From NCBI GenBank assembly GCA_001773695.1, contig MEXN01000003.1, positions 89,547 to 138,652 of the forward strand: a stretch of DNA of 49,106 nucleotides. Direction: 5' to 3'. The stretch is from Candidatus Amesbacteria bacterium RIFCSPLOWO2_01_FULL_48_25. Lineage in GTDB: Bacteria; Patescibacteriota; Microgenomatia; CAZETR01; Amesbacteraceae. Positions 1 to 49,106 of this stretch are shown here, in pieces. The translations under genes were made by a program, and so were the position numbers. Numbering within the stretch: the stretch's first letter is position 1; each line of letters opens with the position of its first letter. The notes beneath the pieces are model-generated. The model searched no databases. It saw nothing but the letters and a program-made list of their open reading frames with translations, and was not told the origin of the DNA.

Positions 1-719
1 CCGGTAGCCCGGAAAGACTCGAATAATATCTCGTCCTCGGGAATGATGATTACATCGTCGGTTTCGGGTAATTCTGGCAGGACCTCGACCAGGGCAAAAG
101 ATGTCTGGCGCAAGGCATCGGCATTAAAGGGTGATTGGCGGACCAAGCGATGGGTGCCCTTCTCCCCTATTAGATTTCCATAAGCGTAGGGGCCAGTGAC
201 CGTGACAGTAACTGATTTATATCCGGCTTCTTCGCCTGGAGTTTGATCCACAACTTCGATATCCCAATCGCGGGATTGGCAAAATTTGAGATACATGCGA
301 AGAAGCATGGCTGCCCAGTCCATAGCGTCTACACCTCCCTGGCCAGCATGGATAGACAAAATGGCGTTACTGGAATCGTATGGACCATTGAGAAAAGTCT
401 TAATTTCTAATTGACCTAATTCTTTAGTAACTTTCTTTAAGTCGCGGTCTAGTTGGGGATCGTCACCCAACAAATCTGCTAAACCTGCTGCATCGGAGAT
501 ATCTTTTTCCAATTTTTCAACCTGAAGTTGCTCTTGTTGGAGTGAGGATAAGCGCTTCATGACTGCCTGAGCTGCCTGTTGGTCCGACCAAAAATCCGGA
601 TTCGTTGATTTGGCTTCCAGTTCGCGGAGTTGCTGGGCACGCACGTTGGGATCTAGCTTGATTTTGATCTGATCAAGGCGGAGTCGTAAATCATTCAACT
701 GATTTTTGAGATCGTCCAT
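1..719 (-). CDS. prfB: Peptide chain release factor 2 (RF2), 3' end outside window
   Basis: Terminates translation at UGA and UAA. About 239 residues are visible from the ATG at 719; the reading frame is open to base 1. The N-terminal helical domain is followed by the AGQGGVDAMDWA segment (family AGSGGTEAQDWA) and GEKGTHRLVRQSPF, both typical of RF2 and not RF1. The window ends just before the GGQ catalytic motif, so that motif cannot be checked. Unlike most bacterial prfB genes there is no in-frame TGA near codon 25: the aligned site reads AAG CTA GAT in one frame, so the autoregulatory +1 frameshift is absent. It has its own promoter, with TATAAT six bases before the ATG. Confidence 0.95.
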   Translation of the reverse strand, partial: MDDLKNQLNDLRLRLDQIKIKLDPNVRAQQLRELEAKSTNPDFWSDQQAAQAVMKRLSSLQQEQLQVEKLEKDISDAAGLADLLGDDPQLDRDLKKVTKELGQLEIKTFLNGPYDSSNAILSIHAGQGGVDAMDWAAMLLRMYLKFCQSRDWDIEVVDQTPGEEAGYKSVTVTVTGPYAYGNLIGEKGTHRLVRQSPFNADALRQTSFALVEVLPELPETDDVIIIPEDEILFESFRAT

Positions 720-725
720 GAAGCT

Positions 726-731
726 ATTATA
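726..731 (-). promoter_or_regulatory. prfB -10 box, leaderless arrangement
   Basis: On the minus strand TATAAT is followed by six bases (AGCTTC) and then the ATG of prfB. A transcript starting at the usual distance from the -10 box would begin at or next to the start codon. No Shine-Dalgarno sequence is present. No clear -35 box seen. Confidence 0.6.
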
Positions 732-744
732 ACGCCCCCTCATT

Positions 745-767
745 CCCCCTCTTAAATTAAGAGGGGG
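745..767. terminator. Perfect 11-bp inverted repeat between prfB and the upstream operon
   Basis: CCCCCTCTTAA, one A, then TTAAGAGGGGG: a perfect hairpin on either strand, flanked by further CCCCCT and AGGGGG blocks (735-740 and 773-778). No long T-run follows, so it may be a weak terminator for the nrnA operon or a small intergenic repeat. It lies just upstream of the prfB -10 box. Confidence 0.45.
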
Positions 768-780
768 ACGCTAGGGGGAG

Positions 781-1161
781 TTATTTTCCAGAAGGCGTGG
801 CTGTTGCACAAACCACAGCTTTGAGCTGGTCGACTTGGTCGGGGGGAAGGGTTTGGATGACTTCGACGAGTTTTTTTAAGCTGTCGTTGGTAATTTTGAC
901 CCCCAATACCACTGGGGAATTTTTGTCCGGATGAGTAATTAAGTTATCCAAGGCAACGCTTATGTTTTGGGCTAAAATTTTAGCGTCAATTGACTGAACC
1001 GTGGATTTAGCCTTACTTAATAAATCTTTGGGTTGAGGAATTTGAGGTAAACTACCGCGGCGCAAGTAAATAAACCCGCCGATAGAAGCCACGATCGCCG
1101 CAATAATTCCAAACTTAATCAGTGTCCCGAGCATTAGTTTAAGTATACTCCAGCCGGACAA
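781..1161 (-). CDS. Small membrane-anchored protein of unknown function
   Basis: 126 residues if started at the TTG that immediately follows the TGA of the upstream nrnA-like gene (TGATTG). One membrane segment spans roughly residues 15-34 (GIIAAIVASIGGFIYL), followed by a short basic stretch and a soluble tail of about 90 residues with no motif I recognise. An internal ATG at 1134, shortening it by nine residues, is a possible alternative start. The tight spacing suggests it is the last gene of the sigma factor-glycosylase-nrnA operon. No function assigned. Confidence 0.6.
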   Translation of the reverse strand: MSGWSILKLMLGTLIKFGIIAAIVASIGGFIYLRRGSLPQIPQPKDLLSKAKSTVQSIDAKILAQNISVALDNLITHPDKNSPVVLGVKITNDSLKKLVEVIQTLPPDQVDQLKAVVCATATPSGK

Positions 1162-2184
1162 TCATGGCTCTCCCAGGTCGGGATAGACTTTTTGAATGGT
1201 TTCTAAAAGGTGCTTTCTGGCCTGTTCGAAGGGCATTTTAAAAGTCGCACCGGAAGCGGACTTGTGACCACCCCCGAATCCCGTAGCCATCGCTAATTTG
1301 CCTACATCGTGTTTATCAGGATTCCTAGTCCGGAAACTTAAAGTTACAATTCCCGGTTCAGCCTCTGTAAACCTGATGCCGATTTCCCAATCTTTAACTG
1401 ACTTAAGCATGTTGGAGATTTCGGCTTTTTCGGTATGTTCTTTCCGGATGCTGTTTTCTTGAAGAACTGAATAAGGAACGGCGGCGATGGCAACGCGATT
1501 GAAAAAATAAGTTTCGATATGTGTCAAGCACAGGCCAATAAATTTGATCTGTTCCGGTTCATAATTATTCTCTAATTCAAAAATAATTTTTGGAAAGTCG
1601 GGGTTAATTTTTGCCAAGTGGGCGGCGGCTAAAAGAGTGTTGGCGTCAGTGTTTTGATACTTGAATCCCCCAGTATCTGAATATATTCCGACAAAAAGGC
1701 TGACTGCTGCTTCTGGAGAGATTTCGACTTTCCACTCTTGAAAAAGATCATAGATCATCTGACATACTGCCGGATAAGTTGAGTCCACCAGGTTGATGTT
1801 GGCAAATTCGGTATTGGTTGCGTGGTGATCGATGACAATCGTTCTTAGTGACTCTGGAAACTTGGTTTCAGCTAGCTTTGTAATTTGGCCCAGAGATGAA
1901 CTATCTTGAATAATAAACAGATCAAATTCACTCAGGTTAGTTTGGGTCAAATTTTTGGCTATTATTTCATCGAATCCAGGTAAAACTGAAAATGAGGATG
2001 GTTTTTCTGAATCCCCTGCTATCACTGTGACTTTTTTATCCAATGATTTTAGGACGTGCATCATGGCCAGAACCCCGCCGATACTATCTCCATCAGGGCT
2101 GGGATGGCAATGAAGAAGAATACTGTTTGCTTTTTGGATTTCGGACCAAATTATTGGAGCGAGTTGTTTGACTTTATTGGACAT
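1162..2184 (-). CDS. DHH/DHHA1 phosphoesterase, NrnA-like oligoribonuclease/pAp phosphatase
   Basis: 340 residues. Metal-binding motifs of the DHH superfamily are all visible: HPSPDGD near residue 27, VIDHH near 119, YSDTGG in the middle, and the DHHA1 signature GGGHKSASGA near the C-terminus. NrnA proteins degrade nano-RNAs and dephosphorylate 3'-phosphoadenosine 5'-phosphate in the cytoplasm. The start ATG overlaps the end of the 93-residue gene upstream by 11 bases, so translation is probably coupled. Operon partners include a DNA glycosylase and a sigma factor. The family assignment is firm; oligoribonuclease versus another DHH substrate is inferred. Confidence 0.88.
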   Translation of the reverse strand: MSNKVKQLAPIIWSEIQKANSILLHCHPSPDGDSIGGVLAMMHVLKSLDKKVTVIAGDSEKPSSFSVLPGFDEIIAKNLTQTNLSEFDLFIIQDSSSLGQITKLAETKFPESLRTIVIDHHATNTEFANINLVDSTYPAVCQMIYDLFQEWKVEISPEAAVSLFVGIYSDTGGFKYQNTDANTLLAAAHLAKINPDFPKIIFELENNYEPEQIKFIGLCLTHIETYFFNRVAIAAVPYSVLQENSIRKEHTEKAEISNMLKSVKDWEIGIRFTEAEPGIVTLSFRTRNPDKHDVGKLAMATGFGGGHKSASGATFKMPFEQARKHLLETIQKVYPDLGEP

Positions 2185-2455
2185 TATTTTTGGGAATCAG
2201 GGTTAACGGCCGGGGACCGGATAATCCAGTCTCGATTGAGACAATTTCGTAATTGGGGAAGTGGGCTTGAACTTGGCCTCGAACCCTACTCCACCATGTT
2301 TTGTCTGTTATTCCGGCCTTTTTAAGAATTTGTTCTAGCGCTACTCCTTTATTGTTTATTGCGGCGGTAAACAATAACTGGATGGCTTCATGAACTTCTG
2401 GTGGACAATCGTCCGGACAATTGTACTTAATATCGGGAAATGGAGAGGGTTCCAT
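2174..2455 (-). CDS. Hypothetical 93-residue protein
   Basis: Starts at ATG 2455, 12 bases after the stop of the glycosylase gene, and overlaps the nrnA-like gene by 11 bases, which supports it being translated. An N-terminal part with two cysteines (NCPDDCPPEV) is followed by a helical stretch and the segment KAGITDKTWWSRVRGQVQ, which could be a small helix-turn-helix, but this is a guess. I do not recognise the family. Confidence 0.6.
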   Translation of the reverse strand: MEPSPFPDIKYNCPDDCPPEVHEAIQLLFTAAINNKGVALEQILKKAGITDKTWWSRVRGQVQAHFPNYEIVSIETGLSGPRPLTLIPKNNVQ

Positions 2456-2467
2456 GTGGGGGCAATT

Positions 2468-3076
2468 TTAATCGCTATCAAGGGATTTCCACAAGTACCA
2501 GCAGGCGACGGTGCGGAAAGGGCGCCAGGGATGGGCGATTTTTTCCATACGATGTTTTAAGGTTTTGTGCGATCTATTTAAGCGATAATGTTTGACAAAT
2601 GCGTTTTGAATACCTACGTCGTCCAGAGGAAACACGTCGGGCGAGTGAAGATTGAACATGAGAAACATCTCAGCCGACCAGCGACCGATGCCTTTGACCC
2701 ATGTGAGGTGGGTTACAATTTCTTCGTCAGACATGATTGACAAGTCGTCTAGCCGGACAGTTTTGTCCTGAATCTTTTGCGACAAGTCATGCAGACTGCG
2801 GGCTTTGGCCCAAGATGTTCCAATTCCACGCAATTTTTCCTGAGGGACATTGAGAACTAGTTGGGGGGTAAGTTTTCCCTGGGGGAACAGTTTTTCAAAG
2901 CGGGAGTAAATAGTGTGAGCGGCCTTGCTAGAAAGCTGCTGTTCGATAATTGAATAAACCAACGACTGGAAATGGTCACGGCTGGGGCGATAATTTAAAA
3001 GGCCATATTTATCGATAAGACTTGCTAAGACTGGATCGGATCTAAGATGAATGATGGCCTTTTTCAAATGCCGCAT
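2468..3076 (-). CDS. AlkA-like DNA-3-methyladenine glycosylase (HhH-GPD)
   Basis: 202 residues. Removes alkylated bases from DNA in base excision repair. The helix-hairpin-helix VKGIGRWSAEMF at residues 127-138 matches the AlkA pattern PGIGRWTANYF, and the downstream FPLDDVGIQ supplies the catalytic Asp (second D, residue 153). It lacks the N-terminal domain of the E. coli enzyme, as short bacterial and archaeal members do. The start lies inside the end of the sigma factor gene (35-base overlap), so the two are cotranscribed. Confidence 0.88.
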   Translation of the reverse strand: MRHLKKAIIHLRSDPVLASLIDKYGLLNYRPSRDHFQSLVYSIIEQQLSSKAAHTIYSRFEKLFPQGKLTPQLVLNVPQEKLRGIGTSWAKARSLHDLSQKIQDKTVRLDDLSIMSDEEIVTHLTWVKGIGRWSAEMFLMFNLHSPDVFPLDDVGIQNAFVKHYRLNRSHKTLKHRMEKIAHPWRPFRTVACWYLWKSLDSD

Positions 3077-3590
3077 ATATTTTGGCCAAGGCTTTCTTGG
3101 CCCGGTAGAGTCGACCCTCTAGGGCGCGGGGGGAGAGGTTTAACTTGAGGCCGATTTCGCGGGTAGACAGTTCTTGGTAGTATTTGAGGTGCAAAAGTCG
3201 CCTGTATTCGATGGGCAACAAATTTAGGCACTTGTTGACTTGGGATTTGAGTTCATCCAGAGTTAGTTTTTCTTCCGGTGAGAGACCAGGATCGATCAGA
3301 AGGTTGAATTGCTCGATTGACGGGACAAAAACCTTGGATTTGTAATGAACTTGGTCACGGTAATAATCTGCTAATTTGTTGAGGGCTATTTTACAAATCC
3401 AGGTAAAATATGTACTCTTTTTGTGAAAAGTGTGAAAAGATTTGAGTACAGAAATAAATGTGCCTTGAAGGACTTGTTGTGCCGCTTCTAAGTCTCCGCC
3501 AGTGCGTTTGAGGATGAACCTTATTACGGGCTTACTTAAAGTGCGGTATAATTGGGTCAGCGCAATTGCGCTTTTTTTGGGTATGGACAT
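3042..3590 (-). CDS. RNA polymerase sigma factor, ECF/sigma-70 family
   Basis: 182 residues from the ATG at 3590. Region 2 spans about residues 13-75 (LYRTLSKPVIRF through WICKIALNKLADYYRDQ) and region 4 about 125-175 (LPIEYRRLLHLKYYQELSTR, then LSPRALEGRLYRAKKAL). Longer upstream frames exist but run deep into typA on the other strand, so they are rejected. The chosen start overlaps the typA start by 8 bases, divergently. A TGC-GATAAT extended -10 lies 13 bases upstream, inside typA. The operon partners (glycosylase, NrnA) hint at a stress or DNA-repair regulon, which is inference. No anti-sigma gene is visible nearby. Confidence 0.85.
   Translation of the reverse strand: MSIPKKSAIALTQLYRTLSKPVIRFILKRTGGDLEAAQQVLQGTFISVLKSFHTFHKKSTYFTWICKIALNKLADYYRDQVHYKSKVFVPSIEQFNLLIDPGLSPEEKLTLDELKSQVNKCLNLLPIEYRRLLHLKYYQELSTREIGLKLNLSPRALEGRLYRAKKALAKIYAAFEKGHHSS
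3547..3578 (+). promoter_or_regulatory. typA promoter -10 and attenuator-like hairpin
   Basis: TATAAT at 3547-3552 is followed at 3559-3572 by the perfect palindrome AGCGCAATTGCGCT (5-bp stem, AATT loop) and a run of seven T (3572-3578), four bases before the typA ATG. That has the form of a minimal intrinsic terminator placed between promoter and start codon. The same DNA encodes the first residues of the divergent sigma factor, so coding constraint could contribute. Confidence 0.5.
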
Positions 3591-5361
3591 ACGCAACATA
3601 GCTATTATCGCACACGTAGACCATGGAAAAACAACCCTGGTTGACGGGATGTTGAAGCAGACCCACACTTTCCGGGAAAACCAGGCGGAGATGTCCCAAA
3701 CGACCATACTCGACAGTAACGAACTGGAACGAGAGAAGGGGATCACCATCTTAGCTAAAAATACGGCAGTGTATTATCGGGACGTCAAAATTAACATTAT
3801 CGATACGCCGGGACACGCAGATTTTGGTGGAGAGGTAGAGCGAGTACTAAATATGGCTGATGCGGCTCTCTTGGTCGTGGACGCTTCCGAAGGTCCCCTA
3901 CCCCAGACTAAGTTTGTTCTGGAGAAGGCATTTGCTGCCGGACTGAAAATAATCGTAGTAATTAATAAAATTGACCGGAAAGATGCCAGAACTGATGATG
4001 TGCTGACTGAAACCGAAGGGTTATTTTTGAGACTAGCAACTGACGAGGGTCATTTGGAATTTCCGGTGATTTATGCCGTAGGTCGGGAGGGTCGAGCAGG
4101 ACTAACTCCAGACCATCTAGCCCCAGATTTGGGGCCGCTTTTTGAATTGATTCTTAAAGAAACTAAAAATGCGGTAGTTGACCTGGACAAGCCGGTGCAA
4201 ATGCTGGTTTCTACATTGGATTTTGACCCGCATTTGGGGCGCTTGGGGATAGGGCGTGTCAAACGTGGGGTTTTAAAAGTGGGGCAAAGAGTAGTTTTGG
4301 TCGGACATGGGGCATTTAACGTCGAGAGATTGTATACGAGTAAGGGAATAGAACGAGTCGAAATAAACGAGGCTATGGCCGGAGACATTGTAGCAATTGC
4401 GGGGATAAAAGACATAGAGATAGGGTTGACAATTGCCGATCCGGGGATGCCAGAGGCGTTACCTATAATTACGGTCGAGGAGCCTACTCTAAAAATGACC
4501 ATGGGTGCGAACACTTCCCCACTTGCAGGACGTGAGGGGAAATATCTCACCAGCAGGCAAATTGGGGAAAGATTGGAGAAAGAAATAGAGAAGAATTTGG
4601 GCATGAAATTTAAAGATCTGGGAGGTGGAGAATTTGAAGTAGCTGGACGGGGAGAGTTACATCTAGCCATACTTCTGGAGACGATGCGGCGAGAAGGATA
4701 CGAAATGCAGGTGTCCCGGCCGCAGGTAATTATGAAGGACAACCTGGAACCGTACGACGAAGTTACCATCGAAATGCCCAACGAGTTTGTGGGGGTGGTG
4801 ACGACCGAAATGGGAAAACGAAAAGGGCAAATGCGGGATATGACGGCCACAAAAATAACTTACTTGATCTCGCAGCGGAATATGATTGGAGCTAGAAATA
4901 TTCTCTTAACCCAAACCAAAGGAACGATGGTAATGCATACTCAGTTTGCCGGTTACAAAGAGACGGGGCTGGTGGCTCAGGATTTGCGGCCGGGGGTATT
5001 GGTAACTCTGGATAGCGGTAAGGCCTTAGCGTACTCGCTGGAGAATGCTCAAGAGAGGGGTATTACTTTTGTCGATCCAGGAGAAGACGTATATGAAGGT
5101 ATGATTGTGGGACTGGGAACCCGTGAAAATGATGTGGAATTGAACGTTTGTCGCGGTAAACACTTGACCAATACCCGGGCGGCTTCAGCGGACATCAAAA
5201 CCGTACTCACACCGGCTCTCAAGATGTCCCTGGAGCAGGCACTGGATTTTATTGCTGACGACGAACTTCTGGAAATTACGCCAAAATCACTAAGACTGAG
5301 AAAGAAATATTTGACTAGACTTGAACGCGTGAGAAATTCTCGGAAACAGCGTGCCAATTGA
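3583..5361 (+). CDS. typA: TypA/BipA ribosome-associated GTPase
   Basis: 592 residues. A translational GTPase of the EF-G/LepA class that acts on ribosome assembly, especially at low temperature and under stress. G1 is AHVDHGKT (residues 10-17), followed by the RGITI-like segment EREKGITI, G3 DTPGHADF and G4 NKIDR. The EF-G-like domain III/V region and the TypA C-terminal domain ([25 protein letters not shown]-like) follow. ATG 3583 is chosen because [16 protein letters not shown] is the family start. The 3' end overlaps the superoxide dismutase gene convergently by 47 bases. Confidence 0.96.
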
Positions 5362-5923
5362 CAATGTTCCACCAAGCAGTGATGTATTCGGCGCGGCGAT
5401 TTTGATACTTGAGGTAATAAGCATGTTCCCAAACATCCAAACCAAGAATAGGGGTATTACCGTGAATTAGTGGGCTATTTTGAAACGAATGGCGTTTGAG
5501 TGATAAAGTGCCATCCGGTTTTTTTATTAAGAATGCCCAACCGCTGCCGAATACTGACATAGCCTTGGCGGTAAATGCTTCTTTGAATTTGTCGATATTG
5601 CCAAAAGTGGAATTGATGGCCTCTAAAAGTTTGCCAAAGGGAGGGGGTGATTTGGGAGACATAATAGTCCAGAAAAAGCTATGGTTGGCATGGCCGCCGC
5701 CATGGTTGATGACCGCCTGACGTGAACCCTCTGGGACTTGATCCAAATTTTTAAGCAATTCTTCAACCGGAAGGTTGAGTAACTTGTCATTCCCGGCTAG
5801 GGCTTTATTGAGGTTGTCGACATAGGCGGCATGGTGCTTGCCATGGTGGATCTCCATAGTAGTCTTATCGATATACGGTTCCAGGGCGTCACTGGGATAT
5901 GGTAGATCCGGTAGAATGAACAC
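5315..5923 (-). CDS. Superoxide dismutase, Fe/Mn family (Mn-type features)
   Basis: 202 residues starting at GTG 5923. Converts superoxide to hydrogen peroxide and oxygen. Metal ligands fall at the canonical spots: His26 (MEIHHGKHH), His81 (GGGHANHSFFW), Asp163 and His167 (GLDVWEHAYY). The GGGHANHS and GLDVWEHAYYLKYQNRR segments resemble Mn enzymes more than Fe enzymes. No ATG fits; the family N-terminus (LPDLPYPSDALEPYID) requires this GTG, which lies four bases after the fic stop, so it is probably expressed with fic. There is no signal peptide, so it is cytoplasmic. Confidence 0.95.
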   Translation of the reverse strand: MFILPDLPYPSDALEPYIDKTTMEIHHGKHHAAYVDNLNKALAGNDKLLNLPVEELLKNLDQVPEGSRQAVINHGGGHANHSFFWTIMSPKSPPPFGKLLEAINSTFGNIDKFKEAFTAKAMSVFGSGWAFLIKKPDGTLSLKRHSFQNSPLIHGNTPILGLDVWEHAYYLKYQNRRAEYITAWWNIVNWHAVSENFSRVQV

Positions 5924-5927
5924 TTAC

Positions 5928-6881
5928 TTATGATAACACCGTATACAATGCTCCGCGAGTGACACCTTGTTTTTGGATGAGTCTATGCTTTTGCAGATAT
6001 TGTAGATCCCGATGTAAAGAAAGGGGGTTAACATTAATAAACCGGCGACGAAGAAAATCGAACGAACGCTCAGGGTGGTCTTTAATTATTCCTAACAATT
6101 CCCTCCTCCTGGGAAGTAATGTGCTTTCGGGGGTCTGAGGTGGGGGGTTTTTGATTTCTTCCAACACCGAGTTGGCCTGAGTAGTCATGGCCTCGAGCAT
6201 ATAGTCGAGGAACTCGGAGCAGTTATGGGATGGTTCTAGAGTACGGTAATACCAATCACGATGCTCGATAATGTATCGTTCCAGTGGAACCAGGCCACCT
6301 AGTCCATATCCCGTTTTGTGGAGCATGTATGCGGAAATTAACCTGCCAGTTCGACCGTTGCCATCGGCGAAGGGGTGAATCTTTTCAAATATAAATTGAC
6401 CTGCGGCGGCGACTATGCAAGGATGAGCTTTTAGGGCATTGATGTAATCTACGAATTCGGACATTAATGCCGGAAGCAGTGTGTGCAATGGCGGGTGATG
6501 GATTTCTTCACCTGCCTGATTAAAAACTCCCCAAGGCTCGGTGCGAAATTGGCCAGCAAACCTTGAAATTCCAAGTAGTGCTTTTTTATGAAGATCTTTA
6601 ATGATGTTGACAGAAAGTGGAGATAAATTGTGGCTGGTATATATCCAGGTGTAGGCAAGTTCTAGGTTTTTACCTTCCTTTCGAGGATACTGAATAGTAG
6701 ATGGAATATTTTCGATCTGGGCAGACGAAACTGCGCTGTTGAGAATTGATTTTCGACGAATTATTTTGATCATTGCTTGGGGCAAGGGTAATTTTTCAAA
6801 AACTTTCCGAAGAATATCTATCTCGTCTAGAAATTTTTTAGTCTGCAATGAAATTGTCCATTTATAATCACTTAACTTCAT
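5928..6881 (-). CDS. Fic family AMP-transferase with C-terminal winged helix
   Basis: 317 residues. Fic proteins transfer AMP (or related groups) to hydroxyl side chains of target proteins. The complete catalytic motif HPFADGNGRTGR is at residues 169-180. An N-terminal inhibitory helix is present (SAQIEN at 53-58, fitting [S/T]xxxE[G/N]), so the enzyme is class II and probably autoinhibited. Residues ~250-317 look like a winged helix-turn-helix (FDFLRRRFINVNPLSLHRDLQYLQKHRLI), suggesting DNA binding. The ATG is six bases from an extended -10 box preceded by tandem 20-bp repeats. The superoxide dismutase gene follows after four bases. Confidence 0.92.
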   Translation of the reverse strand: MKLSDYKWTISLQTKKFLDEIDILRKVFEKLPLPQAMIKIIRRKSILNSAVSSAQIENIPSTIQYPRKEGKNLELAYTWIYTSHNLSPLSVNIIKDLHKKALLGISRFAGQFRTEPWGVFNQAGEEIHHPPLHTLLPALMSEFVDYINALKAHPCIVAAAGQFIFEKIHPFADGNGRTGRLISAYMLHKTGYGLGGLVPLERYIIEHRDWYYRTLEPSHNCSEFLDYMLEAMTTQANSVLEEIKNPPPQTPESTLLPRRRELLGIIKDHPERSFDFLRRRFINVNPLSLHRDLQYLQKHRLIQKQGVTRGALYTVLS

Positions 6882-6887
6882 AAATTA

Positions 6888-6935
6888 CTTATATCAGAAA
6901 TGATAATATACGACAAGAAACGATAATATACGAGA
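6888..6935 (-). promoter_or_regulatory. fic promoter with tandem 20-bp repeat operator
   Basis: On the minus strand TGA-TATAAG (-10 at 6888-6893) lies six bases from the fic ATG. Directly upstream are two abutting 20-bp copies, 6896-6915 and 6916-6935, that differ at two positions; the shared core is GATAATATACGA. The repeats cover the -35 area at two helical turns per copy, the usual place for a repressor or activator operator. The Fic winged-helix domain is a natural candidate binder, by inference only. Confidence 0.65.
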
Positions 6936-6940
6936 AGATA

Positions 6941-7345
6941 TTAGGAATTGGAGAGGATGGTGGGGGGAGTGGTTTTGAAGTCGGTGTAGCGCCACCAGGC
7001 GGGAGTAAATTTAAGAAAGATGGTTTTATCGTCCATGTGTTTTTCTGACTCCGGATATTTAGACAGAATCAGCTTTTTGGCAAAAGACGCTTCCATTTTT
7101 TCGATGTGACCGTCTAGTTGCAAAGTAATCCAATCTTGCTCACTAAACCCCACTGCGACCGAGACCGCTGTATGACCTATGTCTAAGCCAGAAAGTTTGC
7201 GATTACCAAAATGAGTAGAGAAGATAAGGACGTCCGTATCGTAAACAAAGTGCATAGCGGAAGCGTGGGGCGAACCGTCTGCCAAAGTTGTTGCTAAAAC
7301 ACACATACGCTCTCTTGCTAGAAAGTCCGATACTTGGGGTGGCAT
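6941..7345 (-). CDS. Pyridoxamine 5'-phosphate oxidase-like flavin-binding protein
   Basis: 134 residues. The pattern CVLATTLADGSPHASAMHFVYD followed by LIFSTHFGNRKLSGLD is that of the split-barrel PPOX/FMN-binding family, in which the N-terminal strand pair and basic residues contact FMN. Members reduce diverse small molecules; substrate here is unknown. The ATG lies ten bases after the clp-like stop with no Shine-Dalgarno. A TAATAT seven bases before the ATG could be its own -10 box. Confidence 0.8.
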   Translation of the reverse strand: MPPQVSDFLARERMCVLATTLADGSPHASAMHFVYDTDVLIFSTHFGNRKLSGLDIGHTAVSVAVGFSEQDWITLQLDGHIEKMEASFAKKLILSKYPESEKHMDDKTIFLKFTPAWWRYTDFKTTPPTILSNS

Positions 7346-7355
7346 GCTTTTGATA

Positions 7356-9806
7356 TTACACTTTTTTAATTTTGTAAGTGTGAGAGGCGAGGTCAGGGGT
7401 GATTTCGATGCGGGAGCCTTCGGAAATTTCGCCAGATAATAGTTCCCTGGCGAGAAAATCGCCCAAATCCAGATCTACCAGGCGGCGCATGGGGCGGGCA
7501 CCGTTTTCGGGTTCGTAGCCGGTTTTGGCTAAATACCGGCAAAGCTCATCGGTAATTATCAGCTCAATACCTTGTTGGTGTAAGCGGTCTTTGAGTTCTA
7601 CTAGCATGAGGTGGGCGATCTTCACCAATTGATCCGGCTCGAGCGGGGAATAGACAACTACGCCGTCGAATCTATTAAGAAATTCCGGGGAGAAAGTGCC
7701 GATTTTTTGGACATAATCGATGACTGTTTTTTGCAACCGATCCCCGGTTATGCCTTGGGAAACTAACTGACGGATATATTCTGATCCGGCGTTTGAGGTG
7801 GCAATAACAAACAGATGTTGGCAAATGATTTTTCTATTGAATGCGTCGGTGATAAAGCCCTCGTCCAAAAGTGTGAGCAAAAGATTGTAAATTTGAGGTG
7901 GAGCTTTTTCGATTTCGTCTAGAAGAAGGAGGCTAGTGGGACGATTTTTGATAGCCGTAGTGAGAGCCCCGGGAAGGTTTTGCTGGACGGAGCCGATTAG
8001 ACGGGATAAACCTTCGAACCCGGCGTACTCGGCCATGTCAAAACGTAAGATGTGGCTGGGACTTCCGTAATAGACCTGGGCTAGGGCCTTGGCAGTTTGG
8101 GTCTTGCCGACTCCAGTTGGGCCTAAAAATAGAAACGAGCCGATGGGCCGATTTTCATTTTTGGTGCCGAGACTTCTGGCCCGTAGGCTTTTGGCAATCA
8201 GTGACACGGCGGCGTCTTGGCCGACCAATTGAGAATGGAGAGTGGTTTCTAGATTGGCGAGAATTTTTTTGTCCTGGGGTGTAAGCCTCGTTAGGGAAAT
8301 GCCAGTTTTTTGGGACAGAATGGCGTTGACATGATCGACAGTGATAGTTTTAACTTTGTGCGAGCCAGCGTATGTTACCAACTCATCTAAAATATCCAGG
8401 GCTTTTTCAGGAAATGGTGTGTCGGTTATAAATCGATCGCTACCGTCAATGATTTGGCGTAGGGCAGGTAGGGCGAAAATAATGTTTTTGGTCAATTCTG
8501 CTGAATTGGCAGCAGTAATCAATATATCTAAAGCTTCTTTGGGAGAGGGTTGAATAATTTCCATGGGTTCTAAGTATTTTTTCAGGCGCTGATTGGCAGA
8601 TAAAAAGCGTTCGTAATCGGCAGAGGAAGAAATGGCAATGATTTTGAGGTCCCTTTTATCTAAATACTGTTCAAAAACATCGGTGAAATCTACGCCTTCC
8701 ACTTGAGGGTTGGTTAGACGATGCAAGTCCTTGATAACTAAGATGATGTTTCCAGCCTCGCTGGCTTCGGCTAAGATTTGTCCCAGGCGGAATTTTTTGG
8801 TATTGATATCCAGAGTTTCGCTGAGTAAAAAATTGTAATCGAGCTCTAAGATGCGCCGATAAGATAATTTGGGGTTCAATAGACCCTCTTTGGCACGATA
8901 AGCAAACTTGAGAGCGACTGTGTGCTTGCCTACTCCGGGAAGGCCTACAAGAACCACACTATTGCCAGACAGAAGTGCGGATTCCATTCTGGAAATCAGG
9001 TCTTGCCGGCCGACTATTAGATGACTAGAGAAGGACTGAGGGGTAGCCAGATCGGTGGCGAAATTATCAAGCGTCGGAGTATAGCCAAACAACAGTTCCG
9101 TACCTACGCCCGGCTGGCCAAATCTGAGCGGGATTTTTTCATCTTTTGGCTGGAGATTGTCCCACCACTGGGCTGCGGCGAGTAAATCCTGCGAATTGCA
9201 GCCACGGGGATGCAGGAACTCGTCTTTTATAACCTGGTGGTCTAGCAAAAATTGAATAACTTCAGTAAACGTCTCTAGTTTTTCCGGCCAAGGAAGTGAC
9301 GGTGCCGGAAGCTTAGCTAATTCTTTTGGGTCAAGGCTGGTGTGGGTAAGAATAAATTTGCCGGCAGGTGAGGAGAAAACAGTAGCCAAAACTCGGTCTG
9401 GATGGGCTTTGATTTTGTAAAGTAAGCCAGCTGTGACCAAATCCAGACGATTTTGATATTCTTTGAAGCTTGTGAGGCTAACCGGAGGAAAAATGAGCCA
9501 AAATATTAGCCCCACGGGGCCGCTAGCTAGAATCAAGAGTAAAACTGCAACACCTGTGAGAAACAAAAAAATTCTAACTACAGCTCCGATCCCCCTGGAA
9601 ATAAGATTAAAACTGAGCTTTTCCAGCTCCCGGGAGAAGTTAAATCCGGTCGTGGGGGAAGTATCGATGAGGCGTTTCCAGGGTGAAAATAATGACTGGG
9701 GTAATTGGGGAAGGGAAAAGTAGTGAATGACCCTGAGTAAGGCATACCCCCATAGGCGCCAGTAGATTTTTAGGCCTTGGGAATAATGCCAGGAAATCAG
9801 AGACAT
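7356..9806 (-). CDS. Membrane-anchored Clp-like double AAA+ ATPase, atypical
   Basis: 816 residues. Two hydrophobic segments at about 74-110 (VVRIFLFLTGVAVLLLILAS and PVGLIFWLIFPPV) precede a ClpA/ClpC-type tandem AAA+ region. NBD1 is degenerate: Walker A is GLPGVGKHT (288-296, His after Lys) and Walker B reads LVIKDLH (356-362) instead of FIDELH. NBD2 is canonical for ATP use: GPTGVGKT (562-569), LLLLDEIEKA, sensor 1 ATSNAGS, Arg finger in FLNRFD (712) and GARPMRR (769-775). The aromatic pore loops (GAKYRG in NBD1, GYVGYEEGG in NBD2) are missing. It may therefore be a remodeller or scaffold and not a threading unfoldase. It is divergent from the P-type ATPase across a shared palindromic -10 box. 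Confidence 0.85.
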   Translation of the reverse strand: MSLISWHYSQGLKIYWRLWGYALLRVIHYFSLPQLPQSLFSPWKRLIDTSPTTGFNFSRELEKLSFNLISRGIGAVVRIFLFLTGVAVLLLILASGPVGLIFWLIFPPVSLTSFKEYQNRLDLVTAGLLYKIKAHPDRVLATVFSSPAGKFILTHTSLDPKELAKLPAPSLPWPEKLETFTEVIQFLLDHQVIKDEFLHPRGCNSQDLLAAAQWWDNLQPKDEKIPLRFGQPGVGTELLFGYTPTLDNFATDLATPQSFSSHLIVGRQDLISRMESALLSGNSVVLVGLPGVGKHTVALKFAYRAKEGLLNPKLSYRRILELDYNFLLSETLDINTKKFRLGQILAEASEAGNIILVIKDLHRLTNPQVEGVDFTDVFEQYLDKRDLKIIAISSSADYERFLSANQRLKKYLEPMEIIQPSPKEALDILITAANSAELTKNIIFALPALRQIIDGSDRFITDTPFPEKALDILDELVTYAGSHKVKTITVDHVNAILSQKTGISLTRLTPQDKKILANLETTLHSQLVGQDAAVSLIAKSLRARSLGTKNENRPIGSFLFLGPTGVGKTQTAKALAQVYYGSPSHILRFDMAEYAGFEGLSRLIGSVQQNLPGALTTAIKNRPTSLLLLDEIEKAPPQIYNLLLTLLDEGFITDAFNRKIICQHLFVIATSNAGSEYIRQLVSQGITGDRLQKTVIDYVQKIGTFSPEFLNRFDGVVVYSPLEPDQLVKIAHLMLVELKDRLHQQGIELIITDELCRYLAKTGYEPENGARPMRRLVDLDLGDFLARELLSGEISEGSRIEITPDLASHTYKIKKV

Positions 9807-9816
9807 ACCTCATTTG

Positions 9817-9826
9817 ATGATATCAT
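9817..9826. promoter_or_regulatory. Symmetric bidirectional promoter, palindromic extended -10
   Basis: The palindrome ATGATATCAT gives TGA-TATCAT on both strands. On each strand exactly ten bases separate the TATCAT from an ATG: 9837 for the P-type ATPase (plus) and 9806 for the Clp-like gene (minus). Predicted leaders are only a few bases. The symmetry supports 9837 as the ATPase start. Confidence 0.6.
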
Positions 9827-9836
9827 GGAAACAGGC

Positions 9837-12296
9837 ATGAACCGGCTGGATTACTGCGCTAGATCTGTAGCTGAAACGTTGACATTTTGGAATACATCCC
9901 AGATTGGGCTATCTGGGGGAGAAGCCGCCCAAAGGCTGGTTGAATACGGAGTAAATGAGATCGAGGAGAAGCAACTTGTTTTTTGGGATATTATTATTCG
10001 GCAGTTCAAATCGCCGCTGGTGTATTTATTAATACTGGCCGCCGGGTTGGACATAGTCTTACGACAAGCCAGGGACGGGCTGATTATCGGGGCGATAGTG
10101 CTTATTAATGCCAGCTTGGGATTTGTCCAGGAATTCCGATCGGAGCGGACATTAAGACTCCTTCGTAAATATTTAGTAGCCAAAAGTAGAGTAAGAAGAG
10201 ACGGCCTGACAATTTTGATTGAATCAACTCAGATAGTTCCCGGGGACATTGTGGAACTAACCACCGGGAACATTATCCCAGCGGATATGAGAATTATCGA
10301 GTCCGAAGGGCTCACTGTGGACGAATCGGCGTTGTCCGGTGAATCGATGGCAGTGCTCAAAGACTCCCGGGCGATGACGCCTGCGCCTTCGCAAATTTTT
10401 GCGGCTCGATGTTTGGGATTTGCCGGAACTACGGTTGTCCGGGGACGGGGGGTAGGGGTTGTCGTAGGGACGGGAAATAGGACTTTGTGGGGAGAGATAG
10501 CCCGGGACACTACAGTCATCAGGAGAGAGAGCGGGTGGGAAAAGGATTTAAACAAATTTAGCGGGTTTATTTTGAAGCTCATTATGATCACTTTGGTGGG
10601 AGTGTTGGCAGCTAATATTTTTCTTAAAGGTAGGCAGGCAAACATTAGTGAGCTGTTGATCTTTTCGATCGCACTGGCCGTAAGCGTAATCCCGGAAGCG
10701 TTACCAGTAGTTATTACCTTCTCTCTATCCCGGGGAGCGGCGCGATTGGTCGGCCGACGGGTAGTAGTTAAGCGGTTATCGGCAATCGAGGATTTGGGAG
10801 CAATTGAGGTGTTGTGCACCGACAAAACAGGGACGTTGACAGAAAATAAATTGAAACTGGTAAGTGTTTGGGGGAAAGAAGAAGCCGTGGTGACTGAGGG
10901 GATAAAAGTCGCATTGCCTAGTATTTCGGCCCACTTGCCGCTGGATGCATTTGATACGGCACTTCTAGAAAAGATAGGCATTGATGGGCAAGAACAGATT
11001 AAAAATAAGTATGAGGTGATAAAGGAGATCCCCTTCGACCCCGAATTGAGAGTGACCAGTGTTTCTTTGCGAGGTCCTGCAGGCGTTGAAACTATAACCC
11101 GTGGAGCCGTGGAGGCCATATTAAGCCATAGCTTGGGACTTACACTTAGGGAAAAAAAGGAGATAGACAAGTGGTCTAGGAAGCAGGGGTCTTTGGGCCG
11201 ACGGGTAATTGCTGTCGCTAATAATAGAAAACTTACTGGATTGCTTTCGTTTTCGGATCCAGTCAAATCGACCACCCGGACGGCCGTACACGAAGCGCAA
11301 AAAATGGGAGTGCGAATAATAATGCTCACCGGAGACAGTCCAGTTGTAGCGGGGGTAGTGGCAAAAGAGATTGGATTAATTAGTGATCAGTTGTCAGTTG
11401 TGGATGGGGATAGCTTTGAGCAAATGGACGCTGGAGAACAACACAAGCTCGTGGAAAAAAACTTGGTGTTTGCCAGGGTAACGCCTAGTCAAAAAAATAA
11501 AATTATTGACTTGCTGCAAGAAAAATATCGGGTGGGATTTTTAGGGGAAGGGATTAATGACGGGCCAGCTCTAAAAAGTGCTGATGTGGGTTTAGTAGTT
11601 GCTCACGGGGCGGATGTGGCTCGGGAGGCGGCGGATATAATCCTTTTGAAAAAGGACCTGAAAGTGATTGTGGATGGAATTGGTGAGGGAAGAATAATTT
11701 CCGGCAATATCAAGAAATATATTACGGCGACGTTGTCTTCTAATATGGGCAATTTTTATGCAGTAGCGGTGGCGTCATTACTAATTGATTTTTTACCCAT
11801 GCTACCTATTCAGATACTGCTTCTGAACCTGCTATCTGATCTGCCGATGATTGCCATCGCCACTGACAATGTTGATCGGGAGGAGCTGGAGAGACCGCAG
11901 GTGTTTGGTTTGCGGCAGTTGGTGTGGTTGGCCATGATTTTGGGAATAGTGAGCACGGTATTTGATTTTATGTTTTTCGGATTGTTTTACCGGCAAGGGG
12001 CGGGAACATTGCAAACTGCCTGGTTTGTAGGCTCAGTATTGACCGAGCTGGTATTCGTGTTTTCGGTGCGAAACAAGAACTGGCTGTGGAAGGGAGTGCC
12101 GCCTTCAAAAATCCTAATGGGGCTGACTGGGCTGGCTGGGGTACTCACTTTGGCACTACCAGCGAGCCGGTGGGGGCAGGAAGTATTTAAATTTTTCCCC
12201 CTGGCGACATCTCATTTGGGACTGATTTTGATCGTGGTCGCGGCGTATCTAATTTCTACTGAGTTGGTCAAGAGGGTAGTTTACTCGAAAGCATGA
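9837..12296 (+). CDS. P-type cation ATPase, MgtA-like
   Basis: 819 residues from ATG 9837. Inner-membrane ATP-driven cation transporter. Landmarks: SGES (actuator TGES position, 167-170), PEALP in the M4 ion site (286-290), phosphorylated Asp in DKTGT (D329), MLTGDS (496-501) and GEGINDGPAL (570-579). The last differs from the usual GDGxNDAPAL by Glu for the Mg-coordinating Asp. The C-terminal part (SSNMGNFYAVAVAS, LPMLPIQILLLNLLSDLPMIAIATDNVD) closely parallels MgtA, so Mg2+ uptake is the best guess; Ca2+ or others remain possible. Upstream ATG 9825 or TTG 9777 would lengthen it but ignore the promoter geometry. Confidence 0.88.
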   Translation: MNRLDYCARSVAETLTFWNTSQIGLSGGEAAQRLVEYGVNEIEEKQLVFWDIIIRQFKSPLVYLLILAAGLDIVLRQARDGLIIGAIVLINASLGFVQEFRSERTLRLLRKYLVAKSRVRRDGLTILIESTQIVPGDIVELTTGNIIPADMRIIESEGLTVDESALSGESMAVLKDSRAMTPAPSQIFAARCLGFAGTTVVRGRGVGVVVGTGNRTLWGEIARDTTVIRRESGWEKDLNKFSGFILKLIMITLVGVLAANIFLKGRQANISELLIFSIALAVSVIPEALPVVITFSLSRGAARLVGRRVVVKRLSAIEDLGAIEVLCTDKTGTLTENKLKLVSVWGKEEAVVTEGIKVALPSISAHLPLDAFDTALLEKIGIDGQEQIKNKYEVIKEIPFDPELRVTSVSLRGPAGVETITRGAVEAILSHSLGLTLREKKEIDKWSRKQGSLGRRVIAVANNRKLTGLLSFSDPVKSTTRTAVHEAQKMGVRIIMLTGDSPVVAGVVAKEIGLISDQLSVVDGDSFEQMDAGEQHKLVEKNLVFARVTPSQKNKIIDLLQEKYRVGFLGEGINDGPALKSADVGLVVAHGADVAREAADIILLKKDLKVIVDGIGEGRIISGNIKKYITATLSSNMGNFYAVAVASLLIDFLPMLPIQILLLNLLSDLPMIAIATDNVDREELERPQVFGLRQLVWLAMILGIVSTVFDFMFFGLFYRQGAGTLQTAWFVGSVLTELVFVFSVRNKNWLWKGVPPSKILMGLTGLAGVLTLALPASRWGQEVFKFFPLATSHLGLILIVVAAYLISTELVKRVVYSKA

Positions 12297-13696
12297 AGAT
12301 TGACGCCTGATTTCCAATCGATTTGGGAATATTTGTGCAAAATTTCTGCGATTGAGGTTTTTAAGCTGTCATATTGATCTTGCGTCCGGCCTTCGAATTT
12401 GACTGTAATATACGGGCCGTTTTGACTGGCCCGAATAATAACCATCTCCTCTACTGTATCCGCTCGGAAACCGTCTATGTCTGTATATTCGGCTTTGGGG
12501 AAAAGATTTTTGATATCCTGACTAATATTATCTTGAATAAGTTTGAATTTTATATCATCAGCTAGACCCAATTTTATTTCAGGACTAGAAATATATTTGG
12601 GAAGTTTACTTACTGCCTCCTGAAGTGTTTGGCTTGTTCTTTTGAGATAAGCGAGAAGTCTCAGGGTTGAATAGGCTCCATCGTCATGGCCGTAAAAATT
12701 GTCCATGAAGAAAAAGTGGCCAGAGAGTTCCCCGCCAAATGGTGCGCGTGTCTCTTTCACTTTCGCCTTAATGAAACTGTGACCCGTTAGCCACATGACT
12801 GGGTTTCCCCCGGAATTTTTTATGGCATCGGATGTAGCCTTGGAACACAGAGCGTTAAAGACTATCGAGCTTCCAGGCAAGTAGTGGAGAATATCTTGGG
12901 CAAACAGAGCGACTAATACGTCGTTCCAGATTAAGTTTCCTTGGGAATCTACGATACCGACCCGATCACCGTCAGAGTCATAAGAGAGGCCCAAATCTGC
13001 CTTTTCGGCTATCACTCGCTTGGCTAGTCGTTCTAAGACATCTTTTTCAGTCGGATCAGGCGTGCCGAGGGGAAAAGAACCGTCTAAATTAGTGTTTTGT
13101 TCAATTACGACGCATCCTGCTTCGCGCAAAATTTGGGGAAGAAATGCACCGGTAGTAGCGCAAGATGAGTCGATTACTACTTTGAGACCGCTGTCATGAA
13201 GGGGAACTCGTTTAAAAAGATCGTTTTTGTATGCGGGAAAGACATCGTCTTGCTTATAATTGCCCTTTTGTGGCCAGGCTTTGAAACTCTCAGCTTCGCA
13301 AATTTGTCTGACTTCTTGAATTTCTTGGGAAATTAGAGTGTCAGAAAAACCGACCGCCAATTTGAGGCCGTTATATTCTTTGGGATTGTGGGAGGCGGTG
13401 ATAATTGCGCCTCCCTTTGAGAGATAGTTATATTGGGCAAAATACATAATTTGAGTCAAAGTTAGTCCAATATCGTAAACATTTATCCCTGAATCGATCA
13501 GTGCTTGGACAAATGCTTGCTTGTAGCTTTGTGAGCTCTGCCTGATGTCCATACCAACCACGCACTCACGAATCTGACGGCGGAACAAAAAGGTGGCATA
13601 AGCTTTGCCAAGGACAGTCATTATGTCTGGAGACAAATCCTTGTCTACTAGACCCCTGATGTCATACCCGCGAAAGATGTTTTTGTTTATCTGCAT
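12281..13696 (-). CDS. Phosphomannomutase/phosphoglucomutase
   Basis: 471 residues. Interconverts 6-phospho and 1-phospho sugars for polysaccharide and nucleotide-sugar synthesis. The phosphoserine loop is TASHNP (Ser102), the Mg loop is DSDGDR (240-245), and the sugar loop is GGELSGHFFF near 312; the N-terminus has FRGYDIRG. Length fits the alpha-D-phosphohexomutase family. It overlaps the P-type ATPase convergently by 16 bases and is divergent from the glucan phosphorylase, a sensible metabolic pairing around glucose 1-phosphate. Confidence 0.93.
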   Translation of the reverse strand: MQINKNIFRGYDIRGLVDKDLSPDIMTVLGKAYATFLFRRQIRECVVGMDIRQSSQSYKQAFVQALIDSGINVYDIGLTLTQIMYFAQYNYLSKGGAIITASHNPKEYNGLKLAVGFSDTLISQEIQEVRQICEAESFKAWPQKGNYKQDDVFPAYKNDLFKRVPLHDSGLKVVIDSSCATTGAFLPQILREAGCVVIEQNTNLDGSFPLGTPDPTEKDVLERLAKRVIAEKADLGLSYDSDGDRVGIVDSQGNLIWNDVLVALFAQDILHYLPGSSIVFNALCSKATSDAIKNSGGNPVMWLTGHSFIKAKVKETRAPFGGELSGHFFFMDNFYGHDDGAYSTLRLLAYLKRTSQTLQEAVSKLPKYISSPEIKLGLADDIKFKLIQDNISQDIKNLFPKAEYTDIDGFRADTVEEMVIIRASQNGPYITVKFEGRTQDQYDSLKTSIAEILHKYSQIDWKSGVNLHAFE

Positions 13697-13713
13697 GCTA
13701 TTGAAGTGGGGTT

Positions 13714-13732
13714 ATTATACAATGAGTATAAC
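13714..13732. promoter_or_regulatory. Divergent -10 boxes for the mutase and glucan phosphorylase genes
   Basis: Minus strand: TATAAT at 13714-13719, 17 bases before the mutase ATG. Plus strand: TATAAC at 13727-13732, five bases before the phosphorylase ATG, consistent with a leaderless start. No convincing -35 boxes. Confidence 0.45.
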
Positions 13733-13737
13733 TGCCC

Positions 13738-15423
13738 ATGAAGAACAACCAGACTGAGCCGGAAGTGGTGTATTTTTCGCTGGAGTTTATGTTGGAAACA
13801 GACGTGCCTACGTACGCAGGGGGGTTGGGAGTATTGGCCGGGGACTTAATGCGCTCATGTGCAGATTTAGGAATCGGGGCAATTGGCATGTCTATCGTGT
13901 ACTCGGGGGACACATTTAGCCAGACGATCAACGCCGACGGGACGCAGAGTTTTACCAAGCAGGACTGGCAGAAACTGGACCAACTGACTAAGCTGCCCCA
14001 GGTAGTGGAATTGACCATTGCCAACACAAAAGTACTGGTGGGATGCTGGAGATACGATATCGTGGGACTATCTGGATATGTGGTGCCGGTGTACTTATTG
14101 GACACCAACTTGACACAGAATCCACCGTGGGTGAGAGAGATAACTCGAAACTTGTACGAGGGGGGTGAAGCCAGGCTGGCCCAGGAGATAGTTTTAGGGA
14201 TAGGGGGAGTGAAAATGCTTCGGACTCTGGGGATCGAGAGAGCGAAGACATATCATCTGAATGAAGGTCATTGCGGATTCGTGCCGCTAGCGCTTTTGCC
14301 TGAAAACAACTATCAGGACGAACTGGTGCGGCAAATGTGTGTCTTTACCACGCACACTCCGATTCCAGAGGGCCACGACCGATTTTCGTATGAGCTGGCT
14401 TATAAATTCGGCGGGAGTTACTTGCCGTGGCATATAAAAAAATTGGCCGGGGAAAATGAAATGTCCATGACGCATTTGGCCATGAACTTGAGCCGGAAAA
14501 ACCTGGCCGTGTCACGAAAGCACCAGGTAGTGTCCGAGCAAGTCTTCCCGGGCTATAAATTTGGTTATGTGACAAACGGGGTACACCACAGAAGTTGGAC
14601 CCATAATTATTTGCAGGATCTGTACAACCAGGTTATACCTGGGTGGCTGGAAAACCCCGAGACGTTGGCTGATGCTCCTGCACTCGTCCCGGACGATTTG
14701 TTGTGGAATGCCCATATCGAATGTAAGAAAAAGCTGATTACCTACGTCAACCGCCACTTAACCACGGCACTTTTGGTAGCTGGCGATTACTTGTTTGATG
14801 AGAATACGCTGACAATATCACTAGCCCGCCGGCCGGTGGCTTATAAACGACCGTTACTTTTGTATCATGACATAGAAAGATTTGTGAGAATCGGGGCGGG
14901 GAGAATCCAAGTTATTCAATGCGGTAAATCCCATCCGGATGATGACGTTTCCCAGGGGTTTGTAAGACAAATTGTAGATTTGTCCAAAAGATTTAAAGAG
15001 GTGTTGAAAATCGTGTTTTTGGAAAACTACTCGCCTAAGATTGCCAGGTTGCTCGTCAACGGGTCCGATGTATGGTTAAACACTCCCAAGCGGGGACTAG
15101 AGGCTTCAGGGACATCCGGAATGAAAGCGGCCATGAACGGGGTAATTAACCTGTCCATCCCGGACGGATGGTGGATTGAAGCTGTTGAAATTGACAGATT
15201 GGCGGGGTTTAGCATCGGGACGGCTGGGGAGACGAATGATGACTCGACTGACGCGGATATAGTTTATGAAAAGCTGGAGATGGAGATAATTCCTATGTAT
15301 TATGAAAACCGGGGTGAGTGGATAGGAAGAATGAAACGGGCAATTGCCCTGGGTGCGTACTTTAACACCCACCGGGTAGTGAAAGAGTACCGGCAAAAGG
15401 TTTGGAGAAACGCCAACGCTTAG
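13738..15423 (+). CDS. Alpha-glucan phosphorylase, short GT35 type
   Basis: 561 residues. Releases glucose 1-phosphate from alpha-1,4-glucans with phosphate and pyridoxal phosphate. Seen: YFSLEFMLETDVPTYAGGLGVLAGD at the N-terminus, LNEGHCGFV, NGVHHRSW, KRPLLLYHD and the PLP-lysine region EASGTSGMKAAMNG (family EASGTGNMK). It is far shorter than the ~800-residue animal/E. coli glycogen phosphorylases and belongs with the shorter alpha-glucan phosphorylase group. With the adjacent mutase it links storage glucan to glucose 6-phosphate. No glycogen synthase is in the window. Confidence 0.9.
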   Translation: MKNNQTEPEVVYFSLEFMLETDVPTYAGGLGVLAGDLMRSCADLGIGAIGMSIVYSGDTFSQTINADGTQSFTKQDWQKLDQLTKLPQVVELTIANTKVLVGCWRYDIVGLSGYVVPVYLLDTNLTQNPPWVREITRNLYEGGEARLAQEIVLGIGGVKMLRTLGIERAKTYHLNEGHCGFVPLALLPENNYQDELVRQMCVFTTHTPIPEGHDRFSYELAYKFGGSYLPWHIKKLAGENEMSMTHLAMNLSRKNLAVSRKHQVVSEQVFPGYKFGYVTNGVHHRSWTHNYLQDLYNQVIPGWLENPETLADAPALVPDDLLWNAHIECKKKLITYVNRHLTTALLVAGDYLFDENTLTISLARRPVAYKRPLLLYHDIERFVRIGAGRIQVIQCGKSHPDDDVSQGFVRQIVDLSKRFKEVLKIVFLENYSPKIARLLVNGSDVWLNTPKRGLEASGTSGMKAAMNGVINLSIPDGWWIEAVEIDRLAGFSIGTAGETNDDSTDADIVYEKLEMEIIPMYYENRGEWIGRMKRAIALGAYFNTHRVVKEYRQKVWRNANA

Positions 15424-15442
15424 GTTATGATGGGGAGGAAAT

Positions 15443-16975
15443 ATGCATCCGGCGGTGGACGTACTACTTAAGGTGTTGAGTCAGGGCGGAGAGGGAGAGC
15501 CGGAAGCGGCGGAGGAACAGGCGGGGGTAGTGGGAGGACTGGCCCGGGTATATGAGCAGGCTAGAAGCGCCATGGAATATCGAGCCGAGCACTTGGTCCG
15601 CCGGGCGGCAGTGGAAAGAATACTCAAGCGGCAAATGCTGTTTAACCAGAATCCGGATTTTTTGGCCAGACAACTTCTAACCGAGTTGAGATGGGCCAGA
15701 TATGTGACGCCGTCTGAAATTGAGCATGTGGAGAAAGGAGATGTCAGCCTGATAATCGGCAAGTACCTGACGGCTCTGGCTGAAGCTGGGGACAGGCTGC
15801 CCTACGACTGGGTGGTGGGGGTGTTGTCGGCAGAAATTGAGGAGAGGCTGAACTTGAACATTGACTACGGGCATTTTACCCATTTTGCATTCCAGGTAAT
15901 AAAGCAGAAGTTGGAGGTGGTTGAGAATGAGAAGAACTGGGATTTGTTGGTATTTATCGCCACCGATAAAGCTTACGGACAATCAGATGACCAGCAAGTG
16001 GGATACCACATTGTCAAACTTTTAGACTCTGACTGGGGGAGGCTGGGAAGATCCGAGACACTTTTGGAAGCTCGAGAACTGTACGTTTATGGCATAAACC
16101 ACCCTTTGACTGTTAAGTTAGCTAAATATGTCAGATCCCAATCGGCTCCCCTGATACTTCTGCGGGACGTATATTTTGCGGCTCCGGAAAAATTCAGAGA
16201 ACTAATGGCTGATCGTGAGGCGTTTGAAAAGAGAGCGAAATCCGTCCTGTCTACCCAACTTTTGCATATGTCCGGTAGAGTTAACCGGGCGACAGCGAGA
16301 AGCGTGATATATGTATTTTTGACAAAAATGCTATTTGGAATGTTAGTGGAGGTGCCTATGGACTTGTTATTGGTGGGAGAAATCGCTACAACGCCCCTCC
16401 TCATCAACCTGCTGTTTCCACCCAGCTTGATGTGGCTGGTATCTATGGGGTCGTGGCTACCGGGAATAGTGGAGCAAAAGGCACTGGTGCACGAGACATG
16501 GAGAGTGGTGGGAGAATTTGAAACTCTGGGGGAGGAAAAATTGTGGTTGGGTGGACAATCCAGGCGGGCAAAGGGGCTTTTGTATGGGGTATTTTCGGCG
16601 ATGTATATAGTAGTGTTTTTGGCGGTGTTTGCAGCTATTTTTTATCTGCTGCAGCTACTTAAGTTTTCTCTGGCTAGCCAGATAGTGTTTGTGTTCTTCT
16701 TGTCAATTGTAGCATTTTTTGCCTACCGGATACGGCAAACATCATTAATTTATAATTGGTCACCTAAAGAAGGGGGCGGCCAGTCACTGGGGGACATGAT
16801 TGCCTTGCCGCTTCTAGCCGTGGGCAGCAAGTTAAGTCTGGGGATAAGTAAACTAAACTTTTTGGTGTTTATATTTGACTTTATTTTGGAAGCGCCGTTT
16901 AAAACTATACTGCGATTTCTCGATAGTTGGGTACAGTTTTTATCCGTCAAACGGGATGAGGTAGTGGGGAATTAG
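15443..16975 (+). CDS. Unknown multi-pass membrane protein, downstream of glucan phosphorylase
   Basis: 510 residues, ATG preceded by a good Shine-Dalgarno (GGGGAGGAAAT), 19 bases after the phosphorylase stop, so the two form an operon. The N-terminal ~290 residues are soluble and helical, rich in charged residues. Hydrophobic segments follow at about 300-345 (LLLVGEIATTPLLINLLFPPSLMWLV) and 375-430 (two clear helices, YGVFSAMYIVVFLAVFAAIFYLL and IVFVFFLSIVAFFAYRI), and a further hydrophobic part near 465-490. I do not recognise the family. The C-terminal overlap with the ZIP gene is four bases, convergent. Confidence 0.7.
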   Translation: MHPAVDVLLKVLSQGGEGEPEAAEEQAGVVGGLARVYEQARSAMEYRAEHLVRRAAVERILKRQMLFNQNPDFLARQLLTELRWARYVTPSEIEHVEKGDVSLIIGKYLTALAEAGDRLPYDWVVGVLSAEIEERLNLNIDYGHFTHFAFQVIKQKLEVVENEKNWDLLVFIATDKAYGQSDDQQVGYHIVKLLDSDWGRLGRSETLLEARELYVYGINHPLTVKLAKYVRSQSAPLILLRDVYFAAPEKFRELMADREAFEKRAKSVLSTQLLHMSGRVNRATARSVIYVFLTKMLFGMLVEVPMDLLLVGEIATTPLLINLLFPPSLMWLVSMGSWLPGIVEQKALVHETWRVVGEFETLGEEKLWLGGQSRRAKGLLYGVFSAMYIVVFLAVFAAIFYLLQLLKFSLASQIVFVFFLSIVAFFAYRIRQTSLIYNWSPKEGGGQSLGDMIALPLLAVGSKLSLGISKLNFLVFIFDFILEAPFKTILRFLDSWVQFLSVKRDEVVGN

Positions 16976-17727
16976 GCGTGAGCCAGGCGGGTGAGGTAAC
17001 CCACAATCACAACGGCCAAGACCAGGGGGATAACAACTCTATAAAATGACTTGTGTCCGGCTTTGTGGTGAATTTCGGGGATGATATCCGAGGCGGAAAT
17101 ATAAATAAAAATCCCGGCAGTGAAAGCTAGAATATATGGCAAATAAGGAGTAAACAGATGGCCAACATAGAACCCCAGAACTGCTCCGGGGAGCGTTGTG
17201 AGGGACTGAAGAACGTTGACCGCGATAATAACTTTTTTGGCCCAACCTTGATGCAATAGGACACTGAAGTCGCCGATTTCTTGGGGTATTTCGTGGGCAG
17301 CTACGGCCAGAGTAGTTACTAACCCGACTGCCGGATTGACGACATATGCCAAGGCTATAACTATCCCGTCTAAAAAATTGTGGAGTGTGTCGCCCAGTAT
17401 CAAAAGGATGGGCAAGGTCTCAGTATGATCCGAGTGAGAGTTTTGGGCGTTCGGGTGCTTGTAGACATAGGTCATGAGCAGCCGTTCCAGGACAAAATAC
17501 AGGATGAAACCCCCAAGCATCCAGATTAATACCAATTGCGGGTCGGTGGCGATTTCCAAGGCTTCGGGTAAGATATCCAATAAGGCGGCGCCTAAAAACG
17601 CTCCGGCGGCAAATGACAATAAGGGGGTGGTTAACGCTTGGGTGATCTCCCGCTTCCACAATAAAACAAATCCTCCGATGAGAGAAAAGAGTCCACCGAT
17701 TAAGCTATAAAAAATAAGTGTACCCAT
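16972..17727 (-). CDS. ZIP family divalent metal transporter
   Basis: 251 residues with about eight hydrophobic helices. The metal-path motifs of ZIP proteins are clear: HNFLDGIVIA in TM4 and HEIPQEIGDFSVLL in TM5, with a His-containing loop between (HPNAQNSHSDHTE). Moves Zn2+ or other divalent metals towards the cytoplasm; the exact metal cannot be read from sequence. It starts 20 bases after the secreted DUF5666-like gene, on the same strand, with no strong ribosome site. Confidence 0.9.
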   Translation of the reverse strand: MGTLIFYSLIGGLFSLIGGFVLLWKREITQALTTPLLSFAAGAFLGAALLDILPEALEIATDPQLVLIWMLGGFILYFVLERLLMTYVYKHPNAQNSHSDHTETLPILLILGDTLHNFLDGIVIALAYVVNPAVGLVTTLAVAAHEIPQEIGDFSVLLHQGWAKKVIIAVNVLQSLTTLPGAVLGFYVGHLFTPYLPYILAFTAGIFIYISASDIIPEIHHKAGHKSFYRVVIPLVLAVVIVGYLTRLAHA

Positions 17728-17747
17728 TTTGTGACAAAAGCTCTTTT

Positions 17748-18389
17748 TCAGGTGGGAGTAGGACTTGGGGTGGGAGAAGGAGTGGGTGTAGGTGTGGGAG
17801 TAGTGGTAGGAATGGCCGTGGGAGCAACAGTTGCCGAAGGTGTAGCTGGGGGAGTGGTTGTGGGGGGAATTGATGTTGGTTTGTTAAAAACCCCGGTGGC
17901 CTTCCCTGGAATAATATGGATAAGTCTGGCGATGATGCCGCTGGCACCCGGCTCGCCAACTGCTGCAATTCTTTGGCCTACCGCAAGGCTGGCTGAAGAG
18001 GTAGCCTGCGACTTGAACTTAATAATCGTGTCCGGGGTGAGAATTATGGTGTATTTGGAATTGGTTTTTTTCTGGTGAGCGAGAGTGATTGTATTGCCGT
18101 TTATTTCCTCGATTACGCCCATAACTGCCTTACGTTTGAGCTGGGCAGAGGAAGTGGCTTGTTTTACTTGAATTTTGTGAACTTTGAGATTACCGCTTTT
18201 GGTTGCCGGACGATTTGAGCTAATTTGGGTCAAAATTTCTTTGACTTTGGCCGGGCCAATTTTGAGTGGGAGTTTTTCTGAACTTATCATTCGCCCGGGG
18301 ATTAGATTCGGTTTGGCGGCTAAAGCGGTAAAGGACACCGAGATAGTGGTTAAAAAAATGAAGGTGGTTATAGCTAAGAAATATTTCAT
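17748..18389 (-). CDS. Secreted DUF5666-like protein with Pro/Thr-rich tail
   Basis: 213 residues. A signal peptide or anchor covers residues 1-25 (MKYFLAITTFIFLTTISVSF, then ALAAKP). A small beta domain at ~90-165 runs from VMGVIEEINGNTITLAHQ through PDTIIKFK and LAVGQRIAAVGEP to IIARLIHII, a layout like DUF5666. The C-terminal ~45 residues are PT repeats (TPTPTPTPSPTPSPTPT), probably a flexible surface or wall-spanning stalk. It is coupled to the upstream gene by a TAATG stop-start overlap. Function unknown. Confidence 0.72.
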   Translation of the reverse strand: MKYFLAITTFIFLTTISVSFTALAAKPNLIPGRMISSEKLPLKIGPAKVKEILTQISSNRPATKSGNLKVHKIQVKQATSSAQLKRKAVMGVIEEINGNTITLAHQKKTNSKYTIILTPDTIIKFKSQATSSASLAVGQRIAAVGEPGASGIIARLIHIIPGKATGVFNKPTSIPPTTTPPATPSATVAPTAIPTTTPTPTPTPSPTPSPTPT

Positions 18390-18871
18390 TATTGATTTTG
18401 TGAATCGTAAACTACATCTATGCTTTGGCTAGATTCGTCACCATTATCGCCGAATGCCGTGACTGTAAGAGCGTTGCTGCCTTTCCCCAGAGTGATCGTG
18501 GTTTCAAACAAGCCGGAAGAGTCACTTTCAACCGAAGTCTGATCCGATTCAGTATAGACGAGGACGGTGGTATTGGGGAGAGTTTGGCCGCTGACAATTA
18601 TTTCACCGTCTACTGCCTGTTCGCCACTGGTGGGACTGGTTAATTTCAAAAATAAAGCTTCGGGGGTAGGAGAAGGCGGGATGACTTGGGCTAATTGAGG
18701 CTGGGGGCTAGGTTTAGTGGGCCGCTTGATCCACATGATAGCGCCGGTCGCGATCAAAGCCACTAATACGACTCCCAAAACTACATAGGGAAGAGCGCTA
18801 AACTTGGAGGAAATGACAACTGGAGGCACTTCGGGAGGTGGAGGAGTTAGGGGGGCTTGGAGTGCGTCCAT
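18389..18871 (-). CDS. Membrane-anchored protein with extracellular Ig-like domain
   Basis: 160 residues. A proline-rich cytoplasmic N-terminus (TPPPPEVPPVV) leads to one membrane helix at about 28-49 (LPYVVLGVVLVALIATGAIMWI), a Pro linker, and a ~80-residue beta domain (LKLTSPTSGEQAVDGEIIVSGQ ... LFETTITLGKGSNALTVTAFGDNGD) that resembles the bacterial Ig-like/glucodextranase-B-type fold in exported proteins. It sits in an operon with the DUF5666-like gene. The promoter is TGA-TACAAT at 18882-18887, ten bases before the ATG. Confidence 0.72.
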   Translation of the reverse strand: MDALQAPLTPPPPEVPPVVISSKFSALPYVVLGVVLVALIATGAIMWIKRPTKPSPQPQLAQVIPPSPTPEALFLKLTSPTSGEQAVDGEIIVSGQTLPNTTVLVYTESDQTSVESDSSGLFETTITLGKGSNALTVTAFGDNGDESSQSIDVVYDSQNQ

Positions 18872-18881
18872 CAGAGTTAGT

Positions 18882-18890
18882 ATTGTATCA
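18882..18890 (-). promoter_or_regulatory. Extended -10 promoter for the Ig-like/DUF5666 operon
   Basis: Minus-strand TGA-TACAAT, ten bases before the ATG at 18871. This predicts a leader of only about three or four bases and no Shine-Dalgarno. Confidence 0.5.
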
Positions 18891-18908
18891 CATTAATTAG
18901 GGTAATGG

Positions 18909-18949
18909 CACTTCTTGAAGTGTCAGCTAAATAGGGTACCGCAAAAAAA
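18909..18949. repeat. Imperfect direct repeat, copy 1, with small palindrome
   Basis: 18917-18949 (GAAGTGTCAGCTAAATAGGG, then TACCG and an A-run) matches 19739-19772 with two substitutions and a two-base indel. CACTTC-TT-GAAGTG (18909-18922) is a 6-bp palindrome overlapping the left edge. The two copies flank the 219-residue gene at 18972-19631. Confidence 0.6.
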
Positions 18950-18971
18950 GCTAGGTATCTTCTTTTCCCTA

Positions 18972-19631
18972 TTATAAATCTTCCTCTGTTGGAAGTCGTA
19001 CTCCATGGATAAAAAGAAAGTCTCTCGAACTCCCCAATAAACCCAGGATAAACCGTTCATAATCTGGGACGGTTAGTTCTCTTTTTCGCCTAGCGCCGCT
19101 GCCGCCAAAAACTGTTGCCTTTGTCATGGGAACTAAATGCAAGGGAGCATTTGTTTGCCTTATCTTTTCACCCAGATTTTCTCCAATTTGCCAGGGCAAA
19201 ATAACCGCACAAAACCGATCGGGCGAGACGTAATGTTTGATGGCAAGAGTGCCGGTGGGATCTTTCTTGGTAAGTTCTATGTTTTTGGTGTGCATTGCAA
19301 CTAATAAACTATTGGCAAAACGTGTTTCTAAAACTGCATCCGGTAAATCACTGATGTCACCCACTGTATAATCAGCTCTTTCTGCAATCACAGGAAATAT
19401 CGACCACAATCCCTTATATAATCGCTCCTTGACATCCACTTTAGTTCTCTTCCAGTCAATAAGCCCCAATACGCCACGAGCTACCCTTATCACGCATCCC
19501 TCAATCCATTCTGAATCTCTGGACTTTGAAGTGAACATTTCTTCGCCCATATGAGCCTGATTTTTCGCTGACATTAGGCCACGACCTAATATACTATTCA
19601 CAATATTTAATTGCCTGACCTCCACTTTCAT
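18972..19631 (-). CDS. Hypothetical 219-residue protein between direct repeats
   Basis: Soluble, no signal peptide or membrane segment. Readable patches are EWIEGCVIRVARGVLGLIDW, DFLFIHGVRLPTEEDL at the C-terminus and several charged helices; no domain recognised. The ATG lies eight bases after TATAAT with a TGGACG -35 candidate, so it is probably expressed, leaderless or nearly so. Flanking imperfect direct repeats and unknown neighbours suggest acquired cargo, but no recombinase is present. An in-frame stop just upstream fixes the start. Confidence 0.6.
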   Translation of the reverse strand: MKVEVRQLNIVNSILGRGLMSAKNQAHMGEEMFTSKSRDSEWIEGCVIRVARGVLGLIDWKRTKVDVKERLYKGLWSIFPVIAERADYTVGDISDLPDAVLETRFANSLLVAMHTKNIELTKKDPTGTLAIKHYVSPDRFCAVILPWQIGENLGEKIRQTNAPLHLVPMTKATVFGGSGARRKRELTVPDYERFILGLLGSSRDFLFIHGVRLPTEEDL

Positions 19632-19639
19632 AGGAGCTA

Positions 19640-19668
19640 ATTATAAGTCTATAGGATATTTACGTCCA
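19640..19668 (-). promoter_or_regulatory. Promoter of the 219-residue gene
   Basis: Minus strand TGGACG (4/6 to TTGACA), 17-bp spacer and TATAAT at 19640-19645, ending eight bases before the ATG at 19631. Confidence 0.55.
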
Positions 19669-19706
19669 TCTGAGATATTAAATTAGTTAGACTGGTGGCA
19701 TTTTTT

Positions 19707-19735
19707 GTCCTCCTTCGCCTAGGCTTTGGACGGAC
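19707..19735. repeat. REP-like imperfect palindrome with orphan ribosome site
   Basis: A 29-bp imperfect inverted repeat centred on GCCTAGGC (19717-19724). Read on the minus strand it ends in AAGGAGG followed by ACAAAAA and an ATG that reads only MPPV before a stop, so it holds a consensus ribosome site without a real gene. It adjoins direct-repeat copy 2. Confidence 0.45.
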
Positions 19736-19738
19736 TAC

Positions 19739-19772
19739 GAAGTGTTAGCTAAATGGGGTACCGTGCAAAAAA
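19739..19772. repeat. Imperfect direct repeat, copy 2
   Basis: GAAGTGTTAGCTAAATGGGG, then TACCGTG and an A-run: partner of 18917-18949. It abuts the stop of the gene at 19773-20522. Confidence 0.6.
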
Positions 19773-20522
19773 TTATTGTCTGGGAGAACATCTGGTTTCA
19801 TTTAGGCTAGATTTTTTTAGGCTGTTTAGATCGAACCTTACGTGCTCTTCTATGGCGGTACCAAGCCCTCCACTCTCCCAAGAATCTTTGTCGGGGCAGT
19901 TCTCCTTTGTAACTTGTGTGTCTACCCCTTTCCAATAGTCGAATTGTCCATTTTCTATGTTTATCGGCACGTTATATCCATCGCTAAATATCATTTGGCG
20001 TTTATATAAATCGTAGATCGCAATTTCCCTTAGTGGTGGTCCCGTACCAGAATCGATAAATAAGAAGTTATTGTATAATTCTTGATACCAATCTGCTCCC
20101 TCATTTAAGATTTCATAATCCTCTAAGTTTTTTGAGTAAATACAATTGAATTTTTGGTTTATAGTTGATTTGTACCTAATCAAGAAGTTGCCTGTTTGGT
20201 TATCAACGATTACAAAGAACTTGTCGTTTTCGTGACATTCGTCTTTTGAGGGGGTCGCCGTCGGTGAATCATTAGAGCTCGATGGGTATATAGTCGGGCT
20301 GATTTGGTAATATTTGGATACTATTAAAGGTGGTGGTGTAATACTGGACTTAATTGATCCGGTGGAGACGAGCTTCTCGTATTGTATACCGAGATAAAAG
20401 CCAGCAAACGGCAAAATTATAAACAAGGCCATGGCTAAAGTTTTGGATAAGGGGGTAACTGTGGTGAGGAATGTGGGCAACTTAATTGAATGTGACTCTT
20501 GCGATTGAATCTCTTGATCCAT
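19773..20522 (-). CDS. Membrane-anchored hypothetical protein
   Basis: 249 residues. A short cytoplasmic N-terminus is followed by TVTPLSKTLAMALFIILPFA and GFYLGIQYEK (about 21-49), an anchor type that recurs in Microgenomates proteins as I recall them, then a Ser/Pro/Thr linker (~75-92) and an extracellular domain with paired cysteines (C95, C126 region, C209, C246 by rough count). No known domain. The ATG is six bases from TGG-TATAAA, a leaderless arrangement. Confidence 0.68.
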   Translation of the reverse strand: MDQEIQSQESHSIKLPTFLTTVTPLSKTLAMALFIILPFAGFYLGIQYEKLVSTGSIKSSITPPPLIVSKYYQISPTIYPSSSNDSPTATPSKDECHENDKFFVIVDNQTGNFLIRYKSTINQKFNCIYSKNLEDYEILNEGADWYQELYNNFLFIDSGTGPPLREIAIYDLYKRQMIFSDGYNVPINIENGQFDYWKGVDTQVTKENCPDKDSWESGGLGTAIEEHVRFDLNSLKKSSLNETRCSPRQ

Positions 20523-20528
20523 TAATTA

Positions 20529-20537
20529 TTTATACCA
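20529..20537 (-). promoter_or_regulatory. Extended -10, leaderless, for the 249-residue anchored protein
   Basis: Minus-strand TGG-TATAAA (-10 at 20529-20534), then TAATTA and the ATG at 20522. Confidence 0.6.
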
Positions 20538-20588
20538 CATGGTTCCCGATGATTATTGGTAACTAGATCATTGAGGCTGGAGAATACA

Positions 20589-20614
20589 AAGAACAATTGA
20601 TGCTGTTTGTTCTT
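20589..20614 (-). terminator. Weak terminator-like hairpin after secA
   Basis: Read on the minus strand, AAGAACA and TGTTCTT form a 7-bp stem with a 12-base loop, followed by a modest T-rich stretch. It lies 45 bases past the secA stop. The rest of 20523-20659 holds only the promoter at 20529-20537. Confidence 0.35.
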
Positions 20615-20659
20615 AAAACTACATTTTGCTTAACTGCTATATTACGCCTATGTATAGCC

Positions 20660-23392
20660 CTAATTTGGATAGTGGCATTTTTTGTATTTCTTTCCGCTGC
20701 CGCACCAGCAGGGGTCATTGCGGCCAAGTTTTTTGTGTTCGTTTTTAACAGAACCTTTTTGTAGATTAGAGAAGGCAGACATGAAGGCGGAAGTATCGGC
20801 TGGAGCGGCGCTGGGGAGGGCCATTTCCGGCTTGGTTTCGGTGGCTTGCCCCACTTCGCCAAAAGGCTTCGTTGGGGGTGCACTACCAACTTGGATTCTA
20901 AAGAGGCGCTTACCAAACTCGGTGTCGATTTGAGTTAGCAACCGCTCGAACATGGAAAAGGCTTCCGATTTGTATTCGACTAATGGATCGCGTTGGCCGT
21001 AACTACGAAGCCCAATACCTGAGCGCAGATCGTCTACGGCATCGAGGTGGTCAATCCACAAGGTGTCTATGGAGGACAGATAGGCAAATTTAACAATTTC
21101 TTTCCAAGCATCCTCACCAACCAAGGATTTATGACGGGTGATAGCATCGGAAATAATTTGACCTATCAAAGTGGATATGGCTTCGGCCGTGCCCAGACGA
21201 GAAAACTCCCCAGAAAGATTGTGCTTGGAGTCGTCATCGAACGGGACAATCTCGGCCAGAGCGTGGGAAATTGGCAAGACTTCGGATTCCACAATGCCAC
21301 GGGGGGCGTACATGTTAACTACGTTATTTAGTTGACTAGTTAATTTGCTGATTAGTTCAGAGTCTGTTATTTCGTTGTTTAAGACGCGATGGCGGAGACC
21401 GTAGACAATCTCGCGTTGTTTGTTCATGACGTCGTCGTACTCGACCACGCTTTTCCTGGCGTCGAAGTTAAAGCCTTCGACTTTAACTTGGGCCTGTTCT
21501 ATGGCACGACTTACCATACCGTGTTCGATGGGTTCATTTTCGGGGATTTTGAGAAAGCCCATGATTTTGGCTACCTGATCACCGCCAAAAATACGCATAA
21601 TGTCGTCGTCTAGGGCCAGATAAAACCGGGACGCGCCAGGATCCCCCTGGCGACCGGAGCGGCCACGGAGTTGATTGTCGATCCGCCGGGATTCATGACG
21701 TTCAGTGCCGATAACGTATAGACCACCTAAAGACACCACTTCGTCGTGGGCCTTTTTCCAGGTAGCTAGCGCCTTTTCATATTGCTTATCGGTGAGTTTG
21801 TCTTGGCCCAAGACGAATTTGGGGTTGAGAGGCGGGGTGCCGCCTAAAATAATATCCACTCCTCTCCCTGCGATATTGGTCGCTATGGTCACGGCCCCGT
21901 GACGTCCAGCCTCGGAAATTATCTGGGCCTCTTTTTCGTGGTTTTTGGCATTGAGAAGTTGATGAGGAATGCCCTTGTGCTTGAGAAGCTCGGAGACGAT
22001 TTCGTTTTTTTCAATAGAGGTAGTACCCACAAGAGTGGGCTGGCCACGCCGATGACAGGCGGCGATTTCATCGGCCAGAGCGCTGTACTTAGCCCGGGTA
22101 GTTTTGTAGACAATGTCCGCATTATCCTTGCGGACCATTGGCCGATGGGTGGGAATGACAATGACATCAAGGCTGTATATCTTTTTAAACTCTTCGGCTT
22201 CGGTGGCGGCAGTTCCTGTCATACCGGCGAGTTTGGTATACATACGGAAATAATTTTGAAAAGAGATAGTGGCTAAAGTCTTGGATTCCTGCTGGATAAC
22301 CACTCCTTCTTTGGCTTCCACTGCTTGGTGTATCCCTTCTGACCAGCGGCGGCCGGGCATGAGCCTCCCTGTAAATTCGTCCACAATGATTACCTGGTTG
22401 TCCCGAACGATGTAGTCCTTGTCGCGCAAAAATAGAGTGCGAGCTTTGAGGGCATTTTCCAGATGGTGAATGGTATCGAAATCCTTTTCGTAAAGATTGT
22501 CTATCCCCAGCAATTTTTCCACTTTTTGGACACCATGCTCGTTGAGGTTTGCGGTTCGGTGTTTTTCGTCTATGACATAATCGGTATCGGAAGATAAGCG
22601 TTCCACGAGCTTGGCAAAATCGTAATATTTTTGGGTGGGTTCGGTATCCGGCGCGGATATGATCAAGGGAGTACGGGCTTCATCAATTAAAATCGAGTCT
22701 ACTTCGTCCACTATGGCGAAATGGTGACCGCGTTGGGACATTTCCGACGTCGCTCCCACCATATTGTCGCGTAGGTAGTCGAAGCCGAACTCGTTGTTGG
22801 TGCCATAGGTGACATCTGCGCCGTAAGCCTCTTTGCGGGAAACCGGCCTCAAGTGGGCAAGCCTGTCGTCCCCGTGTGAGGTGTCCAAATACTCAGGGTC
22901 GTAAATAAACGATTTTTCGTGAACAATTACGCCCACGGACAAACCCAAGAGATGAAAGGTGGGGCCGTTCCAGCCGGCGTCGCGGCGAGCCAGATAATCA
23001 TTGACGGTAACCAAATGGGTGCCTTTGCCGGATAGAGAGTTGAGATAGAGGGCGGGGATAGCAGATAAAGTCTTCCCCTCGCCTGTTTTTTGTTCAGCCA
23101 CACGTCCTTCGTGGAAAGCCATGGCAGCTATTAACTGGACGTCGAAGTGGCGAAGACCGATAGCACGGTCCGAGGCTTCTCGGACGGCTGCAAGAGCCTC
23201 GGGTAAGAGATCGTCCAACGTGGCGCCATCGGCTAGACGATTTTTTAGATCCGCTGTTATAGCGGCAAAATCTTTAGGGGTTTTGAGTTTGGCAAGTTTA
23301 GTCTCAAAAGCGTTAATCTGACTGATTTTGGCCTGAAAACGATCGATTTCTTTTTGGTTGAGATCGAGAAAACGAGTGAGAAATTTAAACAC
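20660..23392 (-). CDS. secA: Preprotein translocase ATPase SecA
   Basis: 910 residues from the GTG at 23392. Drives secretion through SecYEG. Visible: AEQKTGEGKTLSA Walker A (G103-T107), VDEVDSILIDEARTPLIIS DEAD-like box, YGTNNEFGFDYLRDNM, GRGVDIILGG, GRSGRQGDPG and the C-terminal zinc motif CWCGSGKKYKKCHYPN for SecB or ribosome contact. An ATG or TTG further upstream was rejected: its first codons read through the TATAAT box, and the family start is MFKFL-like, matching VFKFLTRF. TATAAT ends six bases before the GTG. It overlaps no neighbour after this correction. Confidence 0.96.
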   Translation of the reverse strand: MFKFLTRFLDLNQKEIDRFQAKISQINAFETKLAKLKTPKDFAAITADLKNRLADGATLDDLLPEALAAVREASDRAIGLRHFDVQLIAAMAFHEGRVAEQKTGEGKTLSAIPALYLNSLSGKGTHLVTVNDYLARRDAGWNGPTFHLLGLSVGVIVHEKSFIYDPEYLDTSHGDDRLAHLRPVSRKEAYGADVTYGTNNEFGFDYLRDNMVGATSEMSQRGHHFAIVDEVDSILIDEARTPLIISAPDTEPTQKYYDFAKLVERLSSDTDYVIDEKHRTANLNEHGVQKVEKLLGIDNLYEKDFDTIHHLENALKARTLFLRDKDYIVRDNQVIIVDEFTGRLMPGRRWSEGIHQAVEAKEGVVIQQESKTLATISFQNYFRMYTKLAGMTGTAATEAEEFKKIYSLDVIVIPTHRPMVRKDNADIVYKTTRAKYSALADEIAACHRRGQPTLVGTTSIEKNEIVSELLKHKGIPHQLLNAKNHEKEAQIISEAGRHGAVTIATNIAGRGVDIILGGTPPLNPKFVLGQDKLTDKQYEKALATWKKAHDEVVSLGGLYVIGTERHESRRIDNQLRGRSGRQGDPGASRFYLALDDDIMRIFGGDQVAKIMGFLKIPENEPIEHGMVSRAIEQAQVKVEGFNFDARKSVVEYDDVMNKQREIVYGLRHRVLNNEITDSELISKLTSQLNNVVNMYAPRGIVESEVLPISHALAEIVPFDDDSKHNLSGEFSRLGTAEAISTLIGQIISDAITRHKSLVGEDAWKEIVKFAYLSSIDTLWIDHLDAVDDLRSGIGLRSYGQRDPLVEYKSEAFSMFERLLTQIDTEFGKRLFRIQVGSAPPTKPFGEVGQATETKPEMALPSAAPADTSAFMSAFSNLQKGSVKNEHKKLGRNDPCWCGSGKKYKKCHYPN

Positions 23393-23398
23393 GTTTCG

Positions 23399-23404
23399 AT
23401 TATA
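23399..23404 (-). promoter_or_regulatory. secA -10 box, leaderless GTG start
   Basis: Minus-strand TATAAT, six bases (CGAAAC), then GTG at 23392. This decides the secA start, because the -10 box lies inside any longer reading of the frame. Confidence 0.65.
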
Positions 23405-23409
23405 CCTGT

Positions 23410-24015
23410 TTACTGGCAAACTAGCAGGAGGTTGGTGAGACTGCGAATGGGGGTGACCGAAGTGAAGTATTTTTTCAGCTTTTCGGCTAATTCGAGAGCA
23501 GCGTGTTTTTGAGAGTCAGAATGAAAGAGATGATTAAGAATTACTAATTGACCTAATTGATCTAATTGACCTAAAAATTTATTAGAATACACGAATTTGG
23601 GAATTTGGTCACCCAAATACAAATCAACCAAAATATAGTCGAAGTGATCTTTGGTCTTGAATAAATAGTCATTGGCGTCTTTTATAACAAATTTCAGGTT
23701 GGGGATTTGGTCGAGGCCGAAATGTTTTTTACCGATGGCGATCATTATGGGATCGATTTCCACACCGATTATTTTGACGGGCTGAGGAATGAGGCGAGCC
23801 ACAGTGCCAGTGGCTAAGCCTAAAATTAGCCAAGATTTTAGCTTTAAGTCGATGGTCTTTAGCTTTTGAAAAACTGGCTGCCAGACGTCTTTGATGATTC
23901 CCCCACTCTGGGTCCAGTAACCGGTAGAAACGTACTTATATCCCCAGCCTTGCATGACTTTGATCTTTCCAGAATATGGTGAGTCAAATTCTTCTAATAT
24001 TTTAGGCCCAAACAT
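23410..24015 (-). CDS. Spermidine synthase-like SAM-binding protein
   Basis: 201 residues. Rossmann methyltransferase features: WLILGLATGTVARLIP (motif I, ~62-77), IIGVEIDP (acidic loop), VIKDANDYL and DYILVDLYLGDQIP (post-II region), as in polyamine aminopropyltransferases. An aminopropyl-substrate gate is not obvious, so methyltransferase-like activity on another substrate is possible. It starts five bases after the serS stop and so is the third gene of the T-box-controlled operon. Confidence 0.75.
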   Translation of the reverse strand: MFGPKILEEFDSPYSGKIKVMQGWGYKYVSTGYWTQSGGIIKDVWQPVFQKLKTIDLKLKSWLILGLATGTVARLIPQPVKIIGVEIDPIMIAIGKKHFGLDQIPNLKFVIKDANDYLFKTKDHFDYILVDLYLGDQIPKFVYSNKFLGQLDQLGQLVILNHLFHSDSQKHAALELAEKLKKYFTSVTPIRSLTNLLLVCQ

Positions 24016-24020
24016 ATATT

Positions 24021-25337
24021 CTATGCCTTGGGGAGAATTTTGTCTTTGCCCATGTAGGGGCGGAGGACTTCGGGAACCGTGACAGAACCGTCGGGGTTTT
24101 GGTAGTTATCCAGAATGGTGACGATCATTCGCCCCATAGGAATTCCAGTGTCGTTGACAGAGTGAACATATTTTTTTTGACCGGTATTTACATACTGGAT
24201 ATTCATTCGCCTGGCTTGGTAATCCCAGGCGTCGGTGTTGGAGCCGAGTTCTATAAACTCGCCTTGAGTCGGAAGCCAGCCCTCAAGATCGTATTGTAAA
24301 TAGGTAGCATTGTAGCCACAATCGCGAGAGCATTTGTTGATTACTCTGTAGGGAAGTTTTAGCTGCTGCATTAACCATTCATTAATTCCCCGTAAATATT
24401 CCATCATCTCCCGCGATCCTTCTTGTGTAGTCAGGGCATCTATTTCCAGCTTGTCGAACTGGTGGACACGTTTGACTCCCCTGACGTCTTTGCCCCAGGA
24501 GCCGACTTCTGAACGGAAACATTGGGTGTAAGCAAAGAATTTCTTTGGTAAGTCTTTTTCCTTGAGGGTTTTGTTCATGTAATAAGCAAAGAGCGGAGGC
24601 TCGGAGGACCCGACTAAAAAGAGCCGTTGTTGATTTTCCACATTGTGTGTTTCGATTTCGTAGACTTGATCACGGCCTTCTGGAAAATGGCTTGTCCCAA
24701 ACAAGACTTCTTCTTTTACTAAAACCGGAACGATCATGGGCTCAAAACCTTCGGATATTAATTTATTTTTAAAAAGTTCAAACAAGGCAAATTGGAGTAA
24801 GGCCGCGTCTCCCTTTAGGTAAGCAAAACGGGAACCTGAGGTCAGGGCACTTTGCTCGATATCAATGATGTCCAACTTTTTACCGAGGTCGACGTGGTGC
24901 AAGCCGGTCTTTTTTGGCATGTGTTGGGCGCTATTTAATCCTTTACCTAATTTGGATTTGGGCAAATAACCCTCGCTTGGGAGCCAAACAGCCAGCTCGA
25001 CGTGGTCCGGGTCACCGTTTCCTTCCGGCATATCCGGTGAGGACATATTTGGGATCCTCGCCAGTAAATCTCTTGCTTGCGTTTTGGCAATTTCCAAATT
25101 GTCTTCTAATTTTTTCAGTTTCTCTCTTTGAGCACGAAGTTTTTTGAGTTCTTCTGGAGTTGGCTTAGTGCCAGGTTGGAGATTGCGTAAAGCACGAATT
25201 TCCTCTACTTGTTTGAGCAGCTTGAGGTAGTGTTTGTCTGCTTCCAAAGCCTGGGCTACCGATATTTTGCCACCACGAAAATCAACGTTTTTTTGAACTA
25301 AGTCTGGTTGTTCACGAATAAGCCTGATGTCGATCAT
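24021..25337 (-). CDS. serS: Seryl-tRNA synthetase
   Basis: 438 residues. Charges tRNA-Ser with serine. The N-terminal coiled-coil arm (about 30-100, EEIRALRNLQPGTKPTPEELKKLRAQREKLKKLEDNLEIA in two helices) binds the tRNA long arm. Class II motif 2 is FRSEVGSWGKDVRGVKRVHQFDKLE; the motif 3 region reads GSNTDAWDYQARRMNIQY where bacterial enzymes usually have SNCTDFQARR, a mild deviation. ATG overlaps the phosphatase TGA (ATGA), so translation is coupled. It is transcribed from the T-box-like leader at 25952-26084. Confidence 0.95.
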   Translation of the reverse strand: MIDIRLIREQPDLVQKNVDFRGGKISVAQALEADKHYLKLLKQVEEIRALRNLQPGTKPTPEELKKLRAQREKLKKLEDNLEIAKTQARDLLARIPNMSSPDMPEGNGDPDHVELAVWLPSEGYLPKSKLGKGLNSAQHMPKKTGLHHVDLGKKLDIIDIEQSALTSGSRFAYLKGDAALLQFALFELFKNKLISEGFEPMIVPVLVKEEVLFGTSHFPEGRDQVYEIETHNVENQQRLFLVGSSEPPLFAYYMNKTLKEKDLPKKFFAYTQCFRSEVGSWGKDVRGVKRVHQFDKLEIDALTTQEGSREMMEYLRGINEWLMQQLKLPYRVINKCSRDCGYNATYLQYDLEGWLPTQGEFIELGSNTDAWDYQARRMNIQYVNTGQKKYVHSVNDTGIPMGRMIVTILDNYQNPDGSVTVPEVLRPYMGKDKILPKA

Positions 25338-25951
25338 ATAGCTTGCTTTGCTAAATCTGATTCTAAACCTTTTAGATGGCTGGTGTCATTAAGATAAATG
25401 ATTTTGGCTGGGCTGTGAGTCTCCATTAGAGTAACGGCTGTGGGCTGCATAGCCAAATGCCATATTTTGTCCAAATCCAGTTTCAATAGATAGCAAAGTA
25501 TTACCTGAATAATATTGGCGTGGGTAACGGCCGCGAAAGTGCCAGGCTGGTTAGCCAGGTTGTCAAACCAGTTGATAGTCCTGGTGGCAGTATCCGCAAA
25601 GGATTCGCCGCCGGGAAAAGTGGCAAGGCTCGGGTGAGTCTGCCACTTTTGATAAAGGTCCGGCCAGGTGGCCTGGATTTGGGCTTTGGATTTGCCTTCC
25701 CACTGGCCATGGTTGGTTTCGAAAAGGGCTGGTTCGTCCGTGGAACCGCCTAAGGCTGCTGCCGTTTGGCGGGTACGTTTGAGGGGACTCGTAAAAACTG
25801 CGTCGGGCTTTTCTGACTTGAAGCGGTTTTTAAGAGCTTGGGTTTGAAGACGACCGAGGGGAGAAAGGTCCGTGTCATATGACTGGCCCTGATAAATCCC
25901 GGCAGTGTTGGCTACCGACTCAGCGTGACGAATAAGATATATTTTGGCCAT
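25334..25951 (-). CDS. Histidine phosphatase family protein, first gene of the serS operon
   Basis: 205 residues from ATG 25951. Phosphohistidine motif LIRHAES (5-11), SPLKRTRQTA, an acidic NHGQWEGKS and second catalytic His in VTHANIIQV. The family spans phosphoglycerate mutases, alpha-ribazole phosphatase and metal-independent phosphoserine phosphatases. Being first gene under a serine-type T-box and coupled to serS makes phosphoserine phosphatase attractive, though inferred. The longer frame beginning at 25987 was rejected: it would translate the leader's terminator hairpin. Confidence 0.85.
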   Translation of the reverse strand: MAKIYLIRHAESVANTAGIYQGQSYDTDLSPLGRLQTQALKNRFKSEKPDAVFTSPLKRTRQTAAALGGSTDEPALFETNHGQWEGKSKAQIQATWPDLYQKWQTHPSLATFPGGESFADTATRTINWFDNLANQPGTFAAVTHANIIQVILCYLLKLDLDKIWHLAMQPTAVTLMETHSPAKIIYLNDTSHLKGLESDLAKQAI

Positions 25952-26084
25952 GAAAAAAACCGCTGGTGTTGCGGTTTCAGGTGCCACCTCAACTAATGCT
26001 CAATTTAAAGCTATTACGGGCTTTCCCGAACCGGTTTTTGACCCCGGTCAGCTTGACAGTTGGAAGCTGTCTTATACGCTTTGT
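25952..26084 (-). promoter_or_regulatory. T-box-like (tRNA-Ser) riboswitch leader of the serS operon
   Basis: Read on the minus strand. A hairpin GACAG-CTTCCAA-CTGTC (26071-26055) has TCC, a Ser codon, in its loop (26064-26062). Further hairpins lie at 26048-26030 and 26028-26017. The T-box core GGTGGCACC is at 25988-25980; TGGC would pair with the GCCA end of tRNA-Ser, whose discriminator is usually G. Antiterminator: GTTG-A-GG (25993-25987) can pair with CC-G-CAAC (25974-25968), enclosing TGGCACC. This excludes the terminator stem AACCGC/GCGGTT (25976-25971, 25963-25958) with seven T. The ATG follows one base after the T-run. Stem I is short and lacks the usual extra motifs I can recognise. 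Confidence 0.62.
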
Positions 26085-26689
26085 GTGTTGATTATAGCGT
26101 ATTTGGGGAGGTTTTGAAAGGGATTGTTGTCAAATGTAATATTTGAGACTTTGTCCAGAACTTCGTCTATTGAAATATGGTAAACGTCAGCAAAGATTTC
26201 AGCAGCTGCGGTGATGATTTTCTTGTCCCAACTAAAGCCTAATTTGGTTGCTATGTCCTTCACTTTCTCTTCCGATTCGGCTTCGATTTCCGAGTATGGC
26301 TCAAGTCCTGGCCAAGTATCTATGGTAATTTCTGCCCCTGCGTACTCCCAAGATTCTCTAAGTGTTTCCTGATATCTTTCGGGTTTATAGCCCATTTGTT
26401 CGAAGATTTGAAGAGTTTTGTCATAGTTACTTACTTCAACGTCCACTTCTTTTTGATCACTAAGTGACCCAGTCTGGGAAGCGTGGGTTTTGGCACTGAG
26501 ACTGATTAAATTACCTTCGTCTCGGACCCGAATGTAATGGCACTTAAATTCCTGGTGAAACCTAGCGTCAAAAATCGCCCGGCGCATTTTACGCTCGGGA
26601 ATAACTAATTTTGCACCAATACTCTTCAGTTTTTGACGGTATTTGTCTTTGTTTACCGGGTAAAACTTGGCTTCGAATTCAGTGTCCAT
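26072..26689 (-). CDS. CYTH domain protein (triphosphate-binding, CyaB/ThTPase-like)
   Basis: 205 residues. The N-terminal signature ExExK is present as EFEAKF (residues 4-9), followed by alternating basic and acidic strands (RRAIFDARF, YIRVRDEGNLISLSAK, EITIDTWPGLEPYSEIEAES), as in the triphosphate tunnel metalloenzymes. These hydrolyse or cyclise triphosphates; class IV adenylate cyclase, thiamine triphosphatase or tripolyphosphatase are all possible. The ATG is preceded by TATCAT at ten bases. Its 3' end contains the promoter of the serS operon. Confidence 0.85.
   Translation of the reverse strand: MDTEFEAKFYPVNKDKYRQKLKSIGAKLVIPERKMRRAIFDARFHQEFKCHYIRVRDEGNLISLSAKTHASQTGSLSDQKEVDVEVSNYDKTLQIFEQMGYKPERYQETLRESWEYAGAEITIDTWPGLEPYSEIEAESEEKVKDIATKLGFSWDKKIITAAAEIFADVYHISIDEVLDKVSNITFDNNPFQNLPKYAIINTQSV
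26091..26118 (-). promoter_or_regulatory. Promoter of the serS operon
   Basis: Minus-strand TATAAT at 26091-26096 with a TTCAAA -35 candidate 16 bases upstream, located inside the 3' end of the CYTH gene. Start of transcription expected near 26084. Confidence 0.5.
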
Positions 26690-26718
26690 GGGTGAGTGTA
26701 TGATATACCCAACGTATT

Positions 26719-26787
26719 CCGGTTTGCAGTAGCAAACCGCGTCGGTTATATATCCGTCAACTCTCGTTTGATTGCAAACTCGAGTAT
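26719..26787. repeat. Two hairpins in the CYTH-microprotein intergenic region
   Basis: CGGTTTGC-AGTA-GCAAACCG (about 26720-26739) is a perfect 8-bp hairpin. A second, ACTCTCGTTTG-ATTG-CAAACTCGAGT (26760-26785), has 11-bp arms with two mismatches and ends just before the -10 box of the plus-strand microprotein operon. No T-run follows either. Both share a GTTTG/CAAAC element and could be an operator pair. Confidence 0.4.
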
Positions 26788-26793
26788 GACGAC

Positions 26794-26799
26794 TATACT
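26794..26799 (+). promoter_or_regulatory. -10 box of the microprotein operon, leaderless
   Basis: TATACT, six bases (ATTAAA), then TTG at 26806. TTGCAA 16 bases upstream is a weak -35 candidate. Confidence 0.5.
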
Positions 26800-26805
26800 A
26801 TTAAA

Positions 26806-27009
26806 TTGGTGAGAGTTACACTTAACACCGAACAGGCTAGAGGGCTGTCTAACTTTTTCTTTGATGTGGCGAAAGGACTGATCTTGGGAGGTATAGGACT
26901 GTCACTTGCTGTTCCATTGGCCGCACAGATATCTTTAGTCATTGTAAGTTCACTTGCTGCTTTGGTGTGTGTGCGTATGGCTCTTTACTTGCTACAAGAC
27001 TTTAAATAA
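26806..27009 (+). CDS. Small two-helix membrane protein
   Basis: 67 residues from TTG 26806, or 66 from GTG 26809. Two hydrophobic helices: GLILGGIGLSLAVPLAAQIS and LVIVSSLAALVCVRMALYLL. The first residues VRVTLNTEQARGLSNFFFDVAKG are soluble. No family recognised. The promoter spacing (six bases) favours the TTG start. It heads a run of three microprotein genes. Confidence 0.65.
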   Translation: MVRVTLNTEQARGLSNFFFDVAKGLILGGIGLSLAVPLAAQISLVIVSSLAALVCVRMALYLLQDFK

Positions 27010-27013
27010 AAAA

Positions 27014-27121
27014 ATGGATCAGGAAAGACTTATTACTGCTGCCTATTTATTCTTGATAATTGGGAGTATGATTACGCTAATTGGGGCATTAGTGGTTTAT
27101 TTTTCTAAAAAGAAAAAATGA
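27014..27121 (+). CDS. 35-residue single-pass membrane microprotein
   Basis: MDQERLITAAYLFLIIGSMI followed by a second hydrophobic stretch and the basic tail FSKKKK. It starts four bases after the previous stop and its TGA overlaps the next ATG (ATGA), a strong sign of real translation. One transmembrane helix with a positive C-terminus. No homologue recognised. Confidence 0.6.
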   Translation: MDQERLITAAYLFLIIGSMITLIGALVVYFSKKKK

Positions 27122-27246
27122 ATATTCAAACCTTAAACAACGTATTATTCTTAATTGCCCTAGGGCTAACTTTGGCGTCGTTATATGTGGTTTTCTATTT
27201 GATACCCAAAAAAGACAGGCGGTTAAAAGAGAAGAAGCGACTATAG
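27118..27246 (+). CDS. 42-residue single-pass membrane microprotein
   Basis: One helix (NVLFLIALGLTLASLYVVFYLI, residues 8-29) and a strongly basic tail (PKKDRRLKEKKRL). Start overlaps the preceding microprotein stop (ATGA). The 3' end overlaps the HD-domain gene convergently by six bases. No homologue recognised. Confidence 0.6.
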   Translation: MNIQTLNNVLFLIALGLTLASLYVVFYLIPKKDRRLKEKKRL

Positions 27247-27804
27247 TCCAATGTTTGGGGCAATTGATTGCATGGCGGAGAGAGATATTTGGACAAAGTC
27301 TATTAGTTTGATGCCCAGTTTTTCTTCACACATGGCAATGTCTTCGCGTTTGGCGCCGGCGGCAAAGGATTTTTGGGGGAATTTTTTTAAGACGGATTGG
27401 ACAGATAGGTCGGATAGGCGTTTTGAAGGGAGAACCAAGGCACAGGCAACGATGAGGCCAGTCAACTCGTCGCAGCAGAAAAGAGACCACTGCATTTGAG
27501 TTTGGGGTAACTTGCCCTGATGAAACCAACCATGGGATTCGATTCCCTCTAATAATTCAGGATCCGTTTCACCCAATTCACGGATCCAATTGGCCATTAA
27601 TTTGGCATGGTTGCCTGGATCGTCTTTGGTAAATTCATAATCGCCGTCATGAAGTAGTCCGACAATACCCCACTTCTCCGCCGAGGCTTCGAAGTGCTGC
27701 CCTAGCGCTCGCATCACGGCTTCTACCGACAAACAGTGCCGGCGCAGGTTTTGATTCTGCATCTTACTTATGAGCAGCTCCCAAGCCTGGTCGCGAGTAA
27801 TCAT
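27241..27804 (-). CDS. HD domain protein
   Basis: 187 residues. HD-superfamily metal residues: H23 (RRHCLSVE), HD in GLLHDGDYE (~51-54) and further His residues in NHAKLM and ESHGWFHQGK. HD proteins hydrolyse phosphate esters of nucleotides or small molecules; the substrate is unknown. It overlaps the lysS stop by four bases and so is the last gene of the greA-lysS operon. Confidence 0.83.
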   Translation of the reverse strand: MITRDQAWELLISKMQNQNLRRHCLSVEAVMRALGQHFEASAEKWGIVGLLHDGDYEFTKDDPGNHAKLMANWIRELGETDPELLEGIESHGWFHQGKLPQTQMQWSLFCCDELTGLIVACALVLPSKRLSDLSVQSVLKKFPQKSFAAGAKREDIAMCEEKLGIKLIDFVQISLSAMQSIAPNIGL

Positions 27805-29189
27805 TTTTCGGGGCGCAATAGTGGGAATAGGACGGTTTCGCGGATGGGAAGATCGGCTAAAAATGAAAAAAGTCTTTCGGAAACACCAAAGCCGGTGACA
27901 GGAGGCATACCGTACTCCAGGGCGGTGACAAAATCAGTGTCATTCATTTGGGCTTCTTCATCTCCCGCTTCACGCATAGCCTGCTGACCAGCAAATCTTT
28001 CCGCTTGATCCACAGGATCATTAAGCTCGGAGTAACCGTTACCCATTTCGCTGCCGGCGATGATGACTTGGTAACGCTCGACAAAGCTGGGCCTGCTGGG
28101 AATGCGCTTGGCCAGAGGAGAGACTTCCACGGGATGGCCCACTAAAAAAGCTGGGCCGGTAATTGATTTGCGAACAGATTTCCAAAGTTGGTCCAATTCA
28201 CGCGCTGGCAGAGATTTTTTACTCACATCCTGACCGGTTTTCTCCAAAATAGTTTGGGTGTAATCGATTTTTTTCCAGGGAACAGATAAGTCAACATTGT
28301 GGCCCTCAATTTCAAACTTCAACTTACCAAATGTTTTTTTGGCAACATATTTATACATTTCTTCAACTAATTGCATGGAGTTTTCATAGTTGGCATAAGA
28401 CCAATAAAATTCCATTTGAGAATAATCCTGCAAATGTTCACGGCTAACACCCTCATTTCTGAACTGACGGCCGATTTCGAATGTTTTTTCAAAACCCGCG
28501 ACCATCAGGCGTTTTTGCCAGAGTTCACCCATTGAGATGCGCAAATACAAGTCGATGTCTAAAGCGTTGTGATGAGTGATAAAGGGATTGGCATCGGCGC
28601 CTCCAACGGTGTTTTCTAATACTGGAGTTTCTACTTCCAGAAAACCCTTTTTGACCAAAAAGTCGCGCATGGATTGCCAGAAAACCGCTTTCTTGCGGAA
28701 TAGATTCTTTAAGTCATTATTTAAGAGAAGATCTATGTACCGCTGACGATAGCGGGCTTCTTCGTCTTTCAGGCCGTACCAGTCGTCGGGCAAAGGGCGC
28801 AAGGATTTGGAGAGGAGTTCGAAGTGGGCTACGTCTACTGTAATCTCGCCGGCTTGGGTTTTGATCACACTCCCGGATACGCCCAAGAAATCACCGATGT
28901 CAAAGAGCCGCAAGATGTCAAATTTATCGCCCAGGGATTTTTTTTGAAAAAACAACTGAATCTGGCCGGAGGTATCTTTGAGGTCGGCAAAGACTACATG
29001 ACCATGCTCGCGCCAGCGCAAGAGTCTGCCAACCACAAAAACCGTCTGGCCGTGGCTTTGACGGGCTTGGGAGATAGCTTGAGGGAGTTGGGAGGGTTTG
29101 GCGGGATACGGGTCGATACCTAAATCACGAATTTTTTTTAGTTTCTCAATCCTAGTCTCTCTTATTTCCACCAATCGGGAAGAGCTCAT
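27801..29189 (-). CDS. lysS: Lysyl-tRNA synthetase, class II
   Basis: 462 residues. The N-terminal OB-fold (QTVFVVGRLLRWREHGHVVFADLKD) binds the anticodon; class II motif 1 lies near FLEVETPVLENTVGGADANPF, motif 2 is QFRNEGVSREHLQDYSQMEF and motif 3 reads GFGVSERLF, where GLGIGIDRL is usual (Glu for Asp before the motif Arg). The region GSEMGNGYSELNDPVDQAERF is typical of LysRS. It starts nine bases after the greA stop; TAGAAT six bases before the ATG could be an internal leaderless promoter. Confidence 0.93.
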   Translation of the reverse strand: MSSSRLVEIRETRIEKLKKIRDLGIDPYPAKPSQLPQAISQARQSHGQTVFVVGRLLRWREHGHVVFADLKDTSGQIQLFFQKKSLGDKFDILRLFDIGDFLGVSGSVIKTQAGEITVDVAHFELLSKSLRPLPDDWYGLKDEEARYRQRYIDLLLNNDLKNLFRKKAVFWQSMRDFLVKKGFLEVETPVLENTVGGADANPFITHHNALDIDLYLRISMGELWQKRLMVAGFEKTFEIGRQFRNEGVSREHLQDYSQMEFYWSYANYENSMQLVEEMYKYVAKKTFGKLKFEIEGHNVDLSVPWKKIDYTQTILEKTGQDVSKKSLPARELDQLWKSVRKSITGPAFLVGHPVEVSPLAKRIPSRPSFVERYQVIIAGSEMGNGYSELNDPVDQAERFAGQQAMREAGDEEAQMNDTDFVTALEYGMPPVTGFGVSERLFSFLADLPIRETVLFPLLRPEK

Positions 29190-29198
29190 GTCCCCATT

Positions 29199-29660
29199 CT
29201 AGCTTATAGCTACGATCGTGTATAGGATTTTTCCAGCAGGAGCCACAACTTCTACCCGGTCGCCGACTTTTTTACCCATGAGGGCCTGGCCCAGGGGTGA
29301 GGAATGGGAAATTTTTTTCTGGGCGGGATCGGCTTCCCACTCACCTACAATGTGAAACACGGTTTGGCCCCCATTGACTTTGACGGTTACTTTGTGACCG
29401 AAATTAACTTGAGAATTTGAGCTAGGATGGCTGACTTGGGCACTTTTGATCAGATCTTCCAGTTCGGCGATGCGGCCATCCACAAAAGCCAGGTCTTCCC
29501 TGGCGCTTTGGTAATCGCTATTTTCCGACAAATCCCCCATAGACCTGGCCTGAGAAAGGCGGACCACTAAATTTGGCCGACGGTCGGAATTGAGCTCATC
29601 CAGCTCTGACTTGAGTTGGTCCAGTCCAATTTGGGTAATAAGCAAAGGCTGACTGTTCAT
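29199..29660 (-). CDS. greA: Transcription elongation factor GreA
   Basis: 153 residues from ATG 29660. Rescues backtracked RNA polymerase by stimulating transcript cleavage. The N-terminal coiled coil carries the catalytic acidic tip MGDLSENSDYQSARED (family GDLSENAEY), and the C-terminal FKBP-like domain contains SPLGQALMGKKVGDRVEV. A 177-residue reading from 29732 is rejected because it would translate the leader terminator and lacks homology. Its leader carries a promoter and intrinsic terminator. Confidence 0.94.
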   Translation of the reverse strand: MNSQPLLITQIGLDQLKSELDELNSDRRPNLVVRLSQARSMGDLSENSDYQSAREDLAFVDGRIAELEDLIKSAQVSHPSSNSQVNFGHKVTVKVNGGQTVFHIVGEWEADPAQKKISHSSPLGQALMGKKVGDRVEVVAPAGKILYTIVAIS

Positions 29661-29670
29661 GTGTTCGGGG

Positions 29671-29694
29671 AAAAAAATTGCCGCCAGCGGCGGT
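29671..29694 (-). terminator. Intrinsic terminator in the greA leader
   Basis: Minus-strand CCGCC-GCT-GGCGG stem followed by CAA and seven T (29677-29671), ending ten bases before the greA ATG at 29660. Its position inside the leader suggests attenuation. The known E. coli greA leader also terminates early to give small RNAs (GraL), but no sequence relation is claimed. Confidence 0.6.
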
Positions 29695-29719
29695 GTGGTT
29701 TGGGCAAGACCTGCAGGGT

Positions 29720-29748
29720 ATTGTACAGGCAACTCCTTGGTTTGTCAA
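29720..29748 (-). promoter_or_regulatory. greA promoter, near-consensus
   Basis: Minus-strand TTGACA (29748-29743), 17-bp spacer, TACAAT (29725-29720). Transcription would start near 29713 and give a leader of about 53 nt including the terminator. Confidence 0.75.
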
Positions 29749-29781
29749 TACAATAATGTCCCTTATTATTGGGTTGTTCTG

Positions 29782-29855
29782 TGACCCCGGAGGGATTTGA
29801 ACCCTCGATTTTCTGGATGAGAACCAGATGTCCTGGACCACTAGACGACGGGGCC
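29782..29855 (-). tRNA. tRNA-Glu (CTC)
   Basis: Minus strand. Acceptor GGCCCCG pairs with CGGGGTC (one G-U), the anticodon stem TCTGG/CCAGA closes the loop TTCTCAT with anticodon CTC, and the T arm is GAGGG-TTCAAAT-CCCTC; discriminator A. CCA is not encoded. An extended -10 (TGC-TAAAAT) lies ten bases upstream. A CAATAAT/ATTATTG hairpin at 29751-29771 separates it from the greA promoter. Confidence 0.93.
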
Positions 29856-29894
29856 GATTGTGCCAATTTTAGCATTTGTGGTAGACTGGGGGAT

Positions 29895-30515
29895 ATGAAT
29901 AAAAATCTAATGATTGGAGTAGGTGTGGTCGTAGTGTTGTTGCTGGGGGGATGGTATGTGATGGGCCGGAAGACGAACCAACCATCTCCTCAACCTACGG
30001 AACAAATTACTCCTACTCCTGCTCGTCAGAGTGGGTCTTTAAGGCAGTTGCTGGCGGGGGGAATAGCCCAGAAGTGTACTTTTAGTTCTGAAGCGACGCA
30101 GGGCACAGTATATATGAGCGGGGGGAAAATGCGGGGGGATATGAAAACCACTGCCGATGATAAAACAATTGTGTCCCACATGTTAGTGGACGGAACGACC
30201 ACTTATATTTGGATGGACGATCAGACGGCTGGATATAAAATGAGCTGGGAGAATAGCACTCCCGCACCAACTGGAGAAGCTCGACCGGGTTTCGACCCAG
30301 ATCGAGATGTGGATTACGACTGCGGAGTTTGGGTGACTGACGGTAGCCAATTTACGCTACCTACAAACGTCACGTTTTCGGATATGAGTAAAATTATCAC
30401 CCCCTCGGGAATGGCGCCCAAGACTACTCCTGGATCCCAATCCCAATGTGATGCCTGTAACAACCTAACTGGAACAGCCAAGACGCAATGCTTGACGGCT
30501 TTGGGGTGTAACTAA
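29895..30515 (+). CDS. Membrane-anchored exported protein of unknown function
   Basis: 206 residues. N-terminal anchor or uncleaved signal MIGVGVVVVLLLGGWYVMG, a Pro/Thr linker (PSPQPTEQITPTPA), then an exported domain with YMSGGKMRGDMKT, a pattern seen in lipoprotein-carrier-like DUF4412-type proteins, and a C-terminal pair of Cys in CDACNNLTG ... CLTALGC. The start is ATG 29895, seven bases after TGG-TAGACT; a longer frame would run through tRNA-Glu and is rejected. Confidence 0.7.
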   Translation: MNKNLMIGVGVVVVLLLGGWYVMGRKTNQPSPQPTEQITPTPARQSGSLRQLLAGGIAQKCTFSSEATQGTVYMSGGKMRGDMKTTADDKTIVSHMLVDGTTTYIWMDDQTAGYKMSWENSTPAPTGEARPGFDPDRDVDYDCGVWVTDGSQFTLPTNVTFSDMSKIITPSGMAPKTTPGSQSQCDACNNLTGTAKTQCLTALGCN

Positions 30516-30521
30516 TCGGGA

Positions 30522-32936
30522 TTACGCTGTGGCGGTGAGGAAGTGGGGGGCGGACTTGGGGAATTTGATTGATGGCGAGGGGTGAAGGGCGATTTTGAGA
30601 ACATCGTCCAGGTGGGCGGCAAAGTGGAATTTGAGTTCCCGTTTGACGCTTACTGGGACGTCCTCCATGTCCTTGCGGTTGTCTTTGGGCAAAATGACTT
30701 GTTTGATCCCGGCCCGGTGAGCGGCGATGACTTTTTCTTTGACACCGCCGATTTCCAAAGCCCGGCCGCGCAAGGTAATTTCCCCGGTCATGGCCGTGTC
30801 CCTGCGAACCGGGATATGGGTGAGGGCGGAGACGATGGCTGTGGTTATGGCCAGACCGGCCGACGGACCGTCCTTGGGGACGGCACCCTCGGGGACGTGG
30901 ATATGAATATCAATTTTTTTATAGAAATCCTCTTTTAATCCAAGCTTTTGCCAGCGACTCCGGACATAAGAATAGGCGGCCTGGGCCGATTCTTTCATGA
31001 CGTCGCCCAGTTGGCCGGTAAGCTTGAGATCGCCTTTGCCGGGCATAAGAGCGACTTCGATAAATAGAACGTCGCCGCCAGCTTCCGTCCAGGCAAGACC
31101 GGTGGACATGCCAATTTCATCTTTTTTCTCCGCCAGTGTTTCCGGGATGCGTTGGGGACCTAAGTATTTTCTAACATCTGAGAGGCTAATTTGGGTAGGT
31201 GAAGTTTTTTTCTCGGCCAGATGACGAGCTACTTTGCGACAGATTTTGGCTAAATTGCGCTCCAGATCTCGGACGCCGGCCTCTCGGGTGTAGCGGCGGA
31301 TAATCTCTTTGAGGGCTTCTGAGGTAATTTTCAGTTTAGGAGGTAGGCCGGTACTTTTGAGTTGTTTAGCCCATAAATAATCCAAGGCGATATGCACTTT
31401 TTCCTCCAGGGTGTAACCGGGAAAAGTGATGACTTCCAGCCGGTCGCGAAGGGCGGGGGGGATGGTGTCTAGCATGTTGGCAGTAGTTATAAACATGACT
31501 TGTGACAGGTCAAAGGGTACTTCGAGATAGTGATCTGAAAACTCTTTGTTTTGCTCCGGGTCGAGAGCCTCTAATAGAGCTGAAGACGGGTCTCCCCGAT
31601 AGTCAGTACCGAGCTTATCAATTTCGTCAAGCATAAAGACCGGGTTTTTGGTGCCAGCGTTTTTGATGCCCTGGATGATCCGGCCGGGAAGTGAGCCCAC
31701 GTAAGTGCGCCTGTGACCCCGAATTTCCGCCTCGTCACGAATGCCCCCCAGGGACATGCGGACGAATTTGCGCCCCAGAGCCCGGGCAATTGAGCGGCCA
31801 ATGGAAGTTTTACCCACTCCTGGAGGTCCGGAGAAACACAGAATCGTGGGGACTGTGGAATTGGTGGAATCGCCGTTGTGGGTTTTGAGTTTCATGACTG
31901 CCAGGTGTTCCAAAATCCGTTCTTTGACTTTTTTGAGTCCGTAATGGTCCTCGTCTAACGTCTTGGCTGCGTTTTGAAGTGAAACCCGGCTAGTTGAGAC
32001 AGTGGACCAGGGCATACCAATAAGCCAGTCCAGATATGAGCGGACGTAACTGCCCTCGGGGTTGTGAATACTCATCTGGGAGAGACGGGTGAGCTCCTTT
32101 TCGGCTTTTTTCCTGACATCTGCAGGCATCTTGGCTAGTTTAAGCTGTTTTTTAAGAAGAGATATATCATCTAAATCGTCGTCTCCTTCCCCGGCCCCCA
32201 TTTTTTCCAGTTCCTCCTGGATAGTCTTTTTGCGCTCCCGTAATACTTGCTCGCGCATGTTTTTTTCGAATTTAGCGTGGGTTTTGGACTGGATTGATTT
32301 CTCCAGCTCCAAAATTTTGATCTCGTGCACTAATTGATCGAGGATTTTTTCCAGTCGTGTTTCCACACCCATTGTCTCCAGTAAGGCTTGCTTACCGGCG
32401 GTGGGCAGGTCCAGAGAGTTGGCAATTTGGTCGGCTAGCTCGGCTGCAGAAACCCCGGACATGAGGCGCATAAAAACCGGGAACTCTACCGACTTGCCCA
32501 AGTTAAAAGCGTTTTTGAACTCGGTGACCACTTGGCGGGCTAAAGCTTCCAACCTGTCCGATGGAGCCCATTGGTCGGAGATAATTTCTGCCGAGGCGGA
32601 GAAGTACGGCTCTGAGGTGACCAGAGGACCCAGACGAACACGGGATAAACCCTTAACCAGGGCCAAAAGTTCGTTGGAATAGGGGACGATTTGCTCGACG
32701 GAACAAAGAGTGCCAATTGTATATAGGTCTTCCGGTTGGGGGGTGGCGATGGGCTGTTTCTGAGCTACAAAAATTATTTGTTTATCGGCCCGGATGGCGG
32801 CTTCGATGCCGGCATTGCTTTTGGGCCGGCCGAAAGTCAGGTGGGCGTCGGTATGGGGAAAAACTACACCTTCACGAAGGGCGACCACCGGATAGACACG
32901 GGTGGGCTTGGGAGTTGAAGATAAAGTAAATGCCAT
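30522..32936 (-). CDS. lon: ATP-dependent protease Lon
   Basis: 804 residues, a typical LonA: N-terminal substrate-binding domain (1-~205), helical coiled part, AAA+ module with [15 protein letters not shown] Walker A and [10 protein letters not shown] Walker B, and the C-terminal protease domain with the Ser-Lys dyad S692 ([10 protein letters not shown]) and K735 ([16 protein letters not shown]). Degrades misfolded and regulatory proteins in the cytoplasm. A CIRCE-like inverted repeat lies directly upstream, implying HrcA-type heat-shock control. Convergent with the anchored protein gene six bases away. Confidence 0.96.
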
Positions 32937-32942
32937 GTGTAT

Positions 32943-32969
32943 TTAGCACTCTAGCAAAGTGAGTGACAA
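32943..32969. promoter_or_regulatory. CIRCE-like HrcA operator at the lon promoter
   Basis: TTAGCACTC-N9-GAGTGACAA against the CIRCE consensus TTAGCACTC-N9-GAGTGCTAA: one perfect half and 7/9 in the other. It begins six bases upstream of the lon ATG. A -35 TTGACT with -10 TAGAGT (17-bp spacer) on the minus strand overlaps it, so bound repressor would block transcription. hrcA itself is not in the window. Confidence 0.75.
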
Positions 32970-32972
32970 GAG

Positions 32973-33437
32973 TCAAGATAGATGTTTACGAGGAAGATGG
33001 AGGCGGAAGACGATGCGGGCCGTGATGGCACCAATAATTGCTCCGCCGACGATATCGACTGGATAGTGGACGTTGCCTAAAATGCGGCTTATCGCTATTA
33101 AAAAACTTCCCACCAGCATTGTCACCCCGACTGGGCCATCATGCATGAAGGCGGAAACGCCAAAGGCGAAAGCTGCGGCGGTGTGACCCGATGGAAAACT
33201 GCCGGAAGCTGGATTGAACCCGGTGGGCATGAGACCATTTTGGAGAAATGGCCGGGGAGTGGGAAAAATTTCCTTGATGAAGCTAACTACCAGCCAGGCC
33301 GCAAAGGAGGAGAGAAGGGCGTGGACAAGCCCTTCACGGCGCTTGCGCCACCAGGCTATGGTCAAGCCGAGATACATCAAAATCAATAAATAGTTGCCGA
33401 AAGATAGGATTAGATTAAACTTGAAAATTGGGTCCAT
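32973..33437 (-). CDS. PAP2 family phosphatase
   Basis: 154 residues, four to five membrane helices. PAP2 active-site motifs are present: KEIFPTPRPF (KxxxxxxRP), PSGHTAAAFAF and SRILGNVHYPVDIVGG. Such enzymes dephosphorylate lipid phosphates, for instance undecaprenyl pyrophosphate. It follows the L,D-transpeptidase gene by four bases, consistent with a cell-envelope role in undecaprenyl recycling; substrate not provable from sequence. Confidence 0.87.
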   Translation of the reverse strand: MDPIFKFNLILSFGNYLLILMYLGLTIAWWRKRREGLVHALLSSFAAWLVVSFIKEIFPTPRPFLQNGLMPTGFNPASGSFPSGHTAAAFAFGVSAFMHDGPVGVTMLVGSFLIAISRILGNVHYPVDIVGGAIIGAITARIVFRLHLPRKHLS

Positions 33438-33441
33438 GGAG

Positions 33442-34125
33442 CTATTTGTGAATTATAACTCTGGTTCCGGGGTTATCAGCACTTGAGCGAACGGCGTATT
33501 TGCCGGCAGGAAGCGACGGCTGAGTCCAATAGAAGAGTTTTTCGGCAATATTTGTAGGAGCATTGACGCAACCATGACTCATGGGGCGCCCAAAATTAGA
33601 GTGCCAATAGGTACCATGAATACCAAAGTCGCCACGGAAAAACATGGCGTAGGGAACGTTGGGCAGATAATAATAAGTACCGTTGAGGCGGCTGCCGCCC
33701 TCCATTTTGGTAGATCTGACCTTGTACCAAATACGGTATTCCCCCACGGGAGTGGAGTTCCATAAGCCGCTGGAAATAAGGCTTTGGAAAGCGATTTGAT
33801 CGCCCTCATGGGCCGTAAGTTGCTGCCGACCCAGGTCGATTTCTATCCACTTATTCTCACCATCGGAAATACCTAAGACGTTTATTTCGGACTGGGGTAA
33901 GGTTTGGGTAAGATAACTGGGTGGAGAGATGGGGCTGTTTTGCCAAAAGGCGACCGTCTGGGAAGGGTCTACCTGGCCTTCTTGAAGCAAAACTTGTGAG
34001 TCGGAAACGACTTTGCAGCCTGGAAGGTTTTGGGCTTTGCCGATGGCGGAAAAGGAGAAATACAAAAAGGCGAATGCGGCCAGACTGCCCAGACCTATGA
34101 GGGGCAGGGGGCGGAGCAGAGTCAT
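33442..34125 (-). CDS. L,D-transpeptidase (YkuD family)
   Basis: 227 residues. An N-terminal membrane helix (~8-27) anchors the protein. The YkuD domain covers ~110-225 with catalytic motif HGTYWHSNFGRPMSHGCVN (His and Cys). Forms L,D cross-links in peptidoglycan or attaches proteins to it. The preceding region resembles a short extracytoplasmic linker. Operon with PAP2; the nine-base gap to the CxxCxC gene upstream suggests all three are cotranscribed. Confidence 0.92.
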   Translation of the reverse strand: MTLLRPLPLIGLGSLAAFAFLYFSFSAIGKAQNLPGCKVVSDSQVLLQEGQVDPSQTVAFWQNSPISPPSYLTQTLPQSEINVLGISDGENKWIEIDLGRQQLTAHEGDQIAFQSLISSGLWNSTPVGEYRIWYKVRSTKMEGGSRLNGTYYYLPNVPYAMFFRGDFGIHGTYWHSNFGRPMSHGCVNAPTNIAEKLFYWTQPSLPAGKYAVRSSADNPGTRVIIHK

Positions 34126-34137
34126 GGGCTTGGTTAT

Positions 34138-34323
34138 TTATTTATCTTTTGACAATTGTTTTTTGAGGGTCTCGTAGACTTCCTTTTTGGTTTCCTCGAC
34201 AGACATGTCCCAAACTTTGGCCATGTAGGTAAAATCGGCTTCGACGAGAGCACCACCGCCCTGATGAAGTGGATGTTTGCCCATGTCGTCGGTGGGAACA
34301 CCGCAGCCGCAGTTATAGCACAT
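34138..34323 (-). CDS. Small CxxCxC protein
   Basis: 61 residues. Begins MCYNCGCGVPTDDMGKHPLH: three cysteines (CxxCxC) plus His could bind zinc or iron. The rest is a charged helical tail (EETKKEVYETLKKQLSKDK). I recall similar small proteins in CPR genomes but cannot name the family. A different reading on the same strand (34134-34403) is a shadow. Divergent from the flavin reductase gene, 33 bases between the ATGs. Confidence 0.65.
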   Translation of the reverse strand: MCYNCGCGVPTDDMGKHPLHQGGGALVEADFTYMAKVWDMSVEETKKEVYETLKKQLSKDK

Positions 34324-34356
34324 AAGCGCTTTGTTTCAATGTACAATGAATGAGAT

Positions 34357-35013
34357 ATGAACGCAAGGATCAAACAAATAGTTGATGAGGTGAAAGATAT
34401 CAAGAGTTTTCGGCTGAAACCGGAGCAGAAGTTGAGTTATGTCGCCGGACAGTGGATGTACGTTCGCCTTTCGACAGATTTAAGGCATCACTTTACTATT
34501 TCGGCATCTCCAAGCGAAGAATTTTTGCAGTTTACGACCAAATTTCGGGCAGAGTCTCTATACAAACAGGCGCTGTGGAAGAAGAAAGAGGGTGATGAAG
34601 TGGAAGTAAACGGGCCGTTTGGGAGTTTTGTCTTGGACGAAAAAGACACCACTCCAAGATTGTTTATTGCCGGAGGGATAGGAATAACGCCGTTTAGATC
34701 GATGATTAAATACGCTACTGACCGGCAAATAAATCTGCCGATAACTTTGCTTTATTCCGGAAAGAATACTGGAGAAATGGCATTTATTTCAGAATTCAAT
34801 GTTCAAAGTTCAATGTTCAGTGTTTGGGTTATTGAGACAGTGAAGGAGGGAAGGATAGATGCCAAAAAAATCCAGGATTTGGTCCCCGACTGGAGAGATA
34901 GGACGTGGTGGGTGTGCGGGCCACCCCCCATGGTCGAGGCGATGGTGGAATTGGCACAGAAAATGGGAGTCGATGCTAATAAACTTAGGTCAGAAGAATT
35001 TACTGGGTACTAG
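34357..35013 (+). CDS. FNR-like flavodoxin/ferredoxin-NAD(P)H reductase domain
   Basis: 218 residues. FAD-binding segment RHHFTISASPS (the RxYS pattern in modified form), nucleotide-binding GGIGITPFRSMI, CGPPPMVEAM and C-terminal EEFTGY, as in the ferredoxin-NADP reductase superfamily. Transfers electrons between NAD(P)H and a protein or small-molecule acceptor; no partner ferredoxin is visible. TACAAT at 34342-34347, nine bases before the ATG, is a likely -10. Its 3' end overlaps the pilin stop by four bases. Confidence 0.88.
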   Translation: MNARIKQIVDEVKDIKSFRLKPEQKLSYVAGQWMYVRLSTDLRHHFTISASPSEEFLQFTTKFRAESLYKQALWKKKEGDEVEVNGPFGSFVLDEKDTTPRLFIAGGIGITPFRSMIKYATDRQINLPITLLYSGKNTGEMAFISEFNVQSSMFSVWVIETVKEGRIDAKKIQDLVPDWRDRTWWVCGPPPMVEAMVELAQKMGVDANKLRSEEFTGY

Positions 35014-35492
35014 CGGGTGACGGAGATGACGGGGGCGACACCGTCGATGGCTTCGGCGTCGGGAGCGGAGACGGTGATGCGACCATTAGCTGCGCTTTGA
35101 ACAACGTCGTAAGCAGTGGTTAAGGTGACATCCGCACAATCGGCTTCGAGAATCGGGTCACCGTTGTCGGTAGAGGGATCGACTGGAAGAGCGGCGATAT
35201 ACTCAGTGACCATGAGATCGCAAATATTGACCTCGCCGACGGCATTGCCGATAGTGGCCGGAGCGGCACTAGGAATACCAAGGGCGGAGATATTACCCCG
35301 GTGATCGGCTGCGTATTGGTGAATGGCGTTTAGTAAAGCGTTAACGTCGCTGCTTCTTTTAGTATTATTCGCCTGGGCGAATTGACGAGCGGGATTAATG
35401 GCGATTAAAACGATGGCCAGAAGGACTGCCAGGATGCCGATTACGACTAAGAGTTCAATTAATGTAAAACCGCGACGGAGAGCTATTTTCAT
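35010..35492 (-). CDS. Type IV pilin-like protein (major pilin candidate)
   Basis: 160 residues. Class III signal RRGFTLIELLVVIGILAVLLAIVLIAINPARQF (in two parts: cleavage after Gly8, Phe9, Glu13), then a globular domain with a Cys pair (ICDLM ... EADCAD). It is separated from the pilus operon by its own near-consensus promoter, which suits a protein needed in many copies. Leader peptidase (pilD) is not in the window. Confidence 0.9.
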   Translation of the reverse strand: MKIALRRGFTLIELLVVIGILAVLLAIVLIAINPARQFAQANNTKRSSDVNALLNAIHQYAADHRGNISALGIPSAAPATIGNAVGEVNICDLMVTEYIAALPVDPSTDNGDPILEADCADVTLTTAYDVVQSAANGRITVSAPDAEAIDGVAPVISVTR

Positions 35493-35502
35493 GACTGTGT
35501 AT

Positions 35503-35532
35503 ATAGTAGACCCCCTATGAAATACTTGTCAA
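35503..35532 (-). promoter_or_regulatory. Pilin promoter
   Basis: Minus-strand consensus TTGACA (35532-35527), 18-bp spacer, TACTAT (35508-35503), ten bases before the ATG at 35492. The -35 overlaps the stop region of the PilM/N-like gene. Confidence 0.65.
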
Positions 35533-36572
35533 GGGGTAGTTTTGGCCAGAGTAATCACGATATCAAATTTGGCTTGTGGATCTTCTTTTATACCCAACCC
35601 CGGATAGAGAGGATTGAGAATGCCCAAAACCTGTTCGCGAGCAGTCGGCGGTACGGCAGAGGAGAATGTGACTTGGGCCTTTCCGGTAATTTGAGTGGGG
35701 GCGTTGCCGGTTGTTATTTGAGTGAACCCCAAAGGACGGAGCTGGGACTCGAGTGAAGACGCCTGGCCGGGGACACCGGAGCCGTTTATGATTTGTATTT
35801 TGTACTGGGAAAGATTTGGGGTAGGTAGAGTCGTGGGGACCAGGGTGGGCTGAAGAATTGCTGAAGTGGGGATAACCCGTGACGGGGAAGCTTGAGTGGG
35901 AGTAGAACGACGCTTGAGGGTAGTAATAATCATGGTTATAGAAAAGGCCACCAGGGCAATGGAGACGATAGCTATGGAGAAAGAATATTTTTTAAGAAAT
36001 GCTTGTTCTTTGCCGTGAATAGATTGGGAATCATCGGGGCTGATAAAGCTGTTGGCCATGACTAAATCCAGTCTTTTTAGAACCAGATGGCAGGCTTGGG
36101 CATCGAAGTCGGACTTGACGCCAAGAGGTTCTAAGACAAAGCCCGGGACGACGGCTAAGATGTTGAACCCGGCGGATTCGAAACTGGCATGAATGGCCTC
36201 GTAAAAATCCCTATTTATTATGACTAATCTGAAACCTTTTTGAATTTTAAAGAGTTTGGAGCTGACGGAACTAAATGGAACTTTGTCCACAAATTTTTGC
36301 ATCTCGTCACCCGTAGGCGGGATGGTGCCGGGATAAACTTTGTCAAAATAGACAGCCGGGGACAGAACTATAACCAAAGGGGAAGCGCCAACTTGGTTTT
36401 TTTGGACAAAGGCCAATAGTTCCCGTGAGAGTTCATCTGGATTCATTACCTCCAAATCTATAACAGCTGTGGGGGGGTAGGCGAAAGCGGCGGGAGTACC
36501 CGAGGTAGTGCACAGCTGCAAGCGAGTCCTGTCAATATTCACTACTGTGGGAGGGAGAGATTTGTTTTTCAT
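35529..36572 (-). CDS. Pilus-cluster inner-membrane protein with LytR C-terminal domain
   Basis: 347 residues. An N-terminal cytoplasmic PilM-like part (VVNIDRTRLQLCT, ELSRELLAFVQKNQVGASPLVIVLSP), a single helix at about 193-216 (YSFSIAIVSIALVAFSITMIITTL), a Pro/Thr linker, then an outer LytR_C-type domain (~255-347: YKIQIINGSGVPGQASSLES, LRPLGF). It thus looks like a PilM/PilN functional unit with a LytR_C domain added. It overlaps its upstream neighbour by four bases. Confidence 0.7.
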   Translation of the reverse strand: MKNKSLPPTVVNIDRTRLQLCTTSGTPAAFAYPPTAVIDLEVMNPDELSRELLAFVQKNQVGASPLVIVLSPAVYFDKVYPGTIPPTGDEMQKFVDKVPFSSVSSKLFKIQKGFRLVIINRDFYEAIHASFESAGFNILAVVPGFVLEPLGVKSDFDAQACHLVLKRLDLVMANSFISPDDSQSIHGKEQAFLKKYSFSIAIVSIALVAFSITMIITTLKRRSTPTQASPSRVIPTSAILQPTLVPTTLPTPNLSQYKIQIINGSGVPGQASSLESQLRPLGFTQITTGNAPTQITGKAQVTFSSAVPPTAREQVLGILNPLYPGLGIKEDPQAKFDIVITLAKTTP

Positions 36573-36943
36573 GGATTGATTTCGTTCCAGGTAAGGATAG
36601 TCAACAGGCCAGCCGTATTTTGGACAGTAACCTGGACGGTGCGGGAGTACCCGGAAATAACTCCAGTTGATGTAATAACCTGGGTTCCCGACCCGGTGAC
36701 ACTTATTGTAGCGACTCCGACGCCTACTGGCAACGAGCTAGGTGGGATCTGAACGCGAATGAGGCGCAATAAGGCCTCTTCCGCTCCTGACTCGGCTATC
36801 TGGTAAGCCATGAGGCCCAATTCCTGGCCGGAGGAGGCTTGGGTATTAGCAATCATGACAGCCACTGCTCCGGTGGTGACAATAATGGCCACAGAAAAAA
36901 ATACCAGCAATAAAACCAATGTTTGACCGGGTTTAAACTTCAC
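36569..36943 (-). CDS. PilX-like pseudopilin
   Basis: 124 residues. N-terminal KPGQTLVLLLVFFSVAIIVT then AESGAEEALLRLIRV, a pattern like minor pilus component PilX, with Gly-Gln in place of the usual Gly-Phe at the cleavage position. Rest is a short beta domain. Five bases downstream of the PilW-like gene. Confidence 0.72.
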   Translation of the reverse strand: MKFKPGQTLVLLLVFFSVAIIVTTGAVAVMIANTQASSGQELGLMAYQIAESGAEEALLRLIRVQIPPSSLPVGVGVATISVTGSGTQVITSTGVISGYSRTVQVTVQNTAGLLTILTWNEINP

Positions 36944-36948
36944 GATGT

Positions 36949-37410
36949 TTACTTGTCCCGCAAGGAAACGGTCGATAAATAACTTTTGGTTTTGGCCACG
37001 CCGGTAATTTGAGAACTGCGGCTGGCTAGATCGAGGGTAATTTGGAGTGAGGGATGAGTGGTTGTGCCCAGGCGAGTAACAGTAAAGCCGGTAATTTGAG
37101 AATCGTAGCTGTTGAGATTCTGGCCGGCAAATTGCAAATTGCCTGAAACCACGGCATAAGTTCCGATGTCTAATCCTAGGGAGTTGGTAGTAAGGCCAGC
37201 GGTGCCTGGGGTGGAGATGGAACTGGCCCTGTGAATATCGTAGGCTAGGCGGGCCATGATATAGCGGCCATCCTGCTCCACGGCCGAGACGGATTGAGTT
37301 TCCAATTGGACATCTAAAACCGAGATTAATATCGAGCCCAAGATAACCAAAAAGCCGGCCATGAGACCCATATAAATTAATATTTCAACAATGGTGAAGG
37401 CCCGTTTCAT
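36949..37410 (-). CDS. PilW-like pseudopilin
   Basis: 153 residues. Class III prepilin start MKRAFTIVEILIYMGLMAGF (cleavage at Ala4 instead of Gly, a non-standard P-1 residue, then Phe, Glu9). The ISVLDVQLETQSVSAVEQDGRYIMARLAYDIHRA helix is typical of PilW/GspJ-type minor pseudopilins. Overlaps the propeller-pseudopilin gene end by four bases. Confidence 0.78.
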   Translation of the reverse strand: MKRAFTIVEILIYMGLMAGFLVILGSILISVLDVQLETQSVSAVEQDGRYIMARLAYDIHRASSISTPGTAGLTTNSLGLDIGTYAVVSGNLQFAGQNLNSYDSQITGFTVTRLGTTTHPSLQITLDLASRSSQITGVAKTKSYLSTVSLRDK

Positions 37411-39350
37411 GGCGAAAAATAAATAGTGATGTCTTCAAATACCGGCGTGGCCCCGGAACCGGTTGTGTTTAGAATGGCTTTGTAGCGGAAACACTGGCCG
37501 GGGTTTTCGTAACCGGAGCCATCGTCATCCAGAGGAATTGACCCGTCGGGGTTGGGATCGACATATATATAGGTAACGCCGGTGCAGCTGCCTGACACCG
37601 CATCTCCTACTGCGAATTGATAGGAAATAGTTGTGTCCGAAGGCAGGATGGCATTGGCTATATAACGGTTGAAAGCAGTAATTTGGGAATATCCAAGTGC
37701 TGCGGCATCGAAGATGGCTGATTCGAAAGTACCGGAAGTGGCATAGCCCCCTCCTGGTCCGCCTTCGATGATTTTGAGCTCAGCGCCGGAATCTCCAGTC
37801 ACTATATATGAATATGCCTTGCCGTTTCTAGAATCCACTATCGAGGCTACACCATTAACTCCTGAATCAAGGCCATGCAGAGGATCTGAGCCCCGGCCGC
37901 CGCAATAAACTGGAGAGCTTTCGGTGCTTATGTTTATGACCTGATACTCTTCGGCGTCATGACCGACAATTATGGCTTTGTTTCCGGTAACTAAGGTTAC
38001 TCCTTTGGGATCCATGCCGCTGGTGTCATATGTACCACCCGAGACAAGAGGTTGGGCACCATCTTTTGAAGTAACGTCGATAATGAAAAACTCGGGTTGG
38101 GTAACTGAAGCTGATGTGACTAGGTATGCCCGGGTTTGAGAGTCGTTGATATAAACATCCCGACCATCAGTGCCCGCGACATCGGCCCAGCCTACAACTG
38201 ATGGTGAAGTTGGTGGGTCAATATTGATAATTTCCAACTCACGGCTGGAGTTTCCTGAGATGGTAACGTAGGCATAGCTACCAGAAACCATCATTTTTCC
38301 GGCCGTGCCTGACAATGCAACCGATCCAAGTTGGTTGCGTGAACCGGTGTGACTAGACAAATCGAGAGTGTAAAATGTACTGCCGGCGGTCATGTAACCG
38401 GTTGCCCCGTTGACGTAGACGCTATTGGCGTCGCTTGGACCGGATGAATCAAAATTTCCTGATTCAGAGTAAGGACTGGTAGAAAGATCAATAATGACGA
38501 TCTCTTTTTGGTTGTTGTCCGTAGCCAAGTAGGCATAGTTGGTCTCGCCGAAAATATCATTGGTTTTCAGTTGGGGATTTTGGGCAAACGTCCCAACTAT
38601 TGATGTCTGGGTGGGGTCTACTGGAATGTCGATGTTAACAAATGAAACTCCTGAGGCATTGGCTCCTGTCCCGGCAAAGGCCTGGCCTTCAATTGCGGTG
38701 ATATCTGTGGGAACGCCGTTGCCGGAGAAATCTTTTGAGGCTACCGGGTTAGTGGGAGAGCACCAGTCGCCGCCGCCGCCGCCAGCTAGAGTTACCGCTC
38801 CCCCGCCATCGTTGGTAACTGTCGTGCCCACAGGCTCACCGGCTAAAAACTGCTCTTCGGTAGTTTCTGTATAAGCCAGGTTTTCTAATCTGGTGAAATA
38901 CATGGTCGATAAGATCGACGAAGCTAGGGGAGTGCCCCAACTGACGGTGATATCTACTTTTTTGGTCGAGGGATCGGGAGTGCCACCGGATGCGACAATA
39001 TCGTTGTTGGCATCCCGCTGGGCGTCGCTTATGACCATGACCCGAGTAAAGCCATTTATGAGCTGTGATCCCGAGGCCAATGTCCAACTATTGCCGGTGC
39101 CGTCTAAAACCGGATGATAAGGGCCGGTAACTGCCATATTAATCCAACCTTTTTCTCTTATTACTCGCAAGGCTTCGGCGGCTTCCCGGGCCAGTTCCGT
39201 AGCTTCGGACCGTTGGGCTAGCTGGGCCCGGCCTTCGCGGGAAGCCACTAATCCTGTTATTAAGGCCGGCAGAAGAACGGCGGTTAAACCGACGGCGGTA
39301 AGAACCTCTATTAGGGATTGCCCTTTAGTCAACTTGAGTGACCACCCCAT
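37407..39350 (-). CDS. PilV-like pseudopilin with large LVIVD-repeat beta-propeller
   Basis: 647 residues from ATG 39350 (TTG 39332 is an alternative giving MTKGQSLIEVL). Class III signal TKGQSLIEVLTAVGL with cleavage after Gly, a ~30-residue hydrophobic helix, then a short pilin part. Residues ~230-530 carry LVIVD-type blades: ELEIINIDPPTSPSVVGWAD, FFIIDVTSKDGAQPL, YQVINISTESSPVYCGG, each with Asp/Gly turns. C-terminal beta domain follows. A tip adhesin-like role at the pilus is inferred. Overlaps the upstream GspH-like gene by 26 bases. Confidence 0.78.
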   Translation of the reverse strand: MGWSLKLTKGQSLIEVLTAVGLTAVLLPALITGLVASREGRAQLAQRSEATELAREAAEALRVIREKGWINMAVTGPYHPVLDGTGNSWTLASGSQLINGFTRVMVISDAQRDANNDIVASGGTPDPSTKKVDITVSWGTPLASSILSTMYFTRLENLAYTETTEEQFLAGEPVGTTVTNDGGGAVTLAGGGGGDWCSPTNPVASKDFSGNGVPTDITAIEGQAFAGTGANASGVSFVNIDIPVDPTQTSIVGTFAQNPQLKTNDIFGETNYAYLATDNNQKEIVIIDLSTSPYSESGNFDSSGPSDANSVYVNGATGYMTAGSTFYTLDLSSHTGSRNQLGSVALSGTAGKMMVSGSYAYVTISGNSSRELEIINIDPPTSPSVVGWADVAGTDGRDVYINDSQTRAYLVTSASVTQPEFFIIDVTSKDGAQPLVSGGTYDTSGMDPKGVTLVTGNKAIIVGHDAEEYQVINISTESSPVYCGGRGSDPLHGLDSGVNGVASIVDSRNGKAYSYIVTGDSGAELKIIEGGPGGGYATSGTFESAIFDAAALGYSQITAFNRYIANAILPSDTTISYQFAVGDAVSGSCTGVTYIYVDPNPDGSIPLDDDGSGYENPGQCFRYKAILNTTGSGATPVFEDITIYFSP

Positions 39351-39777
39351 GGGGGTTGAAATTGAGAGTGTGAATAAGTGAACCGTCCGCATGGCCTAAA
39401 ACCAGAGCCCCTGGTGGGGCGTCCCCGCTTCCCGCTTGAAAGACGAGTGGATTGGGAACGGAAACGGCGGAAAATTGCAGGGTGCTTTCCAAATCCACTT
39501 GGGAGTTGGCAGGGTCCCCGGGCGTGTATGACGAGCCGGAAAACAAGTAGTAGGAGCCAGTCTCGAAATAGACGCCAAAATCCCCGCCCCCGTTTTCCCC
39601 AGTCATGGCCTTTAACTGCTGGTGGCGCAAATCAGCGACAACTTGAGTAAGAGTCACTTCCAAAGAAGAGCTGCGTTGAGGCCTTAAGAGATTAATGCTG
39701 GAAAAAACAAAAAGCGAGGCCAGAAGGCCCATGATGATAATCAACTCCATGAGCGTGAATCCCCTGCTTCTCTGCAT
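39325..39777 (-). CDS. GspH/FimT-like pseudopilin
   Basis: 150 residues. Class III signal RSRGFTLMELIIIMGLLASLF, then ITQVVADLRHQQLKAMTG-type helix and a GspH-like domain (GVYFETGSYYLFSGSSYTP). Three bases after the pilC stop. A minor pseudopilin by context and fold. Confidence 0.85.
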   Translation of the reverse strand: MQRSRGFTLMELIIIMGLLASLFVFSSINLLRPQRSSSLEVTLTQVVADLRHQQLKAMTGENGGGDFGVYFETGSYYLFSGSSYTPGDPANSQVDLESTLQFSAVSVPNPLVFQAGSGDAPPGALVLGHADGSLIHTLNFNPHGVVTQVD

Positions 39778-39779
39778 AT

Positions 39780-40835
39780 TTACCGGACTCCAACTTTACC
39801 AATAAGGCCATAAATTGGTCCGATGATGGCCAACATCATAGCACCGACGCTAATGCCAACGATGACCAACATGACTGGTTCCATGACGGCGGTTAAAGTT
39901 TTTAGGGCGTTGGTCACCTGATAGTCCAGGTAGATGGAAATATCCTGCATGGATTTGTCCAGGGTGCCACTTTTTTCCCCGGCTTCGACGAGCTTAATCA
40001 GAATTGAAGGGATTTTAACTTTGGAAGAGCGGAAGCCTTCGGACAAGCGTTTACCGGCGGCTACCATTTCCCGACTTTTGGAAATCAAAAGTACGGACTG
40101 TTTTTTAATTACTACGTCCTGGCAAAGTTCCAGGGCCGAGGTAATGGGCACGCCCGAACTTAACAGGAGATGCATGCCCCGGGAAAACCTGGCTAAATCT
40201 ATCTGACGAACCAGGCCGGAAATTAGGGGCCAGGAGAAAAAGAAATTGATAAATAACGAGCGATTGGTCTTGTAGATCAGGAACATCAGGGCAACAATTG
40301 CCGCCGTTCCCCCGACCAGATACCAAGTCTGGTGAACAATAATATCGGAGGCCCAAACCATGATGCGGGTGGGAAGGGGTAATTCCATACGTAACCTCGA
40401 AAAGACTGAAGAAATTTTGGGGACGACAAAAATAAGAATTGAAAAAAGGACGAGGAAAAAAACGATCATGATCAGGCTGGGGTAAATCATGGCAAATTTG
40501 ACCTTGTCCGAAAACTCAACTTCTTTTTGGACATGATCGCGCAGATCCTTGAGAGTGGTTTCCAGGGTGCCCGCCTCTTCGGCAGCCTTGACTAGGTTTA
40601 CCGTCACTTTGTCGAAAGCCCGGGGAAAAAGGGCAAATGTGGTAGACAAACGCTTACCCTGTTGAAGATCCCTTCTTATGGTATCGAGAATCTTTCTTTG
40701 ATGGCCTTTGGTATCCTCGGCTATCGAGTCGATGGCGTCCAGAATCGGAATTCCGGCCGTGAGCATGGTGCACAAATTGCTTAAGAAGCTTATCTTTTCC
40801 GAATCGGAGAGTGAGACAGAAGAGAGCGAACTCAT
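39780..40835 (-). CDS. Pilus inner-membrane platform protein PilC/GspF
   Basis: 351 residues. Two GspF cytoplasmic domains separated by three membrane helices: FAMIYPSLIMIVFFLVLFSIL, GGTAAIVALMFLIY and the C-terminal VMLVIVGISVGAMMLAIIGPIYG. Motifs TTFALFPRAFDKVTVNLVKAAEEAGTLE and its repeat SVLLISKSREMVAAGKRLSEGFRSS with LVEAGEKSGTLD match the family. It links the ATPase to the pilus. Spacing to pilB 13 bases. Confidence 0.93.
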   Translation of the reverse strand: MSSLSSVSLSDSEKISFLSNLCTMLTAGIPILDAIDSIAEDTKGHQRKILDTIRRDLQQGKRLSTTFALFPRAFDKVTVNLVKAAEEAGTLETTLKDLRDHVQKEVEFSDKVKFAMIYPSLIMIVFFLVLFSILIFVVPKISSVFSRLRMELPLPTRIMVWASDIIVHQTWYLVGGTAAIVALMFLIYKTNRSLFINFFFSWPLISGLVRQIDLARFSRGMHLLLSSGVPITSALELCQDVVIKKQSVLLISKSREMVAAGKRLSEGFRSSKVKIPSILIKLVEAGEKSGTLDKSMQDISIYLDYQVTNALKTLTAVMEPVMLVIVGISVGAMMLAIIGPIYGLIGKVGVR

Positions 40836-40848
40836 GATTTTTGAAGGC

Positions 40849-42543
40849 TTAACTTAAAAATTCCGACTTAGTGACACGTAAAATTTCCTCGATGGTAGTT
40901 TCACCGCGGGCAACTTTTTCCAAGCCATCTTCCAGCATGGTTTTCATACCTTCGGCTACCGCGGCTTTGAGAATCACGTCTGAGTCGGATTTTTGGATGA
41001 TGAGTTTTCTAATATTTTTATTGACTTCAAGAACTTCAAAAACACCGATGCGGCCGGAATAGCCGGATTGGTGGCAAAGTTTGCAACCTTGACCCTGGTA
41101 AATGGTAGTTTTGGCATTGGTGCCAAATGATTTTTTGACCACGTCGGCGGGAAAATTTTTGGTCATCTCGGCATAAGACACCTCGACCGGGATCTTGCAC
41201 TGTTGGCAAACCTGGCGGACGAGGCGCTGGGCGACGATGACCGAAACCGTGGAAGCTACCAAATAAGGCTCTACCTTCATGTCCGAAAGGCGGGGGATGG
41301 CTGTCGCTGCGTCGTTGGTGTGAAGTGTGGAGAGGACCAAGTGGCCGGTAAGAGCGGCGTTGACAGCGATGGCGGCTGTCTCGCTATCTCTAATTTCGCC
41401 AACAAAAATGATGTTGGGGTCTTGGCGCAAGATCGAGCGAAGACCGTTGGCAAAAGTGAGATTGGTTTTGACGTTGACTTGGATTTGATTGGCGCCGGCG
41501 ATTCTGTATTCCACCGGGTCTTCGACTGTGGTTATATTTTTCTCCCGGGTGTTTAAGATCTTGAGAATTGAATAGATCGAGGTAGTCTTGCCCGAACCAG
41601 TAGGGCCGGTGGATAGAACCATGCCGTAGGATTTGGTGTAGGCATTTGAGACTTTTTTGAGGTCTGCTTCGTTCATGCCTAAACTGGCGAAGGTGTATTC
41701 ACGGGATCGGGAGGAGAGCAGTCGCAGAACGGCTTTTTCTCCATCCACTACGGGAACGATGGAAACGCGGATATCCAAGTTTTCTTCTTCCAGTTTGGCG
41801 CGCATTTTGCCATCCTGAGCTGACAAGTGCTCATCGGTACGCAAGCTGGAGAGAACTTTGATGCGGGTGGTGATGCGATCGTGGAGATACTTGGGAATGG
41901 ATAGGACATCTGTCAGAATCCCGTCGATTCTTAGGCGGACTAGGCTTCTGTTTTCCTGGGGTTCGATGTGGATATCTGAGGCGCGTTGTTGGTAAGCCGT
42001 ATCTATGAGGGCGTCGACAATTTTGGCTACCGGAGGGTCTTCCAGAGTGGTGGTGGTTCCCCAAACGTCTGCTTTCAAAAGGTCGTCAACCAATTTTTGC
42101 AAGTCTTTTTTGAAAGAGCGCAGAAGGTGGGTTATATCGGCGTCAGTGGCGTAGTAGATAGCAATTTTTGGCAGGCCGGTTTTCTTGCGCAAAATATCAA
42201 AAATTTCCGGTTGGGTAGGGTCTGAGGTAGCAACTTTTAAAGTGTCTTTCTCTCGGGCGAAAGCGACAACTTTGTGTTTTCTGGCTACTCTTTCGGGAAT
42301 AAGGCCGGAAACTGATTCGGGGATGACCGTCTTCCCCAGGTCGACCATGGGAACTTTGAGGGCTCCGGATACCAGGGCCCCTAACTTATCGTCCGTGGCC
42401 AAGCCTTTTTCCAACAAAGCTTCATAAAGGTTGAGGCCGGAGTTAATGGCAAATTGCTCCGCTTCCGGAATAACCTTTGGGTCGACCAAGCCGGATTTTA
42501 AAAGCATGGCCTTGAATTGTTCGGGGGGCAGGGGCAGAAACAT
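40849..42543 (-). CDS. Type IV pilus assembly ATPase PilB/GspE
   Basis: 564 residues. Powers pilus extension. N-terminal MshEN-type domain, then the GspE ATPase: GPTGSGKTTSIYSIL (Walker A), the Asp box LRQDPNIIFVGEIRDSETA, HTNDAA His box and the tetracysteine zinc finger (CQQCK ... CKLCHQSGYSGR). No PilT retraction ATPase is seen. The start ATG follows TGG-TATATT and AAGTAGGT. Confidence 0.94.
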   Translation of the reverse strand: MFLPLPPEQFKAMLLKSGLVDPKVIPEAEQFAINSGLNLYEALLEKGLATDDKLGALVSGALKVPMVDLGKTVIPESVSGLIPERVARKHKVVAFAREKDTLKVATSDPTQPEIFDILRKKTGLPKIAIYYATDADITHLLRSFKKDLQKLVDDLLKADVWGTTTTLEDPPVAKIVDALIDTAYQQRASDIHIEPQENRSLVRLRIDGILTDVLSIPKYLHDRITTRIKVLSSLRTDEHLSAQDGKMRAKLEEENLDIRVSIVPVVDGEKAVLRLLSSRSREYTFASLGMNEADLKKVSNAYTKSYGMVLSTGPTGSGKTTSIYSILKILNTREKNITTVEDPVEYRIAGANQIQVNVKTNLTFANGLRSILRQDPNIIFVGEIRDSETAAIAVNAALTGHLVLSTLHTNDAATAIPRLSDMKVEPYLVASTVSVIVAQRLVRQVCQQCKIPVEVSYAEMTKNFPADVVKKSFGTNAKTTIYQGQGCKLCHQSGYSGRIGVFEVLEVNKNIRKLIIQKSDSDVILKAAVAEGMKTMLEDGLEKVARGETTIEEILRVTKSEFLS

Positions 42544-42586
42544 ACCTACTTACTAATATACCAATTCTCAATATTCAATGTCCAAT

Positions 42587-43021
42587 TTATTTGCCCACAG
42601 AGACGAGTTTGGCGACGAAGATGATTTGCTTGACCTGGCCTGTCGGTGTCTCGATACTGGTTTGGCCGGTCTTGGCGTAATCGTTGAGGTAGTCGGAAAG
42701 AGTGGAATTTAGATCCTTGATGCTGGTTTTAAGGTCGGCGATTTTTTGGATTAAGTCCGCGACTGGGGGCTGTTTTTGAATTTGCTGTTTGGTTTGAGTT
42801 TTCGTTTTTTGAGCCTCTTTGGCGGCGGCTTCGTGAGCCTTATACGTAGGATCGCTGTCGTACATGGACTGGAGCATGTCTTTGAGTTTGTCCAAGCTTT
42901 CTTTCTGGCGGTCGATTTGGGCCAAGTGATTATTTATGGTGCCGGATAAATCCAAAAACGAGTCGGAGTTGGGACTATCGGTCACTATTTCTCCTTCAAC
43001 TATTTTGTCATCTTCATCCAT
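42587..43021 (-). CDS. Hypothetical coiled-coil protein upstream of pilB
   Basis: 144 residues. Soluble, with two long helices (LAQIDRQKESLDKLKDMLQSM; LIQKIADLKTSIKDLNSTLSDYLNDY) likely to form coiled coils and a C-terminal KQIIFVAKLVSVGK strand. No known domain. Its stop is 43 bases before the pilB start, and the pilB promoter lies between them. May be a gene of the pilus neighbourhood or independent. Confidence 0.6.
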   Translation of the reverse strand: MDEDDKIVEGEIVTDSPNSDSFLDLSGTINNHLAQIDRQKESLDKLKDMLQSMYDSDPTYKAHEAAAKEAQKTKTQTKQQIQKQPPVADLIQKIADLKTSIKDLNSTLSDYLNDYAKTGQTSIETPTGQVKQIIFVAKLVSVGK

Positions 43022-43107
43022 ACCGGATTAAGTTAGCGGAAGTGCAACCCAAGTGCAAGAAGGAAAAGGGCAGAAAACTCTAAAAATTGTTACAATAAGG
43101 CCAAAAT

Positions 43108-43830
43108 ATGAACATTGTGGAGCGTGGGGTGTGTTTGGACGATATCCGTAGACGACTCGAAACGGCCGGCGTTGATTGTCGAGTCGTCGGAAGCTTGGCT
43201 GTTGCAGCCTACCTTGGTGATGGGTACAAAGTCAAAATTAGGGATGTGGATATTCTGGCCCTAACGAACAACTTGGGGCTTATCTGTGAACTTCAGTCAA
43301 GATTTGACGATGAGTATATGGGCTCAAAGGGTAAAAAAATTCGCGTAGATCTCGGTGCCGTTATCAAGTCAGATGGAGAAATTCATAGAATCGACCGGGT
43401 AAAAATCCTGCCGCAGCTATTGGCAAATATTGGCCGGGACGATTCTGGTTACTTTCTTTACTGCAATCACCTAACGCTGCCAATTAAAGATGAGATTATG
43501 AAGCCTGTTAATCAATGTTTTGGAGAAGAAAAGTTCATAACCGTACCCCCAGAGACATTGTTACACCTTTATTTTACCAGAGGCGGTTCATTAAAGCCTA
43601 AGGATTTAAAAAAGATAAAAGATCTGGCTCGATATACCAAACGACATCCTACACCGGGCCTGGTTCATGAAGACTATGAAATTTTCCATGAATTCGCCAA
43701 AAAAATGAGGCGTGATTACCCTTTACAAAATTTATTTTTCAGAATTTTGACGTTGATTGACCACATCTCTCAAGGAGCGATAAGTACGAATTATAATGTC
43801 GCAAGAGTAGTGAGAAGTGTGGGGAGGTAA
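43108..43830 (+). CDS. Nucleotidyltransferase-fold protein
   Basis: 240 residues. VVGSLAVAAYLGDGYKVKIRDVDILA (residues ~26-51) is the GS ... DxD motif of the DNA polymerase beta-like nucleotidyltransferase superfamily; the second acidic strand is KKIRVDLGA. Such proteins occur as antitoxin/toxin components or as AbiEii-like factors, but no partner gene is adjacent. Surrounded by genes on the opposite strand and apparently richer in A+T codons, it could be transferred. -10 is TGT-TACAAT, eleven bases before the ATG. Confidence 0.65.
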   Translation: MNIVERGVCLDDIRRRLETAGVDCRVVGSLAVAAYLGDGYKVKIRDVDILALTNNLGLICELQSRFDDEYMGSKGKKIRVDLGAVIKSDGEIHRIDRVKILPQLLANIGRDDSGYFLYCNHLTLPIKDEIMKPVNQCFGEEKFITVPPETLLHLYFTRGGSLKPKDLKKIKDLARYTKRHPTPGLVHEDYEIFHEFAKKMRRDYPLQNLFFRILTLIDHISQGAISTNYNVARVVRSVGR

Positions 43831-43852
43831 TTTCTATCTTTAGAATCTGGTT

Positions 43853-44797
43853 TCATTTCTTGGCAAATATTATGGCGTTGGGGAGGTCGCGGCCGGGGCC
43901 GACCACATAGCGGCCGCTATTGTACAAAGCTGCCGAGCCGCCGGTATCCAGATTTAAGGCTCCGGTGGCCCCAAGAGATTTGAAAACATGGGCAAACTGC
44001 TGCATGTTTACTCCATAGGCTACTACAACCATAATATTATTGGGGTTTCTGGTACCGATACCGACTTTAGTGTTGACAGTCTTTTGTTTGTCCGACAGGC
44101 CGGATTGATTGTCATCGATTTGGACGTTGCCGCCGTCTACCAGGCCGGGATAGTTGATAATGGCGGAGTCAGGAGAACCCGGGTACTGGGTGGAGTTTTG
44201 GCGATACTGGATACCGCTCCCATCCGCGAAAATAAGCGCGCGGCCGCCCCAGCCTAAATTTCCTCCATTGATCCACTTGTGTAACCGGGAATTGAAAACC
44301 GGGAAGTCGAAGGAATTGGATTTGGAGGCGCATTCCGGATAAGTGGCGGGGCAAAAATAAGTGCCGTTGACTCCGGCGTACCCTGAGTTTCTGGAGACAA
44401 AGTTCACAAGCGACAGTACGGCGCAATTGGTGGGGCAATTGTCATCGTTTGCAATATCAGTGATCATTTTGGAAGTAGTCATGTCGATAGATAAAACGGT
44501 GGCTTTGAAACTGCCGATGGACGTCGATACAGTCACTGTTGAAAGGCCGGTTCCGGGAGGACCTATGAGGGCTGGAACCGGAATAGCGGTTGGCTTGGGA
44601 GTGACTATGGGCTTGGGAGTTGGGACAGATGTGGGGATAGGAGTAGGTGTCGTGGTTGGAGTAGGAGATAAAACGATTGTAGGAGCTGGCGATGGAGAGA
44701 CTTGCGAAAGCTTTGAAATTTGAGTGGCGGATTTGGCAGCGGTGAACAGGCCGGACAAGAGGATGATAATGGCGGCAAAGACTTTAGCTAAAATCAT
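43853..44797 (-). CDS. Exported phosphodiester glycosidase (NAGPA domain)
   Basis: 314 residues. N-terminal anchor MILAKVFAAIIILLSGLF, a Pro/Thr-rich linker (TPTPIPTSVPTPKPIVTPKP) at ~40-75, then a NAGPA-type domain: GVNGTYFCPATYPECAS, GGRALIFADG, DGGNVQI, IMVVVAYGVN, GATGALNLDTGGSAALY. Acts on surface glycan phosphodiesters in related proteins. ATG 44797 is preferred to 44824 because it starts at the anchor and overlaps the VIT-like stop by 14 bases. Confidence 0.87.
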   Translation of the reverse strand: MILAKVFAAIIILLSGLFTAAKSATQISKLSQVSPSPAPTIVLSPTPTTTPTPIPTSVPTPKPIVTPKPTAIPVPALIGPPGTGLSTVTVSTSIGSFKATVLSIDMTTSKMITDIANDDNCPTNCAVLSLVNFVSRNSGYAGVNGTYFCPATYPECASKSNSFDFPVFNSRLHKWINGGNLGWGGRALIFADGSGIQYRQNSTQYPGSPDSAIINYPGLVDGGNVQIDDNQSGLSDKQKTVNTKVGIGTRNPNNIMVVVAYGVNMQQFAHVFKSLGATGALNLDTGGSAALYNSGRYVVGPGRDLPNAIIFAKK

Positions 44798-45275
44798 GAA
44801 GAAAATTGCCGAGCAACACCCCACTTATGGCTACTGCACCGCCTAAAAGTAACATGCGGACCCCCTGGCGGAGTGGAGGAATTTTAGCTAAATAAGCATT
44901 GAATGTCCCTAACAAAAACAAAGCGGTGATAGAAAGGATTATCGACATCCAAAGGGCCTGGAACGGTGGAAAAAAAACATAGGGCGCGAGAGGGATGAGA
45001 CCGGACAGTAAATAGGAAAAGAACATGATTACTGCCCCGGATATGGATTGGCGGGAAGGAACGTCTTGATGGTGGGCGAGCTGGCGGACGGACATTTCTG
45101 ACAAAAAGCTGCCGATGCCCATGGAAAGCGCCTCGGTGATAATTAAAAGCAGGCCGGTGATAATAATAGCTTGGCTATTGACCTGGGCGCTGGCTACACC
45201 GGACAATAGACCGACTGTGGAGGCCAAACTGTCTTCCACACCGAAAGTGAAGTTGCGGATGGAGGAGGTGTTCAT
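44784..45275 (-). CDS. VIT1/CCC1-like transporter
   Basis: 163 residues with about five membrane helices. The N-terminal NFTFGVEDSLASTVGLLSGVASA matches the CCC1/VIT opening motif (fGanDGlvs), and MGIGSFLSEMSVRQL the second helix; these proteins move Fe2+ or Mn2+. It is shorter than typical members (~230), so the cytoplasmic metal-binding helix may be reduced. ATG lies eight bases from TGA-TACACT, next to the divergent PAP2 gene. Confidence 0.82.
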   Translation of the reverse strand: MNTSSIRNFTFGVEDSLASTVGLLSGVASAQVNSQAIIITGLLLIITEALSMGIGSFLSEMSVRQLAHHQDVPSRQSISGAVIMFFSYLLSGLIPLAPYVFFPPFQALWMSIILSITALFLLGTFNAYLAKIPPLRQGVRMLLLGGAVAISGVLLGNFLHDFS

Positions 45276-45283
45276 GTTTAATT

Positions 45284-45293
45284 AGTGTATCAT
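45284..45293. promoter_or_regulatory. Overlapping divergent -10 boxes (VIT-like and PAP2)
   Basis: Minus: TGA-TACACT at 45289-45284, eight bases before ATG 45275. Plus: TATCAT at 45288-45293, six bases (TTTCTA) before ATG 45300. Only 24 bases lie between the two start codons. Confidence 0.6.
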
Positions 45294-45299
45294 TTTCTA

Positions 45300-45812
45300 A
45301 TGCCTGTCTGGAATGTGGACCTGGTTATTACCCAAGCAGTGCAGGCCTGGGTGCCGGTGGGAGTGGATACGGCGTTATCGGTATTTAGCCTTTTGGGTAG
45401 CTTTGAAATAATAACTCTGGTTTTGGCGATTTGGGTGGGAAAGAGAGAAGGCTTACGAAAAGTTATTTTGGTTGTGGCGATTTTTGCCCTGGGGATGGGA
45501 GTAGAAATAGCCGGAAAAATGTTTATTCCCCATCCGGGGCCGACGAGAGAGTTCCACCGATACCGTCTGCCGTTTGTTTTCCCCAGTTCGGAATTTTCTA
45601 CCGGAAATTCTTTCCCGTCTGGACACAGTTTCAGAACCGTGTTTTTAACCGTGATTGCCCTAGGCTACGTGGGAAAAAATCAGAGATTAAAATTGGCATG
45701 GATAGCATTTGCGGCAATCATGCTAGTCTCGCGGGTTTCCTTGGGCGAGCACTGGGCTAGTGATGTGGTGGGGGGAAGTTTATTGGGATGGGGAATGGCA
45801 AGAATTGCTTAG
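45300..45812 (+). CDS. PAP2 family phosphatase
   Basis: 170 residues, about five membrane helices. PAP2 motifs: KMFIPHPGPTREF (first motif variant), FPSGHSFRTVFLTVIAL and SRVSLGEHWASDVVGGSLLGW. ATG 45300 is chosen because TATCAT is six bases upstream; an extension from GTG 45285 would put the box inside the gene. Second PAP2 of the window, sharing no operon with the first. Convergent overlap of four bases with the dipZ-like gene. Confidence 0.87.
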   Translation: MPVWNVDLVITQAVQAWVPVGVDTALSVFSLLGSFEIITLVLAIWVGKREGLRKVILVVAIFALGMGVEIAGKMFIPHPGPTREFHRYRLPFVFPSSEFSTGNSFPSGHSFRTVFLTVIALGYVGKNQRLKLAWIAFAAIMLVSRVSLGEHWASDVVGGSLLGWGMARIA

Positions 45813-47425
45813 CCGAAGGTGAAGGCGTAAAGCTCAAGGTTTGAATCTAGAAACTCCAGTCTAAGTGTATGTTTGCCGGGTTGGGAAAGCTTGATTAATT
45901 CATAAAGTTTGTCTGAGTCGACGATGATTGAAGATTGGAATTGTTCGTCGAGATAGACTTTGACTTGGCCCGGGGAAGTTTTGGCGGGGCGCATGACCAG
46001 AAAGACATCTTTGGCTTCGAAATCAAGAGTCAGTGTGGCACTAGTTTTCGGGTTGGCGTACTGGGGTGAATAATTCCACTGACCGGAAGTGGTGAAGTAA
46101 CCGGGAACCCGGCGGGCACTCCCTAAGTAAAGTTCGGGGGTGCGGGCAGTAATTTGATAAGTAGGATTGGAAACGGGCATGTCTAGCGAGAGTAGTTGCT
46201 GGATAGCTTTTTCGGTAGTGTCGTACTCCCCTTCTCCAAAATGGGCATAACGAATATGGCCGGTTTTGTCGATTAAATACTTAGCCGGCCAGTAACGGTT
46301 GGAGTAAGCCCGCCAGGTGGCATAATCGTTGTCCTGCATGACTGGGTATTTGAGGCCGAAGTCGGAAACGGCTTTTTGGACATTAATAGGATTTTTTTCA
46401 AACTCAAACTCTGGTGTATGAACGCCGATGATAACCAATCCTTTTTCACTATACTTTTCATGCCACGACTTTAAATAGGGTAAAGTTCGTATGCAATTGA
46501 TGCAGGTATAGGTCCAAAAATCCACCAAAACAACTTTGCCCCGCAAATCCTGGATGCTCACCGCCTGCCTGCCGGCAGGCAGGTTAAACCATTCCCCGCC
46601 CGGAATTAATTCGGGGGCTGGGCTGTAGTCGGATAACTGTGAATCGGTGAATTCGTTCATCGGTCGGCCGATTTTATCCGTGGGCATGGGAGTGGTGCGT
46701 AGTTGGTCGAGCTGCCGTTTGACGCCTGGATTGTCCTCTAACTGGGTAAGACCGGCCCCATACTTCGGAAACACTTGCAAAACATAGGTTTGAAACTTCC
46801 GGTCGAGGTTGAAATAAATGGCAATTGCAGTCAGAATCATTAACACCCCGAAAGTTTTTTGGATGAAGCTTGAATACGGCTGGAGACGACCCAAAACTGA
46901 ACGGCCGGTGTAAATGACTATAAACATAGGAATGGCGGTGCCCAAAGAAAATGCCAGGGTAATAGCAAAAGCCGCCAGATTGACAGAACCGGTAAGGGCC
47001 AGGGAAATAACGGAGGCGAGAATGGGGCCAACACAGGGAGTCCACAAGAGGCCGAGACCGAGTCCAAGTATCAGACCCCCGGAGAATCCTTGGCCGCTTT
47101 TCGGGGAAAACTGCGATATCTTGGAAAATAATCTCTCGGTTAAGGCTTGAAGCCTGGGCAAAATTAGAGACAATCCAAGGGTGAACACGACAACAACGGA
47201 GACCAGGCGGAGGGAGTCAGCAGAGATGCCGGTGGCTTTGACAATAGTAGTCAAAAAGAGAGTGAAGATAGTGAAACTTAAAACAAAACCGGTGACGATG
47301 CCAAAAGGCCGACGCCGGCCTTCACCTACCGATCCAGCTAGAACTATCGGGAGAACGGGGAGGATGCAAGGGGATAGAATGGTGACGACGCCGGCTAAGA
47401 AGGCAAAAACAATCAGTAAAAGCAT
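45809..47425 (-). CDS. DipZ-like CcdA-thioredoxin fusion
   Basis: 538 residues. The N-terminal ~220 residues are CcdA/DsbD-beta with six helices and the two redox cysteines in SPCILPVLPIVLAG and LLWTPCVGPILAS. The periplasm-side TlpA-like thioredoxin domain has VVLVDFWTYTCINCIRTLPYLK (CxxC = CINC), then a C-terminal beta domain as in DipZ. Carries reducing power outward across the membrane. A 20-bp palindrome inside the gene adds LPAGRQAV just before the thioredoxin domain. The other thioredoxin gene follows upstream. Confidence 0.9.
   Translation of the reverse strand: MLLLIVFAFLAGVVTILSPCILPVLPIVLAGSVGEGRRRPFGIVTGFVLSFTIFTLFLTTIVKATGISADSLRLVSVVVVFTLGLSLILPRLQALTERLFSKISQFSPKSGQGFSGGLILGLGLGLLWTPCVGPILASVISLALTGSVNLAAFAITLAFSLGTAIPMFIVIYTGRSVLGRLQPYSSFIQKTFGVLMILTAIAIYFNLDRKFQTYVLQVFPKYGAGLTQLEDNPGVKRQLDQLRTTPMPTDKIGRPMNEFTDSQLSDYSPAPELIPGGEWFNLPAGRQAVSIQDLRGKVVLVDFWTYTCINCIRTLPYLKSWHEKYSEKGLVIIGVHTPEFEFEKNPINVQKAVSDFGLKYPVMQDNDYATWRAYSNRYWPAKYLIDKTGHIRYAHFGEGEYDTTEKAIQQLLSLDMPVSNPTYQITARTPELYLGSARRVPGYFTTSGQWNYSPQYANPKTSATLTLDFEAKDVFLVMRPAKTSPGQVKVYLDEQFQSSIIVDSDKLYELIKLSQPGKHTLRLEFLDSNLELYAFTFG
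46564..46583. repeat. Perfect 20-bp palindrome inserted in frame in the dipZ-like gene
   Basis: CCTGCCTGCCGGCAGGCAGG is its own reverse complement. It encodes NLPAGRQA in a linker between the CcdA and thioredoxin parts (between EWFN and VSIQDLRGK). Related proteins as I know them have a short linker here, so it looks like a mobile palindromic unit kept in a tolerant spot. Confidence 0.65.
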
Positions 47426-47435
47426 TGTTTACCGG

Positions 47436-47855
47436 TTAATTAGTTAATTGGTTAATTAGTTCATTGAGGCCGCCGCCGTTCCATTTGGCCAGTTCGTTGC
47501 CGTTTGTATCTACCTGAACAAACGTATGCTGATAAGTGATGCCATACTTGGCCTTGAGAGTTGTTTCCCGATCGTAATCTGTCCTGAAAATAACGACGTC
47601 GGTAGGGATTTGAGCTGCGTTTACGGTGAAGTCCTCGTTGGCGACGCTGCAAGTGGGGCACCAGGTGGCGTAAAAATAGAGCACCCTGCGTTTGTTGATC
47701 GCGGCTGCGAAAGCTGCGGGGGTGTAGTCAACATAATTGGACTGGGTGGTATCTTGTAATTGAGAAGGGGGGTTTGGTTTTTGGGTAAAAAGATATCCAG
47801 CTGCGGCTGTGGGAATCAAAATTAGGAAGGCGAGGATGACGGCTTTGGCTGACAT
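47436..47855 (-). CDS. Membrane-anchored thioredoxin-like protein
   Basis: 139 residues from ATG 47855. Anchor AVILAFLILIPTAAAGYLF (4-22), Pro-rich linker, thioredoxin fold with RVLYFYATWCPTCSVANEDF (CPTC), and a cis-Pro region replaced by HTFVQVDTNGNELAKWNGG. Likely extracytoplasmic disulfide exchange partner of the DipZ-like protein, with which it forms an operon (gap of 10 bases). A 213-residue extension from 48077 is rejected: it would pass through the divergent esterase start. Confidence 0.88.
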   Translation of the reverse strand: MSAKAVILAFLILIPTAAAGYLFTQKPNPPSQLQDTTQSNYVDYTPAAFAAAINKRRVLYFYATWCPTCSVANEDFTVNAAQIPTDVVIFRTDYDRETTLKAKYGITYQHTFVQVDTNGNELAKWNGGGLNELINQLTN

Positions 47856-47860
47856 GTGAC

Positions 47861-47867
47861 TATAATA
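47861..47867. promoter_or_regulatory. Divergent overlapping -10 boxes (thioredoxin and esterase), leaderless
   Basis: Plus TATAAT (47861-47866), AGTAAC, ATG 47873. Minus TATTAT (47867-47862), AGTCAC, ATG 47855. Each box is exactly six bases from its ATG, and the boxes share five bases; the whole interval between start codons is 17 bases. Confidence 0.65.
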
Positions 47868-47872
47868 GTAAC

Positions 47873-48799
47873 ATGCGAAAGAAGCTGGCGGTCGCGGTCT
47901 TGGTGTTGGGGCCGATTGTTCTAATGGGCGCTTACTTTGAGTGGGGATATAGTCAGAATAAAAAAGTTTCATTCGAGGGAGAGGTGCGGCAATACCGGTT
48001 GCATCGGCCGATAGGATATTTTGGCAAAGATAACTTACCACTAGTAGTTGCTTTGCACGGGTATGGAGATAGTCCAAGATTTATGGAGATGTATTCAGGA
48101 TGGTCGGCTCTGGCGGACCGGGAAAAGTTTATCGTCGCTTATCCATACGGGTCCAATGCCTGGTGGGATAAGAATTTGTCGTGGAACGGGGGATCGTGCT
48201 GTGGAGTAGCTTTAGTGGCCCAAAAAAACGATGTGGGATTTGTCAACCAAGTTATACAAGACGTAATCTCAAAATATCGAGTTGACGTAAATAAGATTTA
48301 CCTGACCGGCTTTTCCAATGGTTCGCTTCTGGCTTACCGCTTTGTGACCGAGGGAGATAGCCCGGTCCGAGCTTTGGGGATAGTAGCTGGGTCGACCGGG
48401 GGAAGAAGCCTAGGGCAGGGGGAATATTTCCGGATAAACCCTCCTTCCGACTTGGTGAGTTTGGTCATGATTCATGGGCTACAGGATAGGGTCGTCCCCT
48501 ACTCCGGAGGCCCGAACGAATATCTAAATGTAAAGGGGTTGGTGAGATTTGACGCTTTTACCGGCGGGGTTGGTCTTTGGCGAAACTCAGACGGATGCAG
48601 CACACAAGAAACAACCAAAACCGCGGAAGTAGAAATTGTGGAGTGGAAAAATTGCAGTGATGGCGCACAAGTAACGGCTTATACCGCTACCCGGCTGGGG
48701 CATACCTGGCCGGGGGGACTTATGGAGTGGCTAATGACGGGGAGAATGGGAGAATTTTCCGCCACGAAGACCATTTGGGAGTTTTTCCAAAAGATTTAG
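47873..48799 (+). CDS. Exported PHB-depolymerase/feruloyl-esterase-like hydrolase
   Basis: 308 residues. N-terminal anchor/signal (LAVAVLVLGPIVLMGAYFEWGY). Alpha/beta hydrolase: LVVALHGYGDSP (oxyanion), WNGGSCCG with the adjacent-cysteine signature of the LpqC/PHB-depolymerase group, nucleophile in LTGFSNGSLLAYRF, Asp in QDRVVPYSGG, and catalytic His in GHTWPGG. Substrate probably an extracellular ester; PHB activity is unproven. Start is leaderless, six bases from TATAAT. Confidence 0.88.
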   Translation: MRKKLAVAVLVLGPIVLMGAYFEWGYSQNKKVSFEGEVRQYRLHRPIGYFGKDNLPLVVALHGYGDSPRFMEMYSGWSALADREKFIVAYPYGSNAWWDKNLSWNGGSCCGVALVAQKNDVGFVNQVIQDVISKYRVDVNKIYLTGFSNGSLLAYRFVTEGDSPVRALGIVAGSTGGRSLGQGEYFRINPPSDLVSLVMIHGLQDRVVPYSGGPNEYLNVKGLVRFDAFTGGVGLWRNSDGCSTQETTKTAEVEIVEWKNCSDGAQVTAYTATRLGHTWPGGLMEWLMTGRMGEFSATKTIWEFFQKI

Positions 48800-48801
48800 G
48801 C

Positions 48802-48951
48802 TTACCTAACAATGGCAGCGATGATAATGAAAACCGCTACGACCAGCACACCTCCAACAAGGACCAGGTCATTGAACATGACCGTTTGTTTGCCGGATTG
48901 AGACGGGGCAGCTGATACGGATCTAGTTACTTTCTTGGCCGTAGTAATCAC
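48802..48951 (-). CDS. Small single-pass membrane protein
   Basis: About 49 residues if read from GTG 48951; ends ...VMFNDLVLVGGVLVVAVFII, then IAAIVR. A perfect Shine-Dalgarno (GGAGGTGAT) sits at the start of this frame, yet no ATG follows; possible starts are the GTG inside it, ATT 48948 or ACG 48942, or the internal ATG at 48879. Promoter: TTGACA (49001-48996), 18-bp spacer, CATAGT (48977-48972), minus strand. Tail-anchored or N-out topology unknown. Confidence 0.5.
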   Translation of the reverse strand: MITTAKKVTRSVSAAPSQSGKQTVMFNDLVLVGGVLVVAVFIIIAAIVR

Positions 48952-49004
48952 CTCCAAACTGGAATGTATCCACTATGACTGAGCCGAGGTAGGCTTGTCA
49001 ATGG

Positions 49005-49010
49005 TAAAAT
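49005..49010 (+). promoter_or_regulatory. Extended -10 of tRNA-Gln
   Basis: TGG-TAAAAT, nine bases before the first tRNA base; it lies back to back with the small membrane protein promoter (TTGACA on the other strand at 48996-49001). Confidence 0.5.
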
Positions 49011-49019
49011 TAGATTCAT

Positions 49020-49090
49020 TGGGGGATCTGCTAACGGTAGGCATACAGACTCTGAATCTGTCAATCTAGGTTCGAATCCTAGTCCCCCAG
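49020..49090 (+). tRNA. tRNA-Gln (CTG)
   Basis: Acceptor TGGGGGA/TCCCCCA, D arm TGC-TAACGGTAG-GCA, anticodon stem ACAGA/TCTGT with loop CTCTGAA (anticodon CTG), T arm CTAGG-TTCGAAT-CCTAG, discriminator G. Starts with T and ends G like bacterial tRNA-Gln. CCA not encoded. Confidence 0.92.
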
Positions 49091-49106
49091 CACATTGGTA
49101 CGATAC

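Follow-up and report, generated by a model that had tools for sequence, protein, structure and literature searches.

The closest described counterparts of the leader reported here come from Actinobacteria. The ileS T-boxes with an ultrashort stem I in that phylum are translational and have no elbow-binding module (PMC7583486), and the Nocardia farcinica ileS T-box has C14 and the specifier A16-U17-C18 in its apical loop (PMC10651847, PMC10482949). The TBDB class II covariance model describes a truncated stem I type like the present one, and the TBDB class II set was gathered in Actinobacteria only (PMC7778990).

We analyzed a leader in a 49,106-nt stretch of Candidatus Amesbacteria DNA (the window) that is very probably, on comparative sequence evidence, a T-box-type riboswitch sensing tRNA-Ser(GGA) and antiterminating a phosphatase–serS operon. 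With the canonical class I T-boxes (RF00230, Bacillus subtilis type) it shares the UGGNACC bulge, the specifier, an antiterminator opposed to a terminator, the F-box pseudoknot, the place before synthetase genes and the C as third specifier base, but it lacks a long stem I carrying the interdigitated T-loops that bind the tRNA elbow. With the actinobacterial ileS class II T-boxes (Nocardia farcinica, Mycobacterium) it shares a short stem I whose apical loop carries the codon, the lack of a tRNA-elbow module, the UGGN bulge, and a stem II followed by a IIA/B pseudoknot with an F-box, a likeness drawn from published descriptions. Unlike those T-boxes, however, the window leader lacks the S-turn, stem III and helix A2. 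The Patescibacteria leaders also differ in serving Ser plus at least seven other amino acids, and in mostly using intrinsic terminators rather than sequestration of a Shine–Dalgarno (SD) sequence; the window leader has a U7 run and no clear SD before the ATG.

On the minus strand, the leader separates a CYTH-domain gene, whose end is at 26072, from a histidine phosphatase gene that begins with ATG at 25951. The features of the locus are:

26091–26118, minus strand: sigma-70-like promoter, TTCAAA-16-TATAAT, 10 of 12 matches in a motif scan.
About 26084–25952, minus strand: leader, approximately 130 nt including the terminator, directly 3′ of the sigma-70-like promoter.
25334–25951, minus strand: histidine phosphatase (branch 1), PF00300; first regulated gene.
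24021–25337, minus strand: serS, seryl-tRNA synthetase, TIGR00414 above cut-off and matches to SerRS in PDB; second regulated gene.
23410–24015, minus strand: methyltransferase or polyamine-aminopropyltransferase-like protein in the same gene run, weak Pfam and NCBIfam matches under cut-off.

Judging by the promoter motif, transcription would be expected to start near 26084, immediately 5′ of stem I. Among 110 relatives, 85 have a TANNAT box within a 26-nt stretch spanning the leader start, compared with 12–19 in upstream control windows. The original prediction described a phosphatase–serS–spermidine synthase-like operon. Named relatives whose serS is close to the one here (82% and 76%) belong to Candidatus Amesbacteria. 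The third gene, which is followed by secA, is only weakly spermidine-synthase-like, with matches under the cut-offs. The NCBIfam matches of the phosphatase, CobC-like and PspA phosphoserine-phosphatase-like, are likewise both under cut-off. Going by the PspA-like match, the enzyme may be a phosphoserine phosphatase that yields serine, and the genes would then form a serine operon. Automatic calling started the phosphatase at GTG 25987, within the T-box (ORF 25334–25987); this start was rejected because relatives begin at residues matching ATG 25951. Sequence inspection found no clear SD in front of that ATG.

The elements of the leader, from 5′ to 3′, are:

26050–26080, minus strand: stem I, with base AGC (26080–26078)/GCU (26052–26050) and hairpin GACAG (26071–26067)/CUGUC (26059–26055).
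26062–26064, minus strand: specifier UCC (Ser), within the 7-nt hairpin loop CUUCCAA (26066–26060).
26030–26048, minus strand: reduced stem II, ACCGG/CCGGU, 5 pairs closing the loop GGUCAAAAA.
26007–26028, minus strand: stem IIA/B pseudoknot, with IIA CGG (26028–26026)/CCG (26019–26017) and IIB AAAGC (26024–26020)/GCUUU (26011–26007).
25997–26006, minus strand: single-stranded linker AAAUUGAGCA, replacing stem III; AAUNRAG is near-invariant in the ten-leader alignment.
25968–25993, minus strand: antiterminator helix A1, GUUGAGG (25993–25987)/CCGCAAC (25974–25968).
25980–25986, minus strand: T-box bulge UGGCACC, its UGGC complementary to the GCCA 3′ end of tRNA-Ser (G73).
25953–25977, minus strand: intrinsic terminator AAACCGC-AACACCA-GCGGUUU, a 7-pair hairpin with a U7 run at 25959–25953, overlapping the A1 3′ strand.

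All elements that had been predicted for the leader are found in this arrangement. The Ser codon TCC lies in a hairpin loop (CTTCCAA, between GACAG and CTGTC), the antiterminator pairs as proposed and leaves TGGCACC free, and the competing terminator (AAACCGC/GCGGTTT) is followed by seven T that end one base from the start codon. Stem I, about 31 nt long and ending in the specifier loop, agrees with the suggestion of a very short stem I and perhaps a minimal class, the codon being displayed by the loop of a hairpin, a trait of the actinobacterial ultrashort type. Where a K-turn (tandem G·A) would lie in stem I, relatives read UUUGAG/CGAG and the window leader reads AUAAG/CAAG. An F-box-like CCGUAA occupies 26019–26014 in the pseudoknot region, and the stretch between the stem II hairpin and the linker is CGGGAAAGCCCGUAAUAGCUUU. 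In rough regular-expression counts, an S-turn-like stem II was present in 31 of 33 Ile leaders and few Ser leaders, and a stem II loop of type GGGUNANAA in many Ser and some Asp leaders; the window leader has the GGUCAAAAA hairpin instead of an S-turn. The Ile siblings, with a CUAUCA loop and mostly an S-turn-like stem II, resemble the actinobacterial ileS type. Helix A1 of the window leader consists of six pairs and one A·G mismatch, with UGGCACC plus UGAAA unpaired, and some siblings (e.g., L066 and L072) have both A1 and A2. In a nearest-neighbor model, the terminator (−8.8 kcal/mol) is more stable than the antiterminator (−4.5 kcal/mol). The missing A2, stem III and S-turn count against a T-box, as do the mismatch in A1 and its weakness relative to the terminator.

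The sequence shows the terminator and antiterminator to be mutually exclusive hairpins, because both use 25974–25971. From the described T-boxes we infer tRNA binding and switching as follows. The anticodon GGA of tRNA-Ser would pair with the UCC exposed by the loop of stem I, which the IIA/B pseudoknot and the reduced stem II would keep positioned. If the tRNA-Ser is uncharged, its free 3′ GCCA would pair with UGGC in the T-box bulge, and this contact would steady the antiterminator GUUGAGG/CCGCAAC and remove the 5′ arm of the terminator, allowing RNA polymerase to enter phosphatase–serS. With charged seryl-tRNA, the second contact would be barred, the stronger terminator would form and transcription would end one base before the start codon. 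The operon is probably switched on when serine-tRNA is uncharged.

Alternatively, the T-box might act mainly on translation, with tRNA binding freeing the phosphatase start region. Translational action is the known mode of T-boxes with an ultrashort stem I (PMC7583486), and many siblings (38/110) have an SD-like terminator 3′ arm with the U run abutting the start codon. In the window leader, however, the hairpin has seven pairs and is followed by seven T, and its 3′ arm, GCGG, makes a poor SD; moreover, a T5/U5 run 3′ of the T-box is present in 98 of 109 leaders. A mainly translational action is therefore unlikely, and we prefer antitermination. A U run of at least 5 lies no more than 4 nt from an ATG, GTG or TTG in 70 of 110 leaders (e.g., L124, L115, L109, L157 and L146), this count and the 38/110 being rough pattern counts in which some of the codons are not true starts. 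The terminator may at the same time sequester an SD. Five leaders (L065, L070, L083, L097 and L099), also in favor of a translational mode, have a good antisequestrator-like A1 near a start codon and no U run, and these are probably translational versions.

The T-box core named in the original prediction, GGTGGCACC, is present at 25988–25980 on the minus strand, but by itself it carries little weight: GGTGGNACC is expected 1.5 times by chance per window of this composition. The leader might then be no more than a plain intrinsic terminator, or the CYTH gene's 3′ end, in which GGTGGCACC occurs by accident; terminator-like hairpins are common, the fold z-score of the leader is a modest −1.7, and Rfam is silent. 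The proposed check with RF00230 gave no match to the leader at E ≤ 10 in the window and none in its own genome, which counts against a T-box and leaves the leader outside canonical class I as defined by the Rfam gathering cut-off of 93 bits. Matches to the Rfam families OrzO-P and Trp_leader (E about 4–5) were dismissed as chance.

Comparison of leaders across relatives ruled out the chance motif, which we regard as having practically no probability. By blastn, the leader was 84% identical over 87 nt (E = 4e-20) to a sequence in a genome from a different genus of this family, and was found at 77–88% identity in several other genera, 5′ of the same phosphatase or of serS; one relative stands before valS, with an altered loop. 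Although GGTGGNACC alone is at chance level, the whole leader is beyond chance because it is conserved in relatives. A covariance model (R1) was built from ten related leaders with a hand-made structure, the RNAalifold consensus of these ten having been discarded for a wrong long-range pairing. At E ≤ 0.01, R1 had matches in 110 of the 374 genomes examined from the class; after retraining on 100 leaders, the model matched 131 of them at E ≤ 0.001. In the leader's own genome there was a single covariance-model match (E = 7e-18; next best E = 6), which also argues against chance. Almost all matched leaders precede an aminoacyl-tRNA synthetase gene or an amino-acid gene, and weaker yet clear members stand before synthetase genes in other classes of the phylum (L214–L222). 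Two refuting outcomes had been named, and the comparison bore out neither. Relatives linked to serS or phosphatase–serS keep GGTGGCACC, a TCC/AGC specifier, a pairing antiterminator and a terminator, and the paralogous leaders before other genes carry the codons of their own downstream synthetases.

The leaders show a conserved, covarying structure. In an alignment of 100 leaders that had been fitted to the structure of the model, from which the pair counts were taken, 93.4% of the cells of 16 pairs were standard, compared with 28–48% with the partners slid. There were 443 double-changed cells, compared with 124 after shuffling, and 15 of the 16 pairs had double changes. In both helices of stem I, all 7 modelled pairs had changed on both sides, with 93–97% of cells paired, and the same two-sided change was seen for all 5 pairs of the stem II helix. 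The columns of the IIA/B pseudoknot, including the crossing helix, were 92% paired, compared with 29–44% when slid, and 5 of 6 pairs had double-sided changes; this column count with controls was clearer than a pseudoknot parser based on loop-tail complementarity, which gave a modest excess. The A1 score across 109 leaders was 5.47, compared with 3.97 for shuffled sequences. Taken together with the tracking of synthetase genes by matching codons, described below, conservation and covariation in more than 100 loci speak against a fortuitous motif. One phosphatase–serS leader, L040 (genome G012, named record L051), has kept stem I and the T-box and lost stem II and the IIA/B pseudoknot.

Specifiers were read in 110 leaders, with downstream genes labelled by clustering and NCBIfam representatives. 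The triplet was read one or two positions short of the point where the stem I loop ends on its 3′ side, and right up to that point in loops of 6 nt or fewer. In 86 of the 105 leaders it encodes the amino acid of the gene that follows; over 20,000 label permutations, the mean was 37 and the highest count 52. Ser leaders were the main building material of the covariance model and were removed as a control; 60 of the remaining 74 were correct (permutation mean 20, maximum 34). This shows a fit between specifier and gene for Ser, Ile, Val, Asp, Asn, Pro, Ala and Arg. The pairs are UCC or AGC with serS, AUC with ileS, GUC with valS, GAC with aspS and GCC with alaS; CCC or CCG leaders precede proS, proB or a gene for a CsaA-like tRNA-binding protein with proS after it. 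C is the last base of almost every specifier, in keeping with the C-rule known for T-boxes (PMC7778990). AAC leaders precede an aspartate–tRNA(Asn) ligase-type enzyme and aspartate aminotransferase (L101, L090 and L106), which fits a non-discriminating AspRS and amidation of Asp-tRNA(Asn).

Predictions made blind from the triplet, for leaders whose first gene was unclear, came true. L080, with GUC (Val), has valS as its second gene, and L151, with AGC (Ser), precedes serS. In the Pro-type group with a CsaA-like gene, proS lies behind in 3 of 7, with a weak match in a fourth. L165, with CGC (Arg), precedes an argininosuccinate-lyase-like gene of the lyase family PF00206, which we take, from our own reading of the sequence beyond its family membership, to be argH.

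The discriminator base would be part of a second contact. The genome of the window carries a tRNA-Ser(GGA) with G73, fitting both UCC and UGGC, so that the cognate tRNA is at hand and the proposed match of TGGC to the GCCA end of tRNA-Ser holds. Amino acids can be sorted by the discriminator base of their tRNAs, G73 or A73, and the tRNAs of this genome conform to the sorting used here. Among leaders of G73 amino acids, 34 of 42 have C as the N of UGGN, and among those of A73 amino acids, 54 of 57 have U (Fisher p = 1.6e-15), which shows that the bulge fits the discriminator. Of the serS leaders with a readable T-box, 4 of 17 have UGGU, not UGGC, which counts against the T-box reading. Attenuators likewise set a terminator against an alternative hairpin ahead of synthetase or biosynthesis genes, but ribosome-mediated attenuation through a Ser-codon-rich leader peptide is almost certainly wrong, since, among listed ORFs of at least 70 aa, the phosphatase frame alone overlies the leader. 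In addition, a single codon occupies a fixed spot in the covarying hairpin's loop, and the UGGN base changes in step with the discriminator base, to which a ribosome would be blind.

The original prediction knew of no T-box described in Patescibacteria. This needs amending: among 47 genomes of the class tested, 5 contain long T-boxes above the RF00230 cut-off, which coexist in the class with the compact leaders, and 35 have some RF00230 match at E ≤ 0.01. T-boxes of Patescibacteria are detectable by existing models, because RF00230 reaches sibling leaders and these 5 genomes exceed the cut-off. Many siblings are aligned end to end by RF00230 with scores under its cut-off, which supports their common descent with known T-boxes. 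The long canonical T-boxes L231, L232, L233 and L234, from the same class, score 94–100 bits; L233 is located before alaS and two are before a GNAT-like protein.

A literature search for T-boxes in Patescibacteria, CPR or Parcubacteria found none; it covered subscription papers thinly and is weak evidence of novelty. As far as the literature searched shows, the compact class is undescribed. On balance, we favor the view that Patescibacteria have a lineage-typical class of compact, terminator-coupled T-boxes with the codon in a hairpin loop, serving at least eight amino acids. In its Ser branch, a GGGUNANAA-loop hairpin would replace the S-turn, stem III and A2 would have been dropped, and the codon–anticodon pair would be held in another way; at approximately 130 nt including the terminator, these would be among the smallest tRNA-sensing switches. 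Patescibacteria are tiny, mostly uncultured bacteria with generally poor amino-acid synthesis, and their gene regulation is little known. A widespread family of tRNA-charging sensors would mean that these bacteria follow their amino acid supply at the level of single genes. The compact leaders would also break the stated tie of an ultrashort stem I to translational control, and more than 100 compact T-boxes with eight specificities offer material for testing which T-box parts are dispensable.

The leader codon, finally, is a means of linking uncharacterized genes to a particular amino acid. The CsaA-like tRNA-binding gene stands under a Pro-type T-box in L105, L115, L158, L078, L124, L140 and L160, with proS next in at least three, hinting at a role linked to prolyl-tRNA. 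CGC (Arg) leaders are found before GNAT acetyltransferases, the argH-like lyase of L165 and the protein family of L126. The L126 family had no Pfam or NCBIfam match, and its leader codon suggests that it belongs to arginine metabolism; in L139, a protein resembling it is encoded behind the GNAT gene. In L156, another CGC leader, an M32-peptidase-like protein lies 400 nt away.
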